A stretch of 32,099 bases of DNA, taken from the IMG/VR virus record IMGVR_UViG_3300042341_000555, positions 1-32,099 of that record, one strand, 5' to 3'. Position 1 is the stretch's first letter, and every line of letters starts with the position of its first letter. Positions 1 through 32,099 of this stretch are shown in pieces. The position numbers and the translations under genes were made by a program. The notes under the pieces were generated by a model, which worked only from the letters and a program-made list of their open reading frames with translations, was not told the origin of the DNA and ran no database searches. This DNA is from a virus.

Positions 1-240
1 CTCATCCTATTACGGAATGAAGTTGTCGATGTCGAGTTTGTAAAGAAGGATGGCACTACTCGTGTCATGACTTGTACTCTCAAGGAGGATTCTCTTCCTA
101 AGCAAGTCGACCTTGAAGAAGTAGTTCAAAAGAAGACTCCGAATCCTGATGTAGTTGCAGTCTTTGATGTAATTAATCAGGGGTGGCGTTCTTTCCGTTG
201 GGATAGTCTCAAGCGAGTGAATGGAGCAGTATTTGTCTAA
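1..240 (+). CDS. SH3-like beta-barrel phage protein (partial, 5' end missing)
   Basis: The open frame enters from the left edge and ends at TAA 238-240, giving 79 visible residues. The core reads KDGTTRVMTC, then PNPDVVAVFD and the hallmark WRSFRWDSLK. From memory this pattern belongs to the small Sm/SH3-like phage family once called DUF2693 (WYL_2), common in T4-like phages. Its biochemical role is not known. The next gene starts inside its last codons, so the two are probably co-translated. The start lies outside the window. Confidence 0.75.
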   Translation, partial: LILLRNEVVDVEFVKKDGTTRVMTCTLKEDSLPKQVDLEEVVQKKTPNPDVVAVFDVINQGWRSFRWDSLKRVNGAVFV

Positions 241-1129
241 TTTCGCCAGAGGCGGAACTGAACTTATGGCGGATCGGATTAATTCCCTTCCGCCTGAGTT
301 ACTTTCGCAGTTTCAAATTATTCACTCTCGAGTACGTGAACTCGATCATTCGAAGCGTAAGGTGTTAGTGCTTCATGATCTACCAGGTGATCCTGAAGTT
401 CAGCACCTAAAGAACGACGGATGGAAACGATTTGATAAGCTAGTGTTTGTAAGCCATTGGCAACAACAGATGTATAACGCTTATCTAGGTGTTCCGTTTG
501 AAGCTGGTATCGTTCTACAAAATGCTATAAACCCTATTGAGAAGCATAGTAAGCCTCAAGATAAGGTAAGGCTAATGTACTTTTCGACTCCTCATCGAGG
601 TCTCGAGCTTTTGTATCCAGTTTACAATAAGTTGTACAAAGAGTTTGGAGAACAAATCGAGCTCAACGTGTATTCGTCATTCGATCTTTATGGATGGCAT
701 GTCCGTGATAAACCATATGAGCAACTGTTTGAGCAACTGAGAGCACATCCGGGTATTAACTACTCAAAGTCTGTATCAAATGATGTGATCCGAGAAGAAC
801 TAAAGCGTTCTCATATTCTGGCGTATCCGTCTATCTGGCAAGAGACATCATGTCTTGTGATGATTGAAGCGATGTGTGCTGGTCTTGTATGTGTACACTC
901 TTCACTCGCCGCACTACCAGAAACCGCAATGGGATGCACCTATATGTACGGTTACACCGAAAATGTAAATCACCATATGACTCGTTTTGAAGCAAACCTA
1001 CGGGATGCTATTACCGATGTAATGAACGGTGATGAGATGTCTGACGATCGAGTCGACTTCCTCAATGATACATATTCATGGGAAAATAGACAGTGGCAAT
1101 GGAAAGAGCTATTGACATCACTTCTGTGA
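221..1129 (+). CDS. Glycosyltransferase (GT-B-like)
   Basis: A 302-residue protein. The N-terminus has NFARGGTELM, the donor-site-type GGTEL opening seen in many phage and bacterial glycosyltransferases. Later come YFSTPHRGLELL and a C-terminal block with AYPSIWQETSCLVMIEAM, which matches the GT4/GT1-type nucleotide-sugar binding segment (P-x-x-x-E-T-x...EAMAxG). The ATG at 221 is preferred over 266 because the GGTEL motif lies before the second Met. It overlaps the preceding gene by 20 bp. It may modify DNA bases or host surface sugars; acceptor and sugar cannot be told from sequence. Confidence 0.8.
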   Translation: MEQYLSNFARGGTELMADRINSLPPELLSQFQIIHSRVRELDHSKRKVLVLHDLPGDPEVQHLKNDGWKRFDKLVFVSHWQQQMYNAYLGVPFEAGIVLQNAINPIEKHSKPQDKVRLMYFSTPHRGLELLYPVYNKLYKEFGEQIELNVYSSFDLYGWHVRDKPYEQLFEQLRAHPGINYSKSVSNDVIREELKRSHILAYPSIWQETSCLVMIEAMCAGLVCVHSSLAALPETAMGCTYMYGYTENVNHHMTRFEANLRDAITDVMNGDEMSDDRVDFLNDTYSWENRQWQWKELLTSLL

Positions 1130-1140
1130 TGGTATATACT
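1112..1140 (+). promoter_or_regulatory. Early sigma70-type promoter
   Basis: TTGACA at 1112-1117, a 17-bp spacer and TATACT at 1135-1140. It sits at the very end of the glycosyltransferase gene, 20 bp before the next ATG, with an AAAGGAG ribosome binding site between. Confidence 0.8.
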
Positions 1141-1159
1141 GTTCCCAAAGGAGATACTT

Positions 1160-2362
1160 ATGGCAAAAGCTGCTGCACTTAAAAAGATCACTGCTAAGAA
1201 GAAAAAGCCAGAACTCAAGCCAGTTCCTCAGCGTAAGTCTGGGGCAGCTAAGGTTCTTGAAGAAAAGCACATTGGTGCTGAGGTCACAAATTTTGTAAAC
1301 ATTCCTGATGCCGAAGTCGTTCTTTATCATAACCTTCGGCATTACAACTACTTCTACGATCACAAAGACGCGTATAAGTGGGCTGAAGCCTGGATCAAAA
1401 AGAATCGTACTCAAGACCTAGCCGACTTTAAAGCAGCCGAAGAGTGGCGTATTAACACCGCTATTGGTGGTCTGTGTAAGATGCTTTCTCTAGGTGCTAC
1501 GTTCAGCGAAAAGCGTATGGCTTGGATCAATGCGAAACTGCAAGAAGCAATTGACGCTGGCCGCAAGAACCGCGCTGTTGTAGAGGTAGCTAAATCTACA
1601 CCAGTCAAAACATCTGCTGATATCCTTGCAGAAAAAATCAGCGACTTTATTGCTGAGGTTGAATACGTAATCGATACGTATCATGATCCTAAAGTATGGC
1701 TTGATGGTGAAAACTACTCGGTCTTCAACGAACTGAAAAAGATTAACGCACCTAAGCCTCTTGCTCAAAAGGTCTATGACTATTACAAACCTCTGTACGA
1801 CGAAGCAGAAGAACTAGTGACTCAAAAAACGCCTGATCTAGTAGAAGGTTATCGCCATCTAAAAACTGCAAAAGACAAGAAGGACTATTTGGCATTTATC
1901 AAGAACATCATCGACGACTGTCAAAAGTTCATTAACGCTGCGACTGCATCGAAGGTTCAAGCTGTACGAAAACCTCGTGCAAAGAAAAAGGTGCCAGTCG
2001 AAAAACTGATTGCAAAGGTTAAGTATCAGAAAGATAGTGCTGAGTATAAACTCACTTCGGTTGATCCTGCAGCCATCGTAGGTGCAACTGAGGTGTATCT
2101 ATTCAATACTAAATATCGCCATCTGATCCAACTCGTGGCTGCATCGGTAGATGGCTTCTCGATCAAGGGCACAACGATTACAAATATGAGAGAAGAGTCT
2201 TGCTTAAAGAAGACTTTGCGCAAGCCAGAGGATGTGTTGAAAGATATCGGGGCCACAACGAAGGCTCGAGCTACTAAGATCTTCCTTGATCTAAAGACTA
2301 AGTCTGCACCAGCAAATGGCCGACTCAACGAAGAAACTATCATTTTGAAAGTTTACCGTTGA
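1160..2362 (+). CDS. Conserved T4-like phage protein, basic, unknown function
   Basis: A 400-residue protein. The first ~30 residues are rich in Ala and Lys (KKITAKKKKPE), and another basic linker (KPRAKKKVP) lies around residues 273-282, suggesting nucleic-acid contact or flexible linkers. The C-terminal ~120 residues (YKLTSVDPAAIVGA, then KGTTITNM and KTLRKPEDVL, ending LNEETIILKVYR) resemble a conserved domain in marine T4-like phages with no assigned function, as far as I recall. The start has a clear AAAGGAG site 8 bp upstream and its own early promoter. It stands just before RNase H, so a replication role is possible but is only inferred. Confidence 0.8.
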   Translation: MAKAAALKKITAKKKKPELKPVPQRKSGAAKVLEEKHIGAEVTNFVNIPDAEVVLYHNLRHYNYFYDHKDAYKWAEAWIKKNRTQDLADFKAAEEWRINTAIGGLCKMLSLGATFSEKRMAWINAKLQEAIDAGRKNRAVVEVAKSTPVKTSADILAEKISDFIAEVEYVIDTYHDPKVWLDGENYSVFNELKKINAPKPLAQKVYDYYKPLYDEAEELVTQKTPDLVEGYRHLKTAKDKKDYLAFIKNIIDDCQKFINAATASKVQAVRKPRAKKKVPVEKLIAKVKYQKDSAEYKLTSVDPAAIVGATEVYLFNTKYRHLIQLVAASVDGFSIKGTTITNMREESCLKKTLRKPEDVLKDIGATTKARATKIFLDLKTKSAPANGRLNEETIILKVYR

Positions 2363-2386
2363 CATTCTCCAAAGATGATATATAAT
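2359..2386 (+). promoter_or_regulatory. Early sigma70-type promoter upstream of RNase H
   Basis: TTGACA at 2359-2364, a 16-bp spacer and a perfect TATAAT at 2381-2386. It overlaps the last codon and stop of the preceding gene. The RBS AGGAG lies at 2402-2406 ahead of ATG 2414. Confidence 0.85.
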
Positions 2387-2413
2387 TGTATAGTCTAGAA
2401 TAGGAGTAACACA

Positions 2414-3268
2414 ATGGCCGTTTTGGTCGATCTTAACCAAGTTATGATTGCCAATCTCATGATGCAGATTGGCAATCACCACAACGCAGAAGTAGATGAG
2501 AATATGATTCGTCATATGGTTCTCAACTCTATCCGCTTTAATCGTATGAAGTTCAAAGAAGAATTTGGCGAGCTTATCATCTGTGCCGACGACAAAAACT
2601 ACTGGCGTCGTACACAATTTCCTTACTACAAAGCATCTCGTCGTAAGAGTCGTGAGGAGTCTGAACTCGATTGGACTTCGATCTTTAATGCTCTCAACAA
2701 AATCCGCGAAGAGCTTAAAACCATTTTCCCATACAAAGTAATTCAAATCGACGCATGTGAAGCTGACGACATCATTGGTACCATTATCCATCAAGAAGGT
2801 CGTGAACTTAACGCTGGCGAGAAGTTCCTTATTCTCTCCGGTGATAAAGACTACATTCAACTTCACAAGTATGCTAATATTAAACAGTACAACCCCGTGA
2901 TGAAGAAGTGGGTTACTCACTCTAACCCTGAGCAGTATTTGTACGAACACATCATGAAAGGTGATGCTGGTGACGGTATCCCTAACATCCTGTCAGCTGA
3001 CAACTCGTTTGTTGTAGGCACTCGTCAGAAGCCAGTCACTAAGAAAAGGCTGGAAGAGTGGATCGATATAAATAAAATGAGTTCAGAAGTTAAGCGAAAC
3101 TATGCTCGAAATCAATCCCTCATTGATCTTTCTCAAGTTCCTGCTCACCTTAAAGAGCGTATTCTTGAAGAGTATAACAAAGAAAATACGAAAGATCGTT
3201 CGCAGCTTCTCAACTACTTTATCAAAAATCGTCTTAAACTGCTCACGGAGTCCTTGAATGAGTTCTGA
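2414..3268 (+). CDS. rnh: T4 Rnh-type ribonuclease H / 5'-3' exonuclease
   Basis: A 284-residue FEN-type nuclease (T4 Rnh is about 305). It removes RNA primers and nearby DNA from lagging-strand fragments, working with gp32. The acidic metal-binding residues are visible in order: LVDLNQ near residue 6, ICADDKNYWR near 57, EADDIIG near 116, LSGDKDYIQL near 140 and GDAGDGIPN near 180, the last being the helix-hairpin-helix-type signature. Start ATG 2414 follows an AGGAG site and a dedicated promoter. A perfect TATAAATA at 3067-3074 lies inside the gene. gp33, gp59 and gp32, which lie near rnh in T4, are about 18 kb away here. Confidence 0.9.
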   Translation: MAVLVDLNQVMIANLMMQIGNHHNAEVDENMIRHMVLNSIRFNRMKFKEEFGELIICADDKNYWRRTQFPYYKASRRKSREESELDWTSIFNALNKIREELKTIFPYKVIQIDACEADDIIGTIIHQEGRELNAGEKFLILSGDKDYIQLHKYANIKQYNPVMKKWVTHSNPEQYLYEHIMKGDAGDGIPNILSADNSFVVGTRQKPVTKKRLEEWIDINKMSSEVKRNYARNQSLIDLSQVPAHLKERILEEYNKENTKDRSQLLNYFIKNRLKLLTESLNEF

Positions 3269-3291
3269 GTGAGCTCAACCGGAGAACTATA

Positions 3292-3777
3292 TTGGCAACA
3301 CTTTCATTATCTGAGATTGTGAACAAAACATCAACATTACCGACACGTGAAGAAAAGATCGACTTTCTCAAAAGAAACAACAGTCAATCTCTTCGAACCC
3401 TCATGTCGGTAATGTTCGACAAAGAAAACTTTAAGTGGAATATTCCTTCTGATAGTGTTCCACCTTACAAGCCTTCGCCCCATGTTGAGTCGCAAGGCAT
3501 GCTATATCGCCAAACCCGAAAGCTTCGATACTTCATTAAGGGTTATGATGGTGATAGACTTAATCAGTACAGAAGAGAATTCCTGTTCATTGAGTTGCTC
3601 GAGAGTATCGACAAAGAAGACGCTAAGCTCATGGAGTTAGTCCTTCTACAAACACCGCCAAAAGGACTAACCGCCGACGTAATCAATGAAGGCTTAGGCT
3701 TAAATCTACCAGTTATTGCAGAACAACCTAAAAGAGGACGTAAGCCAAAAAATGGCGAAAAAGCAGAAGAAGTTTAA
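3292..3777 (+). CDS. Conserved phage protein (DUF6433-like), TTG start
   Basis: A 161-residue protein starting at TTG 3292, set by GGAG at 3281-3284 seven bases upstream; no ATG fits. The sequence LSEIVNKTSTLPTREEKIDFL, followed by KWNIPSDSVPPYKP and a Glu/Lys-rich C-terminus, matches what I remember as DUF6433, a family found in T4-like marine phages near rnh. Function unknown. The C-terminus is basic and Pro/Lys rich (PKRGRKPKN, AT-hook-like GRKPK), hinting at DNA contact. The next small gene starts within its last 26 bases. Confidence 0.75.
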   Translation: MATLSLSEIVNKTSTLPTREEKIDFLKRNNSQSLRTLMSVMFDKENFKWNIPSDSVPPYKPSPHVESQGMLYRQTRKLRYFIKGYDGDRLNQYRREFLFIELLESIDKEDAKLMELVLLQTPPKGLTADVINEGLGLNLPVIAEQPKRGRKPKNGEKAEEV

Positions 3778-3925
3778 AGATTGGCACGACGACGAGTGGG
3801 GATCGTCTGACGATGTTAAAAAAGATGGTAAACGCTATAATCCGAAGAAAGAATTCGTGAAACAACAGCGCGAAGAAAAATCGTTACGAAAAAATAGTTT
3901 CTTCGAAAGTGATATTAGCCATTGA
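3752..3925 (+). CDS. Small highly charged protein, unknown
   Basis: 57 residues from ATG 3752. An AGAGGA site lies 14 bp upstream, which makes this start better than the upstream in-frame ATG at 3716. It starts MAKKQKKFKDWHDDEWG and ends in a Lys/Arg/Glu-rich stretch containing YNPKKEFVKQQREEKSLRK. It overlaps the preceding gene by 26 bp and its stop TGA overlaps the -35 box of the next promoter. No family function recognised. Confidence 0.65.
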   Translation: MAKKQKKFKDWHDDEWGSSDDVKKDGKRYNPKKEFVKQQREEKSLRKNSFFESDISH

Positions 3926-3949
3926 CATTTTTCTGCTAGTGATTATATT
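3922..3949 (+). promoter_or_regulatory. Early sigma70-type promoter
   Basis: TTGACA at 3922-3927, a 16-bp spacer, then TATATT at 3944-3949. A GTAAGGAAAGG leader follows, similar to the leaders in the 10-13 kb region. Confidence 0.8.
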
Positions 3950-3973
3950 GATCATGTAAGGAAAGGCTTTACT

Positions 3974-4555
3974 ATGAAACTACGTGATAAACTAATCCTC
4001 GTTGACGCTGACGGGGTACTACTCGATTGGTTCCACTCATTTGCTGGATGGATGAAATTCCACGGGTATCCAATCGTTAAAAACGATGAGTACAGGATCG
4101 AAGAGACCTTCAATATCTCGAAGGAGAAGGCAAAAGCTCTCGCTCGACACTTCAATGAGAGTGCGCGAATCGAACACCTTCCACCTTTCCGAGATGCTAT
4201 TAAGTATGTTCGTAAACTGCACGAAGAACATGGATATGTGTTCCACTGCATTACGTCTTTGAGTAAAGATCCTTACGCTGGAGAACTGCGTAAACGGAAC
4301 ATCCATCGTCTGTTTGGTGAAACCACTTTTGAAAAAATCTTGTGTCTCGACACTGGTGCTGACAAAGACGAAGCTCTAGCTGAGTACAAAGACAGTGGTT
4401 GTATCTGGGTTGAAGATAAATTTGAGAACGCAATCGCAGGACTGAATGCAGGCCTAGATTCTTTGCTTCTTGACCACGGCCATAATAGACATCAACATCA
4501 TGATGATGTTACTCGTGTACAAAATTGGCGTCACATTTATGAACTTATCACTTAA
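3974..4555 (+). CDS. HAD-superfamily phosphatase, 5'(3')-nucleotidase-like
   Basis: A 193-residue HAD hydrolase. Motif I is LVDADGVLLDW, with the nucleophile Asp11 and acid/base Asp13. Motif II is ITSLS (Thr94/Ser95), a lysine follows at about 131, and motif III is WVEDKFENA (Asp148). Size and motif spacing fit the NT5C-like deoxyribonucleotidase group, which dephosphorylates (d)NMPs; substrate choice is an inference. It has its own early promoter and AAGGAAAGG site, and is followed by a strong terminator, so it may be a single-gene early unit. The C-terminus has a His-rich run (HGHNRHQHHDD). Confidence 0.8.
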   Translation: MKLRDKLILVDADGVLLDWFHSFAGWMKFHGYPIVKNDEYRIEETFNISKEKAKALARHFNESARIEHLPPFRDAIKYVRKLHEEHGYVFHCITSLSKDPYAGELRKRNIHRLFGETTFEKILCLDTGADKDEALAEYKDSGCIWVEDKFENAIAGLNAGLDSLLLDHGHNRHQHHDDVTRVQNWRHIYELIT

Positions 4556-4561
4556 GTATTG

Positions 4562-4569
4562 AATAAATA
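4562..4569 (+). promoter_or_regulatory. Probable late promoter (AATAAATA)
   Basis: AATAAATA differs at one position from the T4 late -10 element TATAAATA. It lies just after the nucleotidase stop, 59 bp ahead of the FmdB-like gene, and upstream of the hairpin at 4587-4606. Confidence 0.5.
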
Positions 4570-4586
4570 CTATTGTGGTAGTGAAC

Positions 4587-4615
4587 GGGTCCCTATCATG
4601 GGACCCTTTTCTTTT
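4587..4615 (+). terminator. Rho-independent terminator
   Basis: A perfect 7-bp stem, GGGTCCC (4587-4593) with GGGACCC (4600-4606), a 6-nt loop and TTTTCTTTT. It closes the nucleotidase transcript. Confidence 0.85.
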
Positions 4616-4627
4616 ATCGGAGTTATT

Positions 4628-4861
4628 ATGCCAACCTACACCTTTACCAACACTGAAACTGAAGAAGTTTTCACCGAGATTATGTCTTTCGCTGAGAGAG
4701 ATGAATTTCTTACAAATAACCCTCATATCAAGCAGAATCTAGCAACACCGGGCTTTGCTGACCCGGTGCGGATGGGTGTGCGCAAAATCGACAAGAGCTT
4801 CAACGACGTCCTTATAAAAGCTAAGTCAGCGCACAAGTATTCTACGATTGATACTCTTTAA
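4628..4861 (+). CDS. FmdB-like phage protein without zinc cysteines
   Basis: 77 residues from ATG 4628, chosen because GGAG lies at 4619-4622, five bases upstream. The opening MPTYTFTNTETEEVF matches the start of FmdB-type zinc-ribbon proteins (MPTYEF-C-x2-C), but the cysteines are absent, so it should not bind zinc. The middle (FLTNNPHIKQNL) and the end (GFNDVL-like SFNDVLIKAK) match a conserved T4-like marine phage protein of unknown role. It is followed by phoH at a 14-bp gap. Confidence 0.75.
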   Translation: MPTYTFTNTETEEVFTEIMSFAERDEFLTNNPHIKQNLATPGFADPVRMGVRKIDKSFNDVLIKAKSAHKYSTIDTL

Positions 4862-4875
4862 TACAAGGACCAATA

Positions 4876-5622
4876 ATGCCTCTACAACAACAAAGACTAA
4901 CAAAGCGGCAAAAAAGAATCTTAAAGCAAGACGGAACAGTTGAATCAGGCGAGACAAAGATGTTTGTCATGAAGTCTGATATATCCCCAATGACTGATAA
5001 TCAAAGGCTAGCGTTTGATCGTTGGGATGATGGGTATAATATGATGCTTCATGGTATCGCTGGCACAGGAAAAACATTTCTTGGCCTGCACTTTGCACTC
5101 AAAGAAGTACTTAAGGCAAATTCGCCGTATAAGAAAGTCTATATTGTTCGTTCAACGGTATCAACTCGTGATCAGGGATTCTTACCAGGGTCATTGAAGG
5201 ATAAAGCAAAAGTCTTTGAAGCTCCATATGTTCCTATTGCGACTAAGTTATTTGGTAGAGGCGATGCGTATGAAGTGCTTAAGGGCAAAGGTTATGTAGA
5301 TTTTATTACTACATCATATCTTCGTGGTGAGACGTTTGATGATTGTATTCTTCTCGTCGACGAAGTTCAGAATATGGGAGACGGTGAACTTCATACCGTT
5401 ATGACTCGTGTTGGTGAAAATTGCAGAATCATCTTTTGTGGTGACGTAAAACAAGACGATCTTACTTCAGAGCGTAAGAAGGAACTTTCGGGTCTTCGCG
5501 ACTTCATGAAAATCATTGAACGTATGAAAGAGTTTGAATTTGTCGACTTCCAAGTAGAAGACATTGTGAGATCAAAGTTGGTCAAGTCTTATATCATTGA
5601 ACGTGATCGACTCGGACTATAA
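4876..5622 (+). CDS. phoH: PhoH-like P-loop ATPase
   Basis: A 248-residue PhoH-family ATPase. Walker A is GIAGTGKT at residues 60-67, followed by YIVRSTVSTRDQGFLPG, a PhoH hallmark, and Walker B ILLVDEVQNM near 155. FCGDVKQDD follows as the sensor segment. PhoH proteins have ATPase and proposed RNA-related activity and are very common in marine phages; their benefit to the phage is unsettled. Its stop codon overlaps a perfect TATAAATA late element at 5618-5625. Confidence 0.93.
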   Translation: MPLQQQRLTKRQKRILKQDGTVESGETKMFVMKSDISPMTDNQRLAFDRWDDGYNMMLHGIAGTGKTFLGLHFALKEVLKANSPYKKVYIVRSTVSTRDQGFLPGSLKDKAKVFEAPYVPIATKLFGRGDAYEVLKGKGYVDFITTSYLRGETFDDCILLVDEVQNMGDGELHTVMTRVGENCRIIFCGDVKQDDLTSERKKELSGLRDFMKIIERMKEFEFVDFQVEDIVRSKLVKSYIIERDRLGL

Positions 5623-5625
5623 ATA
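5618..5625 (+). promoter_or_regulatory. Late promoter TATAAATA ahead of the PAAR/tail fibre genes
   Basis: A perfect T4-type late element overlapping the phoH stop codon. Its start site would fall near 5632, so it would serve the PAAR gene and the tail-fibre cluster. Confidence 0.6.
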
Positions 5626-5804
5626 TGGCAGATATTATTGGTGTATCGACAGTAAAAGAAGATGAGTACGGCGAGCCTTACATTGAGTTTAATGCTGCGC
5701 TTATGAAACAAATGGGCTGGGACGATCAAACTCTTCTTGAATGGGAAATCATGGGTAACATGGCAGTCATAAGGAAGAAAGAAGATGCCGGCAGTAGTTC
5801 GTAA
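5625..5804 (+). CDS. Small conserved phage protein, AbrB/MazE-like pattern
   Basis: 59 residues from ATG 5625: it begins MADIIGVSTVKEDEYGE and carries FNAALMKQMGWDDQTLLEWE followed by MAVIRKK. The pattern (L-x-K-x-G-W-x3-T-x-L-E-W ... A-x-I-R-K) recalls the swapped-hairpin AbrB/MazE fold, and similar small ORFs occur in marine T4-like phages. It follows the phoH stop by two bases and overlaps the PAAR gene by 20 bp. No good RBS is visible, so expression depends on upstream readthrough. Confidence 0.6.
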   Translation: MADIIGVSTVKEDEYGEPYIEFNAALMKQMGWDDQTLLEWEIMGNMAVIRKKEDAGSSS

Positions 5805-6093
5805 CGGTGATAAACATATCGGGCATGCCTCGCCGTGTGATCCTTTTCATCAAACCGCATATGTATCAGGACTAAATACAAGTGTGTATATTAATGGTGA
5901 ACTTGCTATTGTTGTAGGAGATACAACCGCATGTGGTGATCCTGCTGTTGCAGGATCTGGAACAGTTTTCTTTAATGGTATAGCTGTTCACAGACTTGGA
6001 GATGCTACAGGTGGACACGGTACTGATAGTTGTGGTAAAGACTGGTTTCCAAATGCTGCCGGAGAAGCTTCAGCGAGTGTGTTTGTTGGATGA
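5785..6093 (+). CDS. PAAR-domain spike tip protein (T4 gp5.4-like)
   Basis: A 102-residue PAAR-repeat protein. PAAR proteins form a sharp, metal-binding cone at the tip of the phage central spike (T4 gp5.4). The sequence holds MPAVVRNGDKHIGHASPCDP, then NTSVYINGELAIVVGD, CGDPAVAGSGTVFFNG and HRLGDATGGHGTDSCG, with the His and Cys positions typical for the metal site. Start ATG 5785 follows the purine-rich AAGGAAGAAAGAAG. The next gene starts at ATGA (6090-6093), overlapping its stop. Confidence 0.9.
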   Translation: MPAVVRNGDKHIGHASPCDPFHQTAYVSGLNTSVYINGELAIVVGDTTACGDPAVAGSGTVFFNGIAVHRLGDATGGHGTDSCGKDWFPNAAGEASASVFVG

Positions 6094-6443
6094 ATATACC
6101 GAATTACACATACGAAACAGCAGTACAAATGCTTGTAGATGAGTACAATACTACCAATCTACCTGAAAATAAACTTGCTCTTATTAATGATTTAGACGTA
6201 TTGAGAGAAGGCAATCCTGATTATGAAACTCTTTTACAATTACAAACAAGAGAAGCTAATACATCTATAAGGACTGCGCTAGCAGCTCAAATTTATTTGT
6301 TTGTAGAATTATTAAGTGATGCCGAAAAAACTATTTTTGATTATGTCAAATCAGGATATATAGAGAATAACCCGGGTTATTCTAGTAATACCTATGTTTC
6401 ATACGTAGGGAAGTATTACGGCCCAAATGGAGATATTACCTAA
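6090..6443 (+). CDS. Unknown small virion-region protein
   Basis: 117 residues, beginning MNIPNYTYETAVQMLVDEYN, mostly helical and acidic. It is coupled to PAAR by ATGA and to the tail fibre by TAATG (6441-6445), so it is probably made with them and may be a fibre adaptor or baseplate accessory. I do not recognise a family. Codon use is more A+T-rich than in the early genes, as in the tail fibre that follows. Confidence 0.7.
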   Translation: MNIPNYTYETAVQMLVDEYNTTNLPENKLALINDLDVLREGNPDYETLLQLQTREANTSIRTALAAQIYLFVELLSDAEKTIFDYVKSGYIENNPGYSSNTYVSYVGKYYGPNGDIT

Positions 6444-8446
6444 TGTCAACTGTTGACGATATTCTTTATAGAAATGAAAAGGGTTCTGCTTTAACATTTG
6501 CAGAACTAGATGATAATTTTTATAAACTTGCATATGCAATTGATAATATTCAAGTTGCAAACAATAGTACAGTTGTTGTTCGCGATTCATCTGGTAATTT
6601 TACTGCAAATACTATTACTGCAAATATAGTAGGAAATTCTACAACTACATCTCAATTTTTAAATGCACGAACTATCAATGGTGTTTCCTTTAACGGTTCA
6701 GTTAACATTACTCTTACAGCAAATACTACACAAACACTTACTCGTGGAAGTTACTTAACTGGTTCAAATTTTAATGGTGGTACAGCTACTACATGGGCGG
6801 TTGATGCTACAGACGCATCAACTGCTGGCAAGGTTGTAGTAAGAGATGCATCTCGTAACTTTGCAGCAAATACTATTACTGCAAATCTTATTGGTAACGC
6901 GTCAACAGCCACAAACGCTTCAAGCGCAGATACAGCAATAACACTAACCAACTTAACCGCAACAATTGCGGAATTAAATTATGCAAATGGTGTAACATCG
7001 AGTATTCAAACACAACTAAATTCAAAATCACCTCTTGCATCTCCTACATTTACAGGTACTCCTGCTGCTCCAACAGCAGCAGTTGGAACAAACACCACAC
7101 AAATAGCTACAACTGCATTTGTAAATGCCGAGATCGCCAACGATGCTCCCTCTAAAACTGGTACTGGAGCTTCAGGTACTTGGAATATTTCCATCAATGG
7201 CAACGCGAACACTGCTACAACCGTTAGTACCTTATCTGGACTTACTGCGACCGTAACTGAATTAAATTATGCAAATGGTGTAACATCAAGTATTCAGACG
7301 CAGTTAAATTCAAAATCTCCTCTTGCGTCACCCGTATTTACTGGTGTACCTACTGCTCCAACAGCATCTGTGGGAACAAGTAATACACAAATAGCTACAA
7401 CAGAATTTGTAAATGCTGAAATTGCTAATGACGCTCCTTCTAAAACTGGCGCAGGAGCTTCAGGTACTTGGAATATTTCCATCAATGGCAATGCTGCAAC
7501 AGCTACGAGTGCTACAACTGCATCGTCAGTCAGTACCTTATCCGGACTTACTGCGACCGTAACTGAATTAAATTATTCTGACGGCGTAACATCAAATATT
7601 CAAACACAATTAAACTCAAAAGCTCCGGCAACAGATACCTTTACAAAAGGTGCCGACATCGGTGGATCAGTCGACTTAAACACATATACTGCTGTAGGAT
7701 TTTATCACCAAAACACAAATGCGAATGCTAGCAGTGGCACAAATTATCCTGTTGCTGCAGCGGGCATGCTAGAAGTTCTAGCTGACGGTGTTATGGTATA
7801 TCAAAGATATACAGTGTACAATAGCGGTCAAATATACTCTCGAGCATATTATAATGGTACTTGGTATGCTTGGAGATTGAATCTAGATAGCTTAAATTAT
7901 AACTCGTATGCGCCAACACTCACTGGGACAGGAGCCTCTGGCACTTGGGCAATTTCTATTAGTGGCAATGCTGCAACAGCGACGAGTGCTACAACCGCAA
8001 CTACAGCTACAACTGCAACTACAGCAAACGCCTTAAACACTATAAACGATTATCAGGTAAATAGTCTAGGTGTAGGCACTGCAGCATCAAGTGTTTCTGG
8101 AGAAATTCGAGCGACAAATAACATTACAGCGTATTACTCAGACGATAGGTTAAAAAATAAGCTTGGATATATTGAGAACGCGCTCGATAAGGTTATGACG
8201 CTGTCTGGGTTTTATTATGAAGCGAATGAAACAGCACAAGCTTTAGGATACGAAGTTAAACGTGAGGTCGGTGTCTCTGCTCAAGAAGTCCAGCGTATTA
8301 TGCCCGAGGTTGTTGCTCCTGCTCCAATCGACGAGAAATATTTAACGGTTAGATATGAAAGATTAGTTCCGTTGTTAATAGAAGCAATCATAGAACTAAA
8401 GAATGAACTCGATGAAGTAAAATCAGGAAAAACTTATTATGATTAA
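6443..8446 (+). CDS. Tail fibre with tandem repeats and C-terminal S74 chaperone
   Basis: A 667-residue fibre protein. The N-terminus MSTVDDILYRNEKGSALTF resembles marine phage fibre anchors. The shaft is built of repeats rich in Thr, Ala and Asn; units starting near nt 6947, 7239 and 7539 share ELNYANGVTSSIQTQLNSK, and the first two also share QIATT and SGTWNISINGNA. The last ~102 residues form a peptidase S74 intramolecular chaperone: SDDRLKNKL with Ser near 566 as the expected self-cleavage point, GVSAQEVQ, and YERLVPLLIEAI. Such domains guide trimer folding and then cut themselves off. It is likely the host-recognition fibre. Confidence 0.88.
   Translation: MSTVDDILYRNEKGSALTFAELDDNFYKLAYAIDNIQVANNSTVVVRDSSGNFTANTITANIVGNSTTTSQFLNARTINGVSFNGSVNITLTANTTQTLTRGSYLTGSNFNGGTATTWAVDATDASTAGKVVVRDASRNFAANTITANLIGNASTATNASSADTAITLTNLTATIAELNYANGVTSSIQTQLNSKSPLASPTFTGTPAAPTAAVGTNTTQIATTAFVNAEIANDAPSKTGTGASGTWNISINGNANTATTVSTLSGLTATVTELNYANGVTSSIQTQLNSKSPLASPVFTGVPTAPTASVGTSNTQIATTEFVNAEIANDAPSKTGAGASGTWNISINGNAATATSATTASSVSTLSGLTATVTELNYSDGVTSNIQTQLNSKAPATDTFTKGADIGGSVDLNTYTAVGFYHQNTNANASSGTNYPVAAAGMLEVLADGVMVYQRYTVYNSGQIYSRAYYNGTWYAWRLNLDSLNYNSYAPTLTGTGASGTWAISISGNAATATSATTATTATTATTANALNTINDYQVNSLGVGTAASSVSGEIRATNNITAYYSDDRLKNKLGYIENALDKVMTLSGFYYEANETAQALGYEVKREVGVSAQEVQRIMPEVVAPAPIDEKYLTVRYERLVPLLIEAIIELKNELDEVKSGKTYYD
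6947..7630 (+). repeat. Tandem repeats inside the tail-fibre gene
   Basis: Three imperfect copies of about 290-300 bp begin near 6947, 7239 and 7539. Each has a stretch like GTAACTGAATTAAATTAT followed by TCAAA and ACACAATTAAA. The third copy is only partial. They can serve as recombination points that change fibre length. Confidence 0.75.
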
Positions 8447-8930
8447 ATTTAAGGATTTTATGGAAAAAGCACCTACAGAAAAGTATGTAGCTGTTCAATA
8501 CGATGCGGCTACACAACGCAAACTTCGTGCTTGGGCAAAAGAAAATGGCTTTGATCTTACTGCAAAATACGATGGTACAAAGCAGGACGAAGAAGACTTT
8601 GACTTCCATACAACAATATTCTTTACTACGTCAAAACACGACTTACCGAATCATATAAAAGCAATTGCTCCTTCTGGCACAGCAAAAGTAGTTGACATTA
8701 TGATGCTTGGGGTTAATAATGACATACCGGTTTTGAAGATCGAGTCTCCAATGATTGCTCGTCTTCGTAACCACTATGCAGACGTGTATGATATGAAAGA
8801 TGCTTGGCCAGAATACAAACCACACGTGTCTGTTTCGTATTCGAAAGACTTACCTGATATGAAAAAAGTGAAACTCCCAACGTTTGAATTAACGTTTAAT
8901 GAAATTAAAGTGGATGATGCATCAACCTAA
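8439..8930 (+). CDS. acb1: Acb1-type anti-CBASS 2H phosphodiesterase
   Basis: 163 residues. The protein has YVAVQYDAATQRKLRAWAKE near the start and two H-x-T/S motifs: HTTIFFTT (His57, Thr59) and HVSVSYS (His129, Ser131), plus WPEYKPH before the second. This is the 2H phosphoesterase layout, and the arrangement matches the Acb1 family (T4 gp57B), which degrades the cyclic nucleotides made by CBASS immune systems. It overlaps the tail-fibre stop by 8 bp; AGGA lies about 10 bp upstream. A housekeeping 2H cyclic phosphodiesterase is the alternative, but the overall pattern favours Acb1. Confidence 0.82.
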   Translation: MIKFKDFMEKAPTEKYVAVQYDAATQRKLRAWAKENGFDLTAKYDGTKQDEEDFDFHTTIFFTTSKHDLPNHIKAIAPSGTAKVVDIMMLGVNNDIPVLKIESPMIARLRNHYADVYDMKDAWPEYKPHVSVSYSKDLPDMKKVKLPTFELTFNEIKVDDAST

Positions 8931-9609
8931 GTACAAACTCAATCGTGATATCGACATTCGAGTTGGCCAAAGAAAACTATACGCGGTTCAAGCACTTCGA
9001 GATTTTGCAGATGTAAGCGCTGGAGATATCGGCGGGTTCGTTGAAAACGAAGCTAACCTTTCGCATGAAGGTGATTGCTGGATATATGATAGCGCGCTCG
9101 TATATGATAAAGCAAAAGTCGACCGAAATGCAAGAGTAAAAGATCAAGCGAATGTATACGACAACGCAAAGATATCAGATGATGCTCTTGTCACTGGTCA
9201 AACAAACATTTTTCAAAACGCGTTAGTGTATGATGAAGCTATTATTGATGGTATTTCATCGGTATATGGAAATGCTCAAGTATTCGGCAAGATTGAAATC
9301 CTAGGTCACTCTAAGGTGCATGATGACGCCTGGGTGTATGGCGATTTTGTAATTGATGGATATGCCAACATCACTCGTAAGACGACTCAGAAACCCATCG
9401 TGCTCACTGGCTTCACGTATGACATAACCATCATGGACGAACATATAAGTATTGATTGTCAGACCAAGACGTTTGATGAGTGGCGACATGTCACTCGTGA
9501 AGAAGCATTTGCAATGAATGGTAAAGAAGGACTTCGATTCTTCAAGCATATTCCAGATACGCTCGAGTTCCTTGTTTCCAAATATCGAAAGAATCAATCT
9601 AATGTTTAA
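8917..9609 (+). CDS. Hexapeptide-repeat (left-handed beta-helix) protein
   Basis: About 230 residues from ATG 8917 (ATG 8914 is also possible); AAAG at 8907-8910 is the only RBS-like element. After an N-terminal strand (RKLYAVQALRDF) and GDIGGFVENEANLSHEG come many hexapeptide-type turns with a repeated [VIA]-Y-D/G-N-A-x-V pattern: WIYDSALVYDKAKV, ANVYDNAKI, SSVYGNAQV, AWVYGDFVI. This is the fold of left-handed beta-helix proteins, used in acyltransferases and structural proteins. No transferase catalytic His is evident, so a structural or binding role is more likely. It overlaps the Acb1 stop by 14 bp. Confidence 0.75.
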   Translation: MHQPKYKLNRDIDIRVGQRKLYAVQALRDFADVSAGDIGGFVENEANLSHEGDCWIYDSALVYDKAKVDRNARVKDQANVYDNAKISDDALVTGQTNIFQNALVYDEAIIDGISSVYGNAQVFGKIEILGHSKVHDDAWVYGDFVIDGYANITRKTTQKPIVLTGFTYDITIMDEHISIDCQTKTFDEWRHVTREEAFAMNGKEGLRFFKHIPDTLEFLVSKYRKNQSNV

Positions 9610-10270
9610 CCATGTAAACCATGGGATCGTACTTGATCAGCTCGGTTGTGATACTACTCCAACCGGGCGTTTTTACTTTCCACCTACGGGAGAGAAGTTC
9701 CCTTCAGTTACTACAGTGCTAGGAGTTCAAGATAAGTCTGGTCTCGAGGCATGGAAGGCGCGGGTTGGTGAGGAAGAAGCGAAGCGTATTAGTGTACAAG
9801 CAGCGAATCGCGGATCAGATGTACACCTTATTGCTGAGAACTATCTCAACAACGAAGTTGACTATGGCAAAGGTCGTATGCCGATCAACATCATGACCTT
9901 CAATACTCTGAAGCCAATCCTCGATGCCCGAGTCGACAACATTTATTTTCAGGAAGCTCCACTATTCTCAAGGAAGATTAAGACTGCTGGCCGAGTTGAC
10001 TTGATTGCAGAGTTTGATGGTCAACTATCTATCATTGACTTTAAGACTTCTCGTAAGCCAAAGAAAGCTGAGTGGATTACTGGCTACTTTATGCAGGAAT
10101 CATTCTATGCTGCAGCCTTCTATGAACTGACTAGTATTCCAATCAAGCAGATTGTTACTCTCGTCATGATTGACGATGATCAACCTCAAATATTCATTGA
10201 ACAACCACTCAAGTGGTTACCTGGTTTTCTACAACTTAGAGCTAAATACAAAGAGCTAAATGGTATTTGA
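9602..10270 (+). CDS. PD-(D/E)XK exonuclease, RecB/Cas4-like
   Basis: 222 residues from ATG 9602, which overlaps the preceding stop; the longer in-frame extension lies wholly in the previous gene and is rejected. Key features: PSVTTVLG near the start, NRGSDVHLIAE (the conserved G-x-x-x-H of RecB-type nucleases), GRVDLIAEFDG (catalytic Asp) and IIDFKTSRKPK (D-x-K). Late in the chain QESFYAAAFYEL gives the Q-x3-Y motif. Such nucleases process DNA ends in phage recombination and packaging. Similar proteins are common in marine T4-like phages. No terminator hairpin is obvious after it. Confidence 0.85.
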   Translation: MFNHVNHGIVLDQLGCDTTPTGRFYFPPTGEKFPSVTTVLGVQDKSGLEAWKARVGEEEAKRISVQAANRGSDVHLIAENYLNNEVDYGKGRMPINIMTFNTLKPILDARVDNIYFQEAPLFSRKIKTAGRVDLIAEFDGQLSIIDFKTSRKPKKAEWITGYFMQESFYAAAFYELTSIPIKQIVTLVMIDDDQPQIFIEQPLKWLPGFLQLRAKYKELNGI

Positions 10271-10360
10271 TATCAAGATATTCTGAAGACCTTATAGGTA
10301 TTATACTCAGTCTGTACAAGATGTCAACAAAAAATATTTCCAAAAACTACATTTAGCCAG

Positions 10361-10389
10361 TTGACATTTCCATTTCGATTGCTTATATC
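10361..10389 (+). promoter_or_regulatory. Early promoter with shared AGTAAGCAAC leader
   Basis: TTGACA at 10361-10366, a 17-bp spacer, TATATC at 10384-10389, then AACTAGTAAGCAACGGAG. The 145-bp gap before this gene holds no other feature I can support. Confidence 0.85.
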
Positions 10390-10414
10390 TAACTAGTAAG
10401 CAACGGAGAAGAAC

Positions 10415-10570
10415 ATGTCTGACATCGTCACCATCCTCACTGACCTTCTGATCAAAGCCAAAGCAGACCTCATGAAAGCCTCGACAATCGTTGAAGTTGA
10501 CGTTGCAAAGATGAAGGTGAAGAACATCGAAGTTCGTCTTGACCGTCTCATGACTATGGCTGATCTTTGA
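10415..10570 (+). CDS. Small unknown protein (51 aa)
   Basis: ATG 10415 follows CGGAG at 10404-10408 and a full early promoter. It encodes a helical, charged 51-residue protein starting MSDIVTILTDLLIKAKADL and ending DRLMTMADL, with a leucine/isoleucine heptad-like pattern. No family recognised. A dedicated promoter and RBS make it a likely real early gene, possibly a host-takeover peptide. Confidence 0.65.
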   Translation: MSDIVTILTDLLIKAKADLMKASTIVEVDVAKMKVKNIEVRLDRLMTMADL

Positions 10571-10592
10571 TGCACTTTGTGAAAATTACTGG

Positions 10593-10620
10593 TTGACATT
10601 CGTGTCAAAGTGATTATATC
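10593..10620 (+). promoter_or_regulatory. Early promoter with shared GTAAGCAAC leader
   Basis: TTGACA at 10593-10598, a 16-bp spacer, TATATC at 10615-10620, then TCTATTGTAAGCAACTGAAAGG. Confidence 0.85.
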
Positions 10621-10649
10621 TCTATTGTAAGCAACTGAAAGGCTACACT

Positions 10650-10844
10650 ATGAAATTCGCGAACAAAGTCGCTGCTCTCTCGTACGGTCTCTCGGAGATG
10701 GCCAAAACCCACAAAAACGACGTCATCTCAAACGCTATGGCTGCCCTCGCAGATAAGCTCGCGAACAAAGGCGAGGCACTTACCACGAAGATGCTGACTG
10801 AGACTGAGAAACAACTGATTGTGTACTACCATGCGAATAAGTGA
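10650..10844 (+). CDS. Small early protein, unknown (64 aa)
   Basis: Starts MKFANKVAALSYGLSEMAK after a GAAAGG site, under the promoter just upstream. It is helical, Ala/Lys rich, with ISNAMAALADKLANKGEAL and a C-terminal ETEKQLIVYYHANK. No family is recognised. The next small gene starts 14 bp before its stop, pointing to translational coupling. Confidence 0.7.
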   Translation: MKFANKVAALSYGLSEMAKTHKNDVISNAMAALADKLANKGEALTTKMLTETEKQLIVYYHANK

Positions 10845-10947
10845 TGATGACCTGCTCAATGCAATTATCTGGGGTCTCATCACTAGCATCTTTTTAGGTG
10901 CTGGTCTCGGTGTGTTAGTCTTTATCATGGTCTATACTTTATCATGA
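10831..10947 (+). CDS. Small membrane protein (38 aa)
   Basis: Begins ATG 10831 with MRISDDDLLNAIIWG, followed by one transmembrane segment (LITSIFLGAGLGVLVFIMV). It overlaps the previous gene by 14 bp and the next by ATGA at 10944-10947. Function unknown. Its place in a chain of coupled small genes supports it being translated. Confidence 0.6.
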   Translation: MRISDDDLLNAIIWGLITSIFLGAGLGVLVFIMVYTLS

Positions 10948-11144
10948 CGCACTTTCAACACTCAAAGATCAACACACAAGACTCCTATCTTGTCGGCACT
11001 TCTTGGCCCTTTCGAGGATGTCAAGTAGTTATGCATGATGAAGGGTTTACATGCAACTGCAAAAAACGGTTGACATACGTATGCTACCATATTAAATCTG
11101 TACAACTAGGCCTTCTTGGCGTTAATCAGGTGTATCACAAATGA
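10944..11144 (+). CDS. SWIM-type zinc-finger mini-protein (66 aa)
   Basis: The core GFTCNCKKRLTYVCYHIKSV carries C-x-C-x(n)-C-x-H, the SWIM zinc-finger layout, in a small stand-alone protein. SWIM motifs bind nucleic acid or protein partners. It is linked by ATGA overlaps at both ends (10944-10947 and 11141-11144). A TTGACA element lies inside it. Its exact target is unknown. Confidence 0.7.
   Translation: MTHFQHSKINTQDSYLVGTSWPFRGCQVVMHDEGFTCNCKKRLTYVCYHIKSVQLGLLGVNQVYHK
11070..11097 (+). promoter_or_regulatory. Possible internal early promoter (weak -10)
   Basis: TTGACA at 11070-11075, a 16-bp spacer and TTAAAT at 11092-11097. It lies inside the SWIM gene, 44 bp before the next start. The -10 is poor, so activity is uncertain. 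Confidence 0.4.
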
Positions 11145-11695
11145 ACCTATTCATCCTAGATAAAGATCCAGTTTTTGCTGCACAACTACAGTGTGACAAA
11201 CATGTCGTTAAGATGATTGTCGAGTCGGCTCAAATGCTCTCGACTGCTCATCGTATGCTCGACGGTGTTCTCAAGCGCGCTCCTTCAAAGTCAGGTAAGA
11301 CTATGTCGAAGCACTGGACGCTTCCTGATGACCGTGAAGGTGTACTCTATAAAGCGGTCCATATGGCTCATCCGTGTACTGTTTGGACTACTCAGTCGAA
11401 CAACAACTACACCTGGCACTGGGTTCACTTTGCAGCTCTCTGTGACGAGTACACTTATCGTTATGGCAAAGTTCATGCAACCGATACACTTCTTCGTGAA
11501 AAGCTTAAAGCTCTTCCACGTAACATTCCAGTCGGCCCTCTCACTCAGCAACCCTTGGCGATGAAAGCTAATCCTGAGTGTATGTATCCCAATGATCCTG
11601 TTCGCTCGTATCGTGAGTTCTACCAGACCAAGCAAGGTCGATTCAAGATGGCTTGGACAAAACGTGAGGTGCCAGAATGGTTTACAGTGAGGTAA
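11141..11695 (+). CDS. Conserved viral protein, CDKHVVKM family, unknown function
   Basis: 184 residues starting MNLFILDKDPVFAAQLQCDKHVVKMIVESAQ with further conserved blocks: STAHRML, HPCTVWTTQSNNNYTWHWVH, PQQPLAMK-like TQQPLAMKANPE and YREFYQTKQGRFKMAW. This pattern recurs in many T4-like phages and some large viruses; from memory it has no proven activity, though some entries label it a DNA-repair enzyme. The conserved Cys, His, Lys and Trp residues suggest an enzyme. ATGA links it to the SWIM protein. Confidence 0.75.
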   Translation: MNLFILDKDPVFAAQLQCDKHVVKMIVESAQMLSTAHRMLDGVLKRAPSKSGKTMSKHWTLPDDREGVLYKAVHMAHPCTVWTTQSNNNYTWHWVHFAALCDEYTYRYGKVHATDTLLREKLKALPRNIPVGPLTQQPLAMKANPECMYPNDPVRSYREFYQTKQGRFKMAWTKREVPEWFTVR

Positions 11696-11889
11696 AGAAT
11701 GAGTATTGCTTCAGCGCAGGCGACATGCAGCGCTATCGGGATGAAACTGGATGTTCCATGATGGAAGCGAAAAAGCACTTCATGGACATTTATCACCAAA
11801 AACAAAAAGCTGAGATGGTGAAGCTAATTGAGTCTGGTACGCTCGAAGATATTCGAAAAGTTGTCAGCATGCTTGTGAAAAATTTTTGA
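11677..11889 (+). CDS. Mini-protein with EF-Ts/UBA-like motif (70 aa)
   Basis: Starts at ATG 11677 with GAGGT 7 bp upstream and overlaps the previous gene by 19 bp. The segment MQRYRDETGCSMMEAKKHFMDI closely follows the TS-N/UBA motif of elongation factor Ts (L-R-x-x-T-G-x-x-M-M-x-x-K-K-A-L). No other EF-Ts domain is present. The C-terminus is a short amphipathic helix (LEDIRKVVSMLVKNF). A role in translation is suggested by the motif only. Confidence 0.7.
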   Translation: MVYSEVKNEYCFSAGDMQRYRDETGCSMMEAKKHFMDIYHQKQKAEMVKLIESGTLEDIRKVVSMLVKNF

Positions 11890-11899
11890 AAGGTGTAAC

Positions 11900-12088
11900 A
11901 TGAGTTACGTTGTAAGTCTGATTGTTTTCTTTACTGCATCATTAGTAGGTGCTAGTGTAACTGCAGGTGCATTTCATTTGCTAACACACAGTGCTGGCCC
12001 AGGTGCACTAGGTGCCTTAGTGTTTTGGCCTGTTTGGATTTTGATCTACTTTTGTGCAGGCGCAGCAATTCTTGGATTTTTAACATAA
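11900..12088 (+). CDS. Small two-span membrane protein (62 aa)
   Basis: MSYVVSLIVFFTASLVG opens a first membrane segment; ALVFWPVWILIYFCAGAAIL makes a second. GAAAGG lies about 10 bp upstream. No family recognised. It could be a holin-like or envelope-modifying protein, but nothing decides this. Confidence 0.65.
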   Translation: MSYVVSLIVFFTASLVGASVTAGAFHLLTHSAGPGALGALVFWPVWILIYFCAGAAILGFLT

Positions 12089-12113
12089 ATTTTGAAAAAA
12101 AATACATTAGGGG

Positions 12114-12142
12114 TTGACATTTGCAGCAGCAGTGCTTATATC
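12114..12142 (+). promoter_or_regulatory. Early promoter with shared AGTAAGCAACAGAAAGG leader
   Basis: TTGACA at 12114-12119, a 17-bp spacer, TATATC at 12137-12142, then TATATAGTAAGCAACAGAAAGG. Confidence 0.88.
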
Positions 12143-12171
12143 TATATAGTAAGCAACAGAAAGGTGCTATC

Positions 12172-12489
12172 ATGATCACCATCTATCAAATCCCCCTCAA
12201 CGGCGGTCTTGCTCCCCGCAGCGTAATCGAAACCAAGACCGAATTGATGGACGGCTTCAAACGCTGGAAAGATGAGTATTCGAAACTCTATGTCCGCACT
12301 TACGAAGTCGACACAGACGATCTTGAACAAGCCTTCGAGTCGACGAACCTCTGGGAAGATAATCTTGTGACTCGTATTCGTCGAGGCTCGAGTACTTCTG
12401 TCGGTGATATCGCTGTGAAGGATGGCGTCTGCTACTTCTGCGACAACTTCGGTTGGGTTGCACTCGGTAAATACGAGGGGCTGAACTAA
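12172..12489 (+). CDS. Unknown early protein (105 aa)
   Basis: ATG 12172 is chosen because it follows GAAAGG and the leader; an upstream in-frame ATG at 12121 lies within the promoter. It begins MITIYQIPLNGGLAPRSVIE and ends VCYFCDNFGWVALGKYEGLN; the C-terminal DGVCYFCDNFGWV has two Cys. No family recognised. The stop TAA overlaps the next ATG (12487-12491, TAATG). Confidence 0.7.
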   Translation: MITIYQIPLNGGLAPRSVIETKTELMDGFKRWKDEYSKLYVRTYEVDTDDLEQAFESTNLWEDNLVTRIRRGSSTSVGDIAVKDGVCYFCDNFGWVALGKYEGLN

Positions 12490-12704
12490 TGATGGACTCT
12501 GCAGGGGTATTTGTACTCTTTCTCACTATCTTCAGTGGAGCCGCACACGTAGAGATGACCACCCAAGAGTTTGAGACTCATGCGATGTGTAAGTACGCCG
12601 CGAAAGAACTCGAAAATCTTTACTCGATCGACTACACTATTGCCAACAGAGGATACGCTCGAGTCTACGCAGTTTGTTTGCCAAAAGAAGAAAATAATGA
12701 CTAA
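12489..12704 (+). CDS. Small exported or membrane-anchored protein (71 aa)
   Basis: Begins at TAATG overlap with MMDSAGVFVLFLTIFSGAAHVEM, a hydrophobic segment with a possible signal-peptidase site after Ala-His/Ala-type residues. The rest (TTQEFETHAMCKYAAKEL ... YARVYAVCLPKEE) has two Cys that could form a disulfide in the periplasm. Function unknown. Likely co-translated with the preceding gene. Confidence 0.6.
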   Translation: MMDSAGVFVLFLTIFSGAAHVEMTTQEFETHAMCKYAAKELENLYSIDYTIANRGYARVYAVCLPKEENND

Positions 12705-12710
12705 AGCCTA

Positions 12711-12739
12711 TTGACATTTGCTGAGTGAGTGTTTATATC
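12711..12739 (+). promoter_or_regulatory. Early promoter with shared AGTAAGCAACAGAAAGG leader
   Basis: TTGACA at 12711-12716, a 17-bp spacer, TATATC at 12734-12739, then TATCTAGTAAGCAACAGAAAGGTGC, nearly the same as the leader at 12143-12165. Confidence 0.88.
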
Positions 12740-12768
12740 TATCTAGTAAGCAACAGAAAGGTGCCACC

Positions 12769-13119
12769 ATGGCCTACATCTCGACTGAAGAAGTGAAGAA
12801 CATCCGCGATCGTCTCAAAGCTGAGTTTCCAGGTTTCAAGTTTTCTGTTCGCAAAAGCCATCACACCAGTGTCGACGTCAACATCCTGAAAGGTCCAATT
12901 GACTTTTCTGAGATCACTACTGACGGGCACTTTCAGGTAAACCACTATCACCTCTACTTGTCTGGTAAGTTTGAGTCGATGTTCTCGAAGATGTTCGACA
13001 TCATCAAGAGCCAAGATTGGTTTGATCACTCGGACTCGATGGTCGACTACTTTCATACCGCTTACTACTTCTCGCTGTCGGTTGGCGACTGGAGTAAACC
13101 TTACGTGCAGGTGAAATAA
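12769..13119 (+). CDS. LPD29-like domain protein (116 aa)
   Basis: ATG 12769 follows GAAAGG; the upstream ATG 12718 lies in the promoter. The sequence YISTEEVKNIRDRLKAEFPG, FKFSVRKSHHTSVDVNI and KGPIDF matches what I recall as LPD29, a domain of large polyvalent phage and plasmid proteins with unknown role, here as a stand-alone protein. Its stop codon lies in the loop of the terminator hairpin that ends the transcript. Confidence 0.7.
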   Translation: MAYISTEEVKNIRDRLKAEFPGFKFSVRKSHHTSVDVNILKGPIDFSEITTDGHFQVNHYHLYLSGKFESMFSKMFDIIKSQDWFDHSDSMVDYFHTAYYFSLSVGDWSKPYVQVK

Positions 13120-13132
13120 CCTGCACTTTTTT
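13105..13132 (+). terminator. Strong Rho-independent terminator holding a stop codon in its loop
   Basis: A perfect 8-bp stem GTGCAGGT (13105-13112) with ACCTGCAC (13119-13126), loop GAAATA and T6. The TAA stop of the preceding gene (13117-13119) straddles the loop and the first base of the 3' arm. Confidence 0.9.
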
Positions 13133-13133
13133 G

Positions 13134-13162
13134 TTGACATCTCTGGATAAACAGTATAGACT
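13134..13162 (+). promoter_or_regulatory. Early promoter for the large vWA gene
   Basis: TTGACA at 13134-13139 begins one base after the terminator T-tract. The -10 is TAGACT at 13157-13162 (17-bp spacer) or TATAGA at 13155-13160 (15-bp). RBS AAAGGA follows. Confidence 0.75.
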
Positions 13163-13183
13163 GGTTTCAGAAAGGAACCTGAC

Positions 13184-15322
13184 ATGACAACTATTGCCAA
13201 AAAGTCTATCCTCGCTCGTCTTCTTGCCCGTGAAAATATCACGGTCGAACAGACTAATCATCACACTGCCTTCTTTGACGTAGAACGCCGTATCCTTGGT
13301 CTTCCTTATTGGAAAGACGTCGGGAACGACCTCTACGATTTGCTCGTTGGCCATGAGATTGGTCACGCTCTTCATACTCCGGCTGATGGTTGGCATGAGT
13401 CGACTAGCGATATCCCGGGATGCCCTCGCTCTTATGTCAACATCGTCGAAGATATCCGCATCGAAAAGCTAGTGCTTCGTGAGTTCCCTGGTCTTTATGG
13501 GTCCTTCATGCGCGGTTATCAAGATCTTCTTGATCGTGACTTCTTCGGTATCAAAAACGAAAATGTTAACAAACTCTCGTTTATGAACCGGCTCAATATC
13601 TTCTCGAAAAGCCGTGGGTTGGTGAAAGTCAAGTTCTCCAAGAAAGAACAACCCTACGTCAATCGCGCTATGGCAGTTGAGACTTGGGATGATGTTATTG
13701 CTTCTTGCCGTGAACTCTATGCTTTCATGAAAGATGAGCTCGACACTGCTATCAAAGCTCAACAAGAACTGGAAGAAGCTATGAAGAAGGCTGGTATTAA
13801 GCCTCCCATGGGTATTCCTTCAAAGATCGTCGTCAGCAAGGGTAATGGAAATTCTGGCGAAAAGTCTGAGCCAATGTCGGAAGAGCTGAAAGAAGCTATC
13901 CTCAACGGTGAAGTCGAGATCGAAGTTGACGTCGATAGCTTCAAACAAGAACAAGAAGAAAAGAATGAAGAAGGCGGTGATATTCCGATCACCGTCGATG
14001 CCGAAGACAATATCGAAGGTGTTGAAACTGACGCTCTCTTCCGTTCCGCTATCGCTCGTTCGCTAGTCGACTCAGTCAATGCTGGCGGATCGACCCTTTA
14101 TGCTAAGGGTCCGACTAAGGCAATGGCCAACGCAATCACTTCTCAATACGAAGCAGTAAAGAAAGGTCGCTATAAGAAAGTCGACTCAGCTGACTTTCCT
14201 GTGAAGAATTACATTCGCTTTATGTCTGACTTGAAAGACTCTGTCACGGTGATGGTGAAAGAGTTTGAGATGCGTAAGACTGCCCGCCGCTTTGCTCGGG
14301 CTCGGACCTCGACCAAAGGTTCGCTTGACGTTAACGTTCTTCATAAGTATAAGTTTGAAGACAACCTCTTCAAACAAGTGACTCACCTCGACGATGATCA
14401 GTCGCATGGTATGATGATGTTAATCGACTACTCTGGTTCGATGCATGGCATCCTGCCGAAAGTGATCAAACAAGTTCTCATCCTTTCTACCTTCTGCAAG
14501 CGGGTCAATATTCCTTTCGAGGTCTATGGCTTCACAAATCCTTACGGTGTTGGGTATGACTTCGGTGTTAAGGTTCGTGCTGCTAAACATGATCTGACTG
14601 CGGTCAACATGGGCAACACCCACGTGTTCAAGCTTATCGACTCGTCGATGCCGAAGAAAGTCTACGAAGAAGCCTTTAAAACTCTCTTTGCTCAGACCGG
14701 TCCAAATCGTCGGCAATGGATGGGTGCCCTTGAGACAATGGGTGGCACACCTCTCGACACTGCTATTCTTGCTATGTATCACCACATTGCTGACTTCAGG
14801 GTCAAGCACAATGTTCAAAAAATGAACTTCATCACTTTGACAGACGGTCAAGGCGATGGTCTTGGTATCGAAAACGGTATCGATGTTCGCGGTCAATCGT
14901 CGCGAGGCTACAATAAGCGTGTGATCGATATTCTGGGTCAGAAGCTCGCCGTTAACTATGGTTATGGTGCTATTACTCCTTGTCTTCTGAATGGCCTTCG
15001 CAACATGGGTGTGCGCACTATGAACTACCATTTGGTTTCTACTGGTGAGATCAAATATCAGATTGGTGCTCGCGATCCTCAAGAACTTGCTGATGCTCTT
15101 GCTCAAGTCAACAAAGATGGATGTGTTGTTATTGATAGTAACAATGGTTACGATCGTCAGATCTTCACTGTCCTCGGTGGCACTTCTAATGTTAAAGATG
15201 AAGATAGTGAAGATGATCTAGACGAAGATACTCGTGGGATCGCTTCGGCTTTCGCTAACAAAGCTTTCAAGCGCAAACAAAGCCGTTTGATTGCAGCAAA
15301 ATTTGCAGAAATTGTCAGTTAA
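13184..15322 (+). CDS. Large metallopeptidase-like vWA protein (CobT-like)
   Basis: A 712-residue protein. The N-terminal part has VGHEIGHALHT (HExxH at 57-61) and NIVEDIRIE (Glu near 89), a zincin-type metal site. An acidic/coiled middle region (QEQEEKNEEGG) follows. The C-terminal half is a vWA domain with MIDAS motif DYSGS (Asp415, Ser417, Ser419) and TLTDGQGDG. The architecture resembles CobT-like proteins that pair with MoxR/CobS AAA+ ATPases, and such an ATPase is the next gene. No CobN-like chelatase is present. It may remodel or degrade a host or phage complex; the target is not known. Confidence 0.8.
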   Translation: MTTIAKKSILARLLARENITVEQTNHHTAFFDVERRILGLPYWKDVGNDLYDLLVGHEIGHALHTPADGWHESTSDIPGCPRSYVNIVEDIRIEKLVLREFPGLYGSFMRGYQDLLDRDFFGIKNENVNKLSFMNRLNIFSKSRGLVKVKFSKKEQPYVNRAMAVETWDDVIASCRELYAFMKDELDTAIKAQQELEEAMKKAGIKPPMGIPSKIVVSKGNGNSGEKSEPMSEELKEAILNGEVEIEVDVDSFKQEQEEKNEEGGDIPITVDAEDNIEGVETDALFRSAIARSLVDSVNAGGSTLYAKGPTKAMANAITSQYEAVKKGRYKKVDSADFPVKNYIRFMSDLKDSVTVMVKEFEMRKTARRFARARTSTKGSLDVNVLHKYKFEDNLFKQVTHLDDDQSHGMMMLIDYSGSMHGILPKVIKQVLILSTFCKRVNIPFEVYGFTNPYGVGYDFGVKVRAAKHDLTAVNMGNTHVFKLIDSSMPKKVYEEAFKTLFAQTGPNRRQWMGALETMGGTPLDTAILAMYHHIADFRVKHNVQKMNFITLTDGQGDGLGIENGIDVRGQSSRGYNKRVIDILGQKLAVNYGYGAITPCLLNGLRNMGVRTMNYHLVSTGEIKYQIGARDPQELADALAQVNKDGCVVIDSNNGYDRQIFTVLGGTSNVKDEDSEDDLDEDTRGIASAFANKAFKRKQSRLIAAKFAEIVS

Positions 15323-15326
15323 GGGG

Positions 15327-15355
15327 TTGACATTTACCCTTAACTGGCTTATATA
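15327..15355 (+). promoter_or_regulatory. Early promoter with AGTAAGC leader
   Basis: TTGACA at 15327-15332, a 17-bp spacer and TATATA at 15350-15355, then GATCTAGTAAGCTAAGCAAC, a variant of the shared leader. Confidence 0.85.
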
Positions 15356-15390
15356 GATCTAGTAAGCTAAGCAACATTATGGAGACTTCC

Positions 15391-16521
15391 GTGACTGACG
15401 TTCAAAACTTCATCAACGCTATCCGTGAATCAAATCCCGAAACCACTTCCTTCACTCGCAAAGCTCTTCTCGACTTTGCTGACGCCCATGGTATCAAACA
15501 TAACGTTGTTTGGGGTGTGATCAAATCTGTCCCCGCCGTTAAGCGCGGTGTCTATGATCTCGCTGCGACTGTTACTCAACTTCGCCCTACTCCTCCTATT
15601 GCTCCTGCGATCGTTCTCTCTGAAGAAGGTACGTATGTTCCTAAACGTGTCAAGACCTACGTAAAGTGGGGACACTTCAAAGACATCTCGACCATCATCG
15701 ACTCGAAGATGTTTTACCCGGTCTATGTCACCGGCCTCTCGGGTAACGGTAAGACCATGATGGTTGAACAGGCTTGTGCCGAAGCCAATCGTGAATACAT
15801 CCGTGTTCAGATCACTCCTGAGACTGATGAGGATGATTTGATTGGCGGCTTCCGACTGGTTAACGGTGAGACTGTCTTCTCGAAGGGTCCAGTCATCAAA
15901 GCCATGGAAGCTGGTGCAATCCTTTTGGTCGACGAGATTGACCGTGGTTCGAATAAGCTCATGGCTCTTCAGGGTGTTCTCGAAGGTAAGCCAGTTCTCA
16001 TCAAAAAGACTGGTGAGCTCGTGACTCCGGCGCTTGGTTTCAACGTGATCGCAACTTCGAACACCAAGGGTAAGGGTTCTGAGGATGGCCGCTTCATCGC
16101 TGCCACGATCATCGATGAAGCTTTCCTTGAGCGCTTCACTATCACAATGGAACAACCCTACCCCACTGCTCCAGTTGAGAAGAAGATCGTTGTCAAACAC
16201 ATGGAACTCTATGGCCAAGTTGACGATGACTTCGCTGAGAACCTGACGAAGTGGTCGTCTGCTATCCGCAAGACCTTTGATGATGGCGGTATTGACGAGA
16301 TCATCTCCACTCGTCGGCTGTGCCATATTGCTCAGACCTTCGCGATCTTCAAAGATCGTAAGAAGTCGATTGACCTCTGTGTTTCTCGCTTTGATGAAGA
16401 TACTCGGGCTGCCTTCGTCGACCTTTACACGAAGATTGATGCAGCTGCTTCTGCTCCGAGCGGAAAGACTCATATCACTAGCAATCCTGACGACGACTAC
16501 CGTAACGACTCTCCTTTCTGA
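15391..16521 (+). CDS. cobS: CobS/MoxR-like AAA+ ATPase
   Basis: 376 residues from GTG 15391, preferred because GGAG (15381-15384) is six bases upstream; the in-frame ATG 15379 has no RBS. Walker A is GLSGNGKT (115-122), Walker B ILLVDEID (177-184), with DEDDLIGGFRL and SNTKGKG as MoxR/CobS hallmarks and the arginine-finger region EAFLERFT. CobS-like ATPases are known in cyanophages, where a link to cobalamin synthesis was proposed; MoxR ATPases generally work with vWA partners, and here the partner is the preceding gene. The two probably form one complex. Confidence 0.88.
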   Translation: MTDVQNFINAIRESNPETTSFTRKALLDFADAHGIKHNVVWGVIKSVPAVKRGVYDLAATVTQLRPTPPIAPAIVLSEEGTYVPKRVKTYVKWGHFKDISTIIDSKMFYPVYVTGLSGNGKTMMVEQACAEANREYIRVQITPETDEDDLIGGFRLVNGETVFSKGPVIKAMEAGAILLVDEIDRGSNKLMALQGVLEGKPVLIKKTGELVTPALGFNVIATSNTKGKGSEDGRFIAATIIDEAFLERFTITMEQPYPTAPVEKKIVVKHMELYGQVDDDFAENLTKWSSAIRKTFDDGGIDEIISTRRLCHIAQTFAIFKDRKKSIDLCVSRFDEDTRAAFVDLYTKIDAAASAPSGKTHITSNPDDDYRNDSPF

Positions 16522-16529
16522 GGTAAATG

Positions 16530-16874
16530 ATGATTAAGTATCTTGGAGTGGCAGCTGCTTTGGCTGCCACTTACGGAGTCGAAGGTGCGATTGAATTCAC
16601 CGCTGTTATTCTCGCGATTCTCGCTTCAATGTTCTATTTCGTAGCGATTCGTTTGTTTACCGGTTTATCACAAGCAGCTCTTTCGATCGACTTTGATATT
16701 CATCATCTTGTTATGGTGTATATGATCTACGTGACTATGACCGTGTTGGTGTTTATGAGTCCTTACTCCTATGTTGCCATTGCTGCTCTTCCGTGGTTGA
16801 TCATTCAAGGTGCAGCTAATGTCCTTTCGCTTCTGATCAAGTTTGACATCATCGGAATCGAAGACAAGGAATAA
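16530..16874 (+). CDS. Multi-span membrane protein, unknown
   Basis: 114 residues from ATG 16530, which is 5 bp after GAGGT 16520-16524; the ATG at 16527 is too close. There are about three to four hydrophobic segments: EFTAVILAILASMFYFVAI, HLVMVYMIYVTMTVLVFM and YVAIAALPWLIIQG. It follows the ATPase by 8 bp and may be co-transcribed with it. No family recognised. Confidence 0.7.
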   Translation: MIKYLGVAAALAATYGVEGAIEFTAVILAILASMFYFVAIRLFTGLSQAALSIDFDIHHLVMVYMIYVTMTVLVFMSPYSYVAIAALPWLIIQGAANVLSLLIKFDIIGIEDKE

Positions 16875-16904
16875 GCAAGTTTTTGCTTATCGCGAAATTA
16901 AATG

Positions 16905-16933
16905 TTGACATGATGACCTGTATGGAATAAATA
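16905..16933 (+). promoter_or_regulatory. Overlapping early and late promoter for the endolysin
   Basis: TTGACA at 16905-16910 with a 17-bp spacer leads to TAAATA at 16928-16933. The same bases form AATAAATA (16926-16933), a one-mismatch late element. Confidence 0.6.
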
Positions 16934-16971
16934 TTAGTTACCAAAGTAGGAAACAACAGAGGTAATTTCCC

Positions 16972-17499
16972 TTGAAATTTTTAGTAAACTTAAGCTCAGC
17001 CGTAGCGGCTGCAGCCCTAATCTCTTTTATGCCTGATGCTGTAGTTTCGGCATATAACCCAGACTTCGATGTTCCGGCTATTGAAAATTATAATGAGCAG
17101 CGTGAATGCTTAGCTCTTAACATTTATCACGAAGCAAAAGGTGAATCTGAACTCGGCCAAAGAGCTGTTGCATATGTGACGCTCAACAGGGCAAGTGATG
17201 ATCGCTATCCAGACGATGTATGCGGTGTCGTTAAACAAGCTCGGCTTGGAAAAGATGGCTTGCCTCGTCGCAATCAGTGCCAGTTCTCTTGGTATTGTGA
17301 TGGCAGATCGGATGAAATTCAAAATCAAGAATCGTACCAACAAGCATTACAGGTCGCGACGGTTGTTATAAATACGTATGGTTCTTCATTCGACCCGACG
17401 ATGGGTGCAACCATGTATCACGCAGACTCAGTTAAGCCAAAGTGGCGTAAATCGTTTGAAGAGACTACTCAAATCGAAAATCACATCTTTTATCGCTAA
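16972..17499 (+). CDS. Exported SleB-type cell-wall hydrolase (endolysin)
   Basis: 175 residues beginning at TTG 16972, set by AGAGGT at 16958-16963. It has a cleavable or anchor-type N-terminal signal (MKFLVNLSSAVAAAALISF, then AVVSA). The SleB/hydrolase_2 domain shows CLALNIYHEAKGES (catalytic Glu), GQRAVAYVTLNR, CQFSWYCDG and ATMYHADSVKPKW. SleB enzymes cut peptidoglycan glycan strands. A signal peptide means export by the host Sec system rather than release through a holin, as in SAR or Sec-dependent endolysins. A perfect TATAAATA lies within it at 17367-17374. Confidence 0.87.
   Translation: MKFLVNLSSAVAAAALISFMPDAVVSAYNPDFDVPAIENYNEQRECLALNIYHEAKGESELGQRAVAYVTLNRASDDRYPDDVCGVVKQARLGKDGLPRRNQCQFSWYCDGRSDEIQNQESYQQALQVATVVINTYGSSFDPTMGATMYHADSVKPKWRKSFEETTQIENHIFYR
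17367..17374 (+). promoter_or_regulatory. Possible internal late promoter TATAAATA
   Basis: A perfect late element inside the endolysin gene, about 136 bp upstream of the next start (17510). Position makes use for that gene plausible, but chance is not excluded. Confidence 0.35.
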
Positions 17500-17509
17500 G
17501 GAGTAAGGC

Positions 17510-17776
17510 ATGACTCGAGTCGTACAAAGGGTACAGATCACCAGTGATAGTGCAACTATCCGAACATCTGTAGGTGCATTCAAAGTTCTAACCGCACATG
17601 AACGAGAAGGCACACCAACTGTTTGGTACGAAACACTCGAGAAGCCTGTGGTTCCAATTGACGTGACGTTCACTGTAGTCCCAACAGGCAGTGCCGTTCC
17701 AGAACACTCGATCTATGTTGGAACCGCTTTTAATGATGGCAAAGCTTCTCATATCTATCAACACCCAGACATCTGA
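17510..17776 (+). CDS. DUF7352-like protein (88 aa)
   Basis: The chain has a beta-rich pattern with TPTVWYETLEKP, FTVVPTGSAVPEHSIYVGT and SHIYQ near the end. It resembles DUF7352, a small phage family whose members share a V-W-x-L-V/E ... F-x-V-x-G-T-G ... Y-V-G-T ... H-V pattern. No function is known. AAGGAGTAAGG precedes the ATG. It follows the endolysin by 10 bp and may share its transcript. Confidence 0.75.
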   Translation: MTRVVQRVQITSDSATIRTSVGAFKVLTAHEREGTPTVWYETLEKPVVPIDVTFTVVPTGSAVPEHSIYVGTAFNDGKASHIYQHPDI

Positions 17777-17784
17777 GGTAACTA

Positions 17785-17874
17785 ATGGAGAAACAAGAAG
17801 AACAAAAAGAAGCTCCATCTGCGCCTAGACACGAAGAATACCTTGAGAAACAACGTCGATATGATAAAGGTTAA
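17785..17874 (+). CDS. Tiny charged protein (29 aa), tentative
   Basis: ATG 17785 is 5 bp after GAGGT 17775-17779 and encodes MEKQEEQKEAPSAPRHEEYL followed by EKQRRYDKG. The good RBS and tight spacing after the preceding gene support translation, but length alone gives little evidence. Confidence 0.45.
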   Translation: MEKQEEQKEAPSAPRHEEYLEKQRRYDKG

Positions 17875-17882
17875 AATTTTAG

Positions 17883-17913
17883 TTGACATTAACGAGTAGA
17901 TAGTATATAAATA
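17883..17913 (+). promoter_or_regulatory. Dual early/late promoter for the tmRNA gene
   Basis: TTGACA at 17883-17888, a 17-bp spacer and TATAAA at 17906-17911. The same site reads TATAAATA (17906-17913), a perfect late element. Transcription would start near 17918. Confidence 0.75.
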
Positions 17914-17918
17914 TACTT

Positions 17919-17979
17919 GTAGTGATGATATTCACTGAACACGTTCTGGACACCGGGGCAGTACCGGTCGGGTCCACCA
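17919..17979 (+). ncRNA. tmRNA acceptor piece
   Basis: Carries the T-arm stem of five perfect pairs, the seven-base acceptor 3' strand, discriminator A and genomic CCA. The left end is set by the predicted transcription start; processing may trim it. Confidence 0.8.
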
Positions 17980-18055
17980 CAGATACATTAGAAGACGTTC
18001 TCTACCGTATAGCGCGGCTGAAGTCAACAGGGTGGTTGATTAATGTATCTTTGAT

Positions 18056-18230
18056 GGGCCCGAAATTAGGATCGACAGGCGGACTAGGCAGGATGGAGCT
18101 ATCGGGATCTAAGCACCGTTATCGCGAAGAAAATAACAAATGCAAATGAAAATTCTGCACCTGTAGCTTACGCTCTCGCAGCCTAATCTACTTGGGTTGG
18201 CAACTTACCTCGAAACAGAAAAGTTGCGCT
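18056..18230 (+). ncRNA. tmRNA coding piece
   Basis: Starts at the base that pairs with the acceptor strand, where RNase P would cut. GTTAT (18118-18122) can pair with ATAAC (18133-18137) just before the tag. After the tag, GCAACTT (18200-18206) pairs with AAGTTGC (18221-18227), a likely 3' hairpin. The exact 3' end is a guess. Confidence 0.75.
18142..18186 (+). other. tmRNA tag reading frame: ANENSAPVAYALAA
   Basis: Resume codon GCA at 18142, 14 codons and TAA at 18184-18186. The ending YALAA is the classic protease-recognition end of ssrA tags, and ANEN at the front matches the usual A-N-D/E start. Confidence 0.88.
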
Positions 18231-18263
18231 CACACACAACACATAACACACGAGGCATATAAC

Positions 18264-19118
18264 ATGGCATCACGTCGCATTACTGCACAAGCAGCGGTTA
18301 TCCCAACTTACATTGGTGGATACGTTCAACCTACTACTTCCGCAATTCCTGGAACTATTACGTTGGGCTTGACTCAATCAGTCGCTCAACCAGCAAATCT
18401 CGGCCAAGCTTTCAAACCTAAGCGGGCTGGCAAAAATCCAAATCTATCTCACATCATCTTCGTCCTCGACGAATCCTCTTCGATGTCGTCTTGCTGGGAT
18501 CAAACTATCTCGGGCTACAACGAATATCTGAAGGCTCAGAAAGAAGACGCTGAAAAGACTGGCATCAAAACTCTGGTTTCGCTCTACAAATTCAATGGTC
18601 ATAATGTAGATTGCATTTTCGATCGTCAAGACGTTCAAGAAGTAACTCCTCTGACGAAGTCAAGCTACCGCCCAAGCGGTGGTACCAACCTTCTCGACGC
18701 TATGGGTGGTGTCATGCTTAAGCTTAATATTCTTCTTGCAGAAAAGAAGAAGGCCGATCGTGAATCGGTTATCGTCACTATTCTTACTGACGGCGAAGAG
18801 AATCAGTCTCGCACCTTCCGTAACGAAGACATCAAAGTGATGGTCGAAAAAGCAGAAGGTAAGAACTGGGGCTTCATGTTCCTCGGTGCAAACATTGACG
18901 CATTCCATGCCGGTGCTGCTATGGGTTTCAACCAGAACAACACAATGCAGTTCTCTACTGCTAATGCCGCTGAAACCTTCCGTTCAGCTTCTGCAATGAC
19001 TTCTCGTATGAAAGGTGACTATGCTTCTGGTATGGCCACTATGAATTCTTACGCTGTATCGGCATTCAATGACGCTGAGCGTAAAGCCGCTGTAGGTGAT
19101 AAAGATGCAGGGAAATAA
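18264..19118 (+). CDS. Stand-alone vWA-domain protein
   Basis: 284 residues from ATG 18264, eight bases after GAGG; the longer in-frame ORF runs back into the tmRNA and is not used. The N-terminus is Ala/Thr/Pro rich. The vWA fold has the MIDAS motif IFVLDESSSM (Asp69, Ser71, Ser73), GGTNLLDAM with the conserved Thr, and VTILTDGEENQS. After it, a helical segment ends the chain. vWA proteins often partner MoxR-type ATPases, and one lies 2 kb upstream. Similar proteins occur in T4-like phages without known role. Confidence 0.85.
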   Translation: MASRRITAQAAVIPTYIGGYVQPTTSAIPGTITLGLTQSVAQPANLGQAFKPKRAGKNPNLSHIIFVLDESSSMSSCWDQTISGYNEYLKAQKEDAEKTGIKTLVSLYKFNGHNVDCIFDRQDVQEVTPLTKSSYRPSGGTNLLDAMGGVMLKLNILLAEKKKADRESVIVTILTDGEENQSRTFRNEDIKVMVEKAEGKNWGFMFLGANIDAFHAGAAMGFNQNNTMQFSTANAAETFRSASAMTSRMKGDYASGMATMNSYAVSAFNDAERKAAVGDKDAGK

Positions 19119-19365
19119 GAACCCATACGAAGTTCGTCTTGATATCATGAAGATGGCACAAGATATGCTTGACCGTGAGACACAAATGAAACAGGACGCG
19201 TTTTTTGCTAAGCTTGATACCCTTCGAGCTGCAAATAACAACATCGATGCAATAAATAAATTCATCGACGAAAACCAACCGAAGATGTACAACGAGAGCG
19301 AACTGGTGAACCGCTCTACTGCATTGTACGCCTTTGTTAATAACTCCACCACAAACAAATCCTAA
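19105..19365 (+). CDS. Helical unknown protein (86 aa)
   Basis: ATG 19105 is chosen because AGGTG lies six bases upstream; the ORF could also open at GTG 19096. It overlaps the vWA stop by 14 bp. The chain is mostly charged helix (EVRLDIMKMAQDMLDRETQMK, then NNIDAINKFIDE) with a Ser/Thr/Asn-rich end. It is probably coupled to the vWA gene. No family recognised. Confidence 0.7.
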   Translation: MQGNKNPYEVRLDIMKMAQDMLDRETQMKQDAFFAKLDTLRAANNNIDAINKFIDENQPKMYNESELVNRSTALYAFVNNSTTNKS

Positions 19366-19376
19366 GGAGAATATAA

Positions 19377-19766
19377 ATGATGAAATTTCTGATGGCTACC
19401 GCCGCTGTTGTTGCAATGACTTCGAGTGCTTCGGCTCTTGACTTTGGCAACGGTCTTGCTCTTAACACTGAGCTTGTTACCGAGTACAACACTGATACCA
19501 CTGTTGCTACTTCTGTATTGACCCCTCGTCTTGGCTATGCACCAATCGAAGGTCTTGCAGTTTGGGCTGAGACCGACATTGCTATCTATAACGGCGATCA
19601 CTTCATCAAGTTTGATAGCACCACTTTTGAAGGTGCGGTGTTGGGTGCAACCTATGTGCCTAATGTTAACCTTGGACCGGCAAGTGTCGAGGCATATCTC
19701 GAGAATAACTTCGACGGCAACCTCGAGTATATCGACAGCATCGTTGGTGTATCGTTTAGCTTCTAA
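19377..19766 (+). CDS. Exported beta-barrel-like envelope protein (129 aa)
   Basis: It has a clear signal peptide (MMKFLMATAAVVAMTSSASA, cut before LDFGNG). The mature part alternates short strands with turn residues (LALNTELVTEYN, GLAVWAETDIAIYN, ASVEAYLENNF) and ends in the aromatic GVSFSF, the kind of C-terminal Phe used for outer-membrane barrel insertion. At ~109 mature residues it is short for a porin, but could form an 8-strand barrel or a periplasmic protein. AAGGAG lies 8 bp upstream. A strong terminator follows. Confidence 0.75.
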   Translation: MMKFLMATAAVVAMTSSASALDFGNGLALNTELVTEYNTDTTVATSVLTPRLGYAPIEGLAVWAETDIAIYNGDHFIKFDSTTFEGAVLGATYVPNVNLGPASVEAYLENNFDGNLEYIDSIVGVSFSF

Positions 19767-19803
19767 GCTACACTGACGTCGGGTGGTTACGTAATAAACC
19801 CGT

Positions 19804-19831
19804 GTGGAGCCATGGTTAGCTCCACTTTTTT
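19804..19831 (+). terminator. Rho-independent terminator before pstS
   Basis: A perfect 7-bp stem GTGGAGC (19804-19810) with GCTCCAC (19819-19825), an 8-nt loop and T6. It separates the barrel-like gene from pstS. Confidence 0.88.
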
Positions 19832-19859
19832 ACAAAACTATAATATAGATTTAACCCAA

Positions 19860-19888
19860 TTGTTACAATCATGGTATAAATTTATAAT
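19860..19888 (+). promoter_or_regulatory. pstS promoter
   Basis: TTGTTA at 19860-19865, a 17-bp spacer and a perfect TATAAT at 19883-19888. TATAAATT at 19875-19882 is a one-mismatch late element in the same region. No convincing Pho box is seen. Confidence 0.65.
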
Positions 19889-19930
19889 GTGAGGAAGCAA
19901 ACCGCAAGCCTCTCGTTGTGGAGAAATTGA

Positions 19931-20896
19931 ATGAAAGTACTTTTACTTAGCACTACATTAGCTTTGGCTGTAGCATCTACCGCATTTGCAAGAGATAACG
20001 TCCAAGTAACTGGATCGTCAACCGTCTTGCCTTATGCAACAATTGTAGCAGAAGCATTTGGTGAAAACTTTGACTTTCCTTCGCCGGTTGTAGAAGGTGG
20101 TGGTTCAGGCGCTGGTCGCAAAAAGCTTTGCGAAGGTGTTGGTGAAAACACTGTTGATATTGCTAATAGTTCGTCAAAGATGAAAGACGAAGAATGGGCC
20201 AAGTGCGAAGAAGTAGTCGGTAAGGTTACTGAAGTTCGTATTGGTTATGATGGCATTGTATTTGCATCAAACATCGACCAATTGGGCATTAAGGATCTAA
20301 CAGTTCTTCAACTCTATACCGCATTGCATGCTGATAGCGCCGCAAAGCTTTGGAGCGATGTGGATTCTACTCTACCTGCAGTAGAGATTCTCGCTTATAT
20401 CCCAGGGACCAAGCACGGCACTCGTGAAGTGTTTGATGTGAAGGTTATGGAAGAAGGATGTAAGCAAGCACTCGGTGTTGAAAAGCTAGATGATGATCAA
20501 AAGAAGTCATGCGTTAAAGTTCGTACAGACGGCGCATCAGTTGATATCGATGGGGACTATACTGAAACCCTTGCTCGCCTCGATGCGAATAAAACAGCAC
20601 TTGGTGTATTTGGTCTTAGCTTCTATCAGAACAACACGAATAAACTAGAAGTCACTACTGTAAGCGGTGTATTCCCGAGCGTAGAGACGATTGCAAGTGG
20701 TGATTATCCAATCAGTCGTCCACTTTACTTCTATGTGAAGAACGCACATATCAGCGTAATTCCAGGACTTAAAGAGTACGTTGAATTCTTCGTGAGTGAT
20801 GATATGGCAGGTCCAGAAGGTGCACTGGCACAATATGGATTAGTTCCAGATCCTGAGCTTGCAGCAACTCAAGAGATGGTTTCTGGTATCGAATAA
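19931..20896 (+). CDS. pstS: PstS-type periplasmic phosphate-binding protein
   Basis: 321 residues. The signal peptide (MKVLLLSTTLALAVASTAFA) is followed by VQVTGSSTVLPYATIVAEAF, the PstS phosphate loop (T-G-S-S-T-V), then EGGGSGAGRKKLCEG and DIANSSSKMK, all PstS hallmarks. GTKHGTREVF and RPLYFYVK match the second lobe. The protein binds phosphate in the periplasm for the host Pst transporter and would aid uptake during infection, as proposed for cyanophage pstS. It has its own promoter, shielded from upstream genes by a terminator. GTGGAG precedes the start. Confidence 0.92.
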   Translation: MKVLLLSTTLALAVASTAFARDNVQVTGSSTVLPYATIVAEAFGENFDFPSPVVEGGGSGAGRKKLCEGVGENTVDIANSSSKMKDEEWAKCEEVVGKVTEVRIGYDGIVFASNIDQLGIKDLTVLQLYTALHADSAAKLWSDVDSTLPAVEILAYIPGTKHGTREVFDVKVMEEGCKQALGVEKLDDDQKKSCVKVRTDGASVDIDGDYTETLARLDANKTALGVFGLSFYQNNTNKLEVTTVSGVFPSVETIASGDYPISRPLYFYVKNAHISVIPGLKEYVEFFVSDDMAGPEGALAQYGLVPDPELAATQEMVSGIE

Positions 20897-20899
20897 ATA
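20892..20899 (+). promoter_or_regulatory. Possible late promoter AATAAATA
   Basis: A one-mismatch late element overlapping the pstS stop, 25 bp before the next gene's ATG at 20924. Confidence 0.45.
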
Positions 20900-20923
20900 T
20901 CAAAAACTCTTCTTGAGGTAATA

Positions 20924-21559
20924 ATGGAAGACTTCCAGGCTTGGCAAAAATATCCTCATCTTAGACTTTGGTTTAATAAACTATATTTGGCTGAATTGTT
21001 AGGATATGACTGCGGGCCTGGAGGTGTTCCTCCAAAGGCTTCTGGTTATTACTGTGTAAGACCCATATATAACCTTGACGGCATGGGTGTAGGTGCTAGA
21101 AAGCAATGGATTGAAGCTGAAGACCGTACAAGTGTAGAACCTGGATACTTCTGGTGTGAATGGTTTGATGGTGATCAGTATTCCATCACATATGATTCAG
21201 AAGATTTATATGGATACTTACAAAAATCGTGCTTTAAGGCTGAACGTAACGTAGATCAGCTATTCAGGTTCAAGTGCTGGACCCGCTCCGACAAACAAAT
21301 CCCAATGTCGTTACGTATTGAGGACGAACTTATGTTCTCAGGTGCCAATATCGTCAACATTGAGATGATAGGTGATAAGGTAATTGAGCTTCATTTCCGC
21401 GATACACCGGATCCAGACTATGATGAACTCATTCCAGTTTGGAGCGATGATCAACAAATAGTTGACATTTATACGAAAATAGGTTATACTTATATAGAAG
21501 CCCCCGACAATTCAAACGGATATCTCCCAGTTTATCGCATGGGCTTTATGGTAAAATAG
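20924..21559 (+). CDS. Conserved marine T4-like phage protein, unknown
   Basis: 211 residues with a conserved front block WFNKLYLAELLGYDCGPGG, then YYCVRPIYNLDGMGVGARK, and later EPGYFWCEWFDG. The pattern recurs in marine T4-like phages as a hypothetical protein, by my memory. The Gly-rich GMGVGAR stretch could be a nucleotide- or sugar-binding loop, but there is no firm assignment. GAGGT precedes the start. An early promoter for the gp33 block lies near its end. Confidence 0.75.
   Translation: MEDFQAWQKYPHLRLWFNKLYLAELLGYDCGPGGVPPKASGYYCVRPIYNLDGMGVGARKQWIEAEDRTSVEPGYFWCEWFDGDQYSITYDSEDLYGYLQKSCFKAERNVDQLFRFKCWTRSDKQIPMSLRIEDELMFSGANIVNIEMIGDKVIELHFRDTPDPDYDELIPVWSDDQQIVDIYTKIGYTYIEAPDNSNGYLPVYRMGFMVK
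21462..21490 (+). promoter_or_regulatory. Early promoter for the gp33-gp59-gp32 block
   Basis: TTGACA at 21462-21467, a 17-bp spacer and TATACT at 21485-21490, inside the end of the upstream gene and 78 bp before the next start. It is one of the best consensus matches in the window. Confidence 0.82.
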
Positions 21560-21567
21560 GAGAACAC

Positions 21568-21774
21568 ATGCTTATTTCAACTTTTTTTAAAGAAAATGCT
21601 CATTCAGCTCGAGCCGAAGTAATGAAAAATACCGCCGGTGATTACTACTACATTGACTACTACGATCAAGGCGGAAACAAGTTTTACACCGAGACCTTTC
21701 CTGGAAAGTCTATTCACTACGTTGAAGACGCTGCAGAAAACTGGTCTATCAACACAAAGGTGTTACACGGATAA
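21568..21774 (+). CDS. Unknown small protein ahead of gp33 (68 aa)
   Basis: ATG 21568 follows AGGAGA. The chain is beta-rich and aromatic (ARAEVMKNTAGDYYYIDYY, then NKFYTETFPGKSIHYVEDAAENW). Its stop overlaps the gp33 start (TAATG). This pattern, with GKSIHYVEDAAENW, is common in T4-like marine phages before gp33; function unknown. Confidence 0.75.
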   Translation: MLISTFFKENAHSARAEVMKNTAGDYYYIDYYDQGGNKFYTETFPGKSIHYVEDAAENWSINTKVLHG

Positions 21775-21998
21775 TGCAAATAGAACTGACAGCGGAAAGT
21801 ATTCTCCGTGAAGTCAGCAAATACGTGAACGAAGATGTTTCATACATCGATGCGCTTGTTCATTATGCTGAAGTTCACGGAGTAGAAATTGAAGTAATTG
21901 GTGACATCGTACGCCGAAGCCAGATTATTAAAGCTCGTGTACATGAAGACGCCGAAAAACTTAACTTAGTAGAAAGAACACAGAGGTTACCAATCTAA
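21774..21998 (+). CDS. 33: gp33-like late-transcription coactivator
   Basis: 74 residues, shorter than T4 gp33 (~112). The body YIDALVHYAEVHGVEIEVIGD and the C-terminal EDAEKLNLVERTQRLPI match the short gp33 of marine T4-like phages. gp33 bridges host RNA polymerase and the sliding clamp so that the late sigma factor gp55 can use TATAAATA promoters. Its place directly before gp59 and gp32 is the T4-like neighbourhood and strengthens the call. TAATG overlaps join it to both neighbours. Confidence 0.82.
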   Translation: MQIELTAESILREVSKYVNEDVSYIDALVHYAEVHGVEIEVIGDIVRRSQIIKARVHEDAEKLNLVERTQRLPI

Positions 21999-22606
21999 TG
22001 TCTGTATATTCAACGCGAGATGCTTTTGAGATTTATCTGTATTATCTCGCGCTGAAGAGGCACTTCACCACTGATTACGATTACTTTAAGTACAATGGTA
22101 AGGTGAAGGCCTCTCAACAATCTTTCGAGAACCGTAGAGATAAGTTTCAATTCTACAAACTCTCGAAACGCAAGGATGCAAAAGAATTCATCCTTGCTAA
22201 TATGATCTTTGATCCTACGCTTTGGATCGGAGACCTTCTCGATAATGAGAAGGCAGAAGAGGTCTACGTCGAGTGGTCGCGTAAACAGGAAAGCCTGTCC
22301 TACGTGTTCAAGAACGACCTCTCAGAGTTGAACGAAGACTTCAACTCGAATATACTTGTGAAAGATGGACAACATCCACGTCTTCTCCAACTCTATAATA
22401 TGCGTCGAGTTAACTTAGAAACCCTTGTTATCATCGACGACCTTGTGAATAATTTTTCTTACTGGGAGAAGAAAATTGCGGATCCAATCATCTTTCCGAG
22501 TATAAATAGATTTGTCGCAAAGGTAAGACCATTCATCAGCTACGATAAGAAGAAGATGAAGGCCATACTCGTCGACAAATTCGCACAATCGCAACAAGCC
22601 GCTTAA
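21998..22606 (+). CDS. 59: gp59-like helicase loader
   Basis: 202 residues (T4 gp59 is 217). The N-terminus MSVYSTRDAFEIYLYYLALK and blocks FENRRDKFQFYKLSKRKDAKEF, WIGDLL and HPRLLQLYNMRRVNLETLVI fit gp59, an all-helical protein that loads the gp41 helicase on gp32-coated forks. The start overlaps the gp33 stop (TAATG). A perfect TATAAATA lies inside at 22501-22508 and could give late gp32 transcripts. Confidence 0.85.
   Translation: MSVYSTRDAFEIYLYYLALKRHFTTDYDYFKYNGKVKASQQSFENRRDKFQFYKLSKRKDAKEFILANMIFDPTLWIGDLLDNEKAEEVYVEWSRKQESLSYVFKNDLSELNEDFNSNILVKDGQHPRLLQLYNMRRVNLETLVIIDDLVNNFSYWEKKIADPIIFPSINRFVAKVRPFISYDKKKMKAILVDKFAQSQQAA
22501..22508 (+). promoter_or_regulatory. Possible late promoter TATAAATA upstream of gp32
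   Basis: A perfect late element inside gp59, 129 bp before the gp32 start. Confidence 0.45.
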
Positions 22607-22636
22607 AATCGCTTATAATCGCAAAGGATACTAAAT

Positions 22637-23578
22637 ATGTCTAGCTCATTCGCAGCTCTCAAAAAAGCCCGTTCGTCTTCGTTCGACAAACTGAACCAGC
22701 AACTTCAAAAGACGGCAGGCGGCCAATCCAACAACAACGATGACAAATACTGGAAGCCCGATGTCGATAAGGCCGGGAATGGATACGCTGTTATCCGCTT
22801 CTTGCCTGCCCCAGAAGGTGAAGATGTTCCATTTGTCAAGATGCATGACCATGGTTTCCAAGGTCCTGGTGGTTGGTATATTGAGAACTCTTTGACCACA
22901 CTTGGTCAAGATGATCCGGTCTCTGAACATAATTCCAAGCTTTGGAACTCTGGTAATGAGGCTGACAAAGAAATCGCGCGCAAGCAAAAGCGTCGCACTA
23001 ACTTTCATGCCAACATCTATATTGTAAAGGATGCTGCTAACCCTGCAAATGAGGGTAAGGTATTCCTTTACAAGTTTGGTAAGAAAATTATGGAGAAGCT
23101 TCAGGAAGCAATGAACCCACAGTACGAAGGTGAGACTCCGGTTAACCCATTCGACATGTGGGAGGGTGCTGACTTCAAACTGAAGATTCGTAACTACGAA
23201 GGCTACCGTAACTATGATCGCTCTGAGTTCAGTGAAGCCGGTCCCATGACAAACTCACGTGGTGAGTCATTTACCGACGAACAACTTGAAGAGATCTGGA
23301 AGCAACAGCATTCTCTGAAAGAGATCGTCGATCCTAAAAACTTCAAGACCTACGCTGAACTGAAGACTAAACTCTATAAGGTTCTCGGCCTTGATGGCAG
23401 CTCACACGCACCCATGAAATCGGCTGCCGAGGACGACGCGGAGATGGACTTCACTCCAAAGTTTAAAGAGCGTTCCGCTCCTAAGCAGGAGGAAACTCCA
23501 TCTCCGTCATTCACTCCATCGTTGGATGAAGACGACGATACTCTCGACTTCTTCAAGAGTCTAGCGGCTGGAGACTGA
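22637..23578 (+). CDS. 32: gp32-like single-stranded DNA-binding protein
   Basis: 313 residues (T4 gp32 is 301). The N-terminal Ser/Lys/Arg segment (FAALKKARSSSFDKLNQQL) is the cooperativity region. The OB-fold core holds KYWKPDVDKAGNGYAVIRFLP, GWYIENSLTTLGQDDPVSEHN, KRRTNFHANIYIV and FKLKIRNYEGYRNYDRSEF. The acidic tail DEDDDTLDFFKSLAAGD recruits partner proteins. No cysteine is present, so the T4-type zinc site is missing. AAGGA lies 8 bp upstream. A hairpin follows the gene. Confidence 0.93.
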   Translation: MSSSFAALKKARSSSFDKLNQQLQKTAGGQSNNNDDKYWKPDVDKAGNGYAVIRFLPAPEGEDVPFVKMHDHGFQGPGGWYIENSLTTLGQDDPVSEHNSKLWNSGNEADKEIARKQKRRTNFHANIYIVKDAANPANEGKVFLYKFGKKIMEKLQEAMNPQYEGETPVNPFDMWEGADFKLKIRNYEGYRNYDRSEFSEAGPMTNSRGESFTDEQLEEIWKQQHSLKEIVDPKNFKTYAELKTKLYKVLGLDGSSHAPMKSAAEDDAEMDFTPKFKERSAPKQEETPSPSFTPSLDEDDDTLDFFKSLAAGD

Positions 23579-23586
23579 GTCTAAAG

Positions 23587-23610
23587 GAAGGAGCCTTCGG
23601 GCTCCTTCTT
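23587..23610 (+). terminator. Hairpin terminator after gp32
   Basis: GAAGGAGCC (23587-23595) pairs with GGCTCCTTC (23600-23608) around a TTCG tetraloop, followed by TT. The T-tract is short, so termination may be partial and the stem may also stabilise gp32 mRNA. Confidence 0.7.
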
Positions 23611-23624
23611 CATAGGAGGATAAT

Positions 23625-24047
23625 ATGGGATATAAAAGAACTTCAAAGAAGACTGGCGCAAATTCGCGGCGGTCTCAGACTATTAATAATACCAATGGTT
23701 CGATAACAAATTCGAATTCAACCGGCAGTAAACAGTTTAGAACCACTTACAGCAATAACTCAAAGACCGGAAACAAGATTACACAAACTTGGAGAGATGG
23801 CGCTGGTTTTACACATAGAAAAACTGTCTATTCAACAGCTGGTGCTGAACAAGAAAGAAAAAGACAACAAAAACAAAGCGCTAAATTCTGGGCAAATTTG
23901 TTCGGTGCGAATAAGAAAAGACGTGTAACGAAACGCAAGCCGAGTGCGACCTCAAAACAACAGTCGGCTCAAGCATCAGGTTCGCCAATAGTTGGTTGGA
24001 TTATTATTGGTGTGATTTGCTGGGGTCTTTATCAGCTAATTTACTGA
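23625..24047 (+). CDS. Basic protein with C-terminal membrane anchor
   Basis: 140 residues. A Ser/Asn/Thr-rich, basic N-terminal half (MGYKRTSKKTGANSRRSQTI) leads to an RKRQQKQSAKFW segment and one C-terminal transmembrane stretch GWIIIGVICWGLYQLIY. AGGAGG precedes the ATG. It ends tail-to-tail with the tape-measure gene, overlapping it by 7 bp, with no terminator between. Role unknown. Confidence 0.65.
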   Translation: MGYKRTSKKTGANSRRSQTINNTNGSITNSNSTGSKQFRTTYSNNSKTGNKITQTWRDGAGFTHRKTVYSTAGAEQERKRQQKQSAKFWANLFGANKKRRVTKRKPSATSKQQSAQASGSPIVGWIIIGVICWGLYQLIY

Positions 24048-25732
24048 ACACCGTTTAATTGAAACTGATTATACGAAGACAAAGCGCTTGATGCATTCGT
24101 CGTTGTAACAATAGTAGTATTTGTAACGTTATTCGTTGGGCCTACTGTAGTTCTATTATCCATCACAGTTGGAGCTACTGTTGTTCCAGCTGCACCGAGT
24201 CTAGCAGCATCTTCTTGTACACGTTGAGCTGCTAATTGAGCGCGTTGGTCTCTTGCTTCGAGCTGAACTTGTGCTACTCTATTCGCGCCATCATTTTGTC
24301 TCGATTGAACTGCTGCTCGAGCACCTGCAACAGCATCATCACTTACAAGATAGTCTCCAACATCGCTGTTGTTTAGATATTCTAGAGCACTCAAGTATAT
24401 TCTATCTGGTATAGATGCAACCCAATTCGAAAAGTTAATGAATCCAATCTTAAACTTTTCCATCGTGTCGATCCAAAAATCTTCAAATGCATCAACAAGC
24501 TTACCAGGAATTGCAGAAATCCAGTCAACAACAGAATAGAATAACTCAGTAATACTAAAACTGTCGAGCCAATCTGAAGCATTCTCGAATCCAAATAAAT
24601 CTGCAGCCCATGATACTAAGTCTTTTACTAAGTCAAGAGGCTTTGTTACGAGAGTAGTGAATGCCTCGGTGAAGTATGTCCCGATACCACCCATGATATC
24701 GCCGGTAGCAAATTCGGAATAGATGTTATCAAATGATCCAACGAGTGAACTTATAATTCCACGGCCCAGATCGAATATACCGCTGACGAACTGCGAGAAC
24801 AATTCACTAAAACTAAATGAGTCTAGAGTTTCTGCTGCGTTCTCGAATCCAAGCTTACCTAATGCCCAAGAAGCTAGATCTTTTAAAAGATCAAGCGGGC
24901 CAAAGATAAGAGAGTTGAAGAATCCGGTGATCGCACCTTCAAGCGCGCCAACGATTCCTCCTTCTGTGTACCCCGCGATAATACCTTTAACAGTATCAAT
25001 GGCTGTCATAACAATCGTTAGTGGTAAGAAGAGTTTTCCAACTACACCGCTTACTTTTGTGATCGTAGAGCCAAACGATTTAAAGTAAGCGAACATATCG
25101 GTCACCTTTGTAGTCACGCCAAAAACACTATTTGCTAAGGTTGCAACTGTCTTTGCTGCTTGAGTAAACGGAGCAGCTAATTTTAAAAAGAAATCTTTGA
25201 ACTGATTGAGCGGACTCAGCGCCCCGAACACTGCAGTTTTTGCTGAGGTAATTACATTCTTACCCATATCAGCAAAGCCTGTTAGAGCTTTTGTAATTGA
25301 TGAACTCACACTCTGCAACGCGTCAAGAATTTTTGCTGGAGTGAAAAACTTAATAGCGTCTATCCATCCTTTGAATACACCAATTGTTCCACCGATGGCT
25401 GCAGCAGCAAGAGTTGAGAGCAATCCTAACTTCATTAATGGTCCATCACCATCTCCACTAGGAGCGCCCCCACCGCCACCAGAATCATCACCACCATCGC
25501 CTTCATCTGCAGGTGGTCCGCCATATTGGTTTGATCGAGCAGCGTCCTGTAGGAAGTCTGTTATAGCAGAATTGTTAGTGCTGATAAGGTCTAATTGAGC
25601 ATCCATTCTATCACGAACATCACGAGAGACTTCAATCAAAGCTTTGATTGAATTTGTTCCGGTGTTACGCGTAAGCTGGCCTTCAAGCTTAATACGTTCG
25701 ATTAAGTCTGATACGGTATTCTCGGCGACCAT
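24041..25732 (-). CDS. 29: Tape measure / baseplate hub protein (gp29-like)
   Basis: 563 residues (T4 gp29 is 590). The N-terminus is a charged coiled segment, then a Gly/Asp linker (GDGGDDSGGGGG), then a long region of hydrophobic and amphipathic helices with a duplicated unit: PLDLLKDLASWALGKLGFENA and PLDLVKDLVSWAADLFGFENA. The C-terminal end is Thr/Asn rich. Tape measures set tail length and pass into the host. Its ATG overlaps the gp51 stop (TAATG), giving the chaperone-tape measure order of long-tailed phages. The gp29 name rests on position and type, not on direct similarity. Confidence 0.72.
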   Translation of the reverse strand: MVAENTVSDLIERIKLEGQLTRNTGTNSIKALIEVSRDVRDRMDAQLDLISTNNSAITDFLQDAARSNQYGGPPADEGDGGDDSGGGGGAPSGDGDGPLMKLGLLSTLAAAAIGGTIGVFKGWIDAIKFFTPAKILDALQSVSSSITKALTGFADMGKNVITSAKTAVFGALSPLNQFKDFFLKLAAPFTQAAKTVATLANSVFGVTTKVTDMFAYFKSFGSTITKVSGVVGKLFLPLTIVMTAIDTVKGIIAGYTEGGIVGALEGAITGFFNSLIFGPLDLLKDLASWALGKLGFENAAETLDSFSFSELFSQFVSGIFDLGRGIISSLVGSFDNIYSEFATGDIMGGIGTYFTEAFTTLVTKPLDLVKDLVSWAADLFGFENASDWLDSFSITELFYSVVDWISAIPGKLVDAFEDFWIDTMEKFKIGFINFSNWVASIPDRIYLSALEYLNNSDVGDYLVSDDAVAGARAAVQSRQNDGANRVAQVQLEARDQRAQLAAQRVQEDAARLGAAGTTVAPTVMDNRTTVGPTNNVTNTTIVTTTNASSALSSYNQFQLNGVQ

Positions 25733-25734
25733 TA

Positions 25735-25899
25735 GCTTTCCTTTTTAGATTCGATGAAGCGAATTAGCATATCATAGTAAATGTCTCGTTCAAATGGTAT
25801 TAAGTTTTCAATTTCACTTATTTGGTATTTATGGTGTTGAGCCAATCCAAACACTACTTGATAGTAGATTTGTAGATTGGTATGACTCAACGTTAGGTA
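25735..25899 (-). CDS. 51: gp51-like hub assembly protein, made by -1 frameshift from gp26
   Basis: A start-less reading frame of 55 codons in the -1 frame after gp26 (stop TAA at 25732-25734). It reads YLTLSHTNLQIYYQVVFGL, AQHHKYQIS, EIENLIPFERDIYYDML and ends IESKKES. The block A-x-H-K-Y-x-I-S-E-x-E-x-x-x-P-F-E-R matches the short gp51 of marine T4-like phages. No ATG is present until seven to eight codons before the end, and upstream the frame closes at 25933-25935. A slippery T TTT TTT at 25899-25905 gives the route, predicting a 286-residue gp26-gp51 product. Confidence 0.78.
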
Positions 25900-26591
25900 A
25901 AAAAAGTTTCTACACCTTGGGCAACAAATGTTTTAGTTTTTCCAGTTTTATCGGTGTAGGTTGTTTCGTATTTCATAACAGGAATTGTGTCGAAGAATTT
26001 TTTGATTTGTGCGACAATAATAGAGCTAAGAGATTCAATAAAATCTTCAACTTCTGCTTCATTAAAGTCAGCCAACTTATATGACTGGTCGCCATCAGAA
26101 ATAGAGTTGATGCATTCCTTCATAATACTGTTTAACGAATCACTCTCGCTTTGACCGTCTTTGAGACTCTCTAAATACGAAATAGATGGGTAACGCATTT
26201 CAATCATAATATCATCGTTTACTTTAATGATTTTATTATGATCTGGAAACTTAACGATCTGGATGTCGTCGATGTTAATAGTAAGATCTACTTTTTCTTC
26301 AGTATCTGGATCTTTAATACTAAACGAAATCTCGTTATTCACCGACTTAGCTCGAATATTCAGTAAGATATACTCTAAATCGAATATAGCCAATTTTTCA
26401 ACGTCAGTACCTTGTAAGCAATTTGTTAAGATTTGTTTAATCGCGAGGAAGATCTGTTTAGGATCTTTCGACTCTTGTGCAATAAGTAAGATCTTTTCTT
26501 CTTTTACTGTGAACGGGCGATATTTAACTTTCTTTCCAGTTGATGGAACTTCAAGTTCAAAAAGCGGTAAATCAATCTTGGGTAAACCCAT
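25893..26591 (-). CDS. 26: gp26-like baseplate hub / tail assembly protein
   Basis: 232 residues (T4 gp26 is 208). It begins MGLPKIDLPLFELEVPSTG, then KVKYRPFTVKEEKILLIAQE, LTNCL and FDLEYILLNIRAKS, the signature of the T4 baseplate family (PF12322). In T4 gp26 and gp51 are needed for hub assembly but are not clear parts of the final hub. The gene ends GVETFFT at a run of seven T, from which a -1 slip enters gp51. Its start has GGAGTTACACT upstream. Confidence 0.85.
   Translation of the reverse strand: MGLPKIDLPLFELEVPSTGKKVKYRPFTVKEEKILLIAQESKDPKQIFLAIKQILTNCLQGTDVEKLAIFDLEYILLNIRAKSVNNEISFSIKDPDTEEKVDLTINIDDIQIVKFPDHNKIIKVNDDIMIEMRYPSISYLESLKDGQSESDSLNSIMKECINSISDGDQSYKLADFNEAEVEDFIESLSSIIVAQIKKFFDTIPVMKYETTYTDKTGKTKTFVAQGVETFFT
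25899..25905 (-). other. Slippery heptamer T TTT TTT for -1 frameshifting
   Basis: On the minus strand codons read ACT TTT TTT ACC TAA. The heptamer T TTT TTT in frame fits X XXY YYZ. Six bases further on lies the gp26 stop; the -1 frame stays open for 55 codons. Confidence 0.75.
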
Positions 26592-26603
26592 AGTGTAACT
26601 CCA

Positions 26604-27356
26604 TTATAATGCACCGAGGATGGTGTTGATGTTTGTGTACGAAAGAATAATATCTTGAATATTTTGTGGGCGCTGTATCTGGTTAATCGCTTGACCGATT
26701 CCATTAATTGCGCTGATGTATGAAATCAATCCATTTTGACGGTCGAGGTCTGGCGCAATAGATGCGTATTCGACAGTCTCAAGTGTAATCGAGTCATATT
26801 CAAAGTTTACCGGTAGCGACATAACTTCAGCTTGATTTTCCCATGACATGTCGACAGTACCAATTGATACCGGATAAGCTTTATCAAACGTATACTTATA
26901 AACTTTTTGTACGTCGTTTGCCGAGAATACATACAGTTCAATTCGTGCAGCATAGTTATCGCGATACTCAAATTCATTTGGCAGTTTACGATATACGTCT
27001 TCTGCAGCAACTGTACCAGTGTTAAAGTTGAAGATAGACTGCATCCACTTATGGAAGTACTTCATAACACCGAATTCAGCATCGACCATAAAAATCAGCG
27101 GTAATGAAGAAGTATTGAAGTCCATTGGTCTCTTGAACTCTTTGCCATAACCGTGTTGTCTAAACGATACTGTCGTTAGATCAAATGATGGAATCTGAGC
27201 AGACTTACAAAAGAACGTAAGTTCATTTGAAGTGATGGTAGACCCAACAGTATTACTCAAAGTAGTTGGGATAGTAATAGCACAATAGAACAGGTTGTTT
27301 TTCGCCAACCCTCTGTTGCCAACATGTGCTTTAAAATCGTTGATATTGAATACCAT
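26604..27356 (-). CDS. 54: gp54-like baseplate tail-tube initiator
   Basis: 250 residues. The start MVFNINDFKAHVGNRGLAKN, then LFYCAITIP, ELTFFCKSAQIPSFDLTTVS and GYGKEFKRPMDF, matches the tail-tube-like proteins of T4-type phages; similar chains are named gp54 in marine relatives. PLIFMVDAEFGVMKYFHKWM and YKYTFDKAYPVSIGTVDMSW fit the same beta fold. gp54 starts tail-tube growth on the baseplate. gp19 tail tube itself is the alternative; position in the hub operon favours gp54. Confidence 0.75.
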   Translation of the reverse strand: MVFNINDFKAHVGNRGLAKNNLFYCAITIPTTLSNTVGSTITSNELTFFCKSAQIPSFDLTTVSFRQHGYGKEFKRPMDFNTSSLPLIFMVDAEFGVMKYFHKWMQSIFNFNTGTVAAEDVYRKLPNEFEYRDNYAARIELYVFSANDVQKVYKYTFDKAYPVSIGTVDMSWENQAEVMSLPVNFEYDSITLETVEYASIAPDLDRQNGLISYISAINGIGQAINQIQRPQNIQDIILSYTNINTILGAL

Positions 27357-27365
27357 CTCGTGGCC

Positions 27366-27956
27366 TTATACTATGAGTTTCTTTGAGTCTTGCCAGACTT
27401 TTTGCTTTGTCGCGCCTTGGAATCTTTCCGTTGGAAGGAAAAGCGCGATGTCCCACTCCGATGGATAAACATACAAGAATCGGCTGCGCAATTGTTCTGT
27501 TAAGTAGTGCTTTACACAAGGCGCAAAGTATTTGAACTTTGACGAACTGCTTAGGATGTTGTAGTTCAACTTTAATTTAGTTGTTTCATCGAACTTATCG
27601 TTGTTTGCAACGTCGTAAAGGGCATCCATAAGCTTAGCACGATAGGCATACGGAAGATAGTGTAGGTTAAGTCCCATGAATCCACCCGGCACTTTACGGT
27701 ACGGGAATACTAATGGGAACCTATCGTAATAAGGAAGAGTCGCCTTATGCTTCGGATCGTAGTAATACATGTACATTTGACCAACTAAAGGCTTTACAGT
27801 GAGTCTTTCAGCATCACCTTTCATGAGGGTCTTTTCATCGATGCGTCTATAACTCTGAGCGGTGTCTCGATACCACTGACGTGCAGCCTCGGTTCGTGCA
27901 GGCATTTGGCCAGCTCGAATACCCTTTGTTAAGACTGTATCAAATAGAATCGCCAT
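27366..27956 (-). CDS. Conserved T4-like virion assembly protein (possibly gp2-like)
   Basis: 196 residues. The central block MYMYYYDPKHKATLPYYDRF, then PLVFP and GGFMGLNLHYLPYAYRAKLMDAL is strongly conserved in marine T4-like phages. I recall it beside gp4, sometimes labelled DNA end protector (gp2), but I cannot confirm that name. It is not gp53, which is found on the + strand at 29351. It is one base from gp4, so they are co-translated; a late role in head completion or tail joining is inferred. Confidence 0.7.
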   Translation of the reverse strand: MAILFDTVLTKGIRAGQMPARTEAARQWYRDTAQSYRRIDEKTLMKGDAERLTVKPLVGQMYMYYYDPKHKATLPYYDRFPLVFPYRKVPGGFMGLNLHYLPYAYRAKLMDALYDVANNDKFDETTKLKLNYNILSSSSKFKYFAPCVKHYLTEQLRSRFLYVYPSEWDIALFLPTERFQGATKQKVWQDSKKLIV

Positions 27957-27957
27957 G

Positions 27958-28416
27958 TTACTTTCCGAATAGATGCTTTTCAGTCATGATTAAGAAGTTC
28001 CAACCTCGATCTGCACAAAATTCTTGAGCTGCTTTCCATTTCGCGTCATTCACGCCGTATGTCATAACTTCGTTCAAGTATTTTCTGCTCACCTTTCCCT
28101 TCGGAGTCAACTTGTTGTTTTGACTAGGTGGAACAGTTTGTGCTTCCGGTTTTACTTCAATTAAGATCGTTTGTTTCTTGCCATCTGTATTTATCTGTTC
28201 TACATAGACGTCGGGAAAGTATCTGTGCCATCTTCCATCAATAGGACTTTTATATGGAATGATCAATTCCTCGCTGCCCCATTTGATTACGTTTGGATGA
28301 ACATCGAGGTAATTAAATAACTTGAGTTCCCAACCAGATCTGTATATGATGTTAGTTGGATCACCCTTATACTTCTGCGGATTCTTCGGTTTAAATTTGC
28401 CTTGGTAATACGCCAT
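27958..28416 (-). CDS. 4: gp4-like head completion protein
   Basis: 152 residues (T4 gp4 is 150). MAYYQGKFKPKNPQKYKGDP, then NIIYRSGWELKLFNYLD, WGSEELIIPY, RYFPDVYVE and LIEVKPEAQTVPP align well with T4 gp4 as I recall it. The E/D-x(n)-E-x-K pattern (FPDV..., IEVKP) gives a PD-(D/E)XK-like nuclease core, as in TnsA-type enzymes. gp4 finishes filled heads so tails can attach. It is the first gene of the minus-strand operon, with a TATAAATA element 34 bp upstream. Confidence 0.92.
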   Translation of the reverse strand: MAYYQGKFKPKNPQKYKGDPTNIIYRSGWELKLFNYLDVHPNVIKWGSEELIIPYKSPIDGRWHRYFPDVYVEQINTDGKKQTILIEVKPEAQTVPPSQNNKLTPKGKVSRKYLNEVMTYGVNDAKWKAAQEFCADRGWNFLIMTEKHLFGK

Positions 28417-28425
28417 GAATGTCCA

Positions 28426-28433
28426 TATAAATA
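28426..28433 (+). promoter_or_regulatory. Late promoter TATAAATA, rightward (gp48 operon)
   Basis: A perfect late element 33 bp before the gp48 ATG (28467). It faces the leftward element at 28450-28457. Confidence 0.85.
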
Positions 28434-28449
28434 TCTTAAACTACCTACG

Positions 28450-28457
28450 TATTTATA
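28450..28457 (-). promoter_or_regulatory. Late promoter TATAAATA, leftward (gp4 operon)
   Basis: TATTTATA on the + strand, so a perfect TATAAATA on the minus strand, 33 bp before the gp4 ATG (28416). Confidence 0.85.
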
Positions 28458-28466
28458 GGATACTTC

Positions 28467-29351
28467 ATGGCATTCGTCAGACCAGCACAAGATGTTATTA
28501 GCAGAAACAGAAGCACATCGAACGTGGCTTCGTCTCTTCTGAGGTATCCTTCGGAAGTTACTTCTCATGCGATGATCTTTAACTTTAAAAACTATAGTCC
28601 TAGGCCAGCAGGTGGCACAGCTACGGCGTCGAATGGCTCAATTGCTCTTCCATTACCAAAGACTATTCAAGATATTACTAGCCCAGATGTTATGGGTCGT
28701 GAACTTGGAATCACTGGCGCTGCAGTAGTTGATGCCATGAGCGCAATGAATTCAGATCAAGGTTTAATTGGCGCGGCTACAGATGCGATCAGTAAGCTTA
28801 CCGGTGGTAGTACCCTCGACCCTCGGAATGTTAGTGCGAGTGGTTTAGCATCATTCGCAACGTTTGCTGCTCGTGCTGGGTTAACATCAATTGGTGGATC
28901 AGAGATCGAGCAAGGTATAGGTGTTGGAACTGGAACAGCAGTTAACCCTCACCAAGCTCTGGTGTTCAACGGCATTGCACTGAAGAACTACACATTTGAA
29001 TGGACGTTAATTCCTAACAATGAAACAGAATCAGAACAAATCCGTAATATAGTGAAAAGATTTAAATCGGCCTCATTGCCATCTTATGGTGGAGTTGAAG
29101 GTACTCAATCGAATGTTCTCAGCCGGGCACTGCTAAATTACCCAAATATGGTTGATGTGTTCTTCGTTGGCCTCGATCAAAACTATTTCCCATTGTTTAA
29201 AACAGCGATGATATCGAACGTAACAGTAGATTACACACCTCAAGGACACGTTGTAGTCAACAAAGGTCCAACCGGTTCGCGTCCTGCAATGGTAAACTTA
29301 GCAGTTACGATCATTGAATCTGAGATTCACACTCAAGAGGATTACGAATAA
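28467..29351 (+). CDS. 48: gp48-like baseplate tail-tube cap
   Basis: 294 residues (T4 gp48 is 364). It starts MAFVRPAQDVISRNRSTSNV, then RYPSEVTSHAMIFNFKNYSP. Mid-chain GTGTAVNPHQALVFNGIALK and NYTFEWTLIPNNETESEQIR, and the end ESEIHTQEDYE, are the marks of the T4 tail-cap family. gp48 caps the baseplate and, with gp54, nucleates the tail tube. The gene is first in the rightward late operon. It ends overlapping gp53 by one base (TAATG). Confidence 0.85.
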   Translation: MAFVRPAQDVISRNRSTSNVASSLLRYPSEVTSHAMIFNFKNYSPRPAGGTATASNGSIALPLPKTIQDITSPDVMGRELGITGAAVVDAMSAMNSDQGLIGAATDAISKLTGGSTLDPRNVSASGLASFATFAARAGLTSIGGSEIEQGIGVGTGTAVNPHQALVFNGIALKNYTFEWTLIPNNETESEQIRNIVKRFKSASLPSYGGVEGTQSNVLSRALLNYPNMVDVFFVGLDQNYFPLFKTAMISNVTVDYTPQGHVVVNKGPTGSRPAMVNLAVTIIESEIHTQEDYE

Positions 29352-30151
29352 TGGCTAAGTATTTCCGTTACTTCCCAAAGATAGAGTACAATGGTTTATC
29401 AGTAACTGATATCACACGACGTGTAAAGGTTGCAGAAAAACTTCAGGCTGACCCATATCTATTTTTACCGTACACAGTAACAGATGACGATCGTGCTGAA
29501 GACATTGCTCGCCTATATTATGGCGATGTAAATAAGGTATGGATGATCTATTTAGCAAATAACATTATTGATCCTTACACACAATGGCCTCTCTCCAATG
29601 AAAAGTTTGAGTCGACGATTCGCAAGAAATACGCCCATTCAATCTCGTTTGCTGGTGATAAAGTCAACGTATCTTCTAATCGTATTACATCGACTGCTCA
29701 TGGATTTAAAACAACTGATCCGGTAGTGTACAGTGGAAGTCCAGTAATTGGTGGTCTTACAAATGGTACAACTTATTACGTTATTCGAGTTAACTCAGAT
29801 ACTATTATGCTAGCAACATCAGCGACTAACGCAAGAAATGGCACAGCAATTAATATCACGACAACCACAAATAGCACTATCACACATTCGTTAGCTTTAA
29901 ATGTGGATACGTTTTTGTCCAGCACGTTAATTGATACAAACGTGGTGTATTGCACAAAGAATACTGATCCAACTATTAAAATATCGCATGACACCTATCG
30001 TCTAGGCGATGTAACCACCGGCGAATGGACCCCTGTAAGAGTCTATGAATACGAAACACAAGAGAATGAAAACCGCAGAACTATTTTTCTCATTAATGCT
30101 GACTATGCGCAACGTGTCGAGAAAGATCTAAAGAGTCTAATGAATGTCTAA
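29351..30151 (+). CDS. 53: gp53-like baseplate wedge protein with inserted domain
   Basis: 266 residues (T4 gp53 is 196). The core matches T4 gp53: FLPYTVTDDDRAEDIARLYY, GDVNKVWMIYLANNIIDPY and WPLSNEKFESTIRKKYA. An extra segment of about 85 residues (98-185), with SNRITSTAHGFKTTDPVVYS and GLTNGTTYYVIRVNSDTIML, resembles beta-sandwich add-on domains found in phage tail proteins. The C-terminal YEYETQENENRRTIFLINADY resumes the gp53 type. It overlaps the hub gene by 8 bp. Confidence 0.87.
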   Translation: MAKYFRYFPKIEYNGLSVTDITRRVKVAEKLQADPYLFLPYTVTDDDRAEDIARLYYGDVNKVWMIYLANNIIDPYTQWPLSNEKFESTIRKKYAHSISFAGDKVNVSSNRITSTAHGFKTTDPVVYSGSPVIGGLTNGTTYYVIRVNSDTIMLATSATNARNGTAINITTTTNSTITHSLALNVDTFLSSTLIDTNVVYCTKNTDPTIKISHDTYRLGDVTTGEWTPVRVYEYETQENENRRTIFLINADYAQRVEKDLKSLMNV

Positions 30152-31490
30152 TATCAAACAGGCCGGCCATTACGAACTGCGTGAGTTTACGCTTCTCAAC
30201 AAATCATTGAATGTTGAGCGCAATATGCTTGGTCTTGTTGGAAGTTTTAATATCCTCGAGTCCATGAACAATGGTGCAATTCGTGGCAGTGCAACTATAT
30301 TCGAATCATATGACATTCTCAACGAGTTTCCTATTCGCGGTCAAGAGTTCATTAAAGTAACATACGCAGACTGGTTTGATAATGAAAGAACCGAATACTA
30401 TTTTGTGTATGCGGTGGATAATGTATCTTATGGTGATGAAAAGAATCCAAGCTTTGTTCAGTACACTCTAAACTTTACTTCTCCTTATAAGCTTCTGTCA
30501 GAAAATACATATCTCCAAAGAGCTTATACCGAATCAATTGCCGGTACACAACTTATTAGTGATTACGCAACTGACGCTTTTGATGAGTATTATCAACGAC
30601 CAGTTCAAGAACTATTTCGCAAAAAGCTAAAGTTTTTGATTACGGAAAAAACAACGAACCGTCAAAAAATAGTTATTCCGAAGTATAGTGCAGAAGAAGC
30701 AATGAATATGTTTGTGAGAAACGCATATTCAGATGAGAATCCTCTTAATAATGGGATGACTCCTTCTCAAACATTTAGATTCTTTGAAGCAAGAGATGCG
30801 TTCTTTTTTGCTACAAATGAATTTATGCAACAAAGGGCGATTACATCTGGAACTGATAATAGTTTAATTCAAAGACCAGTAATTGATTACAAACGCAATT
30901 ATGCCGGATCAATTAGCGCCGATTCACAGTATTCTGCAATGACCGAAATACTTGATGTTAATTTTGGCACACGTGTTAACACAATTGATACGATTGCACA
31001 AGGTGGATACCGCAGAATAGTTTATGAATTCAACTTGCTTACAATGAATATTGATTCAAAGTCATATGATTACACTGAAGAAGAAAATCACGATCCAGAT
31101 TTAAATCCTATTCATGATAAACTGTTTATTCGCGAAAAGATGTCTCGCAAAAAAGAATATCACGTTTTTAGAGATTGGTCCGGGCCTGGCGTTCCAGGTG
31201 GCGAAGGAATACGGCCAGATACTCATTACTCAGATCTATACACAAAAAAGCTGGCGCATTTCTATAATCATAATATGAATACACTAAATGTAACGGTGTA
31301 CGGAAGAAACGATATTTTCGCTGGATCTTATATCAACATCACATTATATAAGCACGCATATCAAAAGACAACCGAGGAAGAAGAACGTCTCAATGGTATG
31401 TATTTAGTCGAATCAGTTAACTCTGTATTTGATGGTAATGTTTTTAAGCAGCAACTTAAATTAACACGAGGCGGTATTAAGTTATCATGA
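30144..31490 (+). CDS. 27: gp27-like baseplate hub protein
   Basis: 448 residues (T4 gp27 is 391). It opens with REFTLLNKSLNVERNMLGLV and SFNILESMNNGAIRGSATIF, a tail-hub domain start like those of the gp27/gpD type, and ends with TLNVTVYGRNDIFAGSYINI, LNGMYLVESVNSVFDGNVF and LKLTRGG, typical of hub C-terminal barrels. The hub trimer joins the tube to the gp5 spike. It lies between gp53 and gp5 and overlaps gp5 by ATGA (31487-31490). The gp27 name is by position and type. Confidence 0.78.
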   Translation: MSNIKQAGHYELREFTLLNKSLNVERNMLGLVGSFNILESMNNGAIRGSATIFESYDILNEFPIRGQEFIKVTYADWFDNERTEYYFVYAVDNVSYGDEKNPSFVQYTLNFTSPYKLLSENTYLQRAYTESIAGTQLISDYATDAFDEYYQRPVQELFRKKLKFLITEKTTNRQKIVIPKYSAEEAMNMFVRNAYSDENPLNNGMTPSQTFRFFEARDAFFFATNEFMQQRAITSGTDNSLIQRPVIDYKRNYAGSISADSQYSAMTEILDVNFGTRVNTIDTIAQGGYRRIVYEFNLLTMNIDSKSYDYTEEENHDPDLNPIHDKLFIREKMSRKKEYHVFRDWSGPGVPGGEGIRPDTHYSDLYTKKLAHFYNHNMNTLNVTVYGRNDIFAGSYINITLYKHAYQKTTEEEERLNGMYLVESVNSVFDGNVFKQQLKLTRGGIKLS

Positions 31491-32099
31491 TAAGTGAAAG
31501 AGGTTTTAATCCACATTGGTTCATCGGAATAGTTGAACAGGTAGAAGCTGCTGGAGACGGTCGGCTTAAAGTAAGATGCTTTGGTTATCACCCTACAGAT
31601 ACTTCTCTTGATACAGTAACAACAGACGACTTGCCATGGGCATATGTTGTCAATGGTAACTTCAATAGAATGTTTAACTGGCCAGAAAGAGGCACACTTG
31701 TTTTTGGATTCTTTATGGATGGAAGAGATGCTCAACACCCATTTGTGATTGGATCAATTAGCGGAGGATTGTATACTTCTCTTCCTAGAGATGTAACCGG
31801 AGTTACTCAAGACTTTGACACAACCCCAGTAACAAATACTACATACGATCCATGCGCGGCGTATGCGGATCTAAGAAATAGCGGTCTGAGCCATAATCAC
31901 GCAATTGGCGCGCTTGTAAATATTCATAGAGAATCGGGATTCAACCCAGGTGTACTGGAGGTCGGTGGAGGAGGCGGTATTGGATTGTTCCAATACACAT
32001 TCCCATCGCGCAAAGAAGCATTTATTGCAGCGGTTCCAGATTGGCAAACGAATCCAACCGGACAAGTCCGTTACGCGATCAATAGTGATCCTGAAGGTG
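31487..32099 (+). CDS. 5: gp5-like central spike with lysozyme-type domain (partial)
   Basis: Runs off the right edge; 204 residues seen. Residues 1-95 form an OB-fold (FIGIVEQVEAAGDGRLKVRC, LPWAYVV, GTLVFGFFMDGRDAQHPFVI), as in gp5 spikes. A second domain then starts: AYADLRNSGLSHNHAIGALVN, IHRESGFNP with a likely catalytic Glu, and GGIGLFQYTFPSRKEAF, the pattern of phage tail lysozymes (Phage_lysozyme2-type) rather than T4 lysozyme. It would cut host peptidoglycan during injection. ATGA links it to the hub gene. Confidence 0.85.
   Translation, partial: MISERGFNPHWFIGIVEQVEAAGDGRLKVRCFGYHPTDTSLDTVTTDDLPWAYVVNGNFNRMFNWPERGTLVFGFFMDGRDAQHPFVIGSISGGLYTSLPRDVTGVTQDFDTTPVTNTTYDPCAAYADLRNSGLSHNHAIGALVNIHRESGFNPGVLEVGGGGGIGLFQYTFPSRKEAFIAAVPDWQTNPTGQVRYAINSDPEG

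Follow-up and report, generated by a model that had tools for sequence, protein, structure and literature searches.

The window, by which we mean the whole 32,099-nt stretch of viral DNA that was analysed, is by its gene content a 32-kb virus record of a T4-like phage, and its plus strand carries a tmRNA gene (Table 1). In a cmscan search of Rfam, this locus is matched by alpha_tmRNA (RF01849; 17879-18230, 100.2 bits against a cut-off of 50, E 1.8e-26) and by tmRNA_permuted (RF04321; 17919-18186, 97.9 bits against a cut-off of 47, E 4.1e-18). A preliminary description made from the letters alone had proposed a phage-encoded, permuted, two-piece tmRNA of the alphaproteobacterial type with the tag ANENSAPVAYALAA; both models bear this out at scores above their cut-offs, and every part that it had listed was found in the sequence. 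Of the two programs it had named as checks, the Rfam models thus gave the expected result, but ARAGORN called no tmRNA in the window, so that annotation relying on ARAGORN would overlook the gene.

Table 1. Features of the tmRNA locus and of its genomic surroundings
Feature	Position	Strand	Basis or remark
TTGACA, sigma-70-type −35 box	17883..17888	+	exact match; spaced by 17 nt from the −10/late octamer
TATAAATA, T4-type late-promoter octamer overlapping the −10 position (TATAAA)	17906..17913	+	
Acceptor (3′) piece of mature tmRNA	17919..17979	+	RF04321 model position 1 = 17919; CCA 17977-17979
5′ hairpin of the acceptor piece, AGTGA/TCACT	17921..17936	+	fold
T-arm: stem ACCGG/CCGGU, loop GGCAGUA	17952..17968	+	covariance model and covariation
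Acceptor 3′ strand CGGGUCC (17969-17975), discriminator A73 (17976), encoded CCA (17977-17979)	17969..17979	+	
Intervening spacer, 76 nt, expected to be removed	17980..18055	+	hairpin, fold −19.8 kcal/mol
Tag-bearing (5′) piece, begins with acceptor strand GGGCCCG	18056..18230	+	3′ end approximate, from RF01849
Tag reading frame ANENSAPVAYALAA and stop TAA	18142..18186	+	
VWA-domain gene directly downstream of the tmRNA	18264..19118	+	phrog_7371, E 2.5e-43
Late-promoter regulator, gp33-like	21774..21998	+	phrog_25387, E 1.3e-14
gp32 single-strand DNA binding protein, synteny anchor	22637..23578	+	PF08804, E 7.2e-46

Reading of the sequence together with its fold confirms the reversed gene order: T-arm and acceptor strand with CCA, spacer, acceptor 5′ strand, tag. 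The acceptor stem has seven pairs, formed by 18056-18062 with 17969-17975, and includes G3:U70, the alanine identity pair read by alanyl-tRNA synthetase (AlaRS). The spacer hairpin is closed by AGATACATTA/TAATGTATCT (17981-17990/18041-18050) and, in the predicted fold of the precursor, stacks on the acceptor stem. The tag frame opens with Ala and closes with the Ala-Ala recognised by proteases. In the 5′ P2-like region, some pairings are non-canonical relative to the Rfam consensus, and at the site of the 5′ hairpin of the acceptor piece some relatives have other stems. Judged by its sequence, the locus is a complete and bona fide permuted alpha-type (two-piece) tmRNA gene. Compared with known phages at the nucleotide level, the locus gave zero matches. 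Between 16900 and 18400, no other Rfam family was seen up to E 5, and no glutamine riboswitch was found at the tmRNA. A protein frame within the spacer of the window was considered and rejected, as it has only TTG starts and runs into the tmRNA.

No terminator-like site was found on the plus strand between the tmRNA and the VWA gene (the Pfam VWA match of which stays below the cut-off), and the two are probably co-transcribed. The assignment to a T4-like phage, also made in the preliminary description, holds: besides gp32 and the gp33-like regulator, the window encodes gp59 (PF08993), PhoH, and baseplate, tail, tail tube and head-closure proteins, and it has late promoters of the TATAAATA type. 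Elsewhere in the window lie a PstS-like phosphate-binding protein gene (19931-20896, downstream of the VWA gene; PF12849, E 6.8e-50) and, at 13184-16521, a pair encoding a CobT-like peptidase (phrog_459) and a CobS/MoxR-like AAA ATPase (phrog_249). Immediately before the tmRNA promoter there is a 29-codon frame, MEKQEEQKEAPSAPRHEEYLEKQRRYDKG (17785-17874), the 3′ part of which recurs upstream of the tmRNA in one relative (L223).

The T stem, the acceptor stem and the spacer-closing helix were examined for covariation in 29 distinct phage sequences. Across these helices, 99.3% of cells are paired, a figure to be read with the choice of loci by a script that required paired acceptor and T stems, which favours pairing there, not in the spacer helix. 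Such selection cannot alone generate compensatory changes: 105 cells are changed on both sides, against a shuffled mean of 29.9, and none of 500 shuffles reaches 105. Moreover, sliding the partners by 1-3 columns cuts pairing to 34-50%. In the T-arm every cell is paired, with two-sided changes in three pairs; the spacer-closing helix also covaries, and both G3:U70 and CCA are invariant. We take the helices to be real, that is, not due to chance and under selection.

The gene is also constant in its location. All gp32 relatives of at least 69% identity for which enough upstream sequence is available have a permuted tmRNA approximately 3.5-5 kb upstream of gp32; the close relatives lacking a tmRNA match are contigs that stop short of that position. 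In two contigs, gp32 and the tag are both identical to those of the window. As far as can be read from these contigs, the lineage keeps the tmRNA gene at one fixed genome position. Among remoter gp32 relatives a tmRNA is present in part of them, with GGTTTCGAC-type cores or tags such as ANDSQFALAA, and the tmRNA type therefore varies within the group. The conserved TCGAC pattern is unspecific by itself: only 14 of the 80 contigs fetched with it have an alpha_tmRNA.

The tag had been likened to those of Rhodobacterales; this likeness is not supported. In the GTDB-representative collection, which covers 84,980 species of bacteria and archaea, no genome has the exact pattern, and none has the loosened form AN[DE]NxAPxAYALAA. 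As a positive control, the exact pattern recovered two near-identical viral contigs. Tags of the kin, which include ANENFAPVAYALAA and ANDNVAPVAYALAA, are diverse in sequence, and nearly all have AN at the start and AA, mostly ALAA, at the end; varied tags with such constant ends are the pattern expected if tagging is under selection. In three kindred loci (L278, L362 and L297), the predicted tags are unusually long, at 29 residues (e.g. ANDNVSNVFSFVDFGSLKNYVNEDYALAA).

The sequence ahead of the tmRNA combines two kinds of promoter element. When TATAAATA is counted from −13, as in T4, the predicted start is 17919, where the mature acceptor piece begins. The sigma-70 consensus has T at the sixth −10 position, making TATAAA a weaker −10. 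The octamer is the T4 late motif (PMC2984593); it occurs seven times in the window against 1.4 expected, a number equalled in none of 100 shuffles, and two of these sites (28426/28450) form a divergent pair in the interval that separates head-closure genes from tail genes. Upstream of the tmRNAs of the kin, 36 of 53 distinct regions have it, against a mononucleotide-shuffle rate of 0.8% for each region, and 17 lack it; the regions are related and the counts, therefore, not independent. Measured from the CCA end, its position is −74 to −79 in 34 of the 53 and −67 in two more. The TTGACA box, too, recurs upstream of most related phage tmRNAs, and 33 of the 36 octamer-bearing regions have a −35 matching in at least five of six positions. 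Additionally, a 195-kb relative, G092 (L243, L244), has 41 copies of TATAAATA and 207 of TTGACA, and the composite TTGACA-N15-18-TATAAATA occurs six times where independence would predict 0.09; at three other spacing ranges, it occurs 0, 1 and 0 times. Of these six composites, one stands upstream of the tmRNA, two upstream of tRNA genes, and the others upstream of sliding-clamp-like, Hsp20-like and nucleotidyltransferase-like genes, the last three names having been assigned by eye. G092 has 42 tRNA calls by ARAGORN, and two of its composite early/late promoters lie among the tRNA genes. Overlapping early and late promoters have been proposed to underlie middle transcription in those T4-like phages that lack MotA, and to stand in for middle promoters in RB49 and the cyanomyoviruses (PMC2984593). 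The tmRNA promoter fits both sigma-70 and T4-late types, and its best reading is one of predicted expression from early through late infection. It is this dual reading of the promoter that is new for the gene in the window.

The mechanism that we infer begins with RNA polymerase, which would start at approximately 17919, early as the unmodified host sigma-70 enzyme acting on TTGACA/TATAAA, and late through the phage machinery acting on TATAAATA. The precursor would fold with the 76-nt spacer extending the acceptor stem, to be cut by host tRNA-processing nucleases at about 17979/17980 and 18055/18056, and the two resulting RNAs would stay joined via the acceptor stem and flanking pairings. Host alanyl-tRNA synthetase would then charge the tmRNA via G3:U70; together with host SmpB, the tmRNA would enter stalled ribosomes and add ANENSAPVAYALAA, and host proteases would destroy the tagged products. 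No SmpB gene was found in the twelve records searched (the window and eleven related ones), so that function would depend on the host, in which SmpB is presumed. The gain to the phage would most likely be the recycling of ribosomes during the mRNA degradation of infection. The tmRNA is taken to be functional from covariance-model scores twice the curated cut-offs, a structure upheld by covariation, the invariant G3:U70 and CCA, the tag pattern, synteny and conservation across relatives, and the promoter motifs. We consider it very probable that this permuted alpha-type tmRNA gene of a T4-like phage is functional, has been kept by vertical descent, and acts in the manner outlined.

An alternative for the promoter is a plain sigma-70 element in which TATAAA serves as the −10; its resemblance to the late octamer would then be incidental and the tmRNA early only. 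Such is how the tmRNA of phage Melnitz has been read (PMC9004378), and a TTGACA-like −35 is kept in most of the kin, including eight upstream regions without TATAAATA. However, most other TTGACA promoters of G092 have a −10 ending in T, whereas six have exactly TATAAATA; moreover, the octamer stands without a −35 upstream of many other genes, including at the divergent pair noted above, and the window itself encodes a gp33-like regulator. We consider an early-only promoter unlikely, if still a serious competitor to the dual one.

As to the role of the RNA, it might be directed against the host as a decoy, competing with or inhibiting host trans-translation by titrating SmpB or AlaRS. There is a precedent of sorts in the tmRNA of phage DS6A, cited in a passage of PMC4131195 as extending barely beyond the tRNA-like domain, a type that strongly inhibits tmRNA; but in the window and across divergent kin, the tag frame is intact, with its resume codon, stop and AA terminus, none of which a decoy needs, and we regard this role as improbable. 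Even less credible is a recently captured host gene or a functionless remnant, despite the alphaproteobacterial type of the tmRNA and the known presence of host ssrA fragments in prophages (PMC9004378): the compensatory stem changes already disfavour it, the gene occupies the same site upstream of gp32 down to 69% gp32 identity, it has its own promoter, and its tag was not found in bacterial genomes. A working tmRNA that serves the phage remains the reading that we prefer.

Two-piece tmRNAs have been described for Melnitz and for further phages of aquatic origin, 53 among 18,146 phage genomes, 50 of these being aquatic (PMC9004378). With HTVC008M (below) they place the gene in the window in a known class; the rarity and surprise stressed in the preliminary description are diminished by that count and by the frequency with which gp32 relatives carry one. 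Melnitz (MZ577097) is likewise a T4-like phage with a permuted alphaproteobacteria-like tmRNA (PMC9004378), located, as in the window, upstream of genes for a late coactivator, gp59 and the ssDNA-binding protein, and preceded by TTGACA-N17-TATAAATA. It differs in its tag (ANDNYVPVDYALAA, from ARAGORN), in its downstream gene, which in the window is VWA, in a longer spacer (L461) holding an open frame of at least 40 codons, and in the glutamine riboswitch described for the published gene (PMC9004378), no counterpart of which was found at the tmRNA of the window. The type of RNA makes an alphaproteobacterial host plausible but does not settle it: Melnitz, with its alphaproteobacteria-like tmRNA, infects a gammaproteobacterium (PMC9004378). 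In Pelagibacter phage HTVC008M, the present analysis located a permuted tmRNA at 145161-145370 (RF04321, 90.6 bits), also just before the late-promoter factor and gp59, but with a shorter spacer, the tag ANFNEYALAA, an overlap with the annotated upstream gene, and no TATAAATA motif upstream of the tmRNA. With alphaproteobacterial ssrA (RF01849), the gene in the window shares gene order, acceptor stem, T-arm, CCA and the LAA end of the tag, whereas its promoter is that of a phage, its tag is unseen in bacterial genomes, and its 5′ hairpin and 3′ domain have diverged. The tmRNAs of mycobacteriophages and Bacillus phage G we take to be one-piece and not permuted. They are also phage-encoded, but belong to phages of Gram-positive hosts (PMC4131195).

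The spacers of the phage tmRNAs compared range from 12 to 464 nt, and several hold reading frames; that of the window is the empty, 76-nt form. The 464-nt spacer (L131) contains a 131-codon ORF resembling an HNH homing endonuclease (phrog_655, E 2.3e-13; PF01844 at the cut-off), which ends one base before the acceptor strand, and another (L233) has 63 codons matching phrog_1679 (E 8.2e-6). By a strict test, 27 of 80 loci have a member of a conserved 62-residue family, MEIIWHILLTVC..., nested in the spacer (L381-L391, L394-L396, L404, L429, L434, L435, L437, L439, L441-L444, L446, L447 and L450); L414, L416 and L418 fail the test only through a core reading TAGGATAGAC. The nested genes of this family always have TAAGGA right behind CCA and a TGA stop one base short of the acceptor strand. 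Comparison of 20 nested copies gave a mean pN of 0.123 against a mean pS of 0.438 (ratio 0.28), with pN below pS in 187 of 190 pairs; for the other frames, this signal is weaker. Other phages have the family as a free-standing gene, one example being the gene immediately upstream of the tmRNA in Melnitz. Unrelated small ORFs occupy further spacers (55 aa in L278/L362, 41 aa in L356/L370, 50 aa in L231, and that of Melnitz), most starting right behind TAAGGA or a comparable SD-like sequence; for two further spacer proteins, tblastn against known phages gave no match. In most of the spacer-gene kin, the SD-like TAAGGA is directly behind CCA, and in several the stop codon falls within the conserved spacer end, so that a single transcript would act as either mRNA or tmRNA precursor. 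Since TAAGGA lies in the closing helix, translation and tmRNA maturation could compete. Protein genes nested in tmRNA spacers appear to be undescribed in the literature searched: the paper on the tmRNA database from 2025 mentions one tRNA gene and one repetitive element as contents of such spacers, whereas the homing endonuclease genes that it reports are all in introns of tmRNAs (PMC11915505). On balance, we lean towards viewing the tmRNA gene as a translation-support unit of middle mode (early plus late), with the discarded spacer as a slot that has repeatedly taken up protein genes.

A tmRNA frees stalled ribosomes and marks unfinished proteins for destruction. The T4-like lineage studied here keeps a ribosome-rescue RNA of its own in a fixed place, and some 40 phage tRNAs are encoded by a long relative as well; the promoter predicts expression through most of infection. 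With a gene so placed and such a promoter, why lytic phages bring a tmRNA becomes a testable question.
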